Assembly (NCBI RefSeq): GCF_000092845.1
Contig: NC_014150.1
Location: 2,417,510 to 2,481,509, forward strand
Source: Brachyspira murdochii DSM 12563
GTDB lineage: Bacteria; Spirochaetota; Brachyspiria; Brachyspirales; Brachyspiraceae
Length of the DNA stretch: 64,000 nt
Direction of reading: 5' to 3'
Positions 1 to 64,000 of the stretch are shown here, piece after piece. Below the pieces are notes generated by a model. It was not told the DNA's origin. It searched no databases and saw nothing but the letters and a program-made list of their open reading frames with translations. The position numbers were made by a program, and so were the translations under genes. Each line of letters begins with the position of its first letter. Position 1 is the first letter of the stretch.

Positions 1-483
1 GATATTATGATACATGATTTGGATATTGTAACTTCATTAGTAAAAAAGCCGGTTATAAAATTTTCTGCAAGCGGAAAGAGAATAAGAACAAAAAATGAAG
101 ATATAGCCAGTGCATTATTAGAGTTTGAAGATGAAACTATAGCTACAGTAAGTGCAAGCAGGGTTACTCAGGAAAAAATCAGAACATTGGCTATAAGTAC
201 AGAAGAAGCATACTTTTTATTAGACTATGCTACTCAGGATATAACTATACATAGACAGGCAGCAAGTCAGAGCAATATAAAAACTTCTATAGGTATAAAC
301 TATAAACAGGAATCTATTATAGAAAGAGTATTTATTCACAGAGATAATCCTTTAAAATTAGAAGACGAGCATTTTGCTAATTGTATATTAGGTAAGGATA
401 AAAGATTTGTTTCTATAGAAGATGATGTTAATACTATCAAATTAACAGAAGCTATATTAAAAGAGATAAAAAAGACTTGGTAA
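1..483 (+). CDS. Gfo/Idh/MocA-family oxidoreductase, C-terminal part (5' end outside window)
   Basis: The frame is open from base 1, so only the last ~160 residues are present. The opening DIMIHDLDIV matches the H-D motif found at the start of the C-terminal substrate domain of Gfo/Idh/MocA NAD(P)-dependent sugar or inositol dehydrogenases. It is followed by the usual beta-sheet region (ALLEFEDETIATVSASR) and a C-terminal helix. The NAD-binding Rossmann half lies upstream of the window. The substrate cannot be told from this part. The gene ends 120 nt from trpA and converges with it. An in-frame ATG at 7 is internal, not a start. Confidence 0.75.
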   Translation, partial: DIMIHDLDIVTSLVKKPVIKFSASGKRIRTKNEDIASALLEFEDETIATVSASRVTQEKIRTLAISTEEAYFLLDYATQDITIHRQAASQSNIKTSIGINYKQESIIERVFIHRDNPLKLEDEHFANCILGKDKRFVSIEDDVNTIKLTEAILKEIKKTW

Positions 484-602
484 ATAGTTTATAATAAAAT
501 ATCTGATTTTTTTATATTATTAATAATAAATTAAATATTAACAAAATTATTAATATATATAAAAAAATCATGATAATTTATTTTTAATTATTAATATTTA
601 AT

Positions 603-1376
603 TTATTCATTCATAGCATTTTTCATATCTCTCACATACTCTCCTATATATTTTGGCGAATTATTTTCATATTTATCGCAAAGTTTTATTATTGCACTTC
701 CAACTATGACACCATCAGAATACTTACTTATATTTTTAGCCTGTTCTGTTGTTGATATACCAAATCCAACTGCCGCAGGTATATTTGTATTTTTCTTTAT
801 TAAGTCTACAATTTTAGCAATATCTGTTTCTATTTTTTGACGAACTCCTGTAACTCCAAGCGATGATACGCAGTACACAAAACCTGATGCCTCTTTTGAA
901 ATTTTATGTATTCTGTTTTCTGAAGTAGGAGCTATTAAAGAAATTAAATCAATATCATATTTTTTGCAAAATGGCTCAAATATATTTTTCTCTTCGAATG
1001 GTACGTCTGGAAGTATTAATCCGTCAATATTTATTTCTTTTGATATGGATAAAAAATTTTCTATATCATAAGAATAAACAACATTAGCATAAGTCATAAA
1101 AACTAAAGGTATATCGCTGTTTTTTCTTATTCTTCTAACCATATCAAAAATTTTCTCTCTGGTTACATGATTTTTTAAAGCTTTTTCATTGGCATTTTGT
1201 ATAACAAGACCCTCTGCAGTAGGATCCGAAAAAGGTATTCCAAGCTCTATCAAATCAGCCCCATTTTCAATCATAGAATATATAATATCCTCTGTTAATT
1301 CTAAAGAAGGATATCCGCAGGTTATAAAAGGTATAAATGCTTTTTTATTTTCAAATGCTTTGTATATATTACTCAT
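603..1376 (-). CDS. trpA: Tryptophan synthase alpha subunit
   Basis: 257-aa TIM barrel of normal length that cleaves indole-3-glycerol phosphate to indole and glyceraldehyde 3-phosphate and passes indole to TrpB. The catalytic Glu is E44 in [11 protein letters not shown]. The position of the second catalytic acid (Asp60 in Salmonella numbering) is Glu55 in DPTAEG, a variant I recognise from other bacterial TrpA proteins. The phosphate-binding glycine segment near the C-terminus (GFGIST, GSAI) is present. Last gene of the trp operon; its start overlaps the end of trpB by 8 nt, suggesting translational coupling. Confidence 0.97.
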
Positions 1377-2553
1377 AAATATTTTCTCCTCTGTATTTAG
1401 CTACTGATGAACAATCCTTATCCCCCCTTCCAGAAAGATTAATAACTATAATATCATCTTTATTCATAGAAGGAGCTTTTTTCATGGCATAATAAACTGC
1501 ATGGGCACTTTCTATAGCAGGTATTATACCCTCTATACGAGATAAATATTCAAATGCTTCTATAGCTTCATCATCTGTAACAGCAACATATTCAGCTCTT
1601 TTAGTATCATGCAAAAAACTATGCTCAGGACCTACACCGGGGTAATCAAGCCCAGCAGATATCGAATAAACAGGAGCTATCTGTCCTTGACTGTCCTGAC
1701 AAAAATATGAACGCATGCCATGAAATATACCTATTTTACCTGTAGAAATAGTAGCAGCTGTTTCCAATGTGTCAATTCCTCTTCCTGCAGCCTCACAGCC
1801 TATAAGTTTAACATCTTTATCTTCAATAAAATTATAAAAAGCCCCCATAGCATTAGAGCCTCCTCCTACGCAGGCTATTATCATACTAGGTAATTTATTT
1901 TCATACTCATAAATCTGTTCTTTTATCTCCTTTGAAATAACAGCTTGAAAATCTCTTACAATAGTAGGAAAAGGATGAGGTCCCATAACAGAACCTAATA
2001 CATAATGCGTATCATCTATTCTTGAAGTCCATTCCCTTAAAGTTTCAGATACGGCATCTTTTAAAGTTGCAGTTCCTGTTTTCACAGAATGCACTTTAGA
2101 GCCGAGTAAACGCATTCTATAAACATTCAAAGACTGCCTTTGTATATCCTCTTCGCCCATAAATATTTCGCATTCCATATCCATTAATGCGGCAACTGTT
2201 GCTGTCGCTACTCCATGCTGTCCTGCTCCTGTTTCTGCTATTACTCTTTTTTTTCCCATTTTCTTTGCAAGAAGTATCTGACCTATTACATTATTTATTT
2301 TATGAGAGCCTGTATGATTTAAATCCTCTCTCTTTAAATATATTTTTGCTCCCTTTAAATTATCAGTCATTCTTTTTGCAAAATATAGCCTTGAAGGTCT
2401 GTTGGCATAATTATTTAATAAGTCTTTTAATTCAGCATTAAAATCTTTATCATCTTTATAATAATTATAAGCCTCTTCCAATTCTAATACGGCATTCATT
2501 AAAGTTTCAGGTATAAACATTCCTCCATGCATACCAAAATATTTATTTCCCAT
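1369..2553 (-). CDS. trpB: Tryptophan synthase beta subunit
   Basis: 394-aa PLP enzyme that condenses indole with serine to give tryptophan. HTGSHKINN carries the PLP lysine (K85), GGGSNAMG is the phosphate-binding loop, and the C-terminal NLSGRGDKD is the conserved end of TrpB1-type proteins. Full family length. It overlaps trpF upstream by 11 nt and trpA downstream by 8 nt, so stoichiometric alpha/beta expression is likely. Confidence 0.98.
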
Positions 2554-3196
2554 TATAAGCTCCTTTAATTATGTTTACTTCATCTATAATACTTTTCATT
2601 TTGTTAAAATCCTTAACTCCATTAACTTCCAATCCGCTTGATAAATCTATGCAATAAGGATTTAATTCCAATGCTTCTTTTATATTATTAATATTTATTC
2701 CTCCTGCCAAAAAATATTTTGTATTAAACTCTTTTTTAAAATTTTTATCATTATCTAATTTGTTTTTTAAAAACTTCCAATCAAAACTATTTCCAGAACC
2801 TGCATTACTGCTGTCAAGAAGAATAAAATCAGATATAAAAGAATGATTAAAAGAATATTCATCTTTTATAGAAATAGCCTTGATAATATCAGCATTAATT
2901 TTTGATTTTAAATTATCCAAAAAATCATTATCCTCTTTACCATGAAGCTGAACTAAATCTATTATATTTTCATTAAATAAATAAGTTATAAAATCAATGC
3001 TGTTATCACGAAACACTCCTACTGCTTTTATAGTATTTTTTAATTTTCTTTTTAATTTATAAGCCAAAGAAAAATCAACCTTTCTTTTACTTCCAGAGGC
3101 AAAAACAAAACCTATATAATCAGCATCAAGTTTATTAGCATAGTCTATATCCTCTTCTCTAAAAAGCCCGCAGGTTTTTATAAGTGAACTTCTCAT
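2543..3196 (-). CDS. trpF: Phosphoribosylanthranilate isomerase
   Basis: 217-aa TIM barrel that isomerises N-(5-phosphoribosyl)anthranilate to CdRP. The N-terminal KTCGL motif carries the catalytic Cys, LVQLHGKE is the conserved mid-barrel strand, and [15 protein letters not shown] carries the catalytic Asp and phosphate-binding residues. Located two bases after the trpC stop in the operon and overlapping trpB. The protein is more divergent and lysine-rich than textbook TrpF, but the motif order is intact. Confidence 0.93.
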
Positions 3197-3198
3197 AA

Positions 3199-3978
3199 TT
3201 AATATCCCATAAGTGTTTTTATTTCTTTTATTTTATCTTTTTGCCTCATTAATTGCTCTCCTATGAGAACTGCATTTACTTTATTTTCTTCTAAAAGTTT
3301 TATATCTTCTCTGCTTTTTATACCGCTTTCAGAAATTGATATTATATTTTCTGGAATAAGTTTTATAAGATCAAATGTATTTTTTATGCTGGTTTCAAAA
3401 GTTTTTAAATTTCTATTATTAATACCTATTATTCTTGTGTTGGAAGAAAGTGCCTTATTTAAATCATCTTCATCATGCACTTCTACTATAACAGAAAGCC
3501 CCAAACTATCAGCAAGTGAAAAATAATCAGCTAATTGATTTTTATCAAGTATGGCAGCTATAAGTAAAACAGCATCTGCATTAATAGCTTTAGCCTCATA
3601 TATCATATATTCATCTATTGTAAAATCTTTTCTTAAAACAGGAATACTTATATTTTTTTTAATATTCTCTAAATATTCATTACTTCCTAAAAAATAATAA
3701 GGCTCGGTTAAACATGATAAAGCACTAGCACCAGCTCTCTCATAATCTTTTGCTATATTAATATAATCAAAGTCATTAGATATAATACCTTTTGAAGGAG
3801 AAGCCTTTTTTACTTCGCATATAAAACTAACACTTTTTTTGATTGAGTTTTCAAATAAAAAATTATTATTATTAGATTTATTTTCTGCTAACTCTCTTAT
3901 TCTCTGTAAAGAGATATTTTTTTTATTAATTTCAACTCTTTCTTTTGTTTTTTCTACTATATTGTCAAGTATTTTCAT
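3199..3978 (-). CDS. trpC: Indole-3-glycerol phosphate synthase
   Basis: 259-aa monofunctional IGPS converting CdRP to indole-3-glycerol phosphate. EVKKASPSKG contains the catalytic lysine, PVLRKDFTIDEYMI and IGINNRNLKTF are family signatures, and ISESGI lies in the phosphate-binding end. Not fused to TrpF, which follows two bases downstream. 21 nt separate it from trpD upstream. Confidence 0.97.
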   Translation of the reverse strand: MKILDNIVEKTKERVEINKKNISLQRIRELAENKSNNNNFLFENSIKKSVSFICEVKKASPSKGIISNDFDYINIAKDYERAGASALSCLTEPYYFLGSNEYLENIKKNISIPVLRKDFTIDEYMIYEAKAINADAVLLIAAILDKNQLADYFSLADSLGLSVIVEVHDEDDLNKALSSNTRIIGINNRNLKTFETSIKNTFDLIKLIPENIISISESGIKSREDIKLLEENKVNAVLIGEQLMRQKDKIKEIKTLMGY

Positions 3979-3999
3979 AATATAAAACCCCGATGATAT

Positions 4000-5022
4000 T
4001 TATGCCAATTTAGCATTGCTTTTTTCTATAAACATATTAAGTTTTTCCATAGCTTTACCGCTGTCTATAATCTCTTCAGCCATTTTTATACCATCATAAA
4101 TACTTTCAGTTTTACCAGCTATATATATAGAAGCCCCAGCATTTAAACATACTATATTTCTTTTAGCACCTTTAAGTTTTGAAGATAATATATCTTTAAT
4201 AATATTAGCATTGTAAGATGCATCTCCTCCTACTATTTCATTTTTATCATAAAATGAGTACCCAAAATCCTCTGGAGAAATATAATAAGTGCTTAATTTG
4301 CCATTATCTGATATTTCGCAAACCTTTGTTTTTGAACTTATAGATATTTCATCTAGCTTATCCATTCCATAAACAACCATTCCCCTTTTTACACCTAAAT
4401 TCCTCATAACCTCAGCCAAAGGCTCAACTAAACTTTCATCATAAACCCCCATAAGCTCCATATTTGCACCAGCTGGATTTGATAAAGGACCTAATATATT
4501 AAATATTGTTTTTATGCCCAATTCTTTTCTAACAGGAGCAACATACTTCATAGCCGAATGATAATTTTGAGCAAATAAAAAACATATATTAATATCGTCT
4601 AAAAGTTTTTTGCTCTCTTCAGGCGTCAGATTGATATTAACCCCCAAAGCCTCAAGAACATCTGCACATCCGCACTTTGAAGATGCAGCCCTATTTCCAT
4701 GCTTTGCTACCGACACGCCGGCAGATGATATTATAATAGCAGAGGCTGTTGATATATTAAAAGAATTAGAAAAATCTCCGCCAGTTCCTACTATTTCAAG
4801 TATATCCATGTCATTTAATAATTTTTTAGAATGCTCTCTCATTACATAAGCTGATGCTGTTATCTCATCTATAGTTTCTCCTTTTAATGTGAGGGCTGTT
4901 AGATATGATGATATTTGTACTGAACTTGCATTGCCGGACATTATTTGCTTCATTGAATATTCTGCTTCATCATAAGATAAATTTTCTTTTTTTGATAATT
5001 TTAAAATAGATTTCTTAATCAT
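4000..5022 (-). CDS. trpD: Anthranilate phosphoribosyltransferase
   Basis: 340-aa enzyme transferring phosphoribose from PRPP to anthranilate. The PRPP loop GTGGDFSNSFNIST (about residues 79-92), KHGNRAASSKCGCADVLEALG and the DE-containing MDKLDEIS segment are all present, and length is normal. Stand-alone, not fused to TrpG. A 163-nt AT-rich gap with a small GGGG/CCCC hairpin separates it from trpG, the only sizeable gap in the operon. Confidence 0.97.
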   Translation of the reverse strand: MIKKSILKLSKKENLSYDEAEYSMKQIMSGNASSVQISSYLTALTLKGETIDEITASAYVMREHSKKLLNDMDILEIVGTGGDFSNSFNISTASAIIISSAGVSVAKHGNRAASSKCGCADVLEALGVNINLTPEESKKLLDDINICFLFAQNYHSAMKYVAPVRKELGIKTIFNILGPLSNPAGANMELMGVYDESLVEPLAEVMRNLGVKRGMVVYGMDKLDEISISSKTKVCEISDNGKLSTYYISPEDFGYSFYDKNEIVGGDASYNANIIKDILSSKLKGAKRNIVCLNAGASIYIAGKTESIYDGIKMAEEIIDSGKAMEKLNMFIEKSNAKLA

Positions 5023-5115
5023 TTTTTATATTCCTTTTTTATTTATTGTTTTTTATTTTTATTTTATTGGGTTTTATTTATTGAATTAATTATTTTTTGA
5101 TAATATTTAACAGAC

Positions 5116-5128
5116 GGGGATTAACCCC
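5116..5128. repeat. Small GC hairpin in the trpG-trpD gap
   Basis: GGGG ATTAA CCCC stands out in an otherwise AT-only gap. No U-tract follows on the operon strand, so it is not a normal intrinsic terminator. It may be a processing or pausing site, or the last hairpin of a degraded GC-rich intergenic repeat like those near 44080 and 55150. Confidence 0.35.
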
Positions 5129-5185
5129 AAAAAGAAGTTTTATTATTTATGAATTCTATATAATATGATATAAGATTAAACGATT

Positions 5186-5770
5186 TCATTTTTCTATACA
5201 CCTAAATAAATTTCTAATAATATCAATACCATTTTCTGTCATAACAGACTCAGGGTGAAACTGCACTCCAAATACAGGATAATCTTTATGCTCTATAGCC
5301 ATAATCTCATCATCATCTGATAAAGCAGAAATCTTTAAACAATCTGAAACTGTATCTTTTTTTGCTGATAAAGAATGATATCTAGCAACTTTAATATTGT
5401 TTGGCAAATCTCTAAATATTAAAGAATTACTATCTATATTTATAATAGAAGTTTTACCATGCATAACTTTAGAAGCATGTACAACTTTAACTCCGAATGC
5501 CTCGCATATAGCCTGATGTCCAAGACATACTCCGAATATTGGTATTTTATTATAGAAGTTTTTTATAATATCAATACATAAACCAGCATCGCTTGGCTTA
5601 CCGGGTCCGGGAGATATTACTATTAATTTTGGATTTAAATGTTCTATTTCTTCTAAAGTTAATTCATCATTTTTTACAACTTTTATATCTTCTATATTGC
5701 TGCAAAACTTTCCAATCAATTGATAAAGATTATAAGAAAAGCTGTCATAATTATCTATTAAAAGTATCAT
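5186..5770 (-). CDS. trpG: Anthranilate synthase glutamine amidotransferase subunit
   Basis: 194-aa class I glutamine amidotransferase that supplies ammonia to TrpE. The nucleophile is C82 in FGVCLGHQAI, and H172/E174 sit in VQFHPES; ISPGPG is the oxyanion-loop signature. It begins at a TAATG junction sharing one base with the trpE stop, so the two subunits are probably coupled. PabA is the alternative, but linkage to all other trp genes supports TrpG. Confidence 0.96.
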   Translation of the reverse strand: MILLIDNYDSFSYNLYQLIGKFCSNIEDIKVVKNDELTLEEIEHLNPKLIVISPGPGKPSDAGLCIDIIKNFYNKIPIFGVCLGHQAICEAFGVKVVHASKVMHGKTSIINIDSNSLIFRDLPNNIKVARYHSLSAKKDTVSDCLKISALSDDDEIMAIEHKDYPVFGVQFHPESVMTENGIDIIRNLFRCIEK

Positions 5771-7224
5771 TAAAAAACCTCCTTTGATATTTCTATTGCC
5801 TTTACAACTGCTTTAGCTTTATTTATGCATTCTAAAAACTCTTTTTTAGGATTACTATCATAAACTATTCCCGCACCGGACCTTATGCAAATATTATCCT
5901 TTTTTTTATATACAAGCCTTATGGCAATACATACGTCCATATTACCAGAAAAATCTATATAACCTATAGCACCTCCGTAAAGCTCTCTGTCAATAGTTTC
6001 TAATTCATTTATTATCTCTAAAGCTCTGATTTTAGGAGCACCTGATAAAGTACCTGCAGGTAATATACTGTCTATAGCATCTATAGCATCTTTATCATCT
6101 CTGATAATTCCTGTAACAGTGGAACTTATATGCATAATATGAGAATAACGTTCTACACTCATATAATCTTCTACATTTACAGTGCCTATTTTACTTATCT
6201 TTCCTATATCATTTCTGGCTAAATCTACAAGCATATTATGTTCTGCTAATTCTTTCTCATCTGATAGCAAATCTTTTTCATTATTTAAATCTTCTTTTTG
6301 AGTTTTACCTCTAGGTCTGCTTCCAGCCAGTGGATAGGTATAAAGTTTATCATTTTCTAATTTTACTAAAGTCTCTGGAGAAGCACCTGCTATTTCTATA
6401 TTATTATTTAAAATATAAAACATATAAGGAGAAGCATTTATAGTTCTTAATACTCTGTAAACATTAAATAAACTTCCGCTTGCTTTGGCTCTTAAAGTAT
6501 TTGAAAGCACAACTTGAAATATATCACCATCTTTAATATATCCCTTTGCTTTATTGACTATATTAGAATAAGCATATTCATCAAACTCATATTCAAAATA
6601 AGACTCTATTTTTAAATCTTCAAAATTATGCTTTTTATCACTTCTTATTATACTCTCCATCTCATCTAATTTATTTAATGCCTCTTTATACGAAGCATCT
6701 AAATCATCAACTTTTACATTAGTTATTAAAATTATCTTCTGCTTAAAATTATCGAAGCATATAATACTTTCAAAAAGCATTAAATCTAAATCAATTATAT
6801 CTTCTTTCTTACTTTCAAAATCAAGCCTTTTTTCACTATATCTGACATAATCATAAGAAAAATATCCTACTAAACCTCCTGTAAAAGGCGGCATATTTTC
6901 TAGTTTCGGACTTTTATAATCTTTTAAAATCTCTCTTATAATCACTTTTGGATTTTCTCTTTTATAGAACTCTCCGTTTATATACACATCATATCTTTTA
7001 CATGTTATATTAAGTATTGGCTCATAACCTAAAAATGTATATCTGCCCCAATTATATTTATCATTAATGCTTTCAAGTAAAAATACTTTATCGCTATTAT
7101 TTCTTAATATTCTCATTAACTCTATTGGCGTTATAAAGTCAGAGTAAATTTCTTTTGATATTGCTGCTCTCTTATAACTAAATAAATTATCTATCTTTTT
7201 TACATCATCTATTGAGGTGTACAT
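5770..7224 (-). CDS. trpE: Anthranilate synthase component I
   Basis: 484-aa chorismate-using enzyme that makes anthranilate with TrpG. The N-terminal LLES element (residues 49-52), which binds feedback tryptophan in the family, is intact, so feedback inhibition is expected. The chorismate-binding domain carries DIFQVVLSN, AGASPETLVKLE and AGTLSGAPKIRALEII. First gene of the operon. ATG at 7224 is chosen over another ATG 4 nt upstream because it continues the frame and has AAAGG 8 nt ahead. Confidence 0.97.
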   Translation of the reverse strand: MYTSIDDVKKIDNLFSYKRAAISKEIYSDFITPIELMRILRNNSDKVFLLESINDKYNWGRYTFLGYEPILNITCKRYDVYINGEFYKRENPKVIIREILKDYKSPKLENMPPFTGGLVGYFSYDYVRYSEKRLDFESKKEDIIDLDLMLFESIICFDNFKQKIILITNVKVDDLDASYKEALNKLDEMESIIRSDKKHNFEDLKIESYFEYEFDEYAYSNIVNKAKGYIKDGDIFQVVLSNTLRAKASGSLFNVYRVLRTINASPYMFYILNNNIEIAGASPETLVKLENDKLYTYPLAGSRPRGKTQKEDLNNEKDLLSDEKELAEHNMLVDLARNDIGKISKIGTVNVEDYMSVERYSHIMHISSTVTGIIRDDKDAIDAIDSILPAGTLSGAPKIRALEIINELETIDRELYGGAIGYIDFSGNMDVCIAIRLVYKKKDNICIRSGAGIVYDSNPKKEFLECINKAKAVVKAIEISKEVF

Positions 7225-7260
7225 ACATTAAACCTTTATATTACTATTAATAATAATACT

Positions 7261-7289
7261 ATTATAAGTAATATATTGCCGGTTGTCAA
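7261..7289 (-). promoter_or_regulatory. trp operon promoter with possible operator
   Basis: On the minus strand TTGACA (7284-7289) and TATAAT (7261-7266) are both perfect and 17 bp apart, giving a leader of only about 30 nt. Nine-base inverted repeats TATATTACT (plus strand 7237-7245) and AGTAATATA (7267-7275) flank the -10 and the start site and could be an operator. There is no room for a leader peptide attenuator or T-box. Confidence 0.8.
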
Positions 7290-7291
7290 TA

Positions 7292-7327
7292 ATAATTTTA
7301 AATTTTTTATAAAAAATTTAAAATTAT
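7292..7327. repeat. Perfect 36-bp AT-only palindrome next to trp -35
   Basis: Bases 7292-7309 are the exact reverse complement of 7310-7327, with no loop. The palindrome starts two bases upstream of the trp -35 hexamer, where an UP element or activator would bind. The rest of this intergenic stretch, to 7605, shows nothing I can name. Confidence 0.7.
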
Positions 7328-7605
7328 CTATAAAAATAGTATATTTTCAGGAATTATAATAAACATAAAGATTGATTTTTAATGATATTAATAAATATTT
7401 CAAAATCTTATCTACGCATGCAAATAGAAATAAAAAATATAGTTAAATTACTAATTCAATTTAAATCATATATAAAATACATTATAATATAATTGACTTG
7501 TTAGAATTTTTAAACTTTATACAATAGTATATTTAAAAATAATTTATTTGAGCATATACTTTTATAGAGAATAAGAAATAATATAGTTTTTAAAAATGTA
7601 TTATA

Positions 7606-8472
7606 TTAATTTCCGAATTTCATTCCTAAATTAAAAGCTATTTCAAAACTAGAAAAACCATATTTTTTAATATTATAATTGTCATAATAACCAACAGGAC
7701 CGCCTCCAACACTTGGATATTCGCTATATATTTTTTTATAATCTTCATAAGACATATTGGCAATATCATAGAATATATCAAAATTATATATTAAACTTAT
7801 GCCAAATAAAAATGCTATTTTTTCATTAAAATAAAAATAATCATCTATCTGAAGTTTTATATATGGTATAAACGGATAATCAAATTTTCTTTTTATATCT
7901 TTGAATGAATATTTTTCAGCTAAATGACTTTTATAATTTTCATCAGCATTATTATTTATTGTATTATAATATTCCCCAGCTAATGCTATTTTCATTCCAA
8001 AACCTATGCCTATATTAAGCTCCATTTTACCTTTATAGTTTGGATTAATATTTTTTAGTAAAGATGTAAGATTAACAGCATATTTGGGCATTAATCCTAT
8101 ATTTAATGTGTGAAAAACTAAGTTCTGACTTGCATTATATATTTTATTACCATAATCATAACCTGTTTTTGCTTTAAATGTAGAAGCAAAATCAAGTCTT
8201 GAATATCCTATTTCAGTTAATATACTTATACCATTATTTTCATTTATATTAAATCTGTATCCGAAATTACCTGTAACTCCAATATTAAAACTCATATCTG
8301 ATTTTGTTGTGTCTATACAAATATTTCTTACAAAGTTCCGTTTAGGATCTACTATATTAGGAAATGTAGAAGTAATGCCTATAGGTACATATATACTAGC
8401 TTCAAATTCTGTAAATGCGGATTTAGTAAATAGTGAAATAAATATTAAAACTGATAACACTATTTTTTTCAT
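7606..8472 (-). CDS. Predicted outer-membrane beta-barrel protein
   Basis: 288 aa. A signal peptide (MKKIVLSVLIFISLFTKSAFT) is followed by alternating amphipathic strands with glycine/aromatic pairs (FGYRFNINENNGISILTEIGYSR, LNIGLMPKYAVNLT, ELNIGIGFGMKIAL) and a C-terminal strand ending FNLGMKFGN, typical of small outer-membrane barrels. SD AAGGAG lies before ATG 8472. It starts 10 nt after the stop of the lipoprotein gene upstream, so the two are probably one operon. The ligand is unknown. Confidence 0.7.
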   Translation of the reverse strand: MKKIVLSVLIFISLFTKSAFTEFEASIYVPIGITSTFPNIVDPKRNFVRNICIDTTKSDMSFNIGVTGNFGYRFNINENNGISILTEIGYSRLDFASTFKAKTGYDYGNKIYNASQNLVFHTLNIGLMPKYAVNLTSLLKNINPNYKGKMELNIGIGFGMKIALAGEYYNTINNNADENYKSHLAEKYSFKDIKRKFDYPFIPYIKLQIDDYFYFNEKIAFLFGISLIYNFDIFYDIANMSYEDYKKIYSEYPSVGGGPVGYYDNYNIKKYGFSSFEIAFNLGMKFGN

Positions 8473-8482
8473 ATAAACTCCT

Positions 8483-9712
8483 TTAATTTAGTCTTATTCT
8501 GAATTTATTTCCAGCTCTATTATTTATTTTAATATTATTATCACTAAATGTAAATACAAGATATATTTCTTTATCATCTCTTTCTTCTGTTATGTTGTTC
8601 AATTTTCTTATAGTGAATAATTTAGATGATTTTTCATCTATATTTATATTGCATATACCATAGTTACTATTTACTACATTTTCTGAACCATCATGATCAA
8701 ATACAAAATATTTTCTTATACTTGCATAATAGTTATTATTTTTATCATTAACTTCAATTGATATTAATCCATTGCATATAGAATTTTGTATAGCTTGTAT
8801 ATTTAAATTTAATATATTATATGAAGTATCAGCATCTAATTTAATAAAATCATCATATTGAATTAAATTGTTATTATCATTATTAACTATATTAATAATT
8901 GATTGCTGATTTATTAATTGAGTATTTTCATCTTTTTTTTCTTCTATTTTTTGATCGGTGTGATAAATTAGTTCATTCGCTACAGTTACTGCTGCTGCAG
9001 CTGTTCCAGCCATACCAATACCAACAACTGATACAGCTGCAGCTCCTCCAATAGCAGCAACAGCAGGTATAACTACCGGTATAAATACTGCTATAGCTAT
9101 TGCAACAATTCCTATAAATGCCCCTATTAATTTATCTAGCCATCCTCTTGTCATTATACTATATGTATTTGGTGAAGATGAACTATTATATTTATCTATA
9201 GATTGCCATATTAATAAACTATTTTTTATTGTGTCTACTTGATATTTTAACTTTGTATCTAAATTTGAAAAGTTATTAGATGTATTTATATCTTTTGATA
9301 AACTAATATCTGAAAAAGTTTCTACTTGATTATCCATATACCATATTATATCATAAGTCTGAGTTTTTTCTCTATATGGAGTAATAGTTCCAACAGCAAG
9401 TTGTCCGTCTTTAAAAACCCTTATCTCACTTGGAAACATGGAGCCATTTTTGTATACCATAGAAATAACAGAACCATTTTCATTTTCTGTTAGATAAGAA
9501 GTGTATTCATTTTCAGCTGTTTTTTTTGAATACATATAGAATCCTTCTGCATTATCCTTCAATTTCATAACTATAGAATCTGTTTTTTCTTCTACTATAT
9601 TATTAGAGGTATCCAAATAAGAGATTTGTAATTCATCTATTTTTTGAGATGTTGGAGATGTAATACTTGCTTTAGAGCATGAATAAAAATTAAATAATAC
9701 TAAAAGTATCAT
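8483..9712 (-). CDS. Putative lipoprotein, 5' end out of frame at a tetranucleotide repeat
   Basis: 409 aa beginning MILLVLFNFYSC; Cys12 looks like a lipidation site, but the n-region with lysines is missing. A well-placed ATG at 9743 (AGGAG 7 nt upstream) starts MKKGKFTYLL and would supply it, but is one base out of frame. Between the two starts lie three TAAG units and a partial one (plus 9713-9727); loss of one unit would fuse the frames. ATG 9712 itself has no close SD. As it stands, the 9743 start gives a 17-residue peptide overlapping 9712, so re-initiation is possible. Residues ~190-245 form an Ala/Gly/Val-rich hydrophobic stretch, probably membrane-associated. No known family recognised. 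Confidence 0.6.
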   Translation of the reverse strand: MILLVLFNFYSCSKASITSPTSQKIDELQISYLDTSNNIVEEKTDSIVMKLKDNAEGFYMYSKKTAENEYTSYLTENENGSVISMVYKNGSMFPSEIRVFKDGQLAVGTITPYREKTQTYDIIWYMDNQVETFSDISLSKDINTSNNFSNLDTKLKYQVDTIKNSLLIWQSIDKYNSSSSPNTYSIMTRGWLDKLIGAFIGIVAIAIAVFIPVVIPAVAAIGGAAAVSVVGIGMAGTAAAAVTVANELIYHTDQKIEEKKDENTQLINQQSIINIVNNDNNNLIQYDDFIKLDADTSYNILNLNIQAIQNSICNGLISIEVNDKNNNYYASIRKYFVFDHDGSENVVNSNYGICNINIDEKSSKLFTIRKLNNITEERDDKEIYLVFTFSDNNIKINNRAGNKFRIRLN

Positions 9713-9727
9713 TAAGTAAGTAAGTAA
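9713..9727. repeat. Short TAAG tetranucleotide repeat at lipoprotein start
   Basis: Three full TAAG units plus TAA (TTAC on the coding strand), between the SD-supported ATG (9743) and the ORF start (9712). The two starts are 31 nt apart; one unit fewer makes 27 nt and restores the frame. Short for a hypervariable tract, but exactly at the frame break. Confidence 0.65.
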
Positions 9728-9869
9728 ATTTTCCTTTTTTCATATAAAAACTCCTAAATAATTTTTAGTAAAAAATTAATGATAAACAATATATTGTATA
9801 ATTTTTTATAGAATCACTATTTATTTTAATTTTAATATAAAAGCAATAAAAAAACAACTATATTTTTTA

Positions 9870-9963
9870 CATTCCCCGCCCTTTATACCTTCTTGTTTAA
9901 TTTAAATTTTCAATTTTATTTATATTTGATACTAATATATAAAAAGCATACCCGCCCAAGCTC
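9870..9963. other. Pair of GGGCGGG motifs in AT-rich gap
   Basis: On the minus strand GCTTGGGCGGGTATGC (9946-9961) and AAAGGGCGGGGAATG (9870-9884) share the core GGGCGGG followed closely by ATG and are about 70 bp apart. They contrast sharply with the A/T-only surroundings of the rpoD-lipoprotein gap. They may be remnants of a dispersed repeat or a decayed gene end. Confidence 0.35.
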
Positions 9964-9988
9964 TTTTAAATTTATGGATTTATACATG

Positions 9989-10017
9989 AAAAAAGGAGAC
10001 ATAAAAATGCCTCCTTT
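9989..10017 (-). terminator. rpoD terminator
   Basis: On the minus strand AAAGGAG pairs with CTCCTTT across a 12-nt loop and runs into TTTTTTC, 22 nt after the rpoD stop. Confidence 0.8.
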
Positions 10018-10038
10018 GAAATTTTTTTATTTATTATA

Positions 10039-11802
10039 TTAAGAATCAAGAAAATCTTTTAACTCTTTTTTCTTTGACTGAGCTCTTAAACGCCTTATAG
10101 CTTTAGCCTCTATCTGACGAATACGCTCTCTTGTAACCTTAAATACATATCCCACCTCTTCAAGAGTATGAGAATATCCGTCAACAAGTCCGAAACGCAT
10201 TCTTATAACTTTTTGCTCTCTATCTGGAAGACTATCTAGTATGGAGTCAATTTGCTTTCTTAAGATTTTGAAAGTAGTGATATTTTGAGGACTTTCAAAT
10301 TCTTTGTCTTCTATAAGTTCTCCTAATATAGTGTCCTCTTCATCGCCTATAGGAGCATTTAAAGATACAGGGTCTTTAGCTACATTTCTTACGCTTTTTA
10401 CTCTGCTTTCAGGCCAGCCTAATGCCTTTGCTATCTCCTGAATAGAAGGCTCTCTTCCATGCTGCTGCATATACTGTCTTAATACTCTTTGAACTTTATT
10501 AATCTGCTCTATCATATGAACAGGTACTCTTATAGTTCTAGCCTGATCGCTTATAGAACGTGTAATAGCCTGACGTATCCACCAAGTGGCATATGTAGAA
10601 AATTTATATCCTTTTTTATATTCAAATTTATCTACAGCCTTTATAAGACCAATATTTCCTTCCTGAACCAAATCAAAGAAATGAAGACCTCTATTAACAT
10701 ATTTTTTGGCTATAGCGATAACAAGTCTTAAATTAGCTTTAACTATATGATCTTTAGCCTGAGCTATCTTTCTTCTAGCAGAATCTATTTTACGTACCCA
10801 TTCCACCAAAGTTTCTTTATCAATACGTACTTCATCATAAATATCGGCCATACGTACTTGAGCTTTATGAAAACTTGTTATAACAGCTTCTATAGCTTCC
10901 GGAGTAATATTAAACTCATCTACAAGCCTTATATATATATCCTTATTTCCAGATTCTATTTCTTTATAGTAGTTTTCAAAGTCAGATATTTCTTTATAGT
11001 ATCTTTTTTTAAGTTTTTCAAAATATTCTTCTATTTGATTTATTCTATGAAGATAGAACTTTAGCTTTTCGGCTATTCTGTCTATTTCCATTCTGTTTAA
11101 TCTTACTTTTGTTAGAAGTTTAACAATATTTTCTTTAACCTCTTCCTGTTCTTTGGTAAGAGCTTTAATGGTTTTCTGAGTAGTAATCTTTTTAATTCTC
11201 TTATCCAAAGCAAGATACTTTTCAGCTAATGCTGTATACTCTTTTTCAAAGTTTTTGTATTTTCTTTCTAATTTTCTTTTTTCCTGAGTAGAAACATTGT
11301 AAATTCTAGGCGGCTCTAATATTTCATGTATAGAAACCTTTCCCGTCTGAACATTTTTAATGGTATTAAGCACTTCTCCTACAACAAGATGAGTATTAAG
11401 TATAATATTTTCAATTTCAGATTCTCCGGATTCGATTTTTTTGGAGTAATCTACTTCATCATCATGAGTAAGAAGGCTTACCTTTCCTATTTCTTTAAGA
11501 TAAAGTCTTATAGGATCATCATTATTTCCGACTTTATCTTCTACATGTATAAACTTAGCAGTATCATCAATTTTATTCTGATTTTTGGAAAGGCTTTCAA
11601 ACTCCCTTTTGTCTTCAACAATTACAATCTTTCTTGCATTTAATAATTGAAAAAGTATATCCATTACATCAGTATCCATATTGTCTATGGCACCATTAAT
11701 CTCTTTGAAGGTAAGATATTTGTTGGCATTACCTTTTTCAAGTAATTTTCTAATCTTTTCATTGTTTTTAATCAAAAGATCGCAATCTTCTTCTGTCATC
11801 AT
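10039..11802 (-). CDS. rpoD: RNA polymerase primary sigma factor (sigma-70/RpoD)
   Basis: 587 aa. After an N-terminal region 1.1-like part come region 1.2 (DDPIRLYLKEIGKVSLL), a long charged non-conserved region, region 2 (NLRLVIAIAKKYVNRGLHFFDLVQEGNIGLIKAVDKFEY, FSTYATWWIRQAI), region 3 and region 4.2 (EEVGYVFKVTRERIRQIEAKAIRRLR). Region 2.4/4.2 residues are canonical, which agrees with the TTGACA/TATAAT promoters seen throughout the window. ATGA overlap with dnaG gives the primase-sigma pair of the macromolecular synthesis operon. Confidence 0.97.
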   Translation of the reverse strand: MMTEEDCDLLIKNNEKIRKLLEKGNANKYLTFKEINGAIDNMDTDVMDILFQLLNARKIVIVEDKREFESLSKNQNKIDDTAKFIHVEDKVGNNDDPIRLYLKEIGKVSLLTHDDEVDYSKKIESGESEIENIILNTHLVVGEVLNTIKNVQTGKVSIHEILEPPRIYNVSTQEKRKLERKYKNFEKEYTALAEKYLALDKRIKKITTQKTIKALTKEQEEVKENIVKLLTKVRLNRMEIDRIAEKLKFYLHRINQIEEYFEKLKKRYYKEISDFENYYKEIESGNKDIYIRLVDEFNITPEAIEAVITSFHKAQVRMADIYDEVRIDKETLVEWVRKIDSARRKIAQAKDHIVKANLRLVIAIAKKYVNRGLHFFDLVQEGNIGLIKAVDKFEYKKGYKFSTYATWWIRQAITRSISDQARTIRVPVHMIEQINKVQRVLRQYMQQHGREPSIQEIAKALGWPESRVKSVRNVAKDPVSLNAPIGDEEDTILGELIEDKEFESPQNITTFKILRKQIDSILDSLPDREQKVIRMRFGLVDGYSHTLEEVGYVFKVTRERIRQIEAKAIRRLRAQSKKKELKDFLDS

Positions 11803-13619
11803 AAATCACTTCCTTGATGTAATTTTTCTTTTTGCTTATTAAGTAAATGTATTTCGCGTGCTTTTTCACAAATAGCCTCAAACCCATCATTTAATGAATG
11901 ATTATTTATTATTTCCATTCTCTTAGAGTCTATATCGCCGCTTTTAATTTTAATAATAAGCTCCTCCAATTTTTCATATATGTTTTCGCTGTATAGTTTC
12001 TTCCTGCTTAAAATCTGATTGGCTATATGCTCATTTCCAAGTATATTAAGAGCATCTTCTACGCTTGCTTCTTTATTAAGAGTTAAGAGTCTTATATAAA
12101 ATTCCCTTGTTATATCTTTCTTAATAAGATCTACACTAATTTCTCTTTCAGCCTCTTTAATTAAAGAAGGATTCAAAGCAAGTAAGTATATTAAACTATT
12201 TTCATAGTAAAATTTATTGTCTGTATTATTTTTTATTATTTTTCTGTTATCATTATAGGAAACATTATGATTTGTTTTCTGCGTGCGTAAATAATCCTTG
12301 TTAAGAGCCTCCCTATCTACAGAAAGTTTAGAAGCTATATGAGAAATTATCATCTGCTTCTCTGTTTCGCTTTTTACAACGTCCAAATATCTATAAAAGC
12401 TGTTAATAATCATTAGCTTTTCTTCTATAGAAAGAGAAGAGATTTCTTTTTTTACTTCTGTTTCTATAATATAATCGTACCAATGCAATCTATTATTATA
12501 TAGTATATCAAACCGCTTTTTATCATAAACTGTAAAAAATTCATCTAAATCTTTGGTTTCTTTTATAGAAAGTATAGTCAATTTTAAATCAAACTTCAAT
12601 AGTGTAAGTATAGCCGCTTTGGCCGCCTTTATACCAGCCTCATCACTGTCCAAAGCTAGTACTACATTACTAGTATATCTTTTTATTTCTTTGGCATGCT
12701 CTTCTGTTATAGCTGTTCCAAGAGTACCAACTACATTTTTTATACCCATTTTGTGGCAGGCTATAGTATCCATATACCCCTCTACAAGCATAATTTCGTC
12801 CTGCTTCATTATATAGGATTTTGCTATATTTATACCGTACAGAGAGGATTTCTTTTTGAATATTAAACTTTCCTTTGAGTTTAGATATTTTGGTTCTTTT
12901 CCATCTATACTTCTTCCTCCAAAACCTATTACTTCTTCTCTTTCATTAATAATAGGGAACATTATTCTATTAACAAATGTATCATAATAGTGATTAGGAT
13001 TATTTTTGCTTACACTAGCAAGACCTAATATATGCATATTGTTAATAGTAATTTTATTTTCAGATAATGCATCAATAAGGGCATTCCAGCTTGGAGGGGC
13101 ATATCCTATTTTAAACTCTTTTATAATGCTGAATGGTATTTTTCTTTTTTTAAGGTATTTTTCAGCTTCTTTATAAAAATAATTGCCGTTTTTATCTTTT
13201 AAAAGCAGAGTTTTACCGAAAAAATTGCAGGCTATTCTGTTAATTCTTCTGCTTTCTAAGTATATTTTGTCCTTTTTTGAGGATTTAGCCGAGAAGAAAT
13301 CGGTAACATCTACAGAGAACCTCTTTCCAAGATACTCTATAGCCTCTTTAAAAGACATATTTTCTTTTTCTTTTAGGTATGTTATAACATTGCCCTTAGC
13401 TCCGCAGGTGAAACATTTATACACACCTTTATCATCATCAACAGACATAGAAGGATTAGTTTCCTGTCCGTCTTTATGAAAAGGACATTGAACTGTATAT
13501 TTGTTTCCGCCTCTTGAAACTACTTTATATTTATCTCTCAAAATATCAATAAGAGATACCCTAGACAATAAATTATTTAATTTTCCTATAAATAAATTAT
13601 CCACAGCACATAAACTCAA
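11799..13619 (-). CDS. dnaG: DNA primase
   Basis: 606 aa. The N-terminal zinc-binding domain has C45, H48, C69 and C72 (CPFH...CFTC). The TOPRIM catalytic core follows with VEGYMD (about residue 280) and DSDEAG (about 326). The C-terminal helicase-binding region is lysine-rich and divergent, as usual. It synthesises RNA primers at the replication fork with the DnaB helicase. The stop overlaps the rpoD start as ATGA; AAGGAAG in the dnaG tail is the rpoD SD. Confidence 0.97.
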   Translation of the reverse strand: MSLCAVDNLFIGKLNNLLSRVSLIDILRDKYKVVSRGGNKYTVQCPFHKDGQETNPSMSVDDDKGVYKCFTCGAKGNVITYLKEKENMSFKEAIEYLGKRFSVDVTDFFSAKSSKKDKIYLESRRINRIACNFFGKTLLLKDKNGNYFYKEAEKYLKKRKIPFSIIKEFKIGYAPPSWNALIDALSENKITINNMHILGLASVSKNNPNHYYDTFVNRIMFPIINEREEVIGFGGRSIDGKEPKYLNSKESLIFKKKSSLYGINIAKSYIMKQDEIMLVEGYMDTIACHKMGIKNVVGTLGTAITEEHAKEIKRYTSNVVLALDSDEAGIKAAKAAILTLLKFDLKLTILSIKETKDLDEFFTVYDKKRFDILYNNRLHWYDYIIETEVKKEISSLSIEEKLMIINSFYRYLDVVKSETEKQMIISHIASKLSVDREALNKDYLRTQKTNHNVSYNDNRKIIKNNTDNKFYYENSLIYLLALNPSLIKEAEREISVDLIKKDITREFYIRLLTLNKEASVEDALNILGNEHIANQILSRKKLYSENIYEKLEELIIKIKSGDIDSKRMEIINNHSLNDGFEAICEKAREIHLLNKQKEKLHQGSDL

Positions 13620-13690
13620 AATATTATCTATATATTAATCGGATATAGATATTAAAAAATACATGTTATACCCATAAATAAATATAGACA

Positions 13691-13718
13691 AATATAAAAA
13701 TATTTTAAAAAAAGTCAA
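13691..13718 (-). promoter_or_regulatory. dnaG-rpoD promoter
   Basis: On the minus strand TTGACT (13713-13718), 16 bp, TATATT (13691-13696), about 70 nt upstream of the dnaG start. Confidence 0.5.
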
Positions 13719-13784
13719 GCAATTATACTTTAAAAAAATAAAAAAAATGTAATTACAATTCAATTTATTTTACATATTTATTGC

Positions 13785-13815
13785 TTGACAAAATTATTTT
13801 TTTTATTATTATAAT
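13785..13815 (+). promoter_or_regulatory. Promoter of the 13842 gene cluster
   Basis: TTGACA (13785-13790) and TATAAT (13810-13815) are both perfect hexamers but 19 bp apart, slightly long. They precede the GTG start at 13842 with GGGG ahead of it. Confidence 0.55.
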
Positions 13816-13841
13816 GAGAACATCTTTTTTGGGGAAATATT

Positions 13842-14888
13842 GTGATTAATTATTTTGAAAAGAGCGAGAGAAGAAGAAGGATCTTAAACAATATAAAATC
13901 AAAGAGGATTATTATAGATAAATTTCATATACCTCTTGGCATAGTTCCAAGTGAATATGCTTACCCCATGGAAGGGACAAAGATAGAATTAAAAAATACT
14001 AATAATGGAGATATCTATACATATAGAATATCAGTATCAGCAGAGAAAATCTATTCTCTTTATTTAAAGCTTCTGAAACTTTTTCCGTCATATGGAACTA
14101 TTGTTATAGAACGTATAAGCGAGGATATAAACAGAAATTTTGATGTTCTTATGAGCGATCCTGATATTTCATTAAATGAGATAAGAAAAGTATTTAAAAA
14201 GTATAATGAGCTTTGGGTTGAATGCGGTTTTGTAGGGTTTGGTGTTATAGATGAGCTTACCGAATTTGAGATTTTTATAAATTTGGATAAAGAAATAGAG
14301 ATTAACACTACATATAAAAACATGAGAAAGATTAACCGCATACTTGATTCTTATAAACTTCTTAATGACGATGTTTCATTTATGAGCGATTATGAGCATC
14401 TTCATTATTCATTATCTTCTATAGCAGCAGATTACGGCTGTTCTGAAACTGATGAATATATATTTGATTACTATGATATTATAAATAATCTTAAATCAAT
14501 ATATGGCTTTACAACTATTAACTTAAATGAGAATGATAAGATAATTAAAGCTCCTAAATGGTGGAATGTTACTGTTAAGGGACTTGGTAAATGTCAGAAA
14601 AGAACTTTTATATCTACATATTATATAGTTGCAAATACAATAGAAGAGATGGAAACTTTAATAGATGAAAAGATGAAAGATATAAATGTGGATTATTATT
14701 ATATTTATGATTTTTATAATGTTGATCCTAAAAATTATAATTATGAAAGTGTGAATGTTACAAATATACATAATATATCTTTTGAGAAAGCTCCGTTTGG
14801 AATATGGGCTCAGTCTGATGTATTTATATGTAAGGTAAAAAATATAGCATCATATTATATTAATAAGAATTATGCAAGAACATATTGA
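13842..14888 (+). CDS. Uncharacterised conserved-looking protein next to Nudix hydrolase
   Basis: 348 aa from a GTG start. No signal peptide or membrane segments; rich in Ile, Glu, Asn and Tyr; soluble and probably cytoplasmic. No family recognised. Two halves are visible: residues ~20-160, ending in acidic strands (GVIDELTEFEIFINLDKEIEI), and ~160-348 with WWNVTVKGLGKCQKRTFISTYYIVANTIEEMETLIDE, a possible alpha/beta domain. It overlaps the downstream Nudix gene by 17 nt, so the two are very likely co-translated and may share a pathway. Confidence 0.7.
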   Translation: MINYFEKSERRRRILNNIKSKRIIIDKFHIPLGIVPSEYAYPMEGTKIELKNTNNGDIYTYRISVSAEKIYSLYLKLLKLFPSYGTIVIERISEDINRNFDVLMSDPDISLNEIRKVFKKYNELWVECGFVGFGVIDELTEFEIFINLDKEIEINTTYKNMRKINRILDSYKLLNDDVSFMSDYEHLHYSLSSIAADYGCSETDEYIFDYYDIINNLKSIYGFTTINLNENDKIIKAPKWWNVTVKGLGKCQKRTFISTYYIVANTIEEMETLIDEKMKDINVDYYYIYDFYNVDPKNYNYESVNVTNIHNISFEKAPFGIWAQSDVFICKVKNIASYYINKNYARTY

Positions 14889-15438
14889 TAATAATTTTCA
14901 AAAAGCGTTAAAATTGAAAGAACATATTAAATATCAATTTAAATATTGCCCTTACTGTGGAGCAAAAGATTCTTTTATTTTTAATGATATAAAGATTTTT
15001 AAATGCTCAAAATGCCAAAGAACTTACTTTGTTAATCCTGCATCTGCTGTAGGGGTTATAATAGAAACTCCTATAGGCATAGTGTTTGTTGAAAGAGGAA
15101 TTGAACCTAAAAAAGGTTATATAGATATGCCGGGCGGATTCTGCGAGCCTTATGAAAGAGTGGAAGATACTGCCATTAGAGAAATATTTGAAGAGACTAG
15201 TATTAAATTAGATAATATACATTTTCTTATGAGCGGCTCAAATGAATATATATACGAAGGGATTATGTATGTTACTTCTGATTTATTTTTTTATTCAAAA
15301 TTAGATTATGTGCCTGAAGTTATGGCTAATGATGATGCTGTTAATGTTGCATTTATTAAAAGAGAAGATATTGACATGAAAAAGATAGCATTTGAATCGG
15401 CTAAAGAGGCTTTACTCTATTATATAAAAAATTATTAA
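14872..15438 (+). CDS. Nudix hydrolase with N-terminal zinc ribbon
   Basis: 188 aa. CPYCG...CSKCQ (about residues 24-46) is a zinc ribbon. The Nudix box runs from GGFCEPYERVEDTA into IREIFEETSI, giving G-x5-E-x7-REUxEE with Ser instead of Gly near the end. The family hydrolyses nucleoside diphosphate-X compounds using Mg or Mn at the RE..EE glutamates. The NudC motif SQPWPFPxS is absent, so NADH pyrophosphatase is not indicated. It overlaps the previous gene; the substrate is unknown. Confidence 0.85.
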   Translation: MQEHIDNNFQKALKLKEHIKYQFKYCPYCGAKDSFIFNDIKIFKCSKCQRTYFVNPASAVGVIIETPIGIVFVERGIEPKKGYIDMPGGFCEPYERVEDTAIREIFEETSIKLDNIHFLMSGSNEYIYEGIMYVTSDLFFYSKLDYVPEVMANDDAVNVAFIKREDIDMKKIAFESAKEALLYYIKNY

Positions 15439-15488
15439 ATATTTAAAAAATAGTTTTGATTATAAGAATTGATTAATATTATAAAAAT

Positions 15489-16013
15489 ATGATAAATAAG
15501 AAACAGATTTTAGAATTAATACTTGCTTCATTTACAGCTGTTTTTTTGGCGGCATTTATTAGAATATTTTTTTTTGATACTTATATAGTTACAAATAAAT
15601 CTATGGAGCCTACTTTTTTTGAAGGGGATCAGATACTGCTTTTAAAAAAGAATTTTATATTTAATAAAGTGAAAAATTTTGATGTAATTGTATTTGAATA
15701 TAATAACAGCAATTTGGTAAAAAGAGTTATAGGAAAAGAAGGAGATAAGGTAGAAATTAGAGACGGAGGGCTTTATTTGAATGATAATCTTATAGAGCAT
15801 GAATATTATATATTTTCAGATGATGATGACGGGCTTTATATTGTAGGAAGTAATCAGTATTTTGTTTTGGGGGATAATATTAAATTAAGTGAAGACAGCA
15901 GATATTTTGGTTTTATAGATGAAAATACTATAAAAGGTCAGGTTATATTAATATTCAGCCCTAAAAGCAGATTTCAATTATTCAGTAATATATTCCATAA
16001 ATATAATGAGTGA
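15489..16013 (+). CDS. lepB: Signal peptidase I
   Basis: 174 aa with one N-terminal membrane anchor (residues ~8-28). NKSMEPT contains the catalytic serine (S38), LVKRVIG the catalytic lysine (K78), and VLGDN with SEDSRYFG forms the conserved boxes D and E. Removes signal peptides of exported proteins. It is a short, single-anchor form like Gram-positive SipS. 50 nt follow the Nudix stop; probably the same transcript. Confidence 0.93.
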   Translation: MINKKQILELILASFTAVFLAAFIRIFFFDTYIVTNKSMEPTFFEGDQILLLKKNFIFNKVKNFDVIVFEYNNSNLVKRVIGKEGDKVEIRDGGLYLNDNLIEHEYYIFSDDDDGLYIVGSNQYFVLGDNIKLSEDSRYFGFIDENTIKGQVILIFSPKSRFQLFSNIFHKYNE

Positions 16014-16068
16014 TACTATAATATTTATATAATAAAGTCATTCTAATAACTTGATACTTTTTTGGCAA

Positions 16069-16398
16069 TTATACAAATACTACCTGAACCAAGAACATAT
16101 AAATTATAGTACCTGCTCCTATACTTATCAGCACATTTCTCTTTATTATATGCAAAATTATTATAATTGTTATTGATATTAATTCTGGTAAGGCATAAGG
16201 AAATTTTATAATATTTATTTCTTTCAAACAATATATTACAAGAAGTGATATCATAGAGTAGGGCAGCATCTTTCCTAAGAACTTTATATATTTACTTTCA
16301 GATAATGATTTATTTATTATAATAAAGGGAAGAAACCTTAAAGAAGCGGTTCCTATTACAATCATCAAAGCTGTTATAAATATTTCTTTATTATTCAT
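16069..16398 (-). CDS. azlD: AzlD-family branched-chain amino acid transport protein
   Basis: 109 aa with three to four membrane helices and the SLRFLPFIIINKS N-terminal motif of AzlD. AzlC and AzlD together make an exporter for branched-chain amino acids and analogues. The start overlaps azlC by 4 nt (ATGA). Confidence 0.88.
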   Translation of the reverse strand: MNNKEIFITALMIVIGTASLRFLPFIIINKSLSESKYIKFLGKMLPYSMISLLVIYCLKEINIIKFPYALPELISITIIIILHIIKRNVLISIGAGTIIYMFLVQVVFV

Positions 16399-17105
16399 AT
16401 ATTATTTCCGTCTTCATTATATTTGTAAATAATACTTATAGCGATAAATATTAATATCATAGCAAGTATTATAAATATATTAGTTTTAAATATTAAAATA
16501 GGTACAGAACATAAAAGTCCAACCAAAGCACCTCTATGATCTTTACTTTCAAGCCATTGTTCTGTAAATATTACAACAAATAAAGCAGTCAAAACAAAAT
16601 CAAACCCTTTAGTATTGAAAGTTATAAATGATCCTATCAAACAGCCAAGCAATGTTCCTATATTCCAGTAACAGTAATTCATAAATGATACAAAAAAGAA
16701 AAATGCTTTTTTATTAATGTTTTCAGGTATATTATGCGAGCAAACTATAGAAAAAGTTTCATCGCTTAATGAAAATATTAGAAACGGCTTTAATATTCCT
16801 ATAGATTTATATTTAGAAGCCATAGATATGCCGTAGAACGCCACTCTTGAATTAACCATTAATGTTAGCACTAATGCATATAATGGATTAAATGGTGCTA
16901 AAAATAGATAATTAATAGCCGTATACTGCATACTTCCGCAATATGCAAACAAACTTAAAAATACAGCAAGAGAAGTATCAAATCCCTTTGACTTCATAAG
17001 TATTCCATAAGCCATACCTAAAAATATATATCCTATAAGTACAGGTATTGTTATTGGAAATGCGTATTTTAATGCTGAAATTAAATTATGTTTTTTAGTA
17101 TTCAT
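16395..17105 (-). CDS. azlC: AzlC-family branched-chain amino acid exporter subunit
   Basis: 236 aa, strongly hydrophobic with about six helices. FPITIPVLIGYIFLGMAYG, YCGSMQYTAINYL and SRVAFYGISMASKYK are AzlC signatures. Paired with azlD by a 4-nt overlap. Member of the inner-membrane LIV-E exporter family. Confidence 0.92.
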   Translation of the reverse strand: MNTKKHNLISALKYAFPITIPVLIGYIFLGMAYGILMKSKGFDTSLAVFLSLFAYCGSMQYTAINYLFLAPFNPLYALVLTLMVNSRVAFYGISMASKYKSIGILKPFLIFSLSDETFSIVCSHNIPENINKKAFFFFVSFMNYCYWNIGTLLGCLIGSFITFNTKGFDFVLTALFVVIFTEQWLESKDHRGALVGLLCSVPILIFKTNIFIILAMILIFIAISIIYKYNEDGNNI

Positions 17106-17185
17106 ATTTTTTATAGTCTTAGTATTTTATGTTATATCAAAAAAATAATAGGATAATAAAAAAAATATTTATGTCAATATTATTT

Positions 17186-17923
17186 TTATAATTTTGATTT
17201 TATATTTTTTACCTTTTCTTCATCTGTATATTTTATACTAAACTCTGAAGCCCTTAAAGGAGTACCCATAAATACATTTTCGTTCCTATACTGCATAATA
17301 CTTGCTGCTGTTTTATTTGCTGTCATATGATATTCATTAGCTTTTAGAGTGTCTTTTATATATTCAATATTTCTTTCATTTATTCCGCTTCCGGGCATTA
17401 TTATTATTTTATCATTATATTTTGAAATTAATTCTTTTAATTTGATTATACCGCTCATAACATTAGCCTCACCTCCAGAAGTGAGTATTCTCTCAAAACC
17501 AATGGATATTATATCTTCACATGATTTATTTAAATCACAGCTTACATCTATTGCCCTATGAAAAGTAGCTTTACCGCTTCCCCATAACTCTAATAATTTA
17601 GAGCATCTTTCTTTATCAACATTTCCTTCTTTTGTAAGTATGCCGAATACTATGCCGTCAATTTTTAATTCTTTTATGAGTTTTATTTCTCTTTTCATTA
17701 TTTCAAACTCTGTATCATCATAGCAGAAATCTCCGCCTCTAGGACGCACCATTGCATATATTGGTATATTTACTTTTTCTCTTGCTAATTCCAAAACACC
17801 ATAACTAGGAGTTGTGCCTCCTTCAAACATATTTACGCAAAGCTCAAGTCTATTAGCCCCTCCTTTTTCAGCATTTATACATGACTCTACAGAATCGACG
17901 CATATTTCTATTTTGGTATTCAT
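17186..17923 (-). CDS. cutC: CutC family protein
   Basis: 245-aa TIM-barrel protein. The opening IEICVDSVESCINAEKGGANRLELC and VRPRGGDFCYDDTEFEIM are characteristic of CutC. Historically called copper homeostasis protein; the true function in bacteria is unsettled. Single gene, divergent from the 18036 gene. Confidence 0.93.
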   Translation of the reverse strand: MNTKIEICVDSVESCINAEKGGANRLELCVNMFEGGTTPSYGVLELAREKVNIPIYAMVRPRGGDFCYDDTEFEIMKREIKLIKELKIDGIVFGILTKEGNVDKERCSKLLELWGSGKATFHRAIDVSCDLNKSCEDIISIGFERILTSGGEANVMSGIIKLKELISKYNDKIIIMPGSGINERNIEYIKDTLKANEYHMTANKTAASIMQYRNENVFMGTPLRASEFSIKYTDEEKVKNIKSKL

Positions 17924-18035
17924 AATAATGCTCTTTATAAATTAATTAAAACATATAGATTATACTAGAAATTTGCTAATTGTCAAAATATATTATATAA
18001 TACCCCACATCTATTTTATAATAAGGATTAGGTTT

Positions 18036-19127
18036 ATGAAAAAAATATTTATAATGTTATTACTTAATATAATATACATATCTGCTTTTGCTGATACCAC
18101 TAATATAACAAAGCATTTATTTTTTACTCTTGAAGGAAGCATTGATAAATATCCTATTACAATAAATATACATATTACAAATCCTGATAATATTACAGAA
18201 AATAAAAAGTCTAATATATACGGATATTATAAATACAATAATGTTAATACTCCAATACCTATAATCGGAGAAATGGATAAAAATACTATTAAATTTACTG
18301 CCTTTGATTATGATAATTCTAATAAAAAAGAAGAATTCAGCTTTAAAATAAATAGTAGTCAGTTAAATAATATTATTAATTTAGGAAACGGCAAAAAGAA
18401 TATTAATTTAAAAGGAAGCTGGCAAAATAACAATAAAAAATTAAGCTGTAATATAGAAACTGTAAAACCTTTAGGAGATAAAATACATACTGTTTATGAT
18501 ATATCTGTTTCTAAAGAATTTAAAGATAATACTTATGGTTTATCTGCACTTTATATAGAAAATTTAAAATCATCTATATATGAAGGTAAAATCATAAACA
18601 AAATAAACAATACCAATGAAATGATAAAAAAAATTAATGATGATATTGCTAAAGTAAATCTTAATGATGAAGAAATTTTTTACGAAGTTAATTTTTATAA
18701 TTTTTATAACAATTTTTTTAATGATAATATTTTATGTTTTACAAGCAGTACAGAATACTATTATGGAGGAGCATATCCTGATACTGCAATATCACATTTT
18801 ACATTAGATATTAATAAATTAGAAATAAAAATATTAACTTTATCAGATTTCGTAAATGACAGCGATAAATTTAGAAAAGCTTTGCAAAGCGAAATAGATA
18901 AATATTATAAAGAAATTGGAGAAGATGATTTTACTGTTGATGTGATAAATAAATCTGATAGTTATTATGCAGAAAATTTAATGTCAAGAAATATTTCAAT
19001 TAGTAGATATTTTGAAGGTATTAGTTTACATATAAGATTTGAACTTTCTCATGCTGTTAGAGCACTTGATGATTTTAAAATATCTTTTGAAAAATTAAAG
19101 CCTTATTTAAAAAATAATATTTACTGA
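18036..19127 (+). CDS. Exported DUF3298-like protein
   Basis: 363 aa from ATG 18036, chosen over an earlier in-frame start because AAGGA precedes it and MKKIFIMLLLNIIYISAFA is a clean signal peptide. The C-terminal half (YYGGAYPDTAISHFTLDINK, ILTLSDFVND, ISLHIRFELSHAV) matches the pattern of the DUF3298/RsiV-type domain (GGAxP, LSDLF). Probably periplasmic, with no catalytic residues recognised. The N-terminal half is a beta-rich region of unknown role. Confidence 0.7.
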   Translation: MKKIFIMLLLNIIYISAFADTTNITKHLFFTLEGSIDKYPITINIHITNPDNITENKKSNIYGYYKYNNVNTPIPIIGEMDKNTIKFTAFDYDNSNKKEEFSFKINSSQLNNIINLGNGKKNINLKGSWQNNNKKLSCNIETVKPLGDKIHTVYDISVSKEFKDNTYGLSALYIENLKSSIYEGKIINKINNTNEMIKKINDDIAKVNLNDEEIFYEVNFYNFYNNFFNDNILCFTSSTEYYYGGAYPDTAISHFTLDINKLEIKILTLSDFVNDSDKFRKALQSEIDKYYKEIGEDDFTVDVINKSDSYYAENLMSRNISISRYFEGISLHIRFELSHAVRALDDFKISFEKLKPYLKNNIY

Positions 19128-19162
19128 TTATTATTGCTATTTTAATAATAAATAATCAAAAC

Positions 19163-19191
19163 TTTACTTTTATAGTTATTTTTTGTATAAT
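19163..19191 (+). promoter_or_regulatory. Rpn gene promoter, apparently leaderless
   Basis: TTTACT (19163-19168), 17 bp, TATAAT (19186-19191), with the ATG at 19198, where transcription would begin. No SD is present. Confidence 0.5.
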
Positions 19192-19197
19192 AGTATT

Positions 19198-20055
19198 ATG
19201 AGCAGAAGAGATATTAATGTTTTAAATGATTATTTTGTGAGGTATTTATTTTCATCACCAGACAGTAATCCTATACTGCTTGATTTTATCAATTCAATAA
19301 TGCTTGACTCTAACATGAAAACTTTTAGATCAGTAGAGATACTTACTCCATTTAATTATAAAGAAAATTATGAAGATAAGGAAACAATAGCAGATGTAAA
19401 GTGTATAACTCAAAATGGTACTGTTGTTATAATAGAGATTCAGCTTCAAGGCAATTCAAGATTTCCAGAACGCATATTATATTATTGGGCTTCTAATTAT
19501 AGCAAATTATTAAAACACGGAGAAAAGTATGATGCTTTAACTCCAGTAATTAGTATAAATTTACTCAATTTTAATTTAGATGATTCAAATAATATTCATT
19601 CATGCTATATGATTTATGATACCAATAATAAAAGATTACTCACTGATCATTTGCAAATTCATATAATTGAACTCAAAAAATTTAAATATAATTTATTACA
19701 ATCAGATTTAAACTGTTGGCTTAAATTTTTTACAATGAAAGAAAAAGATAATAAGGAGGTTATTATGTCAGAATTAGTAAAAGAAAAAACTATAATGGAA
19801 GAAGTACAAAAAAGATACAATAACTTTGTTAAAGACAGACTGATGATGAACGAATATGATAAAAGACAGGCATATTTATATGGTAATCAAATAATGCTTG
19901 AAGAAGAAAGAAGATTAGGAATAGAAGAAGGTATAGAACAAGGTAAAAGGCAGCAGCAAATATCTATAGCTAAAAACTTCAAAAATGCAGGAATAGATAT
20001 AAAAATTATAAGTGAAAATACAGGATTAAGTATAGAAGAAATAAAAAATTTGTGA
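19198..20055 (+). CDS. Rpn/PD-(D/E)XK nuclease family transposase-like protein
   Basis: 285 aa from ATG 19198; an in-frame TTG 15 nt earlier is inside the -10 box and is rejected. The N-terminus (DINVLNDYFVRYLFSS.., NPILLDFINSIM) and TIADVKCITQNGTVVIIEIQLQ give the D...ExQ catalytic pattern of the PDDEXK_2 / RpnA-like family (recombination-promoting nucleases, often annotated as transposases). The C-terminal ~70 residues form a charged coiled coil with the EEGIEQGKRQQQISIAKN repeat-like tail usual in the family. Its last codons and stop are part of the first unit of the tandem array that follows. Confidence 0.88.
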   Translation: MSRRDINVLNDYFVRYLFSSPDSNPILLDFINSIMLDSNMKTFRSVEILTPFNYKENYEDKETIADVKCITQNGTVVIIEIQLQGNSRFPERILYYWASNYSKLLKHGEKYDALTPVISINLLNFNLDDSNNIHSCYMIYDTNNKRLLTDHLQIHIIELKKFKYNLLQSDLNCWLKFFTMKEKDNKEVIMSELVKEKTIMEEVQKRYNNFVKDRLMMNEYDKRQAYLYGNQIMLEEERRLGIEEGIEQGKRQQQISIAKNFKNAGIDIKIISENTGLSIEEIKNL

Positions 20056-20597
20056 ACATCTGGCAAGTTTACTTGTCAGATACTGTTAGTGAATAAATTT
20101 TTTATATATAAATAAAGAAATAAAAAATTTGTGAACATCTGGCAAGTTTACTTGTCAGATACTGTTAGTGAATAAATTTTTTATATATAAATAAAGAAAT
20201 AAAAAATTTGTGAACATCTGGCAAGTTTACTTGTCAGATACTTTTAGTGAACAAATTTTTTATATATAAATAAAGAAATAAAAAATTTGTGAACATCTGG
20301 CAAGTTTACTTGTCAGATACTGTTAGTGAACAAATTTTTTATATATAAATAAAGAAATAAAAAATTTGTGAACATCTGGCAAGTTTACTTGTCAGATACT
20401 GTTAGTGAATAAATTTTTTATATATAAATAAAGAAATAAAAAATTTGTGAACATCTGGCAAGTTTACTTGTCAGATACTTTTAGTGAACAAATTTTTTAT
20501 ATATAAAATAAAGAAATAAAAAATTTGTGAACATCTGGCAAGCTTACTTGTCAGATACTTTTAGTGAACAAATTTTTTATATATAAATAAAGAAATA
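20034..20597. repeat. Seven tandem 79-bp hairpin units
   Basis: GTGAACATCTGG recurs at 20052, 20131, 20210, 20289, 20368, 20447 and 20527: period 79, last step 80 by one extra A. Each unit contains TCTGGCAAG-TTTA-CTTGTCAGA (9-bp stem with one G-U), AACA/TGTT outside it in copies 1, 2, 4 and 5, and outermost AAAAAATTTGT against ACAAATTTTTT in copies 3, 4, 6 and 7. The T-run makes each unit look like an intrinsic terminator. Every unit also repeats the codons for the Rpn tail (EIKNL, stop). Variants alternate at two positions (TGTT or TTTT, GAATAAA or GAACAAA); copy 7 has a loop change. No further gene before 20691. Confidence 0.95.
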
Positions 20598-20631
20598 GAA
20601 AAACGATAATAAATATAGATCTGAATTTATT

Positions 20632-20678
20632 AAAAAAATAAAAAGAGCTTCTATATACAACAATATATAAAAGCTCTT
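20632..20678 (-). terminator. Terminator of the peroxidase gene
   Basis: Minus-strand stem AAGAGCTT / AAGCTCTT with an inner TATATA pairing, followed by TTTTTATTTTTTT, 12 nt after the stop. Confidence 0.85.
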
Positions 20679-20690
20679 AATTTTTATTTA

Positions 20691-21173
20691 TTATTTTTTA
20701 AGAAGTTCGCCTACTATCTCATCAAGCTCTTCAGGTTTTACTCTAGGATCATAACGTCCAACTATATTTCCTTGTCTGTCTATTAAGAACTTACCGAAGT
20801 TCCATCTTATCTTTTCAACGCCTTCTTCAGTTGGTTTTTCAGTTCTTAAATAAGTAAATAAAGGATCAGCATTTTTACTATTAACTTTTACTTTGTCAAA
20901 TAGTTTGAATGTTATGCCGTATTTTTCTTTTCTAAACTCGGCAATCTCTTCTATAGGTTCTTTTGCCTGACCTCCGAATTGATTGCAAGGAAAGTCTAAT
21001 ATTTCAAAACCTTCTTTTTGATATTTAGTGTATAAATTCTGCAACTCAGAATATTGTTTGGTAAATCCTCATTTAGTTGCGGTATTAACTATTAGTAAAA
21101 CTTTACCTTCATATTCTTTTAGGCTTATATCTTTACCTTCAGCATCTTTTACTGTGTAATCATAAATGCTCAT
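20691..21173 (-). CDS. Glutathione peroxidase family protein with in-frame UGA (predicted selenocysteine)
   Basis: 160 residues if TGA at 21069-21071 (codon 35) is read as Sec. The product then runs [22 protein letters not shown], with U exactly where the family has its catalytic Cys/Sec. The remaining tetrad is present: Gln in FPCNQFGGQ, Trp/Asn in [10 protein letters not shown]. Length equals the family norm only when codons before the TGA are included. ATG 21173 has GGAGG 7 nt upstream and its own promoter. A bacterial SECIS-like hairpin AUUCUG-AGUUG-CAGAAU starts 17 nt after the UGA. Reduces hydroperoxides, with glutathione or more likely thioredoxin. Alternative: nonsense pseudogene, unlikely given the exact site and intact remainder. 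Confidence 0.85.
21036..21052 (-). promoter_or_regulatory. Candidate bacterial SECIS hairpin
   Basis: Minus-strand 6-bp stem AUUCUG/CAGAAU with loop AGUUG, 16 nt after the UGA codon. A G in the first two loop bases and a loop within roughly 16-37 nt of the UGA are the known features of bacterial SECIS elements. It lies within coding sequence, as in fdhF. Confidence 0.65.
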
Positions 21174-21207
21174 AATTTCCTCCATTTATTAATTATATAT
21201 TATAAAA

Positions 21208-21235
21208 ATTATAAATTATTTTTCTATATATGCAA
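21208..21235 (-). promoter_or_regulatory. Peroxidase promoter
   Basis: Minus-strand TTGCAT (21230-21235), 16 bp, TATAAT (21208-21213), immediately after the tpx terminator. Confidence 0.55.
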
Positions 21236-21269
21236 ATAAAAAGGCATACCCTATATAAGAATATGCCTT
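21233..21269 (-). terminator. tpx terminator
   Basis: Minus-strand AAGGCATA / TATGCCTT with a 13-nt loop and TTTTTATTT, 20 nt after the tpx stop. Confidence 0.85.
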
Positions 21270-21288
21270 GAAATACTCTAATTATAAA

Positions 21289-21786
21289 TTATAAAAGAGC
21301 TTTAGCAGCATTTAAAGCGGCATCATAATCTGGTTCATTAGTAATTTCTGGAACATATTGTACATATTTAACAACATTGTCTTTATCAAGAACAAATACA
21401 GCACGAGTTAAAAGCTGTAATTCTTTTAATAAAGTACCGAATTTTCTTCCGAAATCTTTTTGATTGTAGTCAGAAGCTACGATATGAGAAGAAACATTAG
21501 CAGCACCGCACCATCTAGCCTGAGCAAATGGTAAGTCAACAGAAATTGTTACAACTGTTACTCCTTTAAGGTTAGCAGCTTCTTTGTTAAATCTTCTAGT
21601 TTGTACATCGCATACTGGTGTATCTAAAGATGGTACAGATGAAATGATTTTTACTGTATCACCAGCATCTTTTAAAGACCATGGGCTTAAATCTGTTTTT
21701 AATACTGTAAAGTCTAATGCTTTTGCTCCAACTGATAATTGAGCACCTTCTAAAGTTTGTGTAGCACCTTGAAATGTAACTGTCAT
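21289..21786 (-). CDS. tpx: Thiol peroxidase (atypical 2-Cys peroxiredoxin)
   Basis: 165 aa. SVPSLDTPVCDVQTRRFN carries the peroxidatic Cys59, and ARWCGA the resolving Cys93, 34 residues apart as in E. coli Tpx. Reduces lipid and other hydroperoxides with thioredoxin. Its codon use is more GC-rich than its neighbours, suggesting high expression. AAGGAG precedes the start. Sits upstream of the seleno-peroxidase, separated by its own terminator. Confidence 0.97.
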   Translation of the reverse strand: MTVTFQGATQTLEGAQLSVGAKALDFTVLKTDLSPWSLKDAGDTVKIISSVPSLDTPVCDVQTRRFNKEAANLKGVTVVTISVDLPFAQARWCGAANVSSHIVASDYNQKDFGRKFGTLLKELQLLTRAVFVLDKDNVVKYVQYVPEITNEPDYDAALNAAKALL

Positions 21787-21856
21787 TTTTTACTCCTTCT
21801 ATTATTAATTTATCTTTGATAATAAAAATAAAATATAATCTTTTATTATTTAAGAA

Positions 21857-21884
21857 ACTATATAATTATTAAAAAAAAAGTCAA
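21857..21884 (-). promoter_or_regulatory. tpx promoter
   Basis: Minus-strand TTGACT (21879-21884), 16 bp, TATAGT (21857-21862). Confidence 0.5.
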
Positions 21885-21902
21885 TAATAAAAATGAATAA
21901 TT

Positions 21903-22553
21903 TTATTTTTTAGGTATTTCTAGTAGTTTTAGCCTAATTAAAAACTCTTTATTATATTTTATTTTTATTTCAATGTTTTTTTTTGTGATAGGGTGAACAA
22001 AATTAATCTCTTTTGCTATCAATGCAAATCCTTTCATTTTGTAAATACCAGCATTTTTTGAGTATATTTTATCACCTATTATTGGGTGCCCTATATATGA
22101 AAGATGCACACGTATCTGATGAGTTCTGCCTGTTACTGGTTTAAGCTCAAGTAAAGTGTGTTCATTAAGTTTTTTTAATACTTTATAATAAGTTACAGCA
22201 CTTTCTCCGCCTTCTTTTACTGAGAGCGGTATTCTTTTATTAGGATTTTTTTTATCAATGCCTATGGATATGTTTATTACACCGCTATTATTTTTTAAGT
22301 ATCCTTCTGATATAGCATGATAAACTTTACTTATAGTTTTGTTTTTAAAAGATTCTTCAAAGTATTTTTTTGTATTTTCGTCTCTTGCAAGTATCACTAT
22401 TCCAGAAGTAAACTTATCTATTCTATGAACTAAATACAGATTATTAATATGATTATGTTTTTCTTTTATTTTTTTTATTAAATTATCGTCAACTTCTATT
22501 CCAGCCTCTTTATTGACAGCAATAAAATAATCATCTTCATAAATAATATTCAT
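21903..22553 (-). CDS. RluA-family RNA pseudouridine synthase
   Basis: 216 aa. LVHRIDKFTSG contains the catalytic Asp46 (HRxDxxTSG motif II), and RTHQIRVHLSYIGHPIIGD is motif III. There is no N-terminal S4 domain. Small RluA-group enzymes modify 23S rRNA or tRNA; the exact target cannot be told. Lies 11 nt after the DUF115 gene on the same strand. Confidence 0.9.
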   Translation of the reverse strand: MNIIYEDDYFIAVNKEAGIEVDDNLIKKIKEKHNHINNLYLVHRIDKFTSGIVILARDENTKKYFEESFKNKTISKVYHAISEGYLKNNSGVINISIGIDKKNPNKRIPLSVKEGGESAVTYYKVLKKLNEHTLLELKPVTGRTHQIRVHLSYIGHPIIGDKIYSKNAGIYKMKGFALIAKEINFVHPITKKNIEIKIKYNKEFLIRLKLLEIPKK

Positions 22554-22564
22554 ATTTGTTTCGC

Positions 22565-24298
22565 TTATAGTTTTTTTATTATTAGAGATATTCTAGTAAA
22601 GAAGTAATTAACATTTCTTAAACTCTCCATAAGAAGAAATATTAATTTTTCTTTTTTTTCTCTTTCGCCTCTTTCGCACATTATAATAGTTGCAGATAAT
22701 ATAGTTTTTAATATGCTTACCTTATTTTGATATTCTTTTATTGTATTTATAGTTTTATCATATATATTGTCTATATTTTCTAAATTATTATTTATATTAT
22801 TATATGTATCTGTGAGAATATTTCTAAAGTCTTCTAATGTATTTTTTAATTTTTCATATGCTTCTTTTATACTTTCATTACTATCTTTTTTATATATATT
22901 ATTAGCTATATTCAATGCTTTTTGTCTTAAATTATTTTCATAGAAATCATTTATATTTCCTTCTTCTATGGATTCCATTTTTACAGCTTCTTTAGTTATT
23001 CTTTTTATTTTCATTTTGTTATATTTATTTTTAAACTCATTAAAATATTCTATTTGGCTTTCAAATACAAACTCAGTTGGAGGATAATTATTTATATTGG
23101 TATTATTTTTTATAGCATTAAAATAATATGATTCATAAGTTTTTAATTTATTTATTTTATTGACCATATATTCATAAGATAGAGCATGTTTAATATGTCT
23201 TTCATAAAAAGGATAGCTATTGTCAAAACCTATTAAAAGCACTTCATCTAAACCTATATAGTATGCAAAATCTATCATAGCAGTAGCCACAGTATTTGAA
23301 GCCTTAAGAGATGATAATTTTGTGAAGTTTTCTATGTATTCTATAAGCCCTAAATTTTCTATAGAAGTAAATCTTATAAGATTAGTTTTGCAGCATGTAT
23401 TTTTAGGTATAATTTTATTGCATGACATATCCATAATTAAATATGGAAAATGTGAGTTTTCATAAACAAAATCAAGAGAATTAAAAAAACCTCCGTCAAC
23501 AGTAATAACAAAATCAGGTATTATACCATGTTTACATAATACACTATAGCTAGTATCAACACATATTATAAATAGATTTTCTCTATTTTCTTTTATATAT
23601 TGTATGCTATGTTTTAATGTGGGACCTGGGCATATTAATAATGCTTTTAACCCTTTAAATGAATCTTTAAAAATTGCAATATCTGCGGAATCTTTTATAT
23701 ATTCGCTGTTAAATATAATATTTTTTGTCCATATATTTTCAAAATACATATTAGTGAATATATTAGATACTTCTTTTTCCATTATATTAAGTATTTGAGT
23801 ATATAGAGTATTTGCATTATCTTTTTCTTCTTTTGTTAGAGAAGGCAAGATTACAAGATTAACACCATTTATATTTTTATAGTCTATAAGTTCATTAATA
23901 TAATTTATAGAATCATCTTTATGAATGAAAAATATATTTTCACTGTCTGGACTATATATATTGTAGTACGAATATTTAAATAATACGGCATCTTCAACTA
24001 CGGCAATAATTTTTAAAGTTTTGATAGTATTTTTATTGAAGTAGTTATCAATATTTTCTATTAAATATTTTAATATATATCCCAAGCCGTAACCGTACAT
24101 TATGAGAAGATTTTTATTTTTATTAATATTTTCCAAAGCTCTTTTACATTCATTATTAATATTATATTTGCTGTGCACCGCTCTTGAATTTTTTGATGCT
24201 GTTATAATGCCGTCTTTATTTTTTTCTATATTGTATGAAGCGTCTGGTTCGCCTGATAAATCTTTCATTAAAGAATGTAGTTTTAAAGATATTTTCAT
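22565..24298 (-). CDS. DUF115 (MptE-like) / motility-associated factor family protein
   Basis: 577 aa, soluble. The central core ALLICPGPTLKHSIQYIKE, FIICVDTSYSVLCKHGIIPDFVITVDGG and LDEVLLIGFDNSYPF is the DUF115/MptE-like domain shared with Maf proteins that decorate flagellin with nonulosonic acids in Campylobacter and Helicobacter. The C-terminal ~130 residues are predicted coiled coil (ENIDNIYDKTINTIKE). A role in flagellar or surface glycosylation is inferred from the family only. Divergent from the CheY-like gene. Confidence 0.8.
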   Translation of the reverse strand: MKISLKLHSLMKDLSGEPDASYNIEKNKDGIITASKNSRAVHSKYNINNECKRALENINKNKNLLIMYGYGLGYILKYLIENIDNYFNKNTIKTLKIIAVVEDAVLFKYSYYNIYSPDSENIFFIHKDDSINYINELIDYKNINGVNLVILPSLTKEEKDNANTLYTQILNIMEKEVSNIFTNMYFENIWTKNIIFNSEYIKDSADIAIFKDSFKGLKALLICPGPTLKHSIQYIKENRENLFIICVDTSYSVLCKHGIIPDFVITVDGGFFNSLDFVYENSHFPYLIMDMSCNKIIPKNTCCKTNLIRFTSIENLGLIEYIENFTKLSSLKASNTVATAMIDFAYYIGLDEVLLIGFDNSYPFYERHIKHALSYEYMVNKINKLKTYESYYFNAIKNNTNINNYPPTEFVFESQIEYFNEFKNKYNKMKIKRITKEAVKMESIEEGNINDFYENNLRQKALNIANNIYKKDSNESIKEAYEKLKNTLEDFRNILTDTYNNINNNLENIDNIYDKTINTIKEYQNKVSILKTILSATIIMCERGEREKKEKLIFLLMESLRNVNYFFTRISLIIKKL

Positions 24299-24429
24299 TT
24301 ATCTATGATAACAAAAAAAATATAAAAATCAAATATATAATAATTTTTTTCTTTTTTTACAAAAAATTATTGACATTATTGATAATTTTTATAAATTTAC
24401 AATTATTAAATGTTTAGGGGTATATAATT

Positions 24430-24855
24430 ATGAGTAGTTCACCATTAGGGATTAATACCAAAACAGGCAAGTCCTACAAAGTTATGGTTATAGATGATTC
24501 TAGTACAATACGTATAGCAGAAAAGAAAATTTTATTATCAGAACAGTTTGAGGTAACAATGGAATCAGACGGTGCAATGGATGCATTAAATAAATTGAGA
24601 GATGCAGCAGATAAACCAGATATAATAATGATAGATTTTGAAATGCCGCAGATGAATGGTATAGATTTGCTTAAAAGAATAAGAGCTTTAAATATAGATT
24701 CTAAAATAATTGTGGTAACATCTTATTCCAATAAGGGCGTATTGATGGAATTTTTAAAACTTAAAGTTGACGGATATGTTGTAAAGCCTATACAGCGTCA
24801 GACAGTTATTGAGCATTTAGCCAAAGTACTAGGAAGAGAAGATTATATAAAATAA
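24430..24855 (+). CDS. Single-domain CheY-like response regulator
   Basis: 141 aa, a lone receiver domain. The acidic pocket is D22/D23 (VIDDS), the phosphoacceptor D69 (MIDFEMP), with conserved Thr/Ser (VVTSYS) and Lys (VVKPIQ). No output domain, so it acts by protein contact, as CheY does. The partner kinase is not in the window. AGGGG precedes the ATG. The ~17-residue N-terminal extension before the domain is unusual for CheY. Confidence 0.9.
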   Translation: MSSSPLGINTKTGKSYKVMVIDDSSTIRIAEKKILLSEQFEVTMESDGAMDALNKLRDAADKPDIIMIDFEMPQMNGIDLLKRIRALNIDSKIIVVTSYSNKGVLMEFLKLKVDGYVVKPIQRQTVIEHLAKVLGREDYIK

Positions 24856-24981
24856 TTTCTTTTTATAATACATTTTAGACTAATTTTTCTATAATTTAAT
24901 AATTTTCTTCTATTATTTATTGTTTGATTTTTATATATTAAAATGTTATAATATACGATATTTTTTTAAGGATAATAATAT

Positions 24982-27486
24982 ATGGCAGTAAAAAAAAATA
25001 AAACTGATAATTCTGAAGAAAGACAATATTCCACACTGACAAAAGATATATTAAAAAGAGTAGATCATATTTCAATAGAAAATGAATTAAGAGAATCCTA
25101 TTTAACTTATGCCATGAGCGTTATAGTATCAAGGGCTTTACCTGATGTTAGGGACGGATTAAAGCCCGTTCATAGAAGAATACTATATGCTATGTATGAT
25201 GCTAATCTTACACATGACAAACCATATAAGAAGTCGGCAGCCACAGTAGGTGAAGTTTTGGCACGCTATCACCCGCACGGAGATGCTGCAGTTTACGGCA
25301 CTATGGTAAGAATGGCACAGGATTTTTCTATGCGTTATTTACTTGTAGACGGACAGGGTAACTTCGGTTCTATAGATGATGACCCGCCTGCCGCTATGCG
25401 TTATACTGAAGCAAGAATGACTCGTTTTGCAGAAGAAATGCTCAATGATATAGAAAAAGAAACTGTTAAATTTGTTCCTAACTTTGATGATTCCAGAACT
25501 GAGCCTTCTGTACTTCCAGCTACAGTTCCTCAGCTTCTTGTAAATGGAAGTATGGGTATTGCTATTGGTATGGCTACTAATATGCCTACTCATAATTTAA
25601 GAGAAGTAGTTAATGCTGTTGTTTATTATATAGATCATCAGGACGCTGAAATTAAAGACCTTATGCGTTATATACAAGGTCCAGACTTCCCTACTGCTGG
25701 TATTATATACGGTAAAGAGGGCATTAAAGAGGCTTATACTACTGGTAAGGGAAGAATCAAATTAAGAGCAAGACTTGAAATAGAAGAAACTAAAAAAGAT
25801 AGAGAGGCTATAGTAGTAAAAGAACTTCCTTACGGGGTTGTAAAAACTACTCTTCATGAGAAGATAGCTGAGTTAGTAAAACAAGGTAAAATTGAAGGTG
25901 TTGCTGATATTAGAGATGAGTCTAGTAATAGAGCTGGTATTCGTCTTATAATAGAACTTAAAAAAGGTGTTGCTACTCAGATAGTATTAAATCAGTTATT
26001 TAAACATACCGATTTAGAAACTACTTTTGGTATAATTAATCTTGCCTTAGTTAATGGCGAGCCTAAAGTATTAAATTTAAAAGAACTTATAAAATATTTT
26101 GTTGACCATAGAGTTGAAGTTATTACTAAAAGAACAGAATATGATTTGAATCAAGCTAAGGCTAAAGCTCATATATTAGAAGGCTTACTCATAGCACAGG
26201 CTAATATTGAAGAGGTTATAAGAATAATAAGAGAAAGCGAAAATACTGATGCGGCAAGAACAACTCTTATGAACAGATTCAAACTTTCAGAAAAACAAGC
26301 TCAGGCTATACTTGATATGCCTCTTAAAAGATTAACAGCCTTAGAAAAATTAAAAATAGAACAGGAATTGCAGCAATTAAGAGAGTTTATAGCTTATTGT
26401 GAAGACTTACTTGCACACCCAGAAAAGATACTTGCAGTTATTAAAGATGAGCTTAAAAAAATAGCAGAAAAATACGGTGATGACAGAAGAAGCGAAATAA
26501 TAGGAAAAACTAATGATACAGAGATAGATGAAGAAGATTTGATACATGATGAAGATGTGGCAGTATCAATCACTACTCAGGGATTTATTAAGAGAGTACC
26601 TGCTTCGAGCTACCGTACACAGGGCAGAGGCGGAGTAGGAGTTCAAGGCGGAAAATCTCAGGGCGAGCATTATATAGAGCATTTATTTGTTGCTTCTACC
26701 AAAGATTATTTATTTATATTTACAGACAGAGGTAAGGCTTTCTGGATGAAAGTTCATGAAATACCTGCCTTAACTAAAATTTCTCAGGGAAAAAGTATTA
26801 AATTTATTCTTAATTTAGCACCGGAAGAGAAAATAACAAGCTACTTTACAGTATCTGAGTTTGATCCTAAACAGTCTATTATTATGGTTACAAAAATGGG
26901 TACTATAAAGAAAATGGAATTAAAACATCTTGAAAATGCTAAAAAAAGAGGAATATTAGCTTTAACATTAGAAAATAATGATGAGCTTGTAGCTGTTTCT
27001 GCTGTTCAGAGTGGAGATGACTTTATTATGACTACAGCTACTGGTCTTGCTTTGAGAATAACTGAAGAGAAAATCAGAAAGATGGGAAGAGCAGCTGCTG
27101 GAGTTAAAGGTATTGCTTTAGATGATGATGACATTTGTGTATCTGGAAATGCTATACATAAGGGTGAATCATTAATAGTTATTACAGAAAATGGTATAGG
27201 TAAAAGACTTTCTTCTAAACAGTTTAATGTTAAAGGAAGAGGGGGCAAGGGTCAAATTTATATTAAACCAGATAATAAAACTGGTAAAGTTGTCAGTGTA
27301 AAAACAGTAGGAGACAAAGATGAGATAATGGTTGTTACTACTGATGATATGACTATAAAAATAAAGGCTGATTCTATACCAGAGCTTGGAAGAAATGCTA
27401 AGGGTGTAAAAATCGTTAATATTTCTGACGGAGCTAGAGTTAGTGATTTGGCTGTTGTGCCTTGTGATAATGAGGAGAAAAAGTAA
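24982..27486 (+). CDS. gyrA: DNA gyrase subunit A
   Basis: 834-aa type IIA topoisomerase subunit that breaks and rejoins DNA. The catalytic tyrosine is Y141 in [10 protein letters not shown]. The winged-helix region [24 protein letters not shown] carries A102 and G106 at the sites equivalent to E. coli Ser83 and Asp87. The C-terminal domain has the GyrA-box-like QGRGGVG plus beta-pinwheel blades, which favours GyrA over ParC. An N-terminal extension of ~19 residues relative to E. coli. gyrB is not nearby. Confidence 0.95.
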
Positions 27487-27494
27487 GAAAAATA

Positions 27495-27531
27495 AAGCCT
27501 GTATTCAAATTAAGAATATGGGCTTTTTTAT
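27495..27531 (+). terminator. gyrA terminator
   Basis: AAGCCTGTATTC pairs with GAATATGGGCTT across a 7-nt loop and runs into TTTTTT. Confidence 0.9.
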
Positions 27532-27753
27532 TAAAAAAATTACATATTTTTTATGAAGTTTTGTTATATTAAAAATATAAAAGATATGTTGTTTAGAAAT
27601 ATTTGAGATAAGAGTTGTTTTATTTTTTTAATCTTCAATTTTATTATTATATTTTTTCTGTATCTTTTTCTTTAATCGTGGTAAATGCAGAAAAATTACT
27701 TATTAAAAACATAAAAATATAGATAATGTTAATATAATATTAGAGGTTGTATT

Positions 27754-28104
27754 ATGGATAGAAAATTAGAATTACCTTATAAGGCGGAAATATTTATAAA
27801 GAGTAAATTTCTTAAAGCAGAAATAGTAGAACTGGAAAAAACTGATAATATTTTTAAAGTAGAACTTGATAACGAAATATTTATCACATTTGACGAAAAT
27901 GGTAATTGGCTTTCTATAAATAGTGAAAAAAGACTTCCAGAGCATATTATTCCAGAAGTAGTAAAGGAAAAAGTAGATAAATTAAAAAGATTAGAAATAG
28001 AATACAAAAATGAAAATTTAGATATTAATGAGATAAGGCGAATCATTAATTCATATAGAGTAATACTAGATCATTATTTAGAGATGCATATATACAGCAG
28101 ATAA
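27754..28104 (+). CDS. Small protein resembling PepSY-like (DUF2874-type) domains
   Basis: 116 aa without signal peptide. FITFDENGNWLSINSEKRLPEHIIPEVV resembles the FDxxGxWxxI...P..I core of PepSY-like proteins, usually periplasmic, but here no export signal is visible. AGAGG precedes the ATG. It converges with the ABC gene, leaving only 2 nt between stops. Family assignment is tentative. Confidence 0.6.
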   Translation: MDRKLELPYKAEIFIKSKFLKAEIVELEKTDNIFKVELDNEIFITFDENGNWLSINSEKRLPEHIIPEVVKEKVDKLKRLEIEYKNENLDINEIRRIINSYRVILDHYLEMHIYSR

Positions 28105-28106
28105 TC

Positions 28107-28781
28107 TTATTTTAAGCATCTTACAATTTTCCCATTAGACATTTCATAAACATTATTTGCATAAGCTGCAATATTATGAGCATGAGTAACCATAATGATG
28201 CTTGTCCCCTGTTTATTTATTGCTGTAAGTATTTCCATTAATGTTTTTGTAGTAGCAGGGTCCAAGTCGCTTGTAGGCTCATCGGCTATTAGGCATTTAC
28301 ATCCGTATGCCAATGCTCTTAATATAGCTACCTTTTTCATTTCGCCGCCGGATAAATTAGCAGCTTTAGAGTTCATTTTATCTTTAAGAGAAAATAGTTC
28401 TATATTTTCTTTTGTCTGCTTAATTTTATCTTCTGTTATTTTATGTTTAAAAGCTAAAGGCATTAATATATTATCTATAACACTTATAGTTGGTATTATA
28501 ACAGGGTACTGAAATATATACGAAAAATATTCTCTTCTAAAGCTGGCAAGCACGTCTTCTGAGGCACCGTTTAATTTGAAAGAGTCATAATATATAGTTC
28601 CGCTTGTAGGTTTAAGTATAGCACCTATAATGCTGAGCAATGTACTTTTACCGCTTCCAGTATGCCCTACAAAGCTGATAAAATCTCCCTGATTTATATC
28701 CAAACTAATATCTTCGCATGCATTAAATTGTGCAACGCCTAAAGGAAAAACTTTTGATATACTAATAATTTTTATGTTCAT
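28107..28781 (-). CDS. ABC transporter ATP-binding protein, LolD/MacB type
   Basis: 224 aa. Walker A GHTGSGKST, signature LSGGEMKKVAILRAL, Walker B CLIADEPTSDLD and the H-loop VTHAHN are all present. The LolD/FtsE/MacB group powers FtsX-like permeases that extract lipoproteins or act mechanically across the envelope. The start overlaps the permease stop by 4 nt. Confidence 0.92.
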   Translation of the reverse strand: MNIKIISISKVFPLGVAQFNACEDISLDINQGDFISFVGHTGSGKSTLLSIIGAILKPTSGTIYYDSFKLNGASEDVLASFRREYFSYIFQYPVIIPTISVIDNILMPLAFKHKITEDKIKQTKENIELFSLKDKMNSKAANLSGGEMKKVAILRALAYGCKCLIADEPTSDLDPATTKTLMEILTAINKQGTSIIMVTHAHNIAAYANNVYEMSNGKIVRCLK

Positions 28782-29341
28782 AGTGTTCCTCTTAAATCCT
28801 CATAAGGATCTTTATGCAAAAGTATTGAATTTGATATAAATGCACCTATCATAAAGGCTATTATCAAAACAGCATTGGCTAAAAGCATCATATAAGCTCC
28901 GTTAATAACATCAGCAAATTCTATTAAAGTTAATATATAAGAACTGTATCTTAAATATAAAATTCCCACTTCTATTATACATATACCAAAAGATATAAGG
29001 GGGTATAATAAACTTATAAGCATTGCCAGTTTTTTTATAGCTAATTTAGTAGCTCCGAATATACGCAAAGTAGAAAACATTCTGCTGTTTTTTGAGAATA
29101 TGTATGAACTTGTTATTGCAGAATAAAGCACTCCTACAATAAATATTCCTATAAATAGGGAGTATATAGAAAACTCTCTGAAAAAAGGTATATTTTCATT
29201 TAATAAAATCTCGTATTTCCATACCAAACTAAATATTGAAGTTATGGTCATAATTTGTGATAATGAAATAAATATCACTATAGAAAATACCATACTTCCT
29301 TTAATAAGTTTGGAAGCGTATCCAATAGTAGAATTATACAC
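28778..29341 (-). CDS. Short FtsX-like permease
   Basis: 187 aa with four membrane segments and the DPYEDLRGTL ending typical of FtsX/MacB permeases (DPxxALRxE). Between helices 2 and 3 is the cytoplasmic coupling segment (RIFGATKLAIKKLA). It lacks the ~200-residue periplasmic domain of MacB/LolC; only a short extracytoplasmic loop remains. Works with the ATPase that overlaps it. A truncated permease is possible, but start, stop and coupling look intact. Confidence 0.75.
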   Translation of the reverse strand: MYNSTIGYASKLIKGSMVFSIVIFISLSQIMTITSIFSLVWKYEILLNENIPFFREFSIYSLFIGIFIVGVLYSAITSSYIFSKNSRMFSTLRIFGATKLAIKKLAMLISLLYPLISFGICIIEVGILYLRYSSYILTLIEFADVINGAYMMLLANAVLIIAFMIGAFISNSILLHKDPYEDLRGTL

Positions 29342-29465
29342 GGCAAACCTTCTATTTATAATAATAATATTTAAACTGTTTACAAATACCTTTGTAAAAT
29401 AAAAATATATACACTATGCTATATATAGTATCGATATTATTGTATATTACTTAAATAATAATTTT

Positions 29466-30554
29466 TTATTTTAATTTGAATGCTGCAATAGTAAAATCAT
29501 CATCAGGGGACATATAAGAAAGATATTCATAAAAATCTTTTTCAATACTTTCCATTATTCTTTCTATTTTGTCATTTCTATTATCATAAAGCACTTTTTT
29601 TAATCTGTCTATACCGTATAAATCATACTTATTTTTTGATTTTGAAGCCTCTGTTACTCCGTCGGTATAGAAAAATAATATATCATTTGTTTTTATATCA
29701 ATAGTTTCTTCTTCATATTTTGCTTTTGGAAAAAGACCTATTATAGTGCCTCCTTTAGTGAATTCTTTTATTCCATTTTCTCTTACTAAAAGCATTGGTG
29801 TATGAGAAGCATTTGAATATGTAAGTTTTTTATTTTTTAAGTCTATTTCTGCTATAATCATAGTAAGATAATAGTTGATTGGAAGTATCTGCAGCAGATA
29901 ATTATTTATATCATACAAAAAAGAACTTACAGATTTGAAAGAAGAGGCTAAATTTCTAAAAGCTGTCTTAAACATAGCTGTGATAATTGCTGCCTCTACA
30001 CCATGACCGCTTATATCTGACATAATAAACAGTATTCTGTCATTGTCTATATTTACATAATCAAAAAAATCTCCGCCTATTACTTCAAAAGGTTTGTATA
30101 ATGATGCTGAAGTGATATAATTGCTGTTAGGCATTTTATTTGGAATCATATATTCCTGAAGCTTTCTTGCTTTTTTCATATCTTTTTTATATTGTTTTTT
30201 TATATTGTCAAGTACATCGTATCTTCCTAAAATATAGCTGTTTTTTTCTTTTAAGTCAATTATTGCTTTTTGATAATCATTTATTGTGGAGCTGTTTATT
30301 TTTGAAAATCTGTATATTTTTCCGTCTGATGTTTTCTCTTGTATTTCTTTATAATCTTTAATTAAATACATTTTTGTTAAATGTCTGTAAAATATAAATG
30401 ATGGAATCAAAAATAATAGAAATAATATAAATAATAGTATAAATATAAATTTATTTTCATAATATGAGATAGAAGCTATATTAAGAAGTATAAATAGCAC
30501 TAGAAATACTACAGAAATAAATTTTAAAAACATTAAAATACGTTCATCTTTCAT
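29466..30554 (-). CDS. Membrane-bound SpoIIE/RsbU-type PP2C phosphatase
   Basis: 362 aa from ATG 30554; an upstream in-frame TTG is less likely. Two N-terminal helices (about residues 8-55) are followed by a short linker and a SpoIIE domain: GGDFFDYVNID and FIMSDISGHGVEAA give the metal-binding aspartates, and FYTDGVTEA and DDFTIAAFKLK the later motifs. Such phosphatases act on anti-anti-sigma factors or other STAS proteins; no partner is adjacent. Confidence 0.9.
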   Translation of the reverse strand: MKDERILMFLKFISVVFLVLFILLNIASISYYENKFIFILLFILFLLFLIPSFIFYRHLTKMYLIKDYKEIQEKTSDGKIYRFSKINSSTINDYQKAIIDLKEKNSYILGRYDVLDNIKKQYKKDMKKARKLQEYMIPNKMPNSNYITSASLYKPFEVIGGDFFDYVNIDNDRILFIMSDISGHGVEAAIITAMFKTAFRNLASSFKSVSSFLYDINNYLLQILPINYYLTMIIAEIDLKNKKLTYSNASHTPMLLVRENGIKEFTKGGTIIGLFPKAKYEEETIDIKTNDILFFYTDGVTEASKSKNKYDLYGIDRLKKVLYDNRNDKIERIMESIEKDFYEYLSYMSPDDDFTIAAFKLK

Positions 30555-30645
30555 GTTTATATACAAAACTTTATATTACAATAATGAATTATAACAAAAA
30601 GATTATAGTTTGCAAATATTTTTTATAAAATAAAGAGTATAGATA

Positions 30646-30674
30646 TTGCAAAAAATAGACTTACTTTATACAAT
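30646..30674 (+). promoter_or_regulatory. nanA promoter
   Basis: TTGCAA (30646-30651), 17 bp, TACAAT (30669-30674). Just downstream, TTAAGC (30684-30689) and GCTTAA (30700-30705) form an inverted repeat over the start of the transcript, a candidate operator. Confidence 0.55.
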
Positions 30675-30730
30675 ATAGATATATTAAGCATACATAAACG
30701 CTTAATAAATTTTTTTTAAGGAGAAGTAAT

Positions 30731-31627
30731 ATGAATAGATGTGAAGGTATATTATCAGCTCTAATGACCCCATTTACCAAAGAAGGTAAATTGGACGAAA
30801 ACGTTTTAAGGAAGTATGTAAGACATAATATAGACCACATGAAAGTAGACGGTTTATATGTAGGAGGTTCTACAGGAGAGGGACTTCTTATGTCTAAAGA
30901 AGAAAGAATGGCAGTTTTTGAAATAACAAAAGAAGAGGTAGCCGGCAAAATTCCTCTTATTGCTCATGTAGGTACGTTAAATCTTAATGAAGCATGTGAA
31001 ATGGCAAATAAAGCTGAAGAATTAGGTTATGATTTGATTTCTGCTGTTACTCCATACTATTATCCATTTTCTTTTGCTGATATAAGCAAATATTATAATA
31101 CTATATTAAACTCTACAAGTAAAACTCCTATTGTAATATATTTCTTGCCTACGCTTTCAAACAATAGTATATCATTAGACGATTTCGGAAAATTATTTGA
31201 AAATGACAGAGTAATGGGTATAAAATACACTTCATCTGATTTGTTTTTACTTGAAAGATTAAAACAAAAATTCCCTACAAAAATGATGTGGGCCGGTTTT
31301 GATGAATTATTAATAGCTTATGCTTCTTATGGTTTAAGATCTGGTATTGGTTCTACTTACAATATTCAGGCTCCGTTGGCTAAAAAAGTTATAGAAGCTG
31401 TTGAAAAAAAAGATATGGAAGAAGCTTTAAAAATTCAGCATGATATGAATGATGTAATATCAACTTTATTAAAAGTAGGCATATATCCGGCTCTTAAAGA
31501 GTGCATTACTTTCTACGATCCTTCTGCCGTTTCTTACTGCAGAGCTCCTATGGGTTCAAAACCTCTTGGCGACAGTGAAAAATCTTTATTAAAGGATATG
31601 TTTGAGAAATATTTGTCTAAACTATAA
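30731..31627 (+). CDS. nanA: N-acetylneuraminate lyase
   Basis: 298-aa class I aldolase of the DapA/NanA superfamily. Y137 (VIYFLP) and K165 (GIKYTSSD, Schiff base) fall on the same numbers as in E. coli NanA. YVGGSTGEG, YYYPFSF and GSTYNIQAPLA are sialate-lyase-specific compared with DapA. Splits Neu5Ac to ManNAc and pyruvate. AAGGAG precedes the ATG. The next gene encodes a NanQ-type anomerase, supporting the assignment. nanE/nanK are not in the window. Confidence 0.93.
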   Translation: MNRCEGILSALMTPFTKEGKLDENVLRKYVRHNIDHMKVDGLYVGGSTGEGLLMSKEERMAVFEITKEEVAGKIPLIAHVGTLNLNEACEMANKAEELGYDLISAVTPYYYPFSFADISKYYNTILNSTSKTPIVIYFLPTLSNNSISLDDFGKLFENDRVMGIKYTSSDLFLLERLKQKFPTKMMWAGFDELLIAYASYGLRSGIGSTYNIQAPLAKKVIEAVEKKDMEEALKIQHDMNDVISTLLKVGIYPALKECITFYDPSAVSYCRAPMGSKPLGDSEKSLLKDMFEKYLSKL

Positions 31628-31701
31628 TTGGATTTTATTTTATACATTTGTGTTCGCGTGTGCATAACTGTATTTTTTAATTATTATAAAAGGATTTATT
31701 T

Positions 31702-32166
31702 ATGATACTAAAACCAATAAAAAGTGAATTTAATCAGTATTTTCATGACACTATATGGAAAGCAAAAAACTATATCAGAGAGCATTATAATGAATTAAAA
31801 AAACTTCCTAACGGCAGACATTCTTTAGATAAAGAAATTTGCGAAGGTGCTTTTGTTAATGTTACAGAGTACGATAATAAAGACAATCCGCCTTGGGAAT
31901 CACATTTGAAGTTTGTTGATGTTCAGATTATATTTGAAGGAGCTGAAGATTTTATAATAGCAAATACTTCTGAATTAAAGCCTAAAACTTATGATGAAAA
32001 AACAGATTACCATGATTGGGAAGGTGAGGGAACTGTACGTTTAACTTTATCTCAAGGAGAAATGCTTATACTTCTTCCTTATGATGCCCATAGAGTAGGA
32101 CTTCCCCCAAAAACAGGAAAAACTCATGTTAAAAAAGCTATAGTAAAAGTTCCTTATAAAGGTTAA
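31702..32166 (+). CDS. nanQ: YhcH/YjgK/YiaL (NanQ-type) family protein
   Basis: 154-aa cupin-like protein. The conserved H-x-x-x-x-D-x-Q (HLKFVDVQIIFEG), ENP/YDNKDNPPWESH region and C-terminal LLPYDAHRVG (metal-binding His) define the family. E. coli NanQ (YhcH) is a sialic acid anomerase, and placement behind nanA supports that role here. It probably opens or mutarotates Neu5Ac before cleavage. The gap to nanA (74 nt) has no obvious terminator. Confidence 0.85.
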   Translation: MILKPIKSEFNQYFHDTIWKAKNYIREHYNELKKLPNGRHSLDKEICEGAFVNVTEYDNKDNPPWESHLKFVDVQIIFEGAEDFIIANTSELKPKTYDEKTDYHDWEGEGTVRLTLSQGEMLILLPYDAHRVGLPPKTGKTHVKKAIVKVPYKG

Positions 32167-32188
32167 TAAAAATTAATAAGAAAAAATT

Positions 32189-32226
32189 AAAGACTGATAC
32201 TTTGTTTAAAGTGTCGGTCTTTTTTA
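32189..32226 (+). terminator. nan operon terminator
   Basis: AAGACTGATACTTT pairs with AAAGTGTCGGTCTT (one G-U) across 4 nt, followed by TTTTT. Confidence 0.9.
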
Positions 32227-32468
32227 TTAATATATTTGTTTAATAACTTTAATATATAATGTTTTAAAGTTTAGTGTGATTTTTATTTTTATCAATCCAA
32301 GTTCTTTTAGATGCTGTACAAAATAGGAAAGCAAAAAAACTCATATTTCTATAACAAAATAATAACTTATGGAGAATATAAAACGTTTGTTTATATATAA
32401 TTTATAATAAGATAACAAGGTGAAAAATTATTTGTTAATAGTTTTGAAACAAGTATAATAAATTGATA
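32227..32468. other. AT-rich gap with a transposon-end-like fragment
   Basis: No gene is seen. TTTTGAAACAAGT at 32442-32454 equals the inner 13 bases of the inverted repeat of the element at 43885-44167, so a solitary end or relic may lie here. Confidence 0.35.
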
Positions 32469-32643
32469 TTGACAAATATTAAAATATATTGTATGCTATG
32501 TGCAAATAAGGTAGGGCTTGTATTAGTTCTTTAATATAAGATTTCCGATAAACTTCGATAATTTACTCTTTTAATATTCAAAAACGAAGACTGGCTGCCT
32601 GTCCAGTGATAATCATTTTTTATAAAAAGGAGAATTATATTTT
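32469..32643 (+). promoter_or_regulatory. Promoter and long structured leader of flavoprotein gene
   Basis: TTGACA (32469-32474), 17 bp, TATGCT (32492-32497) gives a transcript starting near 32504 and a ~140-nt leader. The leader can form CTTGTATTA/TAATATAAG and ACTGG/CCAGT hairpins and contains a GC-richer segment (CTGGCTGCCTGTCCAG) before AAGGAG. I do not recognise a known riboswitch class. Confidence 0.55.
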
Positions 32644-33594
32644 ATGAAGGTTATAGGTATAGTTGCCGGAAGACATAATGGTAATAGTGAAATTTTAGTA
32701 AAACAGGCCTTAACAGCTGTTAAAGATGCAGGCGGTGAAGCAGTACTTATTAATTTGTTTGACTACAATATAAAACCCTGCTCAGGATGCGAATCTTGTA
32801 CTATAGCTATGGGTAAAATTTTTAAAGAGGGCGGTGAATATAAGGGCTGTATCTATAAAGAAAAAGATGATATGGATAAAATAGTAAGCGTTATGAATGA
32901 ATGTCAGGGCATAATAGTAGGCTGTCCTACATATGATTTGCTTCCATCTTCTTTATATTTATCTTTTGCTCAGAGATTTTTAGCTTATGAATTATCATTC
33001 AGAATACAGATTGGGCAGGTAAAAGAAGACCCTCATACAGTAGCTGGACTTATAGGAGTTGGTGGTTCTAAACATGATTGGCAGACTATGAGTTTGGAAG
33101 GGCTTGCTGCTACAATGTTTACTCAGTCTATGACAGTTGTTGATATGTATTTAGCTACAAGCGTTGGAAGACCTGGTAATGTTTTGATACATAAAGACTA
33201 TTTAGAAAGAGCCTATCAAATGGGTAAAAATATAGTAGAGGCAATAAACACTCCAGTTGAAGAGAGAAAATGGCTTGGGGATCCTAATTTGGGATTATGT
33301 CCTAGATGTCATTCTTCTTTAATATATCCGGGTGATGAGCATTGGGACGGAGTTAAGTTTAATTTTGAATGTGCTGTATGCGGTGCTGGGGGAGATTTAG
33401 TTAAAGATGAAGACGGAAAATATAAATTTGTTATTGCTGAAAACGGACTTATAAGAGACAGAAATATTAATGAAGCAAGGGCAGTTCATTTGCAAGAGAT
33501 ACTTCATACAAGAGAGAATTTTATGTCTCAAAAAAGTGAAATAGAAGAAGAATATAAAAGATTCAGAGAAATGAAATTTGAAACTATAAAATAG
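32644..33594 (+). CDS. Iron-sulfur flavoprotein / NADPH-dependent FMN reductase-like protein with zinc ribbon
   Basis: 316 aa. Flavodoxin-like fold with the FMN phosphate loop (AGRHNGNSE) and the CSGCESC...C cysteine cluster of iron-sulfur flavoproteins; GCPTYDLLPSSL is the flavin-binding strand. A C-terminal CPRCHSSL...CAVCGAGG segment is a zinc ribbon not found in the plain family. Probably a redox enzyme of anaerobic metabolism, substrate unknown. It converges with hydA around a shared terminator. Confidence 0.85.
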   Translation: MKVIGIVAGRHNGNSEILVKQALTAVKDAGGEAVLINLFDYNIKPCSGCESCTIAMGKIFKEGGEYKGCIYKEKDDMDKIVSVMNECQGIIVGCPTYDLLPSSLYLSFAQRFLAYELSFRIQIGQVKEDPHTVAGLIGVGGSKHDWQTMSLEGLAATMFTQSMTVVDMYLATSVGRPGNVLIHKDYLERAYQMGKNIVEAINTPVEERKWLGDPNLGLCPRCHSSLIYPGDEHWDGVKFNFECAVCGAGGDLVKDEDGKYKFVIAENGLIRDRNINEARAVHLQEILHTRENFMSQKSEIEEEYKRFREMKFETIK

Positions 33595-33630
33595 CCGTTA
33601 ATAAAACTTTTTCAATAAATAAATAAAAAT

Positions 33631-33672
33631 AAGCACTATGATAATATTTTTTCTTATCATAGTGCTTTTTTG
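33631..33672. terminator. Bidirectional terminator between flavoprotein and hydA
   Basis: A 14-bp perfect stem AAGCACTATGATAA / TTATCATAGTGCTT with a 9-nt loop, A-tract on one side and T-tract on the other. Confidence 0.9.
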
Positions 33673-33680
33673 TTTATAAA

Positions 33681-35429
33681 TTATTTTGTATATTTTTCGT
33701 CAGCTTTATACTCTGTATGTAAGAAGTGATGGGCTCTCTCTCCAAGAGGTTTTCCAAGAAAATCGTCATAAAGTTTTTTAAGATTTTCATTTTCATGAGA
33801 GCATCTATGTTTAACAACCTTTTTATCTTCATCATACAGACCTTTAGCTCTATCAGTTCTAGTTTGATTTGTAGTTCCATAAGGCTGACCGCCTCCTCCT
33901 ACACAGCCTCCCTGACAAGCCATAACTTCTATAAAGTTGTAAGGAGGATTTTCACCTTTTTGTTTTGCTTCTCTCATCTCCTGCATTACAGCATCAACAT
34001 TATGAAGTCCATTAACAACAGCTATTTTTACATCTTTATCAAGCACTTTGACAGCAGCTCTTTTAACTCCTTCAAGTCCTCTAACCTCTTCAAAATCAAC
34101 ATTATCAAGATTAGTACCTGATATGATATTATAAGCGGTTCTTAAAGCAGCCTCCATAACTCCGCCAGTAGCACCGAATATAGTACCAGCTCCAGAGTAT
34201 TCTCCTAATATGCTGTCAGATTCTTCAGGCTCTATTCCAGCTACATCTATACCATAGTGTTTTATCATTCTTGCAAACTCTCTTGTAGTAAGCACAACAT
34301 CAACATCTTTATATCCGCTTGAATACATAGTTTCATTTTTTCTTATTTCATTTTTCTTAGCAGTACAAGGCATTATAGATACATTAAAAATAGTGAATGG
34401 GTCTACATTTGCTTTTTCAGAATAATATGTTTTAGTCATAGGTGCTAACATCATATGAGGTGATTTTGCACTTGAAACATTATCAAGTAAGTCCGGATAA
34501 TATTCTTCTACGTATTTTACCCAAGCAGGACAGCAGGAGGTTGTCATAGCAGATGTTCCATTACTTTCTGTAAATCTTTTTACAAACTCATGAGCTTCTT
34601 CCATAATAGTCATATCCGCCCCGAAATTAGTATCGAATATAGCATCGAATCCCATCAAACGCATAGCAGCATATATTTTTCCAGTGATATTATCTCCGGG
34701 TTTAAGACCGAAATATTCTCCTAAGGCAACCCTTACAGAAGGAGCCATTTGAACTGTAACATAAGTATTAGGATCATCAATAGCCGCTTCAACTTCTTTA
34801 GTTTGATCTTTTTCATATATAGCAGCAACAGGACAGTGAGCAGCACATTGTCCGCAGTCTACGCAAGGAGAATCTTTTAATGAAACAGCACTAGGAGCAA
34901 AATAAGTATCAAATCCTCTATTAACAAAACCCAAAGCATGTACTCTCTGCATTTCCTGACAAACTACAACACATCTTCCGCATTTAATACATTTTTCCGG
35001 ATTAAGTACAATGCTTCCTGCAGATTCATCTCTAGGGTGATTTTGTTTTATATTATCATATTTAGAGTTTCTAACCCCAAAGTCAGCAGCAGCAGTTTGA
35101 AGTTCGCATTCTCCGTTTCTTATGCAGTTTAAACAATCATTAGGGTGAGCAGACAATACTAATTCAAGTACTCCTTTTCTTACAGTATTAATTTCTGCAT
35201 CATGTGTGATAATATCCATTCCTTCTTCTACAATCATAGAGCATGATCTTACATATTTATTTCCCTGATTTGCTAATTTTACAACACATATCCCGCATGC
35301 TGATGTAGGCGGTATATCAGGGTGATAACATAATGAAGGAATTTTTATTCCCAATTTTTTTGCCGCCTTTAATATAGTAAGACCTTCTTCTACTTCTATT
35401 TGTTTTCCGTTTATTTTTATTTTAACCAT
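33681..35429 (-). CDS. hydA: NAD(P)-linked [FeFe] hydrogenase catalytic subunit
   Basis: 582 aa. N-terminal [2Fe-2S] domain (CYHPDIPPTSACGIC), His-Cys3 cluster (HPNDCLNCIRNGEC), two [4Fe-4S] clusters (CIKCGRCVVVC, CVDCGQCAAHC), then the H-cluster domain with L1 TSCCPAW, L2 MPCTAKKNE and L3 MACQGGCVGGGG. This is the HndD/HydA layout. Produces or takes up H2 with electrons exchanged with NADH and perhaps ferredoxin through HydB/HydC. Last gene of the hydCBA operon; 29 nt after hydB. Confidence 0.96.
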   Translation of the reverse strand: MVKIKINGKQIEVEEGLTILKAAKKLGIKIPSLCYHPDIPPTSACGICVVKLANQGNKYVRSCSMIVEEGMDIITHDAEINTVRKGVLELVLSAHPNDCLNCIRNGECELQTAAADFGVRNSKYDNIKQNHPRDESAGSIVLNPEKCIKCGRCVVVCQEMQRVHALGFVNRGFDTYFAPSAVSLKDSPCVDCGQCAAHCPVAAIYEKDQTKEVEAAIDDPNTYVTVQMAPSVRVALGEYFGLKPGDNITGKIYAAMRLMGFDAIFDTNFGADMTIMEEAHEFVKRFTESNGTSAMTTSCCPAWVKYVEEYYPDLLDNVSSAKSPHMMLAPMTKTYYSEKANVDPFTIFNVSIMPCTAKKNEIRKNETMYSSGYKDVDVVLTTREFARMIKHYGIDVAGIEPEESDSILGEYSGAGTIFGATGGVMEAALRTAYNIISGTNLDNVDFEEVRGLEGVKRAAVKVLDKDVKIAVVNGLHNVDAVMQEMREAKQKGENPPYNFIEVMACQGGCVGGGGQPYGTTNQTRTDRAKGLYDEDKKVVKHRCSHENENLKKLYDDFLGKPLGERAHHFLHTEYKADEKYTK

Positions 35430-35458
35430 AATTTTTACACTCCTTTAATTTACTCTCA

Positions 35459-37147
35459 TTAATTCTTTTTAGGAACAGGCGGAGTAAATATACCAGCTCT
35501 GTACTCATCTTCAAAATGCTTAAGTGTAGACATTACAGGATTGGCCGCAGTAGAACCTAATGCACATAATGAAGCCTTTCTCATAGTTAAAGCAATATCT
35601 TTTAATTTTTGTATATCATCTTCTTTAGCTCTTTTTTTGGTAAACTTTTCTAATATTTTAAGCATCTGCATTCCTCCCACTCTGCAAGGCACACATTTTC
35701 CGCAGCTTTCATCAACACAGAAGCCAAGATAGAATTTAGCAAAATCAACCATATTGCTGTCTTCATCAATTACAATCATACCGCCAGAGCCCATCATAGA
35801 ACCTAATTCCACTAAATTATCAAAATCTATATGAGTTCCAAATAATGATTCCGGAAGTATTCCTCCGGAAGGTCCTCCAGTTTGAACACCTTTAACAAAC
35901 TTATCATTAGGTATTCCGCCTCCTATATCAAATACTATCTCTCTGATAGTAGTACCCATAGGCACCTCTACAAGCCCGGATACATTAACGTTGCCTGTTA
36001 AAGCAAATACTTTAGTTCCTTTAGAGTTTTCTGTACCGATAGATGCAAACCAGTTTCCGCCGTTATTAATAATGGCTGTAACATTAGCAAATGTTTCTAC
36101 ATTATTAATTACAGTAGGATATTCAAACAAACCTTTTATGGCAGGGAAAGGAGGTCTTGGTCTTGGAGTTCCTCTGTTTCCTTCTATAGAAGCAAGAAGT
36201 GCTGTTTCCTCTCCGCATACAAAAGCACCTGCTCCAAGTCTTATATCCAAATCAAATGAGAAATTACTTCCTAGTATATTTTGACCTAATAAGCCGTAAT
36301 TATAAGCCTGTTCTAATGCTATTTTCACTCTGTCTACAGCAAGTCCGTATTCTGCTCTTATATACAAATATCCTTTGCTTGCTCCTACGGTATATCCTGC
36401 TATAGTCATAGCTTCTATTACAGAATGAGGGTCTCCTTCAAGTATGCTTCTGTCCATATAAGCACCGGGGTCTCCTTCATCTGCATTGCATACTATGTAT
36501 TTCTGCTCTGCTTCTACACCTTTAGTAAAGCTCCATTTCTTCCAAGTAGGAAATCCAGCTCCGCCGCGTCCTCTAAGACCTGAAATCTGCATTTCTTTTA
36601 GAACTTCATCTGGAGTCATTTCAAATAGTGCTTTGGATAATGCTTTATAACCGTCATTGCCTATATATTCATCTATATTTTCTGGGTCTATCATACCGCA
36701 GTTTTTTAATACTATTCTTCTTTGTTTCTGATAGAAGTTAATCTCTTTTGAGAAATCTCTATGTTCTCTTTGTTCTTTATAAAGTATTCTTAAAAGAAGT
36801 TCTCCTTTCATTATATGTTTTTCTATAATATCTTTTGCATGTGCTGGTTCTACATGCGTATAAAAAACTCTTCCCGGCATTATTTTTACAACAGGACCCT
36901 GACTGCAGAAACCAAAGCATCCTGTTTTTACAACTAATACATCATTTTCTATACCATTTTTTTCTGCATACTCTTTTAATAGTCTTACTATTTCATCGCT
37001 TTTATTAGACTCGCATGCAGTACCTCCGCATACAAGTATATGATATTTATGAGATTCAGATGATTCTGTACCTTTTCTTAAAGCTATTTCTTTAGCCTTG
37101 TTAATTCTATGTTCTTCTAACTTTTTTCTGTCTAATTTTTCTGTCAT
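35459..37147 (-). CDS. hydB: Hydrogenase NADH-binding subunit (NuoF-like)
   Basis: 562 aa from ATG 37147, which has GGAG 7 nt upstream; an in-frame ATG at 37159 overlaps the hydC stop. N-terminal thioredoxin-like [2Fe-2S] domain (CGGTAC...CFGFC), then FMN/NAD site GLRGRGGAGFPTWKKW and GADEGDPGAYMDR-type motif (NADEGDPGAYMDR), SLBB region and [4Fe-4S] ESCGKCVPCR. It stops soon after, without the C-terminal 2[4Fe-4S] ferredoxin domain found in Thermotoga HydB. Transfers electrons from NADH to HydA. Confidence 0.95.
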   Translation of the reverse strand: MTEKLDRKKLEEHRINKAKEIALRKGTESSESHKYHILVCGGTACESNKSDEIVRLLKEYAEKNGIENDVLVVKTGCFGFCSQGPVVKIMPGRVFYTHVEPAHAKDIIEKHIMKGELLLRILYKEQREHRDFSKEINFYQKQRRIVLKNCGMIDPENIDEYIGNDGYKALSKALFEMTPDEVLKEMQISGLRGRGGAGFPTWKKWSFTKGVEAEQKYIVCNADEGDPGAYMDRSILEGDPHSVIEAMTIAGYTVGASKGYLYIRAEYGLAVDRVKIALEQAYNYGLLGQNILGSNFSFDLDIRLGAGAFVCGEETALLASIEGNRGTPRPRPPFPAIKGLFEYPTVINNVETFANVTAIINNGGNWFASIGTENSKGTKVFALTGNVNVSGLVEVPMGTTIREIVFDIGGGIPNDKFVKGVQTGGPSGGILPESLFGTHIDFDNLVELGSMMGSGGMIVIDEDSNMVDFAKFYLGFCVDESCGKCVPCRVGGMQMLKILEKFTKKRAKEDDIQKLKDIALTMRKASLCALGSTAANPVMSTLKHFEDEYRAGIFTPPVPKKN

Positions 37148-37158
37148 TTTTTTCTCCA

Positions 37159-37650
37159 TTAATCTTTTTTATCTTCTATAAACTTTGATATATCATCAAC
37201 AACTACTCTTCCAGATACATCTCCATTAAATGTAATAACTGGAGCCAAACCGCAGCAGCCTATACATCTAACTTCTTCTAATTTGTATTTTCTATCAGCT
37301 GAGTATTTTTGATCGCCTTTAAGATTTAATTTTCTTTTGATTTCTTCTACTAATTGTCCGCCCCCTTTTAAATAGCATGCTGTACCCATACATACAGCTA
37401 TATTATTTTCTGCAGGCGGTTCCATTGTAAAGTAGTTATAAAATGTAAGAATTTCATAGATTCTTGCTAGCGGAATATTTATTTGTTCAGATACATATTT
37501 AGCAACATTTCTAGGAACATAGCCGTAATGTTTTTGAATGCCATGACAAATCATTATAAGATTACCTTCAGCATCTTTCCATTTTTCAACTAAAGCCTTT
37601 ATTTCATCAGCAATGGATTCTTCGGTCAACAAAGATACATCTTCACTCAT
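37159..37650 (-). CDS. hydC: Hydrogenase NuoE-like subunit
   Basis: 163 aa, thioredoxin-like [2Fe-2S] protein. CMGTACYLKGG and RCIGCCGLAP hold the four cluster cysteines; IPLARIYEILTFYNYF is the family N-terminal helix. First gene of the operon. GGAGG precedes ATG 37650. Confidence 0.95.
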   Translation of the reverse strand: MSEDVSLLTEESIADEIKALVEKWKDAEGNLIMICHGIQKHYGYVPRNVAKYVSEQINIPLARIYEILTFYNYFTMEPPAENNIAVCMGTACYLKGGGQLVEEIKRKLNLKGDQKYSADRKYKLEEVRCIGCCGLAPVITFNGDVSGRVVVDDISKFIEDKKD

Positions 37651-37691
37651 TATATTATACCTCCATTATACAATATAAATGTAATTTAAAA

Positions 37692-37732
37692 CTATACTTA
37701 AATAGTATAGGAAAAAATAATTTCAAATTCAA
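37692..37732 (-). promoter_or_regulatory. hydCBA promoter with inverted repeat over the -10
   Basis: Minus-strand TTGAAT (37727-37732), 17 bp, TATACT (37704-37709). The -10 is part of the perfect inverted repeat CTATACT-ATTTA-AGTATAG (37692-37710). A second, larger imperfect inverted repeat (ATAGGAAA.../...TTTCCTAT, 37708-37748) overlaps the promoter. Confidence 0.5.
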
Positions 37733-37914
37733 TAAAATTATTTCCTATAGAATATTTTTTTTCATTTTTTTAGTATATTAATGACGTTTTTAGTATGATT
37801 TATTAACTATTTTATATTAAATACTATTCTTTTGTGGTTTTTATAATTGTAATAATATTAAATAATAATGTGTTAATTGATAATATTGTACTAATAAGTA
37901 TTTAGTATAGAAAA

Positions 37915-38793
37915 TTATCTTTTTCCAGAAGCGTATTCTAAAGTATTGATATCCAAAATCTCTCTGTGCGGTTTAAGTAAAGATTTTTCATATTGGCATT
38001 TCCACTGTACATTTTCAAATATGCTTTGTATAGTGTCGCCGCTTTTTATAATATCTCCCTTATCAAATATATAAGCTGCTATATTTAAAGCATGTGATAT
38101 AACTTCATTTACATTTAAATCATGGAAATGATATTGTATATCTGGAAGTCCTATAGCATACATTCCTAAAGTATCAACTATAATATCATTAGAGTTTTGT
38201 ACATTAAAAAGCCTTATATTTACACCTGAAAGTAAAAATCTAAAATCTTTTGGATAATTATTATTAAGTATCTGTTCTGGTAAAAGAAGTTTTCCGCTTT
38301 GTTCATTATATACAGCTATGCATTTATCAAAAAGCTGTAATGATACATAAAGCCAATTATTTAAAAGTGATGCTCTATCTTTATAATCAAGACCAGCTGC
38401 CAGAAAATCGCTAAGCATTATTTCGTAATTACAGTTTTTTATTAATTCTTTAGGCTCTTTTATATCCCACATCTGACTATAATAATAGTCGCTTATTGAA
38501 GTATAATCAAATTCCATAGCATTAGGCATCAATATCTGTGCTGGAACTTCTTTATCATCTTTATATTTTACTTTCAAATCATTTATTGCTATACTGTAAA
38601 TTCCATTATCAGATGATACAATATCAATATCTTCATAATACTTTTTTATTTTTTGTTTTACAAGTTCTATATTAGGAAGAGTTGGCTTTTCTTCAAATAA
38701 AAGTTTATAAAAATACACATGCGAAAAACTAGCTTCATCATGGTTTACGCTTTTATGATTAGTATTAGGATTAACTTCTTTTTTATCTTTCAT
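37915..38793 (-). CDS. DUF4261-like protein
   Basis: 292 aa, soluble, no signal peptide. The C-terminal GMYAIGLPDIQYHFHDLNVNEVISHALNIAAYIFDKGDII segment resembles DUF4261 domains (GLPDxQ...). Function unknown. Own gene, 264 nt upstream of hydC on the same strand. The N-terminal 20 residues are polar and low-complexity. Confidence 0.65.
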   Translation of the reverse strand: MKDKKEVNPNTNHKSVNHDEASFSHVYFYKLLFEEKPTLPNIELVKQKIKKYYEDIDIVSSDNGIYSIAINDLKVKYKDDKEVPAQILMPNAMEFDYTSISDYYYSQMWDIKEPKELIKNCNYEIMLSDFLAAGLDYKDRASLLNNWLYVSLQLFDKCIAVYNEQSGKLLLPEQILNNNYPKDFRFLLSGVNIRLFNVQNSNDIIVDTLGMYAIGLPDIQYHFHDLNVNEVISHALNIAAYIFDKGDIIKSGDTIQSIFENVQWKCQYEKSLLKPHREILDINTLEYASGKR

Positions 38794-38845
38794 ATATGAA
38801 TACTCCTACTAATATATTACTATATTTTTTAATAAAAGCAATTTA

Positions 38846-39952
38846 TTATTTTTTTACTGGTACAAGATAAGTGAAATCAAATTTTAGCGTCTGATCATAT
38901 CTTATCCCTATTTCATTTTTTTCATTAAGGAACAGACCATTAACAAAACCAAGTCCCAAAACTATACCATTATCAAATACAAAGTCTTTTCTTATGTTAA
39001 GCCCAAAATAAAAAGGAACTCTGTAAAAAGGATCTCCTTCTACACTTATAAACTTATGTTTTTTATTTATATACCAGCCTGAAACAAATATTATAGGCTC
39101 TATTTCAAACCAAGTTTTTACAGGTATTGTTCCTCTTAAAAAAATCCCATGACCAAATACTCCGGGCTCATTATCTCTGTCTGCTAAATTATAAGAAGCC
39201 ATATAAAGTACAGATACATAATAGCTGTTAATACCTATAGCTCCTACATAGTTTTCAGTAATAGCAGGGCTTCCGGGAACAAATGGGTATTCATGTCCTC
39301 CATTATGCCAATAATGTATACCTATATAAGGAGTTGCTATATCATGAGCAAAATCCATAGCATAGGTAACTCCAACATCAAATCTTTCTCTATGTTTGGC
39401 ATTATGCTGTATCTGCCAATTCATATATATTTCGCCTTTACCGCCTTTAAACCATTCAAAAGAAGCTCCATATTCATAATAACCATGAGTGAATGGTTCA
39501 TTATATTTGTACTCTTCTGGTCCTTTTGCTATTAATGTATTATCTGGAGTCGAACGTACAACCGGCGTCATATCCATTAAAGGATCTCTTATAGGTGCCG
39601 GCAGATTATGTCCGCCTGTCATAGTTCCTATTCTAAGAGAAATATATTCATTAGATAATTGCGTAGTAACTATTGGAAAAACTCTTATACCCTGAGGAAA
39701 TTCAAAAGTAAATGGGAAAAATATTGAAGCTCCTACTCTTAAGCTAATAAAATCATTAAACTTTATATCAAAGGCTCCTTCTGTGAAATTTTCAAAATAT
39801 GTTAATGTTGTTCTTGTATCCTGCCATAAGGTGTTTTCAGCATTATATGCATATGAACTTGTAAATAATCTGAAATCTACTGTTGTTTCTGCATATATAT
39901 TAAAAAATATCATCATAAATGATACTAAACTAAAAGAAATAAAACGTTTCAT
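38846..39952 (-). CDS. Predicted outer-membrane beta-barrel protein
   Basis: 368 aa from ATG 39952 (AGAGG 6 nt upstream); an in-frame ATG at 39973 has no SD and would weaken the signal peptide MKRFISFSLVSFMMIFFNIYA. The mature part has many short amphipathic strands rich in Tyr, Gly and Trp (FDVGVTYAMDFAHDIATPYIGIHYWHNGG, YFGLNIRKDFVF), ending FDFTYLVPVKK. Probably a ~14-16-stranded barrel in the outer membrane. No porin family recognised. Confidence 0.7.
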   Translation of the reverse strand: MKRFISFSLVSFMMIFFNIYAETTVDFRLFTSSYAYNAENTLWQDTRTTLTYFENFTEGAFDIKFNDFISLRVGASIFFPFTFEFPQGIRVFPIVTTQLSNEYISLRIGTMTGGHNLPAPIRDPLMDMTPVVRSTPDNTLIAKGPEEYKYNEPFTHGYYEYGASFEWFKGGKGEIYMNWQIQHNAKHRERFDVGVTYAMDFAHDIATPYIGIHYWHNGGHEYPFVPGSPAITENYVGAIGINSYYVSVLYMASYNLADRDNEPGVFGHGIFLRGTIPVKTWFEIEPIIFVSGWYINKKHKFISVEGDPFYRVPFYFGLNIRKDFVFDNGIVLGLGFVNGLFLNEKNEIGIRYDQTLKFDFTYLVPVKK

Positions 39953-40105
39953 AAGCTGCCTCTGATTTTTCATAAATAATATGAGAAATGATTATATCAT
40001 AGTTAACATAAAATTACAATTATGATAACTATATATAAGTGCTTTCGCAGAAAAAATTTTAGGAGTACGGAATTAAGTATTGATGTTTGCTATAAAAATG
40101 TATAT

Positions 40106-40719
40106 TTATTTTATGATATATCTATTATCTAAACAAAATTTAATAAATTCATGCATATTAGAAATATTTTTTACTTTTAAAAGTTTTTCATAAAATTCTT
40201 CTATTTGAATAGTATCACTTTTTATATATTTATCATCCGTTGGAAATATCTTTATATAATTCTTTTTATCTTTTTTATTTTTTATAGTATTTTTATCAAT
40301 AACTTTAGATTTAACCAATACATCTTCTAGCTTTGTAATATTATATATAGGACTATATAATCATAAGCCCAATAATTCTTAAACATATTTTTATTGATAA
40401 AATTATTTTTTTCTTCCTCATTTTTGCAGTCATCTGTATCCATTATTATAAAAATTTTAAAATCTTTGTCTATTATTGTTTTATTATCTTTAATTTCTAA
40501 ATTATCTTTATATGTATTTTTAAAATGATCCAGTGTATTAATATCTTTGCCTTTTAATCTTTTCATTATACTTTAAATTTGTATAGAATGTTTTCCATTA
40601 TCTTTAGATATAATATCAATTTTTAATTTTAAATTATTTTTTATAAAATCACACATTTGTAATTCAGATTTTCCATGAACAATAACTATAGCTTTAAGAT
40701 AATTTCCTTTATAGGACAT
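40106..40719 (-). pseudogene. Broken TOPRIM-like partner of the AAA ATPase
   Basis: A single ~204-codon gene in three pieces. ATG 40719 (GGAGG upstream, 4 nt after the ATPase stop) opens MSYKGNYLKAIVIVHGKSE. In-frame TAA at 40573-40575 interrupts codon 49; the same frame goes on as SIMKRLKGKDINTLDHF and reaches FIIMDTDDC. A one-base deletion near 40345, after YDYIV, shifts the rest, which resumes PIYNITKLEDVLVKSK and runs to 40106. The VHGKSE glutamate and MDTDD acids fit a TOPRIM nuclease. ATPase plus TOPRIM is the composition of OLD/PARIS-type antiphage systems. Confidence 0.75.
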
Positions 40720-40723
40720 ATAG

Positions 40724-42061
40724 TTATTCCTCCAATATATCTTTGAAATCTATATCAGAAACAATTGGAATTCCGTAGTAGATACCTTTCAAATACCTTT
40801 TTCTAAAGTTTATATTTGGGTGTTCTTTTTCATAATCTGTTATAGGAACTAGTATTTTTTTTCCTTCACTGTCTATATTAAAAATATATATACATTCTTT
40901 TTTTATATCTGACTCTAAAATAGTTGTATTATGTGTTGTTAATATAAATTGTCCTTTAATATTACTAAATAATGATTCTAATAATGATGCAGTTAAAAGA
41001 TCATGTATACCACTGTCTAATTCATCTATTGCTACTATACTATTTTTTTTCGTAGATGATATTATTAATTGAAATAAATCAAGCAGTTTTTGTGTACCTG
41101 TTGATTCTAATTTAAATTTTATATCTATGATCTTACCATATATTTGTTTTTTTATAAATAAATTATAATTAATTTTATTATCTTTTATCTCTCTTTTGTA
41201 ATATACTTTTTTTATATCACTATATATAGAAGTAAAAAAGTTATTTAATACGTTTTCTGTATGATTGAGTTTTTCTTCTTCATCTATTTTAATAGCTCCG
41301 TTATTCATAATAGAAATAAATTTTTTATCTATACTTATTTTTCTTTTTTCTGTATTGCTTCCATTTTTTATATAAATAGACATTGATAAAAAATATTTAA
41401 TAATATCAAATATATTATTATTTATATTTTTTGATATATATTTTTTTGTTTTGTCTTCCTGTTCAAATAATAGAATAGATAAAAATGAATGCTTACCCCA
41501 AAATTTATCTACTAAATCTTTTATTTCATTTAAATATTTATCAGATTTAAATAATGATTGATTTATATAATTATCTTTACTATTAGGATATAATTCAAAA
41601 TATTTTGTTTTATTTTTTTCTAAAACATATTCTAATTTTTCTTTAACAATACTTTCATTATTAGTCTCTATATAATATACTCCATTTTTGCCATTTAGTT
41701 TAAAACCAAATTCTAAAATCATATTGTCTTTAGAACAAATAGTTTTATTTTCTTTTATTATACTATCAAGTGTTTTAAATTTTTCTTTCAATAAATTAAT
41801 TATTATTTTTAAAGATTTATTATTTTCATTATTATTTATCATTTTATCAAAATCAGATATTCGGGTATTAAATTCATCTACATTAATTTTTGTATTTAAT
41901 GTTTCAAATAATGTAAAAAATGCATTTATAAAATTACTTTTACCAGCACCATTTTCTCCATAAATTATAATCATTTTTTTAGGATTATTCTTTGATGATG
42001 TTAAATCTACTTCAAAATCAACTAATGATTTATAATTTTTAAGTTTTACATAAGTAAACAT
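40724..42061 (-). CDS. AAA ATPase of OLD/RloA-like type
   Basis: 445 aa. Walker A IYGENGAGKSNFINAF (about residues 33-48), Walker B IVAIDELDSGIHDLL and the His of ILTTHNTTILESD identify an SMC-like AAA protein (AAA_15/AAA_21). The middle is a lysine- and asparagine-rich coiled region. Such ATPases pair with TOPRIM, HNH or other nucleases in antiphage systems; here the next gene is a TOPRIM-like partner that is broken. Very A/T-rich even for this window, as in transferred defence genes. Intact itself. Confidence 0.85.
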   Translation of the reverse strand: MFTYVKLKNYKSLVDFEVDLTSSKNNPKKMIIIYGENGAGKSNFINAFFTLFETLNTKINVDEFNTRISDFDKMINNNENNKSLKIIINLLKEKFKTLDSIIKENKTICSKDNMILEFGFKLNGKNGVYYIETNNESIVKEKLEYVLEKNKTKYFELYPNSKDNYINQSLFKSDKYLNEIKDLVDKFWGKHSFLSILLFEQEDKTKKYISKNINNNIFDIIKYFLSMSIYIKNGSNTEKRKISIDKKFISIMNNGAIKIDEEEKLNHTENVLNNFFTSIYSDIKKVYYKREIKDNKINYNLFIKKQIYGKIIDIKFKLESTGTQKLLDLFQLIISSTKKNSIVAIDELDSGIHDLLTASLLESLFSNIKGQFILTTHNTTILESDIKKECIYIFNIDSEGKKILVPITDYEKEHPNINFRKRYLKGIYYGIPIVSDIDFKDILEE

Positions 42062-42143
42062 TGTATTTCAGCCTTTATTTTTTTAGTTTTTATGACATTT
42101 TATAATAAATTTGGCAAAAATCAAGTATAAAATAAAATTACTC

Positions 42144-42171
42144 TTTACAATAACGCATTTTGTATTATAAT
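42144..42171 (+). promoter_or_regulatory. purH promoter
   Basis: TTTACA (42144-42149), 16 bp, TATAAT (42166-42171), ~60-nt leader without clear riboswitch. Confidence 0.6.
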
Positions 42172-42238
42172 GTATTATTGTTTTTATTTTTTTGGAACAA
42201 TAAAAACTATTAAAAAACTATTATTAGGAGTTGCTGTA

Positions 42239-43768
42239 ATGATTAAAAGAGCATTGATATCCGTATTTTATAAAGACGGAATATTAGAGTTTGCTAAGTT
42301 TTTAGCTTCAAAAAATGTGGAAATAGTTTCCACAGGGGGAACTTATAAATATTTAAAAGAGAATGGTATAAATGTTATAGAGGTTGCTGAAGTTACAGGT
42401 GCTAAAGAAATGCTTGACGGCAGAGTAAAAACTTTAGACCCTAAAATACATGGAGCAATACTTGCTATAAGAGATAATCCAACTCATATGGAAACTATTA
42501 AAGAAAGAGGAATCACTCCTATAGATATGGTAATAGTTAATCTTTATCCTTTCTTTGAAAAGGTACAAGATGACGGTTTGAAGTTTGAGGAAAAAATAGA
42601 GTTTATAGATATAGGCGGACCTACAATGCTTCGTTCTGCTGCTAAATCTTTCAAAGATGTTGTTGTTATAAGCGATGTTAAAGATTACGATTTGGTTAAA
42701 AATGAGATGGAAAAAGGAGAAGTGAGTTTTGAAACTAAAAAATATTTAGCTTCTAAAGTATTTAATTTAACTTCTGCTTATGATGCTGCAGTGTCTGAGT
42801 TTATGTTTAATTCATTAGAAAATAAAGAAGATAAAAAACTTAATTATCTAAATATGTCTTATGCATTAGAGGAAAAATTAAGATACGGAGAGAATCCTCA
42901 TCAGGGAGCAAGCTACTATGTATCAACTACAGATAAAGGCTCTATGAAAGGTTTTGAACAATTAAATGGAAAAGAGCTTTCATTTAATAATATTAGAGAT
43001 ATGGATATAGCTTTAAAAATAGTGCTTGAATTTGATGAAGCTAAAAATGAATATGCTTGTTCTGCAATAAAACATTCTACTCCTTGCGGTGCTGCTTTAG
43101 GTTCTAATGTGCTTGAGGCTTATACTAGAACTTATAACTGCGATCCTACTTCTATATTCGGAGGTATTGTTGCTTTTAATACTACAGTAGATGAGGCAAC
43201 AGCAAAAGAGCTTGTTAAAATATTTTTGGAAATTGTTATTGCTAAAGACTTTACTAAAGAGGCTTTGGAAGTATTAAAAACAAAAAATAATTTAAGAGTT
43301 ATAAAATATAAAACTAATACAAGTGATAAAATCAATCTTGTTAAAGTAGACGGAGGATTACTTGTTCAAGATGAGGATAGTGTTTTAGTAGAAGATTATA
43401 AAGTTGTAACTGAGAAAAAACCTACCGAAGAAGAGATGAAAAATTTAATATTCGGAATGAAGGTTGTAAAATATGCTAAATCAAATGCTATAGTGGTAAT
43501 AAAAGACTTTATGGCTAAAGGTATAGGAAGCGGACAGACTAATAGAATATGGGCATGCGAAGATGCTTTGGAACGTGCTGGAGACGGAGTTGTAATGGCA
43601 TCTGATGCATTTTTCCCATTCAGAGACGTTGTTGATGCTTGTGCTAAATACAATATTAAGGCTATAATTCAGCCGGGCGGATCTATTAGAGATAAAGAAT
43701 CAATAGAAGCATGCAATGAACATGGTATTGCTATGGTATTTACTGGTATAAGACATTTTAAACATTAA
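42239..43768 (+). CDS. purH: Bifunctional AICAR transformylase / IMP cyclohydrolase
   Basis: 509 aa from ATG 42239 (AGGAG upstream); an earlier in-frame ATG lies in the -10 region. The N-terminal cyclohydrolase has STGGTYKYL and [18 protein letters not shown]. The C-terminal transformylase has AIKHSTPCG with the catalytic Lys-His, RYGENPHQ, and [18 protein letters not shown]. Catalyses the last two steps of purine synthesis. No other pur gene is near. Confidence 0.96.
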
Positions 43769-43782
43769 TTAATTTTATAATG

Positions 43783-43886
43783 TTAATTTGATTAGAAAAA
43801 TAAGAGTGAAGTTAATTTTTTAATTAACTTCACTCTTTTATATCATAGGAATTTATTATAAAGATAAATACGTATTTTCTTTTATT
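43783..43886. repeat. 104-bp direct repeat, copy A (contains purH terminator)
   Basis: Nearly identical to 44170-44273: only three differences seen. Both copies contain the 36-nt terminator. The copies flank the inverted-repeat element between them. Confidence 0.9.
43802..43837. terminator. purH terminator
   Basis: AAGAGTGAAGTTAATT, TTTT loop, AATTAACTTCACTCTT: a 16-bp perfect stem with flanking A and T runs, so usable from both sides. Confidence 0.92.
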
Positions 43887-44167
43887 AGACTTGTTTCAAA
43901 AGTACTTGACAAAATTATATATAAAATTTTAATAATTTATAAGTTATCAAAGCAATGTTTTATATGTTGTATAATTTATTTTTTTAGTATATAAATATGC
44001 AGTCTTTCGCGACTGCGGGCTGTGCCTGCTTCTTTGGGTCACCACCGAGTAGGTGCCTAGGCGGCAAAAGAAGTGGGGTCTGGGGCAAAGCCCCAGTTAT
44101 AAAAATAAAAATACTAAAAATTGAAATAGTATAAATATTTATTAATTTAGTTTTGAAACAAGTCTAA
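43885..44167. mobile_element. 283-bp MITE-like element with 17-bp terminal inverted repeats
   Basis: TTAGACTTGTTTCAAAA at 43885-43901 is exactly reverse-complemented at 44151-44167. TTTTA at 43880-43884 and 44168-44172 looks like a 5-bp target duplication. There is no ORF. The inside is AT-rich with a GC-rich core of stacked hairpins (43999-44096): GCAGTC/GACTGC, CTTCTTT/AAAGAAG enclosing GGTCACC-type pairings, and CTGGGGC-AAA-GCCCCAG. A non-autonomous transposon; no matching transposase is in the window. Confidence 0.8.
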
Positions 44168-44169
44168 TT

Positions 44170-44273
44170 TTAATTTGATTAGAAAAATAAGAGTGAAGTT
44201 AATTTTTTAATTAACTTCACTCTTTCATATCATAGGAATTTATTATAAAGATAAAAATGTATTTTCTTTTATT
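44170..44273. repeat. 104-bp direct repeat, copy B
   Basis: Second copy of 43783-43886; holds the terminator that serves the rhodanese gene on the minus strand. Confidence 0.9.
44189..44224. terminator. Rhodanese gene terminator (duplicate of purH terminator)
   Basis: Same 36-nt palindrome as at 43802-43837. Confidence 0.9.
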
Positions 44274-44288
44274 GTATTTTGTTTTAAA

Positions 44289-44699
44289 TTATTTTAAAAC
44301 TGATGAAAGCTGAAAATATCCTGCCCCTCTAAGATTATTAATATTAGTAAAACCTAATTTATACATACGCATAGAAGCCATTCCAGAACGGCTACCGCTT
44401 GCACAGTACACTATATATTCTTTGTTTTTATCGAGTTTAGACATTTTTTCATTAAATTTGCTGTCATCTAATGGTATGTTTACACTGTTTTTTATATATC
44501 CGCTTTGCTGTACTTCTGCGTAGCTTCTTACATCTATTAAGCCTATGTTTTTGTTATTTTTGTATAATGATGCTGCTTCATTTATATTTATATTTTTAAA
44601 CTTGCCCTTGCTCATTATATTAAATATAATTTTTCTCACAAAGCTTAATACTATAAATGTTATTACTAATCCTATTATTAAAGTTAAAGTATTATTCAT
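44289..44699 (-). CDS. Membrane-anchored rhodanese-like protein
   Basis: 136 aa. One N-terminal helix (residues ~4-25), then a single rhodanese domain: IGLIDVRSYAEVQQSGYIKNSVNIP (CH2A motif) and active loop VYCASGSRSGMA with the persulfide Cys. Probably faces the cytoplasm or periplasm at the inner membrane; sulfur donor role inferred from the family. Its physiological acceptor is unknown. Confidence 0.9.
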   Translation of the reverse strand: MNNTLTLIIGLVITFIVLSFVRKIIFNIMSKGKFKNININEAASLYKNNKNIGLIDVRSYAEVQQSGYIKNSVNIPLDDSKFNEKMSKLDKNKEYIVYCASGSRSGMASMRMYKLGFTNINNLRGAGYFQLSSVLK

Positions 44700-44783
44700 T
44701 ATATACCCCCTGTATGTATAATAATATTATATCATAGAGGGAATTAAATTTCAATTAGTTAGCTTAATTTATTTAAATAAATT

Positions 44784-45446
44784 TCACACATTATAAAAAT
44801 CATCTAAATTATAAGCATCATTCCAAAATCTGTACTCCCAAACAAATGCTATATCAAAAGAAACTATCATTTTTTCTTTAACATAATTGGAAGCATTATT
44901 ATATAAATCATCAATAATTTTAATCATATTCTCTGTTGATTTTGAAAACTCTTCATCTGCATAAGCATCAATCCAAGTTTTGTATGGATTATTTTCAATT
45001 TTCGCATTTTCTTTTATGTATTTTCCTATTTCATTATATATCCAAAAACATGGTAGTATAGAAGCAGCAGAAGCCTCAAAAGCTTCAGTATGTGCTGTAT
45101 TTATTAAAAAACTTGTATAACCTAGATTGGCAGTTGTAATTTTATTCGTATTTTTTAATTTAAAAGTGTCTCTGAAATATTTATGTACAATTTCTTCTTC
45201 TACTATATAGGCATTCATAGATGATTTTAAAAAAGCAATAGCATAATCTGCATTATTATTTATTTTTGAAGAGATTGTTGCTAATACTTTAGAGTAGTAT
45301 TTTAAATATAGGCTGTCTTGTTCTATATAGTAGGCAAATTTTTCTTTATTTAAAGTACCTTCCATAAGTTCTTTATTAAATGGCATATCAATTATTTTTT
45401 TATATAGCCCTTCATTTTTTTTCCATACCATTTCTGAAAATTTCAT
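44784..45446 (-). CDS. tenA: TenA-family thiaminase II / aminopyrimidine aminohydrolase
   Basis: 220-aa all-helical enzyme. D44 (IEQDSLYL), the catalytic Cys133 in LPCFWIYNEIG, and the C-terminal Glu of FVWEYRFWNDAY are conserved, so it is TenA-C type. Hydrolyses aminopyrimidines from degraded thiamine to give HMP. AGGAG precedes the start. It follows the OppA-like gene and TPP riboswitch on the same strand (67-nt gap), so thiamine-regulated salvage is likely. Confidence 0.93.
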   Translation of the reverse strand: MKFSEMVWKKNEGLYKKIIDMPFNKELMEGTLNKEKFAYYIEQDSLYLKYYSKVLATISSKINNNADYAIAFLKSSMNAYIVEEEIVHKYFRDTFKLKNTNKITTANLGYTSFLINTAHTEAFEASAASILPCFWIYNEIGKYIKENAKIENNPYKTWIDAYADEEFSKSTENMIKIIDDLYNNASNYVKEKMIVSFDIAFVWEYRFWNDAYNLDDFYNV

Positions 45447-45513
45447 TTTACTCTCCTTTTTATTTTGTTTGATTATTAGTTTTTATTTTATCAAGTATTA
45501 TTTTATTATTATG

Positions 45514-47121
45514 CTATTTTTCTATATACGCATAGTTAAACTTATATCTGCCCAAAGGCTCATCAATATAATTTTTTAATTTTGGGTTAACTACCAAAAA
45601 GTCAGTCCTGTATATAAAAGGTATAATAGGTACTTCTTCAAAAAGTATAGATTCCGCTTCTTTTAATGCTTCCATTCGCTTATTGGCATTTGTTGCGGTA
45701 ATGGCAAAATCTATTAAAGAATCGTATCTTGCATTAGAAAATCCTCCATAATTTATATCGCTATCGCTTGTCATAATCTGAAGCATAGTAAGAGGATCAT
45801 TATAATCACCTGTCCAGCTTGTTCTAGCCATTTGATAATTTCCAGATTCTCTAAAAGGCAAAGTTATTTTTGATTCTTCTGTTCTTACAGCTACTTCTAT
45901 ATTAAGTGATTCTTTCCACATTTGCTGTACTGCTTCCATTACTGTAGTATAAAATCCTGATGATACTTTTAACTCTAAAATAGGAAAGTTTTCTCCGTTT
46001 GGGTATCCTGCTTCGGCTAATAATTTTCTTGCCTCTTCAACATTTTGATTATAATTATTAGCTATAATATAATTACTACTTTCTTCTCTGAATGATTTTT
46101 CAAGTCCTCTTACTGCAGGCGGTACGAATGCTTCTGCTGCTATTAATTTACCATATCCTATATTTGATACTATATAGTTTCTGTCTATTGCTAATGATAA
46201 TGCTTTTCTCGCTCTTTTATCAGATAGTATTTTATCTTTAGTATTTAAGTCTATATAATAAGTGCCTATGATATCGCTTACTGCCATTAGATTTTCTTTT
46301 ATAAGATTTTCTATCTCTCCTATAGGGGGAGCATTTATAGAAAAATCAACATCTCCTGTTCTTACAGCATTAAGTGAAATATATTCATCAGCTATCAAAA
46401 CAAAATTAATTTTTTTAGCAACTTGATTTGTATAATTCCAATAATTAGTATTAATTTCAAAAACTATTTTTTCATCAGGTTTTCTTTCTGTCATTTTATA
46501 AGCACCGTTTCCAATATATGTTTCAGGTTTCCAAGTCCAATCATCACCGTATTTTCCTATTATATCTTCTCTTACAGGCATATATACGCCTCCCGATGCA
46601 AGTAAATCAGTAAAATATATCGTAGGCTCTTCAAGTTCTATCACTAATGTATTTTCATTTATTGCCTTAACTCCTAGATTTTCTACGTTTTGTTTGCCTC
46701 TTATTATGTCTTTGGCATTTTTTATATATTCCATTAAATAGCTTAATGGAGAAGCTGTTTTTGGATCCGCTGCTCTTCTATAAGAATATACAAAATCATC
46801 AGCTGTTACTTTTTGTCCATCGCTCCATTTGGCATTATCTCTTAAATGGAATGTATATGTTAATTTATCATCACTTATATCCCATCTTTCAGCAACGCCT
46901 CCTACAATATTGCCGTTTGTATCTTTATTAAGAAGTCCCTCAAATGCATGATTAATATAAATATATCCGTAGGTTTCATCATTTAAAGCTGGGTCTATAG
47001 TATTAAGTTCATAACCCAAATTTACAGTGATTTCATCTTTGATATTTTTTGTTTGTTTTCTACAAGATATTAATGATAGAAATATTAATAATATAATGAT
47101 AAATTTTTTTTTTGAAGTCAT
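45514..47121 (-). CDS. OppA-family (SBP_bac_5) substrate-binding lipoprotein under TPP control
   Basis: 535 aa. Lipoprotein signal MTSKKKFIIILLIFLSLISC. The mature protein has the family opening NLGYELNTIDPALNDETYGYIYINHAFEGLL, WSDGQKVTADDFVYSYRRAADP and the C-terminal IPFIYRTDFLVV. It would normally deliver oligopeptides to an ABC permease. But a TPP riboswitch heads its transcript and tenA follows, so the ligand may be thiamine, a precursor or a breakdown product. No permease genes are in the window, so it must use a remote transporter. Confidence 0.88.
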   Translation of the reverse strand: MTSKKKFIIILLIFLSLISCRKQTKNIKDEITVNLGYELNTIDPALNDETYGYIYINHAFEGLLNKDTNGNIVGGVAERWDISDDKLTYTFHLRDNAKWSDGQKVTADDFVYSYRRAADPKTASPLSYLMEYIKNAKDIIRGKQNVENLGVKAINENTLVIELEEPTIYFTDLLASGGVYMPVREDIIGKYGDDWTWKPETYIGNGAYKMTERKPDEKIVFEINTNYWNYTNQVAKKINFVLIADEYISLNAVRTGDVDFSINAPPIGEIENLIKENLMAVSDIIGTYYIDLNTKDKILSDKRARKALSLAIDRNYIVSNIGYGKLIAAEAFVPPAVRGLEKSFREESSNYIIANNYNQNVEEARKLLAEAGYPNGENFPILELKVSSGFYTTVMEAVQQMWKESLNIEVAVRTEESKITLPFRESGNYQMARTSWTGDYNDPLTMLQIMTSDSDINYGGFSNARYDSLIDFAITATNANKRMEALKEAESILFEEVPIIPFIYRTDFLVVNPKLKNYIDEPLGRYKFNYAYIEK

Positions 47122-47285
47122 AAAAAGCTCCTTACATTAAAAATAGAGATTTTTATAACGCCGTTTGTTTTGTTTTATTGAAATTTTTAGTCTTGCTTGA
47201 TATTTTTAATAAAACAAGACCAACTTTAGAAAAGTTCTCATTTTATTAATAATTTTAGAAAAGTAAAAATTAACAAAAGAGATAA

Positions 47286-47377
47286 TTCCCTACGCTGGCA
47301 TTACCCAAACAGGTTATAAGGGTCGAAGTTTTATGATGTAAAAATACAAACTTCCTCTCAGCCTTTTCAAGCTCCCC
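47286..47377 (-). promoter_or_regulatory. TPP riboswitch (THI element)
   Basis: On the minus strand the conserved order is present: GGGGAGC, GGCTGAGAGG, a variable P3 hairpin, GACCCTT, AACCTG, GGGTAATGCCAGCGTAGGGA. These are the signature helices P2-P5 of thiamine pyrophosphate riboswitches. It lies 165 nt before the OppA-like start. Between them GTCTTG/CAAGAC and TTGTTTTATT/AATAAAACAA can form alternative hairpins, a plausible expression platform. No ORF in the gap. Confidence 0.95.
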
Positions 47378-47442
47378 GATTTTATACTAAAAATGATATA
47401 GTATTTTTGTTTTTTTATCAATACTTATAGGGTAATAATTTA

Positions 47443-48414
47443 TTAAATTAATCTAAAATAATTATATAGTGAGAAATATATAAATATTTGTATTATGATT
47501 AATAAAGATGCTGATACTAAAACAAGTTTATTTTCTTTTACTATCCAAATTCCATAAAATAAAAATATAGAAAATAAATATATTATAAGTGCGTATAAAT
47601 ATATTATTTCTTTTATTTTGAGAGTATATTTTATATTATCAATTTTTTCTGTATCTATAGCTTTATCAGTTATTAAAGTACCAAAAGGACTTCCTTTTTT
47701 ATTCATTTTAATATCTTTAATAAAGTTATTATCATTAATAGTTTTTTTAGTATCTAAATATACATCATAAATATCACTGTTTCTAAAAACTTTATCATAA
47801 TAGCTTATTCTAAAATGATAAGTATTATTTTCAATTAATTTTATTTCATTTAAATATCCTGTTCTAGCAATACTGCCTAGTATAATTAAAGCTAATAATA
47901 AGATTATAAATACAAATGATATTACTAATACAGGCATTGAAATTTTTTTATTTATTTTTATAAAGTTAATAAAGATTTTAAATACATTTTTTATGTTTTT
48001 AAAAAAATATAAACATATAAAAATTAAAATATATATTATAAAAGCATAAAAATATATTATATTTTTTATTTTTAGAGTATATTTTATATTATCGATTTTT
48101 TTATTTATGTCTATTGCTTTGTTAGTTGTTAAAGTACCGAAAGGACTTCCTTTTTTATCCATCTTTATATTTTTGATAAAGCTATTATCATTAATAGTAT
48201 TTTTAGTATCTAAATATACATCGTAAATATCGCTGTTTCTAAAAACTTTATCATAATAGCTTATTCTAAAACGATAAGTATTATTTTCAATTAATTTTAT
48301 TTCATTTAAATATCCTGTTCTATAAATACTTCCTAGAACTGAAAAAATTATTAATAATACTGCTATAAAAGCTAGAGGAAATATACAGATAAAGAAAGTT
48401 TTTTTATTTTTCAT
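47443..48414 (-). CDS. Membrane protein with two near-identical internal repeats
   Basis: 323 aa from ATG 48414 (AAGGA upstream; an earlier in-frame ATG lacks one). Two copies of a ~140-residue unit: a membrane helix, GSI(Y/A)RTGYLNEIKLIENNTY, FRISYYDKVFRNSDIYDVY, KKGSPFGTL, and a second helix. The DNA of the two units is also nearly the same (about 47690-47880 and 48140-48330), so the duplication is recent. Four to five helices in total with two extracytoplasmic loops. No family recognised. Confidence 0.75.
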   Translation of the reverse strand: MKNKKTFFICIFPLAFIAVLLIIFSVLGSIYRTGYLNEIKLIENNTYRFRISYYDKVFRNSDIYDVYLDTKNTINDNSFIKNIKMDKKGSPFGTLTTNKAIDINKKIDNIKYTLKIKNIIYFYAFIIYILIFICLYFFKNIKNVFKIFINFIKINKKISMPVLVISFVFIILLLALIILGSIARTGYLNEIKLIENNTYHFRISYYDKVFRNSDIYDVYLDTKKTINDNNFIKDIKMNKKGSPFGTLITDKAIDTEKIDNIKYTLKIKEIIYLYALIIYLFSIFLFYGIWIVKENKLVLVSASLLIIIQIFIYFSLYNYFRLI

Positions 48415-48521
48415 AAATAAATCCTTATAGATATTGAACCATAATTTACATGATAAATAAAAAAAATCAAGTATTTTTAATTGATTTATATATATTTGTA
48501 TATTTTTCATGTTATTGATTA

Positions 48522-48549
48522 TTGATTTTTATTTGTTATGCTATATAAT
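48522..48549 (+). promoter_or_regulatory. Promoter upstream of the ACCAA repeat and algI copy 1
   Basis: TTGATT (48522-48527), 16 bp, TATAAT (48544-48549). Transcription would start near 48556, two bases before an ATG that opens a short ORF through the repeat. Confidence 0.55.
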
Positions 48550-48557
48550 GCTTTTCC

Positions 48558-48638
48558 ATGATGAGTATTTGTTTATTTAAACCAAACCAAACCAAACCAA
48601 ACCAAACCAAACCAAACCAAACCAAACCAAACCAATAG
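48558..48638 (+). CDS. Upstream ORF made of the pentanucleotide repeat
   Basis: 26 codons: MMSICLF, then KPNQT repeated through the ACCAA tract, ending at TAG 48636-48638. It begins almost at the predicted transcription start, so it would be leaderless. With 11 units it ends 38 nt before algI. With 10 units it would stop at 48641-48643; with 9 or 12 it would run on over the algI SD and start to TAA 48685-48687. Likely regulatory if translated at all. Confidence 0.4.
   Translation: MMSICLFKPNQTKPNQTKPNQTKPNQ
48581..48635. repeat. Pentanucleotide microsatellite (ACCAA) x 11
   Basis: Eleven uninterrupted ACCAA units in the 5' untranslated region between promoter and SD of algI copy 1. Uninterrupted tracts of this kind change length by slippage. 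Confidence 0.97.
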
Positions 48639-48676
48639 AATAGAATACCTTCGCATTTTTTTCTGGGAGTTAAATA

Positions 48677-50152
48677 ATGTTATTTAATTCCACAGAGTTT
48701 ATGATATTTTTTCCTATAACATTAATATTGTATTGGATATTTCCAAAGAAATACAGATATATTTGTTTATTCATAGCAAGCTATACATTTTATATGTTTT
48801 GGAATCCTAAATATGCTCTGCTTATGGGTACTTCTACTGTTGTAACTTTTTTAAGCGGTGTATTAATAGAAAAACTAGAATATAAAAGAACTGTTGTAGC
48901 ATTTAGTTTTATTATCAATTTAGCAATTCTAATATTCTTCAAATATTTTGATTTTCTGCTTCAGAATATAAATATAGTTTTGTCAGCACTAAATATTCAG
49001 TTAATAAATAAGCCTTTTGATGTAATACTCCCAGTGGGAATATCTTTTTATACATTTCAGGCATTAAGCTACACAATAGATGTTTACAGAGGTGAAATAA
49101 AGTCTGAGAAAAATATTATTAAGTATGCATTATTTGTATCGTTCTTTCCGCAATTGGTGGCTGGTCCTATAGAGCGTTCTAAAAATTTGCTTATTCAAAT
49201 AGAGAATTTAGAAAAAGTAAAGCGATTTGATTATGATAGAATAACAGAAGGATTTACTTTAATGCTTTTTGGTTATTTTCAGAAGATGGTAATAGCGGAC
49301 AGAGCAGCAATATTAGTAGATACTGTTTTTAATGGATACTATGAATACAACAGTATGGCTTTGATTTTATCAGCAGTATTTTTTGCCGTACAGATATACT
49401 GCGACTTTGGAAGCTACTCACTTATAGCAATAGGTACAGCTAAAGTTATGGGTATTAATTTGATGGAGAATTTCAATACCCCGTATTTTTCTAGAAGCGT
49501 AAAAGAATTTTGGGGAAGATGGCATATATCATTATCCACTTGGTTTAGAGATTATCTTTATATTCCATTAGGCGGAAACAGATGCTCAAACATAAGAAAA
49601 AGTTTTAATATATTAGTAACATTTTTAGTAAGCGGACTTTGGCATGGAGCTAATTTTACCTTCATAGCTTGGGGTGCTATTCATGGAATATTTCACATAA
49701 TAGAAGAACAATTAAAACCTATCAAAGAAAAATATTTAAATAAATTCAAAATAAAAACAAATGCTTTTAGTTTTGCCCTCATAGAAATAATAATTACTTT
49801 CATAATAGTAGATTTAGCTTGGATATTTTTCAGGGCAGAGACTATACATGATGCCATTCATTATATACAGCGAATATTTACAAGAATAGATTTGTGGACA
49901 TTATTTGACGGTACTTTATATGGCTTAGGCTTAAACATATTTGAGATGAATATTTTAATCATAGCGTTATTTATACTTATATCTTTTGATTTAGTAAAGT
50001 ATATAAGAAAAGAGAGTATATTTGAATTCTTAAATAAACAGAATTTATATTTCAGATGGTTTGTGATGTTATTTTTGATTTTTTACATAATTGTTTACGG
50101 TAAATACGGAGCAGGATTTGACCCTAAGCAGTTTATATATTTTCAATTCTAA
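48677..50152 (+). CDS. AlgI-like MBOAT O-acyltransferase, copy 1
   Basis: 491 aa, polytopic (about ten helices). MBOAT signatures: VGISFYTFQALSYTIDVYRGE, FVSFFPQLVAGPIERS, EFWGRWHISLSTWFRDYLYIPLGGNR and the invariant His in SGLWHGANFTF. AlgI/PatA-type proteins carry acetyl groups across the inner membrane for transfer to a surface polysaccharide or glycan. The next gene, 14 nt on, encodes the SGNH partner. GGGAG precedes the ATG. Nearly colinear with the copy at 53519. Confidence 0.93.
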   Translation: MLFNSTEFMIFFPITLILYWIFPKKYRYICLFIASYTFYMFWNPKYALLMGTSTVVTFLSGVLIEKLEYKRTVVAFSFIINLAILIFFKYFDFLLQNINIVLSALNIQLINKPFDVILPVGISFYTFQALSYTIDVYRGEIKSEKNIIKYALFVSFFPQLVAGPIERSKNLLIQIENLEKVKRFDYDRITEGFTLMLFGYFQKMVIADRAAILVDTVFNGYYEYNSMALILSAVFFAVQIYCDFGSYSLIAIGTAKVMGINLMENFNTPYFSRSVKEFWGRWHISLSTWFRDYLYIPLGGNRCSNIRKSFNILVTFLVSGLWHGANFTFIAWGAIHGIFHIIEEQLKPIKEKYLNKFKIKTNAFSFALIEIIITFIIVDLAWIFFRAETIHDAIHYIQRIFTRIDLWTLFDGTLYGLGLNIFEMNILIIALFILISFDLVKYIRKESIFEFLNKQNLYFRWFVMLFLIFYIIVYGKYGAGFDPKQFIYFQF

Positions 50153-50166
50153 TATGAGAGTTATTT

Positions 50167-51591
50167 ATGAAAATAAAAGCTATAAAGATAATTTGTTTTG
50201 TATTAATATTTTGCGTATTGCTTCATTCTGTAAGCAGAGTATTAAGATTTAAATATAATGATGGTATTCATCAATTAGATTCTTTTTATAAATTAGAAAA
50301 TAATTCTATAGATGTTTTATTATTAGGCAGCAGTCACTCTTTTATGAATATTAATTCTTTTTATTTATATAAATTATATGGCATATCTTCATTTAATTTA
50401 GCAGGCAGTATTCAGCCTTTGTGGAATACATATTTTTATTTAAAAGAAACTTTAAATACTCAAGAACCTAAATTAATAGTTTTAGAGGCTTATTTAACTT
50501 TAGCAAATTATGATTATATAGATGATTCTAGAATTATAAAAAATAATTATGGACTTAAATGTTCTATTGATAAAATAAATAGCATAATGGTAAGTTCTCC
50601 TAAAAATAGATGGTATGAATTTCTTAATCCTTTTTACCAATATCATAATAGATATTCCTCACTTACTTTTGAAGACTTTCTTAATTATAAAGGTAAAGAA
50701 AAATATAAATATGATAAAGGTTGTGTAATTTCATATAGTGTTTATAGTAATATGAAGCCTAAAGTTATTTATATTACTAATGAAATAGCTTTATATCCGA
50801 AGGTAGATAAATATTATAGAATGATAATAGAGTTGGCAAAAAATAATAATATACCTATTTTAATTGTGAAAGCACCATATTCTATTTATAATGAAAATGA
50901 TCAAAAAAAGTATAATGTGGCAGAAAGGATAGCCAAAGAATATAATATTCCTTTTATTAATTTTAATTTGTATTATGATGATTATAATTTAGATTTTTCT
51001 AAAGATTTTGCTGATATTGTTCATTTAAATTATTTAGGGGCTGAAAAAGTTGCAAAATATTTGGGAAAGTATTTAAAAGATAATTATGATTTGCCAGATA
51101 GAAGAGGCGACCATAAATATTATTCTTGGGAAATGAATGCTAAATATCAGGATAAAGAGATTTATAATTTTGAATTAAAGCAATCAGCAAATTTAAATGA
51201 GTATTTAGAAAAAGTAAAAAATTCTGATGACTATGTTATAGGTATTACTATGCTTGGTAATTATCAAAATAATGATGCTGTAGTTCAAATTATATCAAAA
51301 AATTTTAATATTAATAATATATACTTACAAAATGCTTCTTATGTTATAGACAATAATAAAGTTATATACTCTTCGGAAGGCTCTAATCAGTATCTATTTC
51401 ATAAAGAGATGGGAAGTTATACCGATTTGGTTGTTCAAAATGGGCAAAAATTATCTATTAATAGAGTAAATTATATTAAAACTCAAAATGGTATAAACAT
51501 GGTAATTTATGATAAGTTCACAGAAGAGATAGTTGATAATATATATTTGGAATATATAGATACTGCTATTGATAGCACAATTAAAAGATAG
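50167..51591 (+). CDS. SGNH/GDSL-like (AlgJ/DltD-type) acyltransferase partner, copy 1
   Basis: 474 aa. One N-terminal membrane anchor (KAIKIICFVLIFCVLLHSVSRVL), then a periplasmic SGNH domain: LLLGSSHSFMNIN with the nucleophile Ser (S56) and DIVHLNYLGAEKVA with the Asp-x-x-His pair. The C-terminal ~130 residues are a separate beta-rich part. It probably receives the acyl group from the MBOAT protein and puts it on a glycan. The glycan is unknown. Confidence 0.85.
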   Translation: MKIKAIKIICFVLIFCVLLHSVSRVLRFKYNDGIHQLDSFYKLENNSIDVLLLGSSHSFMNINSFYLYKLYGISSFNLAGSIQPLWNTYFYLKETLNTQEPKLIVLEAYLTLANYDYIDDSRIIKNNYGLKCSIDKINSIMVSSPKNRWYEFLNPFYQYHNRYSSLTFEDFLNYKGKEKYKYDKGCVISYSVYSNMKPKVIYITNEIALYPKVDKYYRMIIELAKNNNIPILIVKAPYSIYNENDQKKYNVAERIAKEYNIPFINFNLYYDDYNLDFSKDFADIVHLNYLGAEKVAKYLGKYLKDNYDLPDRRGDHKYYSWEMNAKYQDKEIYNFELKQSANLNEYLEKVKNSDDYVIGITMLGNYQNNDAVVQIISKNFNINNIYLQNASYVIDNNKVIYSSEGSNQYLFHKEMGSYTDLVVQNGQKLSINRVNYIKTQNGINMVIYDKFTEEIVDNIYLEYIDTAIDSTIKR

Positions 51592-51683
51592 ATGTAATTC
51601 ATAAAAATGATTATTATGCATACCGAAATTTATAAAAAGTTAATAATAATTTAAATTTATATTATTTAATTAATATTTTTGTT

Positions 51684-53369
51684 TTAATAGAATCTAAACT
51701 CAATAGTATAATAAGCGATAGCATCATCAGGCATTGAATAATCAGGATTTAACATCATCATACTAAGCATGTCTGCCTGAGCTTTACAGTACATAGCATT
51801 ATAATAATCTCCAATTGAATAATAATTTCTGTATTCATACATTAATTCATCAACAGCACCTTGCTGAAGTGTTGTTCTTGCTCTAATATTTGAGTAGTCT
51901 ACTAATTGTATTATTTTTCCGTTTGCATTAAAAAGCATATCATCTTTTCCAAACTGCCAAACCATAGAGTTTTCATCATAATTTACAGGTGTTAATAATG
52001 TCCAATCCTCTTCTTTTGCAGTATCAGGATTTTTATCAGTAACCATAAATATATTTTTTCCAGCATTTTTTATATGTTCTGGTTTTATAGTAAATGTTCT
52101 TTCTCCTCTATCAAATGCCTCTTTTATTTCATTTACAGGAGGTATTGGTATATAATATTTAACCATAGTAGAATCTATTATGTAATCATTATAAGTTTTA
52201 TAGTAAACATTGTTATCAGATTTAACCCATTTAGGAGGTGTAGGCGTTTTTTCTCTTTTTTTTACAAGTCCAAAATCTCCGTAAAAATCAGTTGATGTAA
52301 AGTCTTTTTTTTCAAATTCAGATTTATCTATAGTATACCAGTCTCTAAAATTCTTAGTAACCCAAGTATATGGAATAGAAGAATATTTTTCAACCCAAGA
52401 ACTATTTTCTTGTTTTAAAGTAACCTGACTTCCATTTCCCAAAAAAAATTCACCGCTTTTATTTGTTCTTAACTGCAATTTTGAATAATATCCCCAAGGA
52501 GTTTCTCCTAAATCTTCCCAATTATTAGCATCAGACATATCTTTTGATCTATGTATTCTATAGTATTTATTTTTACTTAAATAATAATCCGGCTGATTAA
52601 AATATCTAATACCTTCTGGATTTTCTTCGTAAAACATCTCTTCAAGCCCATATACATATATATAATCGTCTACAAGTGCCATTTGAGCTTCGCTTACCCC
52701 AAATCTTCCCTGCCAGCTTTTTGGTTTGCTTGCGTCTAATTGTGTAGGTTTTGGTAAATACATATATACATTATCAGATCTTCCATATTTAGCCCAAGTG
52801 AGTATGTCTGTGCTTCTATAGTATAAATCTGTATATATTACTTTATTATAATAATATATTTGTACATCTTTATTTAAATAATTATCTTTATACTGATAGC
52901 TTGATTTTGAAAGAGAATAGTCCCCATAGTTATAAGGTTCATATATTATTTCATTATCATTTATAACATTTGCTAAATTTAAGTAACTCCATGCACTTTC
53001 AGCATTATTACCTAAATTTTCTGCTACTATTTTTATTTCAGCATTTTCAGTTATTTCAAGTATTAATGTAGTAGAATTAATTTTTAAACTCTTATTTACA
53101 GTATCATATTTATATGAATGTTCAGCTAGTACATACCATTTTCCTCTGAAAAAAAACTTCTTTCTAAATCCTCCAAATACTAAAGTATCTGAATATTTAT
53201 TTTCTTCTATGGATATTTCTATTGGTTTTAATTTGTCTGGTATTCTAAAATCAGTTGGCGGAGGAATAGTATTTGGAGATAGTATATTTATTTTTTTGCA
53301 TGAAATAGCAAATAAAAAAATAGATAAAACAATTACAAGAGATTGTAAGTATATTTTTTTATTTTTCAT
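51684..53369 (-). CDS. Large lipoprotein of unknown function
   Basis: 561 aa from ATG 53369; a second ATG 12 nt upstream is equally possible. Signal MKNKKIYLQSLVIVLSIFLF with lipobox AISC. The body has repeated aromatic Trp/Tyr-containing strands (KRKFFFRGKWYVLAEHSYKYD-like, FFLGNGSQVTLKQENSSWVEKYSS, RDWYTIDKSEFEK), suggestive of a beta-propeller or sialidase-like fold, not proven. Lies opposite to and between the two O-acylation cassettes. The surface role is unknown. Confidence 0.65.
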   Translation of the reverse strand: MKNKKIYLQSLVIVLSIFLFAISCKKINILSPNTIPPPTDFRIPDKLKPIEISIEENKYSDTLVFGGFRKKFFFRGKWYVLAEHSYKYDTVNKSLKINSTTLILEITENAEIKIVAENLGNNAESAWSYLNLANVINDNEIIYEPYNYGDYSLSKSSYQYKDNYLNKDVQIYYYNKVIYTDLYYRSTDILTWAKYGRSDNVYMYLPKPTQLDASKPKSWQGRFGVSEAQMALVDDYIYVYGLEEMFYEENPEGIRYFNQPDYYLSKNKYYRIHRSKDMSDANNWEDLGETPWGYYSKLQLRTNKSGEFFLGNGSQVTLKQENSSWVEKYSSIPYTWVTKNFRDWYTIDKSEFEKKDFTSTDFYGDFGLVKKREKTPTPPKWVKSDNNVYYKTYNDYIIDSTMVKYYIPIPPVNEIKEAFDRGERTFTIKPEHIKNAGKNIFMVTDKNPDTAKEEDWTLLTPVNYDENSMVWQFGKDDMLFNANGKIIQLVDYSNIRARTTLQQGAVDELMYEYRNYYSIGDYYNAMYCKAQADMLSMMMLNPDYSMPDDAIAYYTIEFRFY

Positions 53370-53505
53370 AATACATTTCATATATGCATATTATAAATTA
53401 TAAAAATAAATAATCAAATAAAATTTTATGATAAAAAATATTATAAATTATATATTACTATTAACTATTTTTTATAGTTATAATTGTATAATTTAGTATA
53501 TTATT

Positions 53506-53529
53506 ATGAGTTATATAAATGCTTTTTAA
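53506..53529 (+). CDS. Seven-codon upstream ORF overlapping algI copy 2
   Basis: ATG 53506 opens MSYINAF and stops at 53527-53529, overlapping the algI copy 2 start (53519) in another frame. No SD precedes either ATG; TATAAT (53487-53492) is only 13 bp upstream. Translation of one would interfere with or couple to the other. Confidence 0.3.
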   Translation: MSYINAF

Positions 53530-54994
53530 TTCTACAGATTTTTTAATATTTTTTCCTATAACGCTTATTTTATATTGGATATTTCCAAAAAAATTAAGAT
53601 ATATATGTCTTTTTATAGCTAGTTATATATTTTATATGTTTTGGAATCCTAAATATGCATTGTTAATGGGGACATCTACTGTAGTAACTTTTTTAAGCGG
53701 TATATTAATAGAAAAATTAAAATATAAAAGAATAGTTGTAGCTTTCAGCTTTATAATAAATATTGCAATACTCGTATTTTTTAAGTATTTTGATTTTTTA
53801 CTATTAAATATAAATATGATTTTATCAGCATTTAATATAAAATTAATAGAAAAACCTTTTGATATAATTTTACCAGTAGGAATATCATTTTATACATTTC
53901 AGGCATTAAGCTATACTATAGATGTTTACAGAGGCGAGATAAAATCTGAGAAAAACATTATAAAGTATGCATTGTTTGTATCATTTTTCCCGCAGTTGGT
54001 AGCAGGTCCTATAGAGCGTTCAAAACATCTGCTTGGACAGATTCAAAACATGGATAAAATAAAAAGATTCGATTATCAAAGAATAACAGAAGGACTTATT
54101 TTAATGCTTTTCGGTTATTTTCAAAAAATGGTAATAGCAGATAGGGCATCGATATTAGTAGATACTGTTTTTAATAGATATTATATTTATAACTCATCAG
54201 AATTATTATTATCAGCATTACTTTTCGCCGTGCAGATATACTGTGATTTTGCAAGCTACTCTCTTATAGCAATAGGAACCGCTAAAGTTATGGGAATAGA
54301 TTTGATGGAGAACTTTAATACGCCTTACTTTGCTAGAAGTATAAAAGAGTTTTGGGGAAGATGGCATATATCATTATCTACTTGGTTTAGAGATTATCTT
54401 TATATACCTTTAGGCGGAAACAGATGCTCAAAATTAAGAAGAAGTTTTAATATATTAGTAACTTTTCTTGTAAGCGGTTTATGGCATGGAGCTAATTTTA
54501 CATTTATAGCTTGGGGTGCTATTCATGGTATATGCTATTTAATAGAAGATATTACTTCAAAGTTTAGAAATAATGTTTTAAATAAATTTGGAGTGAAGGT
54601 GAAAAGTTTCAGTTTTAAACTTCTTGAAGTGATTATTACATTTATAATAGTAGATTTAGCTTGGATATTTTTTAGGGCAGAAACTATACATGACGCATTT
54701 TATTATATAAAGAGAATGTTTACTAAAATAGATTTATGGCGTTTGTTTGACGGCTCTTTATATAAATTGGGACTAGACAGTTTTGAAATGAATATACTTA
54801 TAATATCTTTGATAGTGTTATTTTTAGCTGATGTTATTAAGTATATAAAGAAAGAAACTATTTATGAGTTTTTAAAAAATCAATGCTTGTATTTCAGATG
54901 GGCTGTAATATTTTTCTTGTTATTTTTTATAATCATATACGGCAAATATGGTGCAGGCTTTGATCCTAAGCAGTTTATATATTTTCAGTTTTAG
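53519..54994 (+). CDS. AlgI-like MBOAT O-acyltransferase, copy 2
   Basis: 491 aa, same length and motif order as copy 1 at 48677, most residues identical by eye: FPQLVAGPIERS, EFWGRWHISLSTWFRDYLYIPLGGNR, SGLWHGANFTF. Differences cluster in the loops (e.g. CYLIEDITSKFRNNVLNKF instead of FHIIEEQLKPIKEKYLNKF). No SD precedes the ATG. Just after its stop comes an orphan AGGAGG, where the partner gene starts in copy 1; here the partner is 592 nt downstream, past a repeat-rich insert. Confidence 0.92.
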   Translation: MLFNSTDFLIFFPITLILYWIFPKKLRYICLFIASYIFYMFWNPKYALLMGTSTVVTFLSGILIEKLKYKRIVVAFSFIINIAILVFFKYFDFLLLNINMILSAFNIKLIEKPFDIILPVGISFYTFQALSYTIDVYRGEIKSEKNIIKYALFVSFFPQLVAGPIERSKHLLGQIQNMDKIKRFDYQRITEGLILMLFGYFQKMVIADRASILVDTVFNRYYIYNSSELLLSALLFAVQIYCDFASYSLIAIGTAKVMGIDLMENFNTPYFARSIKEFWGRWHISLSTWFRDYLYIPLGGNRCSKLRRSFNILVTFLVSGLWHGANFTFIAWGAIHGICYLIEDITSKFRNNVLNKFGVKVKSFSFKLLEVIITFIIVDLAWIFFRAETIHDAFYYIKRMFTKIDLWRLFDGSLYKLGLDSFEMNILIISLIVLFLADVIKYIKKETIYEFLKNQCLYFRWAVIFFLLFFIIIYGKYGAGFDPKQFIYFQF

Positions 54995-55143
54995 GAGGCA
55001 TTATATATAGTATAAGAGTTTTATTAATTATTTATATAGAATTTTGATATAAAGTTGCGATATATTTATAAACTTAAACATTTTTAGTATATATATAAAC
55101 AAGTACAGTTTGTCAAAAAATTAATTTTTTAAATTTATTATTT

Positions 55144-55223
55144 GTGGGGACTAGCCCCCACACCCCCAGTTCTTTTGTTGACACAAAGAACCATACGCTG
55201 TACACCTTCGGTGAAAGAACTGC
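55144..55223. repeat. GC-rich three-hairpin intergenic repeat
   Basis: Three successive hairpins: GTGGGG/CCCCAC (55144-55161), GTTCTTT/AAAGAAC (55169-55191) and CACC-TTC-GGTG (55203-55213), ending GAAAGAACTGC. Read on the minus strand this matches the order in the core of the 43885 element (GCAGTCTTTC hairpin, TTCTTTG...AAAGAA, TGGGG...CCCCA). Probably a dispersed structured repeat; orientation opposite to that copy. Confidence 0.65.
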
Positions 55224-55284
55224 ATTTTTAGACTAAATTTAGTATATATACTGTATTTAATACATATATCTAAAATATAAAGTT

Positions 55285-55497
55285 CTATCAATTCCATTTT
55301 TATTAACTTTTTTGTGCTGCAAAAAAGTTTTTTGCCAAAGGCACGTAGAGAGAGGTGGACTTTGTAAAATGCAATTCTTCGCGAAGCGTATCGAGTTTAT
55401 AGAGAATATAAGGTTCTTTTTATAACACGCCATAGCTAACGGTCGCAGGCGGACAGACGTCATAAAAGAACTCTACACGTACGTGTGGGACTATTAA
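55285..55497. repeat. Second structured GC-rich insert
   Basis: Contains CTTCGCGAAG and CACGTACGTG palindromes and a long near-complementary pair GTTCTTTTTATAAC (55411-55424) with GTCATAAAAGAAC (about 55459-55472) enclosing a GC-rich loop. No protein coding signal on either strand; base composition is unlike its neighbours. It separates algI copy 2 from its partner. Confidence 0.5.
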
Positions 55498-55518
55498 AAA
55501 CAAAATATGATTTTATTT

Positions 55519-55547
55519 TTGATAAACTATGTTTGTTTATATATATA
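55519..55547 (+). promoter_or_regulatory. Promoter of SGNH copy 2
   Basis: TTGATA (55519-55524), 17 bp, TATATA (55542-55547), so the gene cut off from algI copy 2 may have its own promoter. Confidence 0.4.
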
Positions 55548-55586
55548 TTGAGTTTAAATATAAAAAAATAATAGGCTATTTAAAAT

Positions 55587-57017
55587 ATGATAAAAAACAC
55601 ATTAAAAATTATTTGCTTTATAGCTGTATTTATTGCATTACTCTGGACTTTAAGCAGAGTATTAAGATTTAAAAATGAGAATGGTATATATCAAGGCGAC
55701 AGTTTTTATGAACAGAAAACTAACAGCATAGATTTACTTATTCTTGGAAGCAGTCATGTACACTATAATATTAATCCGGCTGCTTTATATAATGAGTATG
55801 GAATTGCCGCTTATAATTTTACATCTGGAAGCCAGCCTATATGGAGTACTTATCATTATTTAATAGAAGCTTTAAAATATCAAAAACCTAAATTAATAGC
55901 ATTAGAGTCTTATATTATAGCAGCAAGCAGAACTAATGTTGTGGATTATCAAATAGTAGCAGCTACTTATGCATTAAGATGGTCTCAAAATAGAATAAAC
56001 TCTTTAAAAATTACTGCTGCAGATAGATTTGATGAGTTTATTAACCCAATGTATAGATACCATAACAGATATAAAGATTTAAAAGATGAAGACTTTATTC
56101 CTTATGCTAATAATTATAATCATTATAAATATTTCAAAGGCTATTCTTTTCATAATAAAACATTTCCTGTTAAAGAGCCTAATATAAGAAATATAAAAGA
56201 TACTCTGCCTTTACTTGAAGAGCAGGAAACTTATTACAGAAAAATATTAGAGCTTGCTAAAACTAATAATATACCTATAGTGGTTATAGCTTCACCTTTT
56301 CCTATGACTGATGATGAGGCTAGACATTTTAACATGGTAGGTGAGATTGCAAAAGAATATGATGTTCCTTTTATGAATTTTAATCATTATTATGATGATT
56401 ATAATTTGGATTTTTGGACTGATTATAATGATGCTGGACATTTGAATTATAAGGGAGTAGAAAAATATACTTCGTTTTTAGGAAAATATTTAAAAGATAA
56501 TTTTGATTTGCCGGATAGAAGAGGAGACAGCAATTATAATACTTGGGAGAAAAATGCTTTATATGAATACAATAGAGTTTATGATATGAATCTTAGAGAC
56601 ATAGATAATATTCATAATTACATAACAAAAATAACTAATCTTAATGATTATACCATAGTAATAAATATGCTTGGAGAATACAATACCAATGATAAAGTTG
56701 TAAGGAGTTTATATTCTAATTTTAATATAACCAATGAAATGTATACCAACAATATTTCTTATGTTATAGATAAAAATAAGTTAGTATTTTCTTCAATGGG
56801 TGAAACTAATTATCTTTATCATAAAGAGCTTAATAAATATAATGATTTAGTAGTTGAAAATGGAAACAGAATAATGATAAGCAGGAGCAATTTAAGAAAA
56901 ACCACTAATGGAGTTAACATAATAGTGTATGACAATATAACTTCAGAAGTAGTTGATTTCTTTGGTCTTCCTTATACTAATGATATGATAAGAGAAGTAA
57001 TAGAGAGAGATTATTAA
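55587..57017 (+). CDS. SGNH/GDSL-like (AlgJ/DltD-type) acyltransferase partner, copy 2
   Basis: 476 aa, paralog of the 50167 gene along its whole length. N-terminal anchor (KIICFIAVFIALLWTLSRVLRF), LILGSSHVHYNINPAAL with the nucleophile Ser, DAGHLNYKGVEKY with Asp-x-x-His, LPDRRGD, and the same C-terminal domain ending in an acidic tail. Divergence from copy 1 is highest around the active site flank and residues 110-200, so acceptor specificity may differ. Confidence 0.85.
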   Translation: MIKNTLKIICFIAVFIALLWTLSRVLRFKNENGIYQGDSFYEQKTNSIDLLILGSSHVHYNINPAALYNEYGIAAYNFTSGSQPIWSTYHYLIEALKYQKPKLIALESYIIAASRTNVVDYQIVAATYALRWSQNRINSLKITAADRFDEFINPMYRYHNRYKDLKDEDFIPYANNYNHYKYFKGYSFHNKTFPVKEPNIRNIKDTLPLLEEQETYYRKILELAKTNNIPIVVIASPFPMTDDEARHFNMVGEIAKEYDVPFMNFNHYYDDYNLDFWTDYNDAGHLNYKGVEKYTSFLGKYLKDNFDLPDRRGDSNYNTWEKNALYEYNRVYDMNLRDIDNIHNYITKITNLNDYTIVINMLGEYNTNDKVVRSLYSNFNITNEMYTNNISYVIDKNKLVFSSMGETNYLYHKELNKYNDLVVENGNRIMISRSNLRKTTNGVNIIVYDNITSEVVDFFGLPYTNDMIREVIERDY

Positions 57018-57186
57018 TAAATCAATATTTTTATCGTATATTTAGTAAATTTATTTTTACAAATCAAGCATATTATGTTTTCGGTTGCATATTTTGTTTT
57101 AATGCCAACTATATATAGTTTACATAATATATATACTCTTTATAATCTTAAATAATTAATTAAGAATAAATTTAAGGAGTTTTTTT

Positions 57187-57759
57187 ATGATGCTAGGAAG
57201 TTTTGAAATAAATGTAAAACAAAAAAATGACATACCAGAAGACATTGAAGATATTTTTAAAAAGGCAACGAATTTATTAGGAGTACGCAGAGAATTAATG
57301 CTTTATCTAGGAAAACAGGTAGTTCATGGTATAAATCATGCATATATATCCAGAAATGAGCCTTCTGTACTTAATCCCAGACCTTATTATGAATTAATAA
57401 TAATAAATATTAATGAAACAGGTAAAACTTGTATTGTAAGAAGAGAAACTATATTAGAAAGTTCAGCTTCTCCAATCGGGGGTATAATATGTTCCAGAGA
57501 AGATGAAGCTCCTATAAGAATAATTGATTCTATAGATGCTAATAATATGCTTAAATTATTTAAAAAAGGCATGCATAATGTTTTAGGTCTTGATTATGAA
57601 CCTGAGCTTTACTTAGGACACCAAATAGTTAAAGGCTGCAGCTATTATTATTTGGCACAAGCTTCAAATATAGAAACTAAAACAAACAGCATTAAATTGG
57701 TAGTAATCAATCAATTTATGGATGATATTAAAGCTGCAGAGATAAAAGATATATTATAA
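57187..57759 (+). CDS. Tandem cystatin-like domain protein
   Basis: 190 aa, no signal peptide. Two similar halves: LGVRRELMLYLGKQVVHGINHAYIS (about residues 31-55) and LGLDYEPELYLGHQIVKGCSYYYLA (about 133-157). QVVHG and QIVKG match the Q-x-V-x-G loop of cystatins, followed by the Tyr-rich strand. Similar proteins of unknown function occur in gut anaerobes. AAGGAG precedes the ATG. Protease inhibition is only an inference from the motif. Stand-alone gene. Confidence 0.65.
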   Translation: MMLGSFEINVKQKNDIPEDIEDIFKKATNLLGVRRELMLYLGKQVVHGINHAYISRNEPSVLNPRPYYELIIININETGKTCIVRRETILESSASPIGGIICSREDEAPIRIIDSIDANNMLKLFKKGMHNVLGLDYEPELYLGHQIVKGCSYYYLAQASNIETKTNSIKLVVINQFMDDIKAAEIKDIL

Positions 57760-57781
57760 TTATCATACGGCAAAAATAATT

Positions 57782-57824
57782 AACTTATACTGTTTTAATT
57801 AAATAATGCAGTATAAGTTTTTTT
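57782..57824 (+). terminator. Terminator of the cystatin-like gene
   Basis: AACTTATACTG / CAGTATAAGTT, 11-bp perfect stem with 16-nt loop and TTTTTT. Confidence 0.92.
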
Positions 57825-58057
57825 ATTTATTTAACAATTTTCATAATTTTCTTTCACAAAAAAATATATAGTTTATTCAAAGTATATATGATAAAACTTT
57901 ATGTAGTTTTTTATAATATAAAGAATAAATAATATAAAACTATATATAATATCATAATTTATATTTTTTTTATTTTTTTAAACTAAAGTATATTTTTTCT
58001 AATTTTTGTTATTATTATAAAATGATATTAATTTATATTATAAGTTGAGGATAAACA

Positions 58058-58999
58058 TTGATTAAAAATATTTTATTGATATTGCTGTCGGTATTAGTAT
58101 TTGTATCGTGTTCAGCGGAAATTATATCGCCAAGCAGCAATTCTTCTATAAATGGCGGCGGCGGCATTGTACCAACAGAAGAAGAGTTAATAGCAAAATA
58201 TGGCATAGATATAGGTCTTGAAGATTCGATAATAAGCCGAAAGATAGAAGAAAATTTAAAATCCTATTATGAAGAGATGGGTTCTTATAGAGTGATATTT
58301 ACAGGAACTCCTAAAGATTATATGGGCGGGGCGGAATCTATTTCTATTTTAATAGTAAAATCAGCTGTAAAAATAAATAATGCAAAAAATATAGATGTTG
58401 ATATACGAAATATTGATTTCAAAAATGGAAGCATAAATGAAATGATGTTTTCTGGCGAAACAATTTCAGATGATATAATTTTAAATTTTATATTTCAAAA
58501 TAACCAAATAAAAATTATAGAAAGCATGGCTTTTATGAATTTAGGGAATATAAAACAAATTACAATACCAAATTCTGTAACGATGATAGGAGAATATGGC
58601 TTTGCATACTGCTATCAATTGGAAAGATTAGAATTTGAAAGCGGTATACAAACAATATGGGCTAGTTCATTTCTTGTAGCTGAAAAATTAAAAGAATTGA
58701 TAATACCAGATACAGTAAAATCAATAGAAGCAGAATCACTTGGAAATTGCGGATTAACTGAATTGATTATACCAGCATCTGTAACTTCAATAGGGGATTA
58801 TTCATTTGTTAGTTCTATTAATTTAACCGCACTTATTTATTTAGGAAAAACTCCTAATGATGTAACAACTGTAGGTAAAAATATATTTTATGGATGTGAT
58901 AAACTTACTACTTTAATAATACCTAATGCTGATAATCCTAATGATCCTGCTTGGAAAACATTTTTGGGTGCTAATTTTACAACTGTAAAAAAACAGTAA
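58058..58999 (+). CDS. BspA-like leucine-rich repeat lipoprotein
   Basis: 313 aa from a TTG start with GAGG 9 nt ahead; no ATG fits the signal peptide IKNILLILLSVLVFVSC. N-terminal ~130 residues unknown, then five to six TpLRR (LRR_5) repeats: IKQITIPNSVTMIGEYGFAYC, LKELIIPDTVKSIEAESLGNC, LTELIIPASVTSIGDYSF. Ends NPNDPAWKTFLGANF. Surface proteins of this type bind host matrix or other bacteria. Related to the broken gene just downstream. Confidence 0.88.
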   Translation: MIKNILLILLSVLVFVSCSAEIISPSSNSSINGGGGIVPTEEELIAKYGIDIGLEDSIISRKIEENLKSYYEEMGSYRVIFTGTPKDYMGGAESISILIVKSAVKINNAKNIDVDIRNIDFKNGSINEMMFSGETISDDIILNFIFQNNQIKIIESMAFMNLGNIKQITIPNSVTMIGEYGFAYCYQLERLEFESGIQTIWASSFLVAEKLKELIIPDTVKSIEAESLGNCGLTELIIPASVTSIGDYSFVSSINLTALIYLGKTPNDVTTVGKNIFYGCDKLTTLIIPNADNPNDPAWKTFLGANFTTVKKQ

Positions 59000-59130
59000 T
59001 ATATCATTTTATAATATTAACTTTTGGCTTTATTTTTTATTAAATTAAAGTCAGAAGTTTTTTATTATGTAAAACTTATTTGTTGATTTTTTGTATTCTT
59101 ACTGGTATTATAATAGAATAAGGAATATAT

Positions 59131-59964
59131 ATGCTTAGAAAAACTATAATAATTATTATTATTTCATTAATATTACTGATTTCATGTTCTGATTTTAATT
59201 CCCCTATAGAGATTCTTGATAAAGAGGTAATAAAATATGGTATAGATATAGGACTTGAGGATTCTGTTATAAGCAGTCAGATAAGAGATAGACTGCAGGA
59301 ATATTATAAAGATAATGGATATTATAAACTCATATTTATAGGTGTGCCTAAGTCAATATATTCTCAGAAAAATTCTATATCTTGTTTGGTTCTTGATGAG
59401 GCAGAAAAAATGAGAGTATTTGATATAACTATGGATATAAGAAATATTGAGTTTCAAAATGGTATTATAAATAGTTCTATGTTTATGGGAAAGCCTTCTG
59501 AAAATATAGTTCTTAATTTTGTATTTCCATAAAACACTATTACAATTATAGAAGATTTCGCTTTCAATGGACTTCATAAAAATTTGAAAGAAGTAAAAAT
59601 ACCTGATTCTGTTATAACTATAAATGATAATGCCTTTGCATTGAACTACTCATTGGAAAAATTAACATTAGGAAATAATATTTATACTATAGAAAAAAAT
59701 GCATTTCATTATTCTACGGCATTGACGGAATTAACAATACCAGCTTCTGTTATGGTGATAAAAAGCGGAGCATTTTCAGGTTCAAGCGGTTCTCAATTAA
59801 AGGCTGTTACATATTTAGGTACATCTCCAAATAATATAACTTTTGATGGGAAAATTTTTTCAAGCACTCAGTTAAAAACTCTAAAAATACCTAATGCCTC
59901 TAATCCTAATGACCCTGCTTGGAAAACTTTTCTTGGATATAATTTTGAAATTGTTACAAGATGA
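59131..59964 (+). pseudogene. BspA-like lipoprotein with in-frame TAA
   Basis: Paralog of the 58058 gene. Lipoprotein signal (LRKTIIIIIISLILLISC), shared KYGIDIGLEDSVISSQI region, then TAA at 59530-59532 after LNFVFP. The frame continues unchanged (NTITIIEDFAFNGL) through four LRR_5 repeats to NPNDPAWKTFLGYNF and the natural stop at 59964. In the paralog the stop position aligns with Asn. 278 codons in all. Recent nonsense mutation, as the rest is intact; a secreted 133-residue N-terminal protein could still be made. Confidence 0.85.
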
Positions 59965-60192
59965 AGATAATAAAAAAACTATATATGAAGTAATTAAAAT
60001 ATTATATTTATTAAAAATTATTAGTTTTAAGCATATTAGATTGTTTTAGCATAAGAATTTTAATAATATCTTTATATTGCAATTAATTAAGATGTTATGT
60101 AAACTTAAAGTAAAAATATTCTAACTCAATTAACATAACAATGCAGGTTTATGATATCCATAACCGATAATCATTTATAGAGGGTATCAACT

Positions 60193-61821
60193 ATGAGAAA
60201 CATAAGATATAAATATTTATTTGTTATTTTATCGGTAGTATTTATTACTACTTTAGAAAATTTATATAGCCAAAGTTATGCGTTACGCGTTACAGAAGAT
60301 GATGTAGCTGTAACACATTTAATAAACGGCTATCAAATCTATATAAGAAGAAAACCTAATGTAGCTGGGTACAGACTTCTTTTAAGACTTCCAAACGGTG
60401 AAACTTCTTATCTTTATATTAATAATACAGGCAGCAGCAATGCTGTAATTAATATAAGAAATACAGATTTTCACAATACACTTGGTAAAGTATTTCAGGC
60501 ATTTATTCCAGATACGCTTTATTTAAACAGCAGAAATGCCAATTCTGTGTTTATTTTAAGAGATAATATTAATGTAATATTAGAATCTTATGATGCTAAT
60601 AATAATAAATTATTAGATAGTGAAATAGTATTAAGAATAAATGATGAACATCAATCTTCAGCTACTATCACATTAAGAAATGTAGAGAAAGAGGGTGATT
60701 TATATGCATTTTATCTTTACTATTCAGGCGGAGATAATGGAAAATATGCTTTTTATGTAAGAGAAGGAAAAACTAATAATTCTTATAAATTAATAAATAC
60801 TTCTTTTGGAAGTACTGTTAATGATGATAATAGTGCTGTAGTATTAGAAGATACTTTTAACAGAGAATTAGGAAAAAAACTTTATATTAAAGCGTATTTC
60901 AAGCAATTACCAGAAGACAGATATTTGTCTTTTAATGTGTTTAATACTAAAGGAGAAAGTTTTACTTATCCTATAGACTATTGTTTGGAAACTACAAATG
61001 TAAAAAAAGAAACATTGCCTCCTCAAATGCCTAGCGGAGGAAGGGAGGGACCTGTACAAATAAGACCTGCTGATAACAGTAATAGAGTTATAGAACAGTC
61101 TACAAATACAATGATAGTAAAAAAAGATGCACCTATAAGTAATGATGAAGAGATAAAAATATTATCTTCTGCAAACGTTATTAAAAAAGAGGAACCTAAA
61201 AAAAATCATTATTATGACGGTGAGGCTATGGAGACATTAATTAATGCAAGCAAAGCATTTAATACTCCTAATAATTATGCTGATGATACAGATGCACTTA
61301 CTAAGAGTATAAAAAATGTTATAAGCAAATATGAAGGCAGTATTGATTTGGTTATAGTACTTGATACAACTGAAAGTATGCATCCGTATTTAAAAGCTGT
61401 TAAAAGAGATATCAGAGGTGTGGTGAGAGATTTATTTGATAATAATAAAGGTTCAAGAATAGGCTTTTTACTTTACAGAGATGTTAAAGATACGTATTTT
61501 ACAAAAAGAATAGAATTAAGTGATAATATTAATACTATAAACAGAGAAGTAAATTATTTTTATGCTGCAGGCGGCGGTGATAAAGCAGAACCTATGTATG
61601 AGGCTATACAGGAGGCATTGGAAAAGTTTGATTATATCAATGAGAAAAAATTGTTAATAGTTGTAACAGATGCTCCTGCAAAAGTAATAGGGAGAGCAGA
61701 CTTGGCATTAAATACTAAAACAGCAAAAGAAAAAGGAATAATTATAGAGTTTATTCTAACCTCAGAAATAGAAGAGGAAGAAGATACTTCAGATGATTAT
61801 TTATATTATTTTAGTTTTTAG
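60193..61821 (+). CDS. Exported protein with C-terminal von Willebrand factor A domain
   Basis: 542 aa. Signal peptide (residues 1-27, LENLYSQ), a beta-rich N-terminal half with two fibronectin-like stretches, a low-complexity linker (~270-340), then vWA at ~375-540: IDLVIVLDTTESMHPYLKAV gives a MIDAS-like DxTxS, VVTDAPAK the later Asp. Ends in an acidic tail EIEEEEDTSDD. Periplasmic or surface protein-protein contact is likely. AGAGG precedes the ATG. Confidence 0.8.
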   Translation: MRNIRYKYLFVILSVVFITTLENLYSQSYALRVTEDDVAVTHLINGYQIYIRRKPNVAGYRLLLRLPNGETSYLYINNTGSSNAVINIRNTDFHNTLGKVFQAFIPDTLYLNSRNANSVFILRDNINVILESYDANNNKLLDSEIVLRINDEHQSSATITLRNVEKEGDLYAFYLYYSGGDNGKYAFYVREGKTNNSYKLINTSFGSTVNDDNSAVVLEDTFNRELGKKLYIKAYFKQLPEDRYLSFNVFNTKGESFTYPIDYCLETTNVKKETLPPQMPSGGREGPVQIRPADNSNRVIEQSTNTMIVKKDAPISNDEEIKILSSANVIKKEEPKKNHYYDGEAMETLINASKAFNTPNNYADDTDALTKSIKNVISKYEGSIDLVIVLDTTESMHPYLKAVKRDIRGVVRDLFDNNKGSRIGFLLYRDVKDTYFTKRIELSDNINTINREVNYFYAAGGGDKAEPMYEAIQEALEKFDYINEKKLLIVVTDAPAKVIGRADLALNTKTAKEKGIIIEFILTSEIEEEEDTSDDYLYYFSF

Positions 61822-61840
61822 TCATAAATTATTATAAATA

Positions 61841-61872
61841 AAAAGCCCTTGTTATTAAGATAAGGGTTTTTT
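61841..61872 (+). terminator. vWA gene terminator
   Basis: AAAAGCCCTT / AAGGGTTTTT (one G-U) with 11-nt loop and T-run. Confidence 0.8.
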
Positions 61873-62319
61873 ATTTACTAGAGATTAAAATTTCAAAATA
61901 ACTATAAAATATCATTGTTTTAATATATACTGAAAATTTTTAAGCCACCGTATAGTATTTTTTATTCTTATCAAATGATGCAGCTTATTACCTATTATTA
62001 TACCAAATAAGTAATTTACTATACAGCTTAAAACATATTTTATTGATTGATAAAAAGATATTATATTATAAATAACTAAAGTATTTTTGAATACGTATTA
62101 TTTTATATTTATCATTTTGTCTAATTATTTAGTATGATTAAGTAATATATTTCGTTTAAGTATAATTCATTAGTTATATAAAATAAATAACATCAAATAT
62201 TTTTAATAATTGCAAAATGTATTTATAATTGTATACCATATTTAGGTATATAAAATATAGAATTTTAAATGTTTATTCATTTTATCATTTTCAGGATTTT
62301 TAACTTTACATTATTAATG
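61873..62319. other. AT-rich stretch without recognisable feature
   Basis: No gene. GTATAGTA (about 61946) and TACTATAC (about 62019) are inverted, about 80 bp apart; probably chance. Confidence 0.3.
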
Positions 62320-62419
62320 GAGTTTTATTGCTGGAGTATAACAACTAACAAGTGAGTTGAAGCTGGATTATTGCTAATAATATTAGCAGTTTAATAATAT
62401 ATTTTTTTTAATGATAATA

Positions 62420-63000
62420 AAGAGATTGTAGGCATTATAATTATTATAGCGGGAGTGATATCTTTAGTAGTTATTAATACGCAGAAAAATAATGTTAAAA
62501 AGAACACTGTAAGATTTTGGAAAAGTTATTTTTTATGCTTAAAGATAAAGTAAACAATGTATATGTTTATGCTTCTAAATAATATTGAAAGCTATAATTC
62601 TTTATATTTACCTTCATATAATGCACCTTACTATAAGGAAGAATATATATAAATAATGATAATGACTTTATTATAAATGATGTTGTTTTTTTAATCTGAA
62701 AAAATATCAGTTCTATAAGAGTTAAAAGTTTTAATATATTTTATTATGATGATAAGACAATATATTTATATAAAAGACTTTCAAAAAATATAAGAGATTA
62801 AGATAATATATTTATAACATTTGAGCCAGAAAGTCAAAGATTAATAAGCACTTATCTTAAAGATTTAGTAAATAATAGTGAAGAATTATTAAAAAATATA
62901 ATGCTCCTAGTAATTTTTTATTCTGATATAGATAATTTAGTTTTTGTAGTAACTGATTCTTTTATCATAATCAATGAAAGAAAAAGGATTCGGAAAAATG
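62420..63000 (+). pseudogene. Decayed gene, membrane-anchored protein
   Basis: Protein-like reading is visible in pieces: EIVGIIIIIAGVISLVVIN (a membrane helix) then KNTVRFWKSYF; after a frame change MLKDKVNNVYVYASK; later, in one frame, SFNIFYYDDKTIYLYKRLSKN, stop, DNIFITFEPESQRLISTYL and DIDNLVFVVTDSFIIINE. At least three stops and one or two shifts break it. No family recognised. Codon composition matches neighbouring genes, so it is a remnant rather than random sequence. Confidence 0.5.
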
Positions 63001-63160
63001 TTTATTGATAGTAAGAATATAAAGCAGAGATTATTATTTAGTTTATCTGTTTAATTAATTTTTGTATATAGATAAACAATGATATTGTATCATTTTTAGA
63101 TTTTTAATTTTATTATTTGTATAGTTAACCATACAAGTAATAAAATTAATATGTTATTTA

Positions 63161-63961
63161 TCAATAAAATAAATCACTTAAGAACTTACCGACTCCATCT
63201 TCTTCATTAGAAAGCGTAATATAATAAGCCTCTTGTTTTACAATCTCTTCAGCATTTCCCATAGCAACGCCAATACCAGCATATTTTATCATCTCTATAT
63301 CGTTAAAATTATCTCCAAATGCAATAGTATCTTTTATATCTATTTTTTTTATTTCACATATTCGTTTTAAAGCATTGCCTTTATTTGAGGCTTTATTTAC
63401 TGCTTCTAAAAATAAGTCCCCAGAAAAACAAGTGTGAACGCAGTTTAATGAATCAATTTCTTTTTTTAATTTTTCTAAAATATCTCTTTGACCTAATATA
63501 AGTATTTTATCAAAATTATAATCGTCCGTATTTTCAAGTCCAACTATTACATTAACAGTTTTTTCAATTTGTACATATGATTTTATAGGAAAGTTTTCTT
63601 TTGATATTATATATTTACCATTATTATAAACATGCATACATACATCATATTTTTTTGATAATTCTATTATTTGTTTAGAAGACTCTTCTTCAATAGTTTG
63701 CTGAAATATTATTTTTCCGTTATTATCAGCAATAGAAGCTCCGTTAAAAATAATGGATAAATTATTATTTTCTAAAAGTTTGTTATAATTTTTTATCCCC
63801 TCAAAAGGTCTTCCGCTTGATAATATGAAGTCTATATTATATTCATTAATAAGTTTCTTAATTATTTTTTGATTGTACTTTGAAATTTCTTTATTGCTGT
63901 TAAGTAGAGTTCCGTCCAAATCAGCAGCTATTAATTTTATTTTTTCTTTTGAGATGTTCAT
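63161..63961 (-). CDS. Cof-type HAD-superfamily hydrolase
   Basis: 266 aa from ATG 63961 (AAGGA 7 nt upstream); a longer in-frame start lacks support. DLDGTLL with D14/D16 is motif I, LSSGRPFEG motif II, the Lys near KASNKGNALK motif III and AFGDNFNDIEMIKYAGIGVAMGNA motif IV, with a C2-type cap between II and III. Dephosphorylates sugar phosphates, flavin or PLP-type substrates in the cytoplasm; the actual one cannot be told. Confidence 0.93.
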   Translation of the reverse strand: MNISKEKIKLIAADLDGTLLNSNKEISKYNQKIIKKLINEYNIDFILSSGRPFEGIKNYNKLLENNNLSIIFNGASIADNNGKIIFQQTIEEESSKQIIELSKKYDVCMHVYNNGKYIISKENFPIKSYVQIEKTVNVIVGLENTDDYNFDKILILGQRDILEKLKKEIDSLNCVHTCFSGDLFLEAVNKASNKGNALKRICEIKKIDIKDTIAFGDNFNDIEMIKYAGIGVAMGNAEEIVKQEAYYITLSNEEDGVGKFLSDLFY

Positions 63962-64000
63962 AAATATATCCTTAAAAAATATAAACAAGCATAGTTAAAA

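Follow-up and report, generated by a model that had tools for sequence, protein, structure and literature searches.

What might a pentanucleotide microsatellite located between a promoter and a gene contribute to the expression of that gene? The question is raised by algI copy 1 of the type strain of Brachyspira murdochii (DSM 12563), which lies in the 64,000-nucleotide stretch of DNA (here called the window) that was analyzed from this genome, a single contig of 3,241,804 bp. Eleven ACCAA units precede the gene (positions 48581 to 48635, plus strand), all of them perfect (100% match), and TRF calls a 57-bp array of AAACC x11.4 at 48579-48635. The tract is open in all three reading frames (repeats of TKPNQ) and is followed by a short second repeat, (TAGAA)2 (48636 to 48645, plus strand), which places TAG stops in two frames and occurs in 1-3 copies among species. 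It is the sole ACCAA array in the genome, wherein no second array of three or more units is present across 3.24 Mb. Among the matches listed, ACCAA arrays are widespread in bacteria, and thus the unit itself is not special. An Rfam search gave no match. Elsewhere in the window, a tandem array of 79-bp units (20036-20603; 7.2 copies, 97% matches) carries an inverted repeat in each unit and lies in the 3'-terminal part of an ORF.

Based on the sequence and on folding models, we consider it likely that the algI locus functions as a phase-variable translational ON/OFF switch, wherein slippage sets the frame of a leader ORF and ribosomes translating that leader open a hairpin covering the ribosome binding site (RBS). 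The direct basis for this reading is the tract, the ORF frames, the predicted hairpin, the co-occurrence of these features across species, and the tract lengths that differ between species. From these we infer leader translation, formation of the hairpin in the cell, slippage within a strain, and an effect on AlgI.

The gene itself (48677 to 50152, plus strand) is algI/dltB-like and codes for an MBOAT protein of 491 aa (PF03062, E=2.9e-26, 93 bits), whose match to the LTA_dltB model lies far below the cutoff for a DltB equivalog. A preliminary description of the locus had called the product a surface O-acylation enzyme; the family assignment stands, and surface O-acylation is a plausible role. 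The downstream partner gene (50167 to 51591, plus strand) possibly codes for an SGNH/GDSL protein, for which the match is weak (PF13472, E=7.6e-4, under the gathering score).

The top plus-strand promoter match in the 2 kb scanned is located upstream of the tract (48522 to 48549). It has a -35 element TTGATT (48522-48527), a 16-nt spacer, and a -10 element TATAAT (48544-48549), and scores 10/12 in the consensus scan, which overall found 23 sites versus 18.4 expected. The TATAAT is retained in all seven orthologues with upstream sequence. A leader ORF (48558 to 48638, plus strand) begins with an ATG 8 nt 3' of the -10 element, spans the whole tract, and at 11 units codes for a 26-aa product, MMSICLFKPNQ(TKPNQ)3*. 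In all seven species with this region, the ATG is found at a gap of 8 or 11 nt from the -10 element; by chance, 12% of TATAATs have an ATG within 5-11 nt. From the position of the -10 element, we infer that transcription starts just before the leader ATG (48558), and the ORF is predicted to be leaderless or nearly so.

The number of units determines where this leader ends. The stop is at 48638 (-38 relative to algI) with 11 units, at 48643 (-33) with 10 units, and at 48687 (+11) with 9 or 12 units. The stop codon used in this third frame (48685 to 48687, plus strand, for 9, 12, 15 and so on) is within algI, at +9 to +11, and the corresponding stops in relatives fall at -3, +1 (a UAAUG overlap) or +11. 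The 11 units between promoter and algI Shine-Dalgarno (SD) sequence, the ATG near the predicted transcription start that reads through the tract, and each of these stops had been proposed in the preliminary description and prove exact to the base.

What that description overlooked is a predicted hairpin at the algI start (48662 to 48696, plus strand), which strengthens its suggestion that slippage decides whether the leader covers the start of the gene. The 5' arm (48662-48676) contains the SD sequence, the AUGU loop (48677-48680) contains the start codon, and the 3' arm (48681-48696) is formed by codons 2-7. Folding predicts a stem of 15 bp with a stability of -14.8 kcal/mol, in which the GGGAG of the SD (48665 to 48669, plus strand) is fully paired, and thus both SD and start are predicted to be sequestered in a stable local structure. 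Among 1,031 start sites, the background being SD-preceded genes in about 64% of the genome, this hairpin ranks first in stability, with the first percentile at -7.2. Unless ribosomes open a structure of such stability, hardly any initiation would be expected. When a looser fold of -30..+45 is used, algI is merely in the lowest 1.3%, which counts against the switch.

Two leader frames terminate 18-23 nt upstream of the hairpin, and the third frame crosses it. In the proposed mechanism, transcription would begin just upstream of the short leader ORF containing the slippage-prone tract, and the hairpin would lock the RBS and start codon of algI. The leading edge of a ribosome that stops at -38 or -33 would reach about -28 or -23, and the base of the hairpin is at -15; ribosomes in these frames would release 18-23 nt short of the structure and leave algI off. 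Ribosomes in the third frame would enter and melt the hairpin and stop a few nucleotides from the freed AUG, such that algI could be translated by coupling or re-initiation. An upstream stop near the downstream start is found in this third frame only, at +11 here. The gain or loss of a single unit would flip the state in a heritable and reversible manner. The preliminary description had proposed variation among three states. We find two functional states likelier, with ON at about one third of lengths, because the leader ends short of the hairpin in either of two frames. By this rule, the type strain is predicted to be OFF at 11 units, and B. murdochii algI copy 1 to be ON at 9, 12 or 15 units.

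The same geometry could be read in the opposite sense, with an SD that is accessible in the cell and third-frame ribosomes that occlude the algI start, in which case algI would be OFF in the third frame and ON in the remaining two. The SD, GGGAG, is strong and well spaced, and an overlap of up to +11 could produce collisions. However, the SD is predicted to be completely paired in the -14.8 kcal/mol structure, and the leader in one relative (G023, 16 units) ends in a UAAUG overlap typical of coupling. We therefore regard interference as improbable.

Comparison across the genus links the tract to the hairpin. ACCAA arrays of at least four units are present in nine of the 25 Brachyspira genomes first searched and in none of 16 genomes outside the genus, and in eight of the nine the array is placed before the copy-1 algI orthologue. 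These eight tracts have 11, 12, 10, at least 5 (a lower bound, since the tract is at a contig edge), 18, 14, 8 and 16 units. Every species, represented by one genome each, has a different length, the units are perfect throughout, and the DNA flanking the tract is 87-94% identical among orthologues while unit number varies. The 22 other algI genes examined, including copy 2 in the window, lack the tract. An RBS-masking hairpin accompanies the tract in all eight genes that carry it (-12.4 to -14.8 kcal/mol) and occurs in none of the 22 others (-0.4 to -3.7 kcal/mol). In a tree with six full-length members, the proteins of tract-bearing copy-1 genes form one clade with 100/100 support. One genome (G017) has two contigs (C83 and C89; L071, L072) that both carry an 18-unit tract and an algI start, reflecting either a local duplication or an assembly overlap.

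Applied to these lengths, the rule would assign OFF to B. murdochii (11 units), G022 (8), G017 (18), G003 (12) and G018 (14), and ON to G011 (10) and G023 (16), with copy 1 being interrupted in the assemblies of G003 and G023. In G023 (L073) the gene has frameshifts, and in G003 (L075; B. hampsonii 30446) it has a nonsense codon; for each, a pseudogene or an assembly error is possible. The broken algI copy 1 of two species counts against the switch and would suit a neutral microsatellite with no influence on algI, as would the fact that the functional role of the tract is a prediction. Nevertheless, we find neutrality hard to credit when the tract is retained in 8/8 orthologues, missing from the 22 other algI genes and linked to the hairpin, and when simple sequence repeats (SSRs) recur before surface and glycan genes.

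The algI leader ORF has no SD, which counts against the switch, and it would therefore need leaderless initiation. The spacing from ATG to tract varies among species (23, 20, 19, 14 and 13 nt), without constancy modulo 3. This also counts against the switch and led us to discard a conserved ATG-to-tract frame as support. Coding conservation of the tract is by itself no evidence, because all of its frames are open. Stop-free units were likewise set aside as proof of translation, given their weak enrichment over letter shuffles (27/28 versus 24.6, p=0.08). Finally, the spacer between tract and algI is only 41 nt, and the probability that one frame reaches the start by chance is 0.995, which makes an open-frame test uninformative for algI alone.

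These points leave some room for a non-coding role. Variable 5' UTR repeats for which graded expression is proposed include the AGAT repeat of Moraxella catarrhalis uspA2 and the G-repeat of H. pylori tlpB. Their repeats are located between promoter and start, as at algI, whereas their models do not involve the frame of a leader ORF. The tlpB example concerns RepG and a G-repeat in the 5' UTR (PMC8295292). At algI, repeat number might similarly alter leader length, RNA stability, or a protein or sRNA site to give graded expression, with the leader ORF being incidental. The lack of an SD fits this reading, as do a tract that is unpaired in the predicted leader RNA and open in all frames through its composition, and the marginal enrichment of stop-free units. 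However, the predicted SD structure is constant, with complete pairing throughout the range of 0 to 18 units, and the RBS hairpin, present only with the tract, requires an opener. Moreover, leader ORFs at sister loci (described below) have SDs and reach the next start beyond chance. A rheostat of this kind is thus unlikely in our assessment. A long-range stem (GUAUU/AAUAC) flanking the tract is seen in some species only.

The closest precedent for the favored switch is found at pil1 and pil3 of Streptococcus gallolyticus, where out-of-frame changes in GCAGA repeats within a leader peptide, located ahead of a surface operon, bring the leader stop closer to a terminator hairpin or beyond it; in the low state, the stop is 39 bp before the hairpin (PMC3894217). 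As at pil1, algI copy 1 has a pentanucleotide SSR in a short ORF between a promoter and its target gene, and a unit change moves the leader stop relative to a control hairpin (-38/-33 before it, +11 through 48662-48696). The two differ in that the pil1 hairpin is an intrinsic transcription terminator, whereas the algI hairpin encloses the SD and AUG and is not a terminator, and in that the algI leader ORF appears to be leaderless. The locus is therefore pil1-like yet not a member of that class, because the terminator feature is missing, and it looks like a translational version of the leader-peptide mechanism. A transcriptional version, in which frame-dependent ribosome cover sets premature termination (intrinsic or Rho) as at pil1, would draw on the terminators between tract and gene at two sister loci (L258:6986 and L301) and on a genome that encodes Rho. 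However, no intrinsic terminator was found between the tract and algI, and a gap of 41 nt is short for Rho, which makes such a mechanism very unlikely here.

The translational reading also shares features with other known systems. In ermC-type and ribosomal-protein coupling or attenuation, ribosomes on an upstream ORF open a hairpin-hidden RBS. The trigger in those systems is stalling or an operon partner, whereas at algI it would be the frame set by a microsatellite. Classical in-gene contingency loci, such as H. influenzae mod and lic, rely on tetra- or pentanucleotide slippage in surface or glycan genes that are ON in a fraction of frames. Unlike these, the algI tract is outside its target, and no frame fuses the leader with the gene, as the in-frame register hits TAG at -33. 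The preliminary description had set the tract apart from the usual ones; this holds for its place outside the target gene, but pil1/pil3 offer a precedent and the plan is common to many Brachyspira genes. Searches of open-access full text turned up neither a paper describing SSR-based phase variation in Brachyspira nor an SSR-driven switch that unmasks an RBS, and each of these results is weak as evidence of absence.

A survey of 2.06 Mb (about 64%) of the B. murdochii genome for units of 4-7 nt in at least five copies yielded 28 microsatellites, most of which lie either within a leader ORF or in the 3'-terminal part of the ORF upstream. The genes that follow code for glycosyltransferases, lipoproteins and similar products, and mostly have their own SD. 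A frame is open to within 25 nt of the next start or past it at 13 of 20 loci, versus 5.3 expected with shuffled spacers (0 of 100,000 simulations reached the observed count). An SD precedes 8/19 leader-ORF starts, compared with 4.5% for intergenic ATGs (p=9e-7). A TATAAT is located 5-11 nt upstream in 3/19, including algI, compared with 3.6% (p=0.03). The pil1 layout, with a terminator between tract and gene, occurs at L258:6986 and L301 and, by eye, at L288:11817 and three L244 tracts. Among the 14 terminator-less loci, four (L258:5827, L267, L288:19251 and algI) have start-site structure in the lowest 2.7%. As a group, however, the terminator-less loci do not fold above background (p=0.15), which counts against the switch, and the idea that RBS masking applies to all of them was rejected. 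Stretches from a second Brachyspira species (G013, 3.30 Mb) are organized likewise, and related GT2 and lipoprotein genes are among those concerned. In another species (G002), the ACCAA repeat recurs in a leader ORF whose stops fall at -48, -2 and +8 of the following gene, an unrelated one identified by eye as FkbM-like.

Individual loci add detail. At L258:6986-7019 (plus strand; G000 about 2,386,986), a leader ORF with an SD in front of it contains (ACAG)8.5, and a 16-bp hairpin terminator with a T-run and then a GT8-like gene follow; this is predicted to be a pil1-type attenuator whose ORF reaches +8 at the current length, and so to be ON. In L244:5564-13784 and L264:11499-14197 (G000 about 145,000-175,000), AGACC/AGAGC/AGAAC tracts are found at the 3' ends of successive glycan-cluster ORFs. 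Several of these tracts are followed by terminator-like repeats (ACCTATG...CATAGGT), and several of the ORFs end with a common AWWIP..K motif right before the tract. L252:11386-11549 carries (CGTTATC)12 and (TATC)21 adjacent in one leader ORF after TTGACA-17-TATAAT, with leader stops at -50, -36 or +26 relative to the next gene. GCCAA arrays (L247:4204-4297, 18.8 units; L315:16531-16611, 16.2 units) precede related lipoprotein genes in two species, which are paralogues of the lipoprotein found at 51684-53381 of the window; at L247, the leader ORF and the lipoprotein gene are fused in one frame. At L223:17855-17986, (AAACTCT)18.9 follows a perfect TTGACA-17-TATAAT promoter. This tract is outside the leader-ORF plan because its unit holds a sense stop codon, the sole such case sampled.

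Our judgment is evenly balanced on whether these loci make up a genus-wide contingency system, in which SSRs of varied unit, placed either inside short translated leader ORFs or in the 3'-terminal part of the preceding ORF, would control surface and glycan genes via frame-dependent entry of ribosomes into an RBS-masking hairpin (algI copy 1 and some others) or a terminator, with leaderless initiation at algI copy 1. If true, the surface glycans and lipoproteins of these gut spirochaetes would be subject to dozens of hypermutable switches, which standard screens for in-gene or promoter tracts would overlook. The pil1 leader-peptide mechanism would gain a translational version in which ON and OFF can be predicted from unit number, and the finding would bear on the choice of vaccine antigens and on strain typing.
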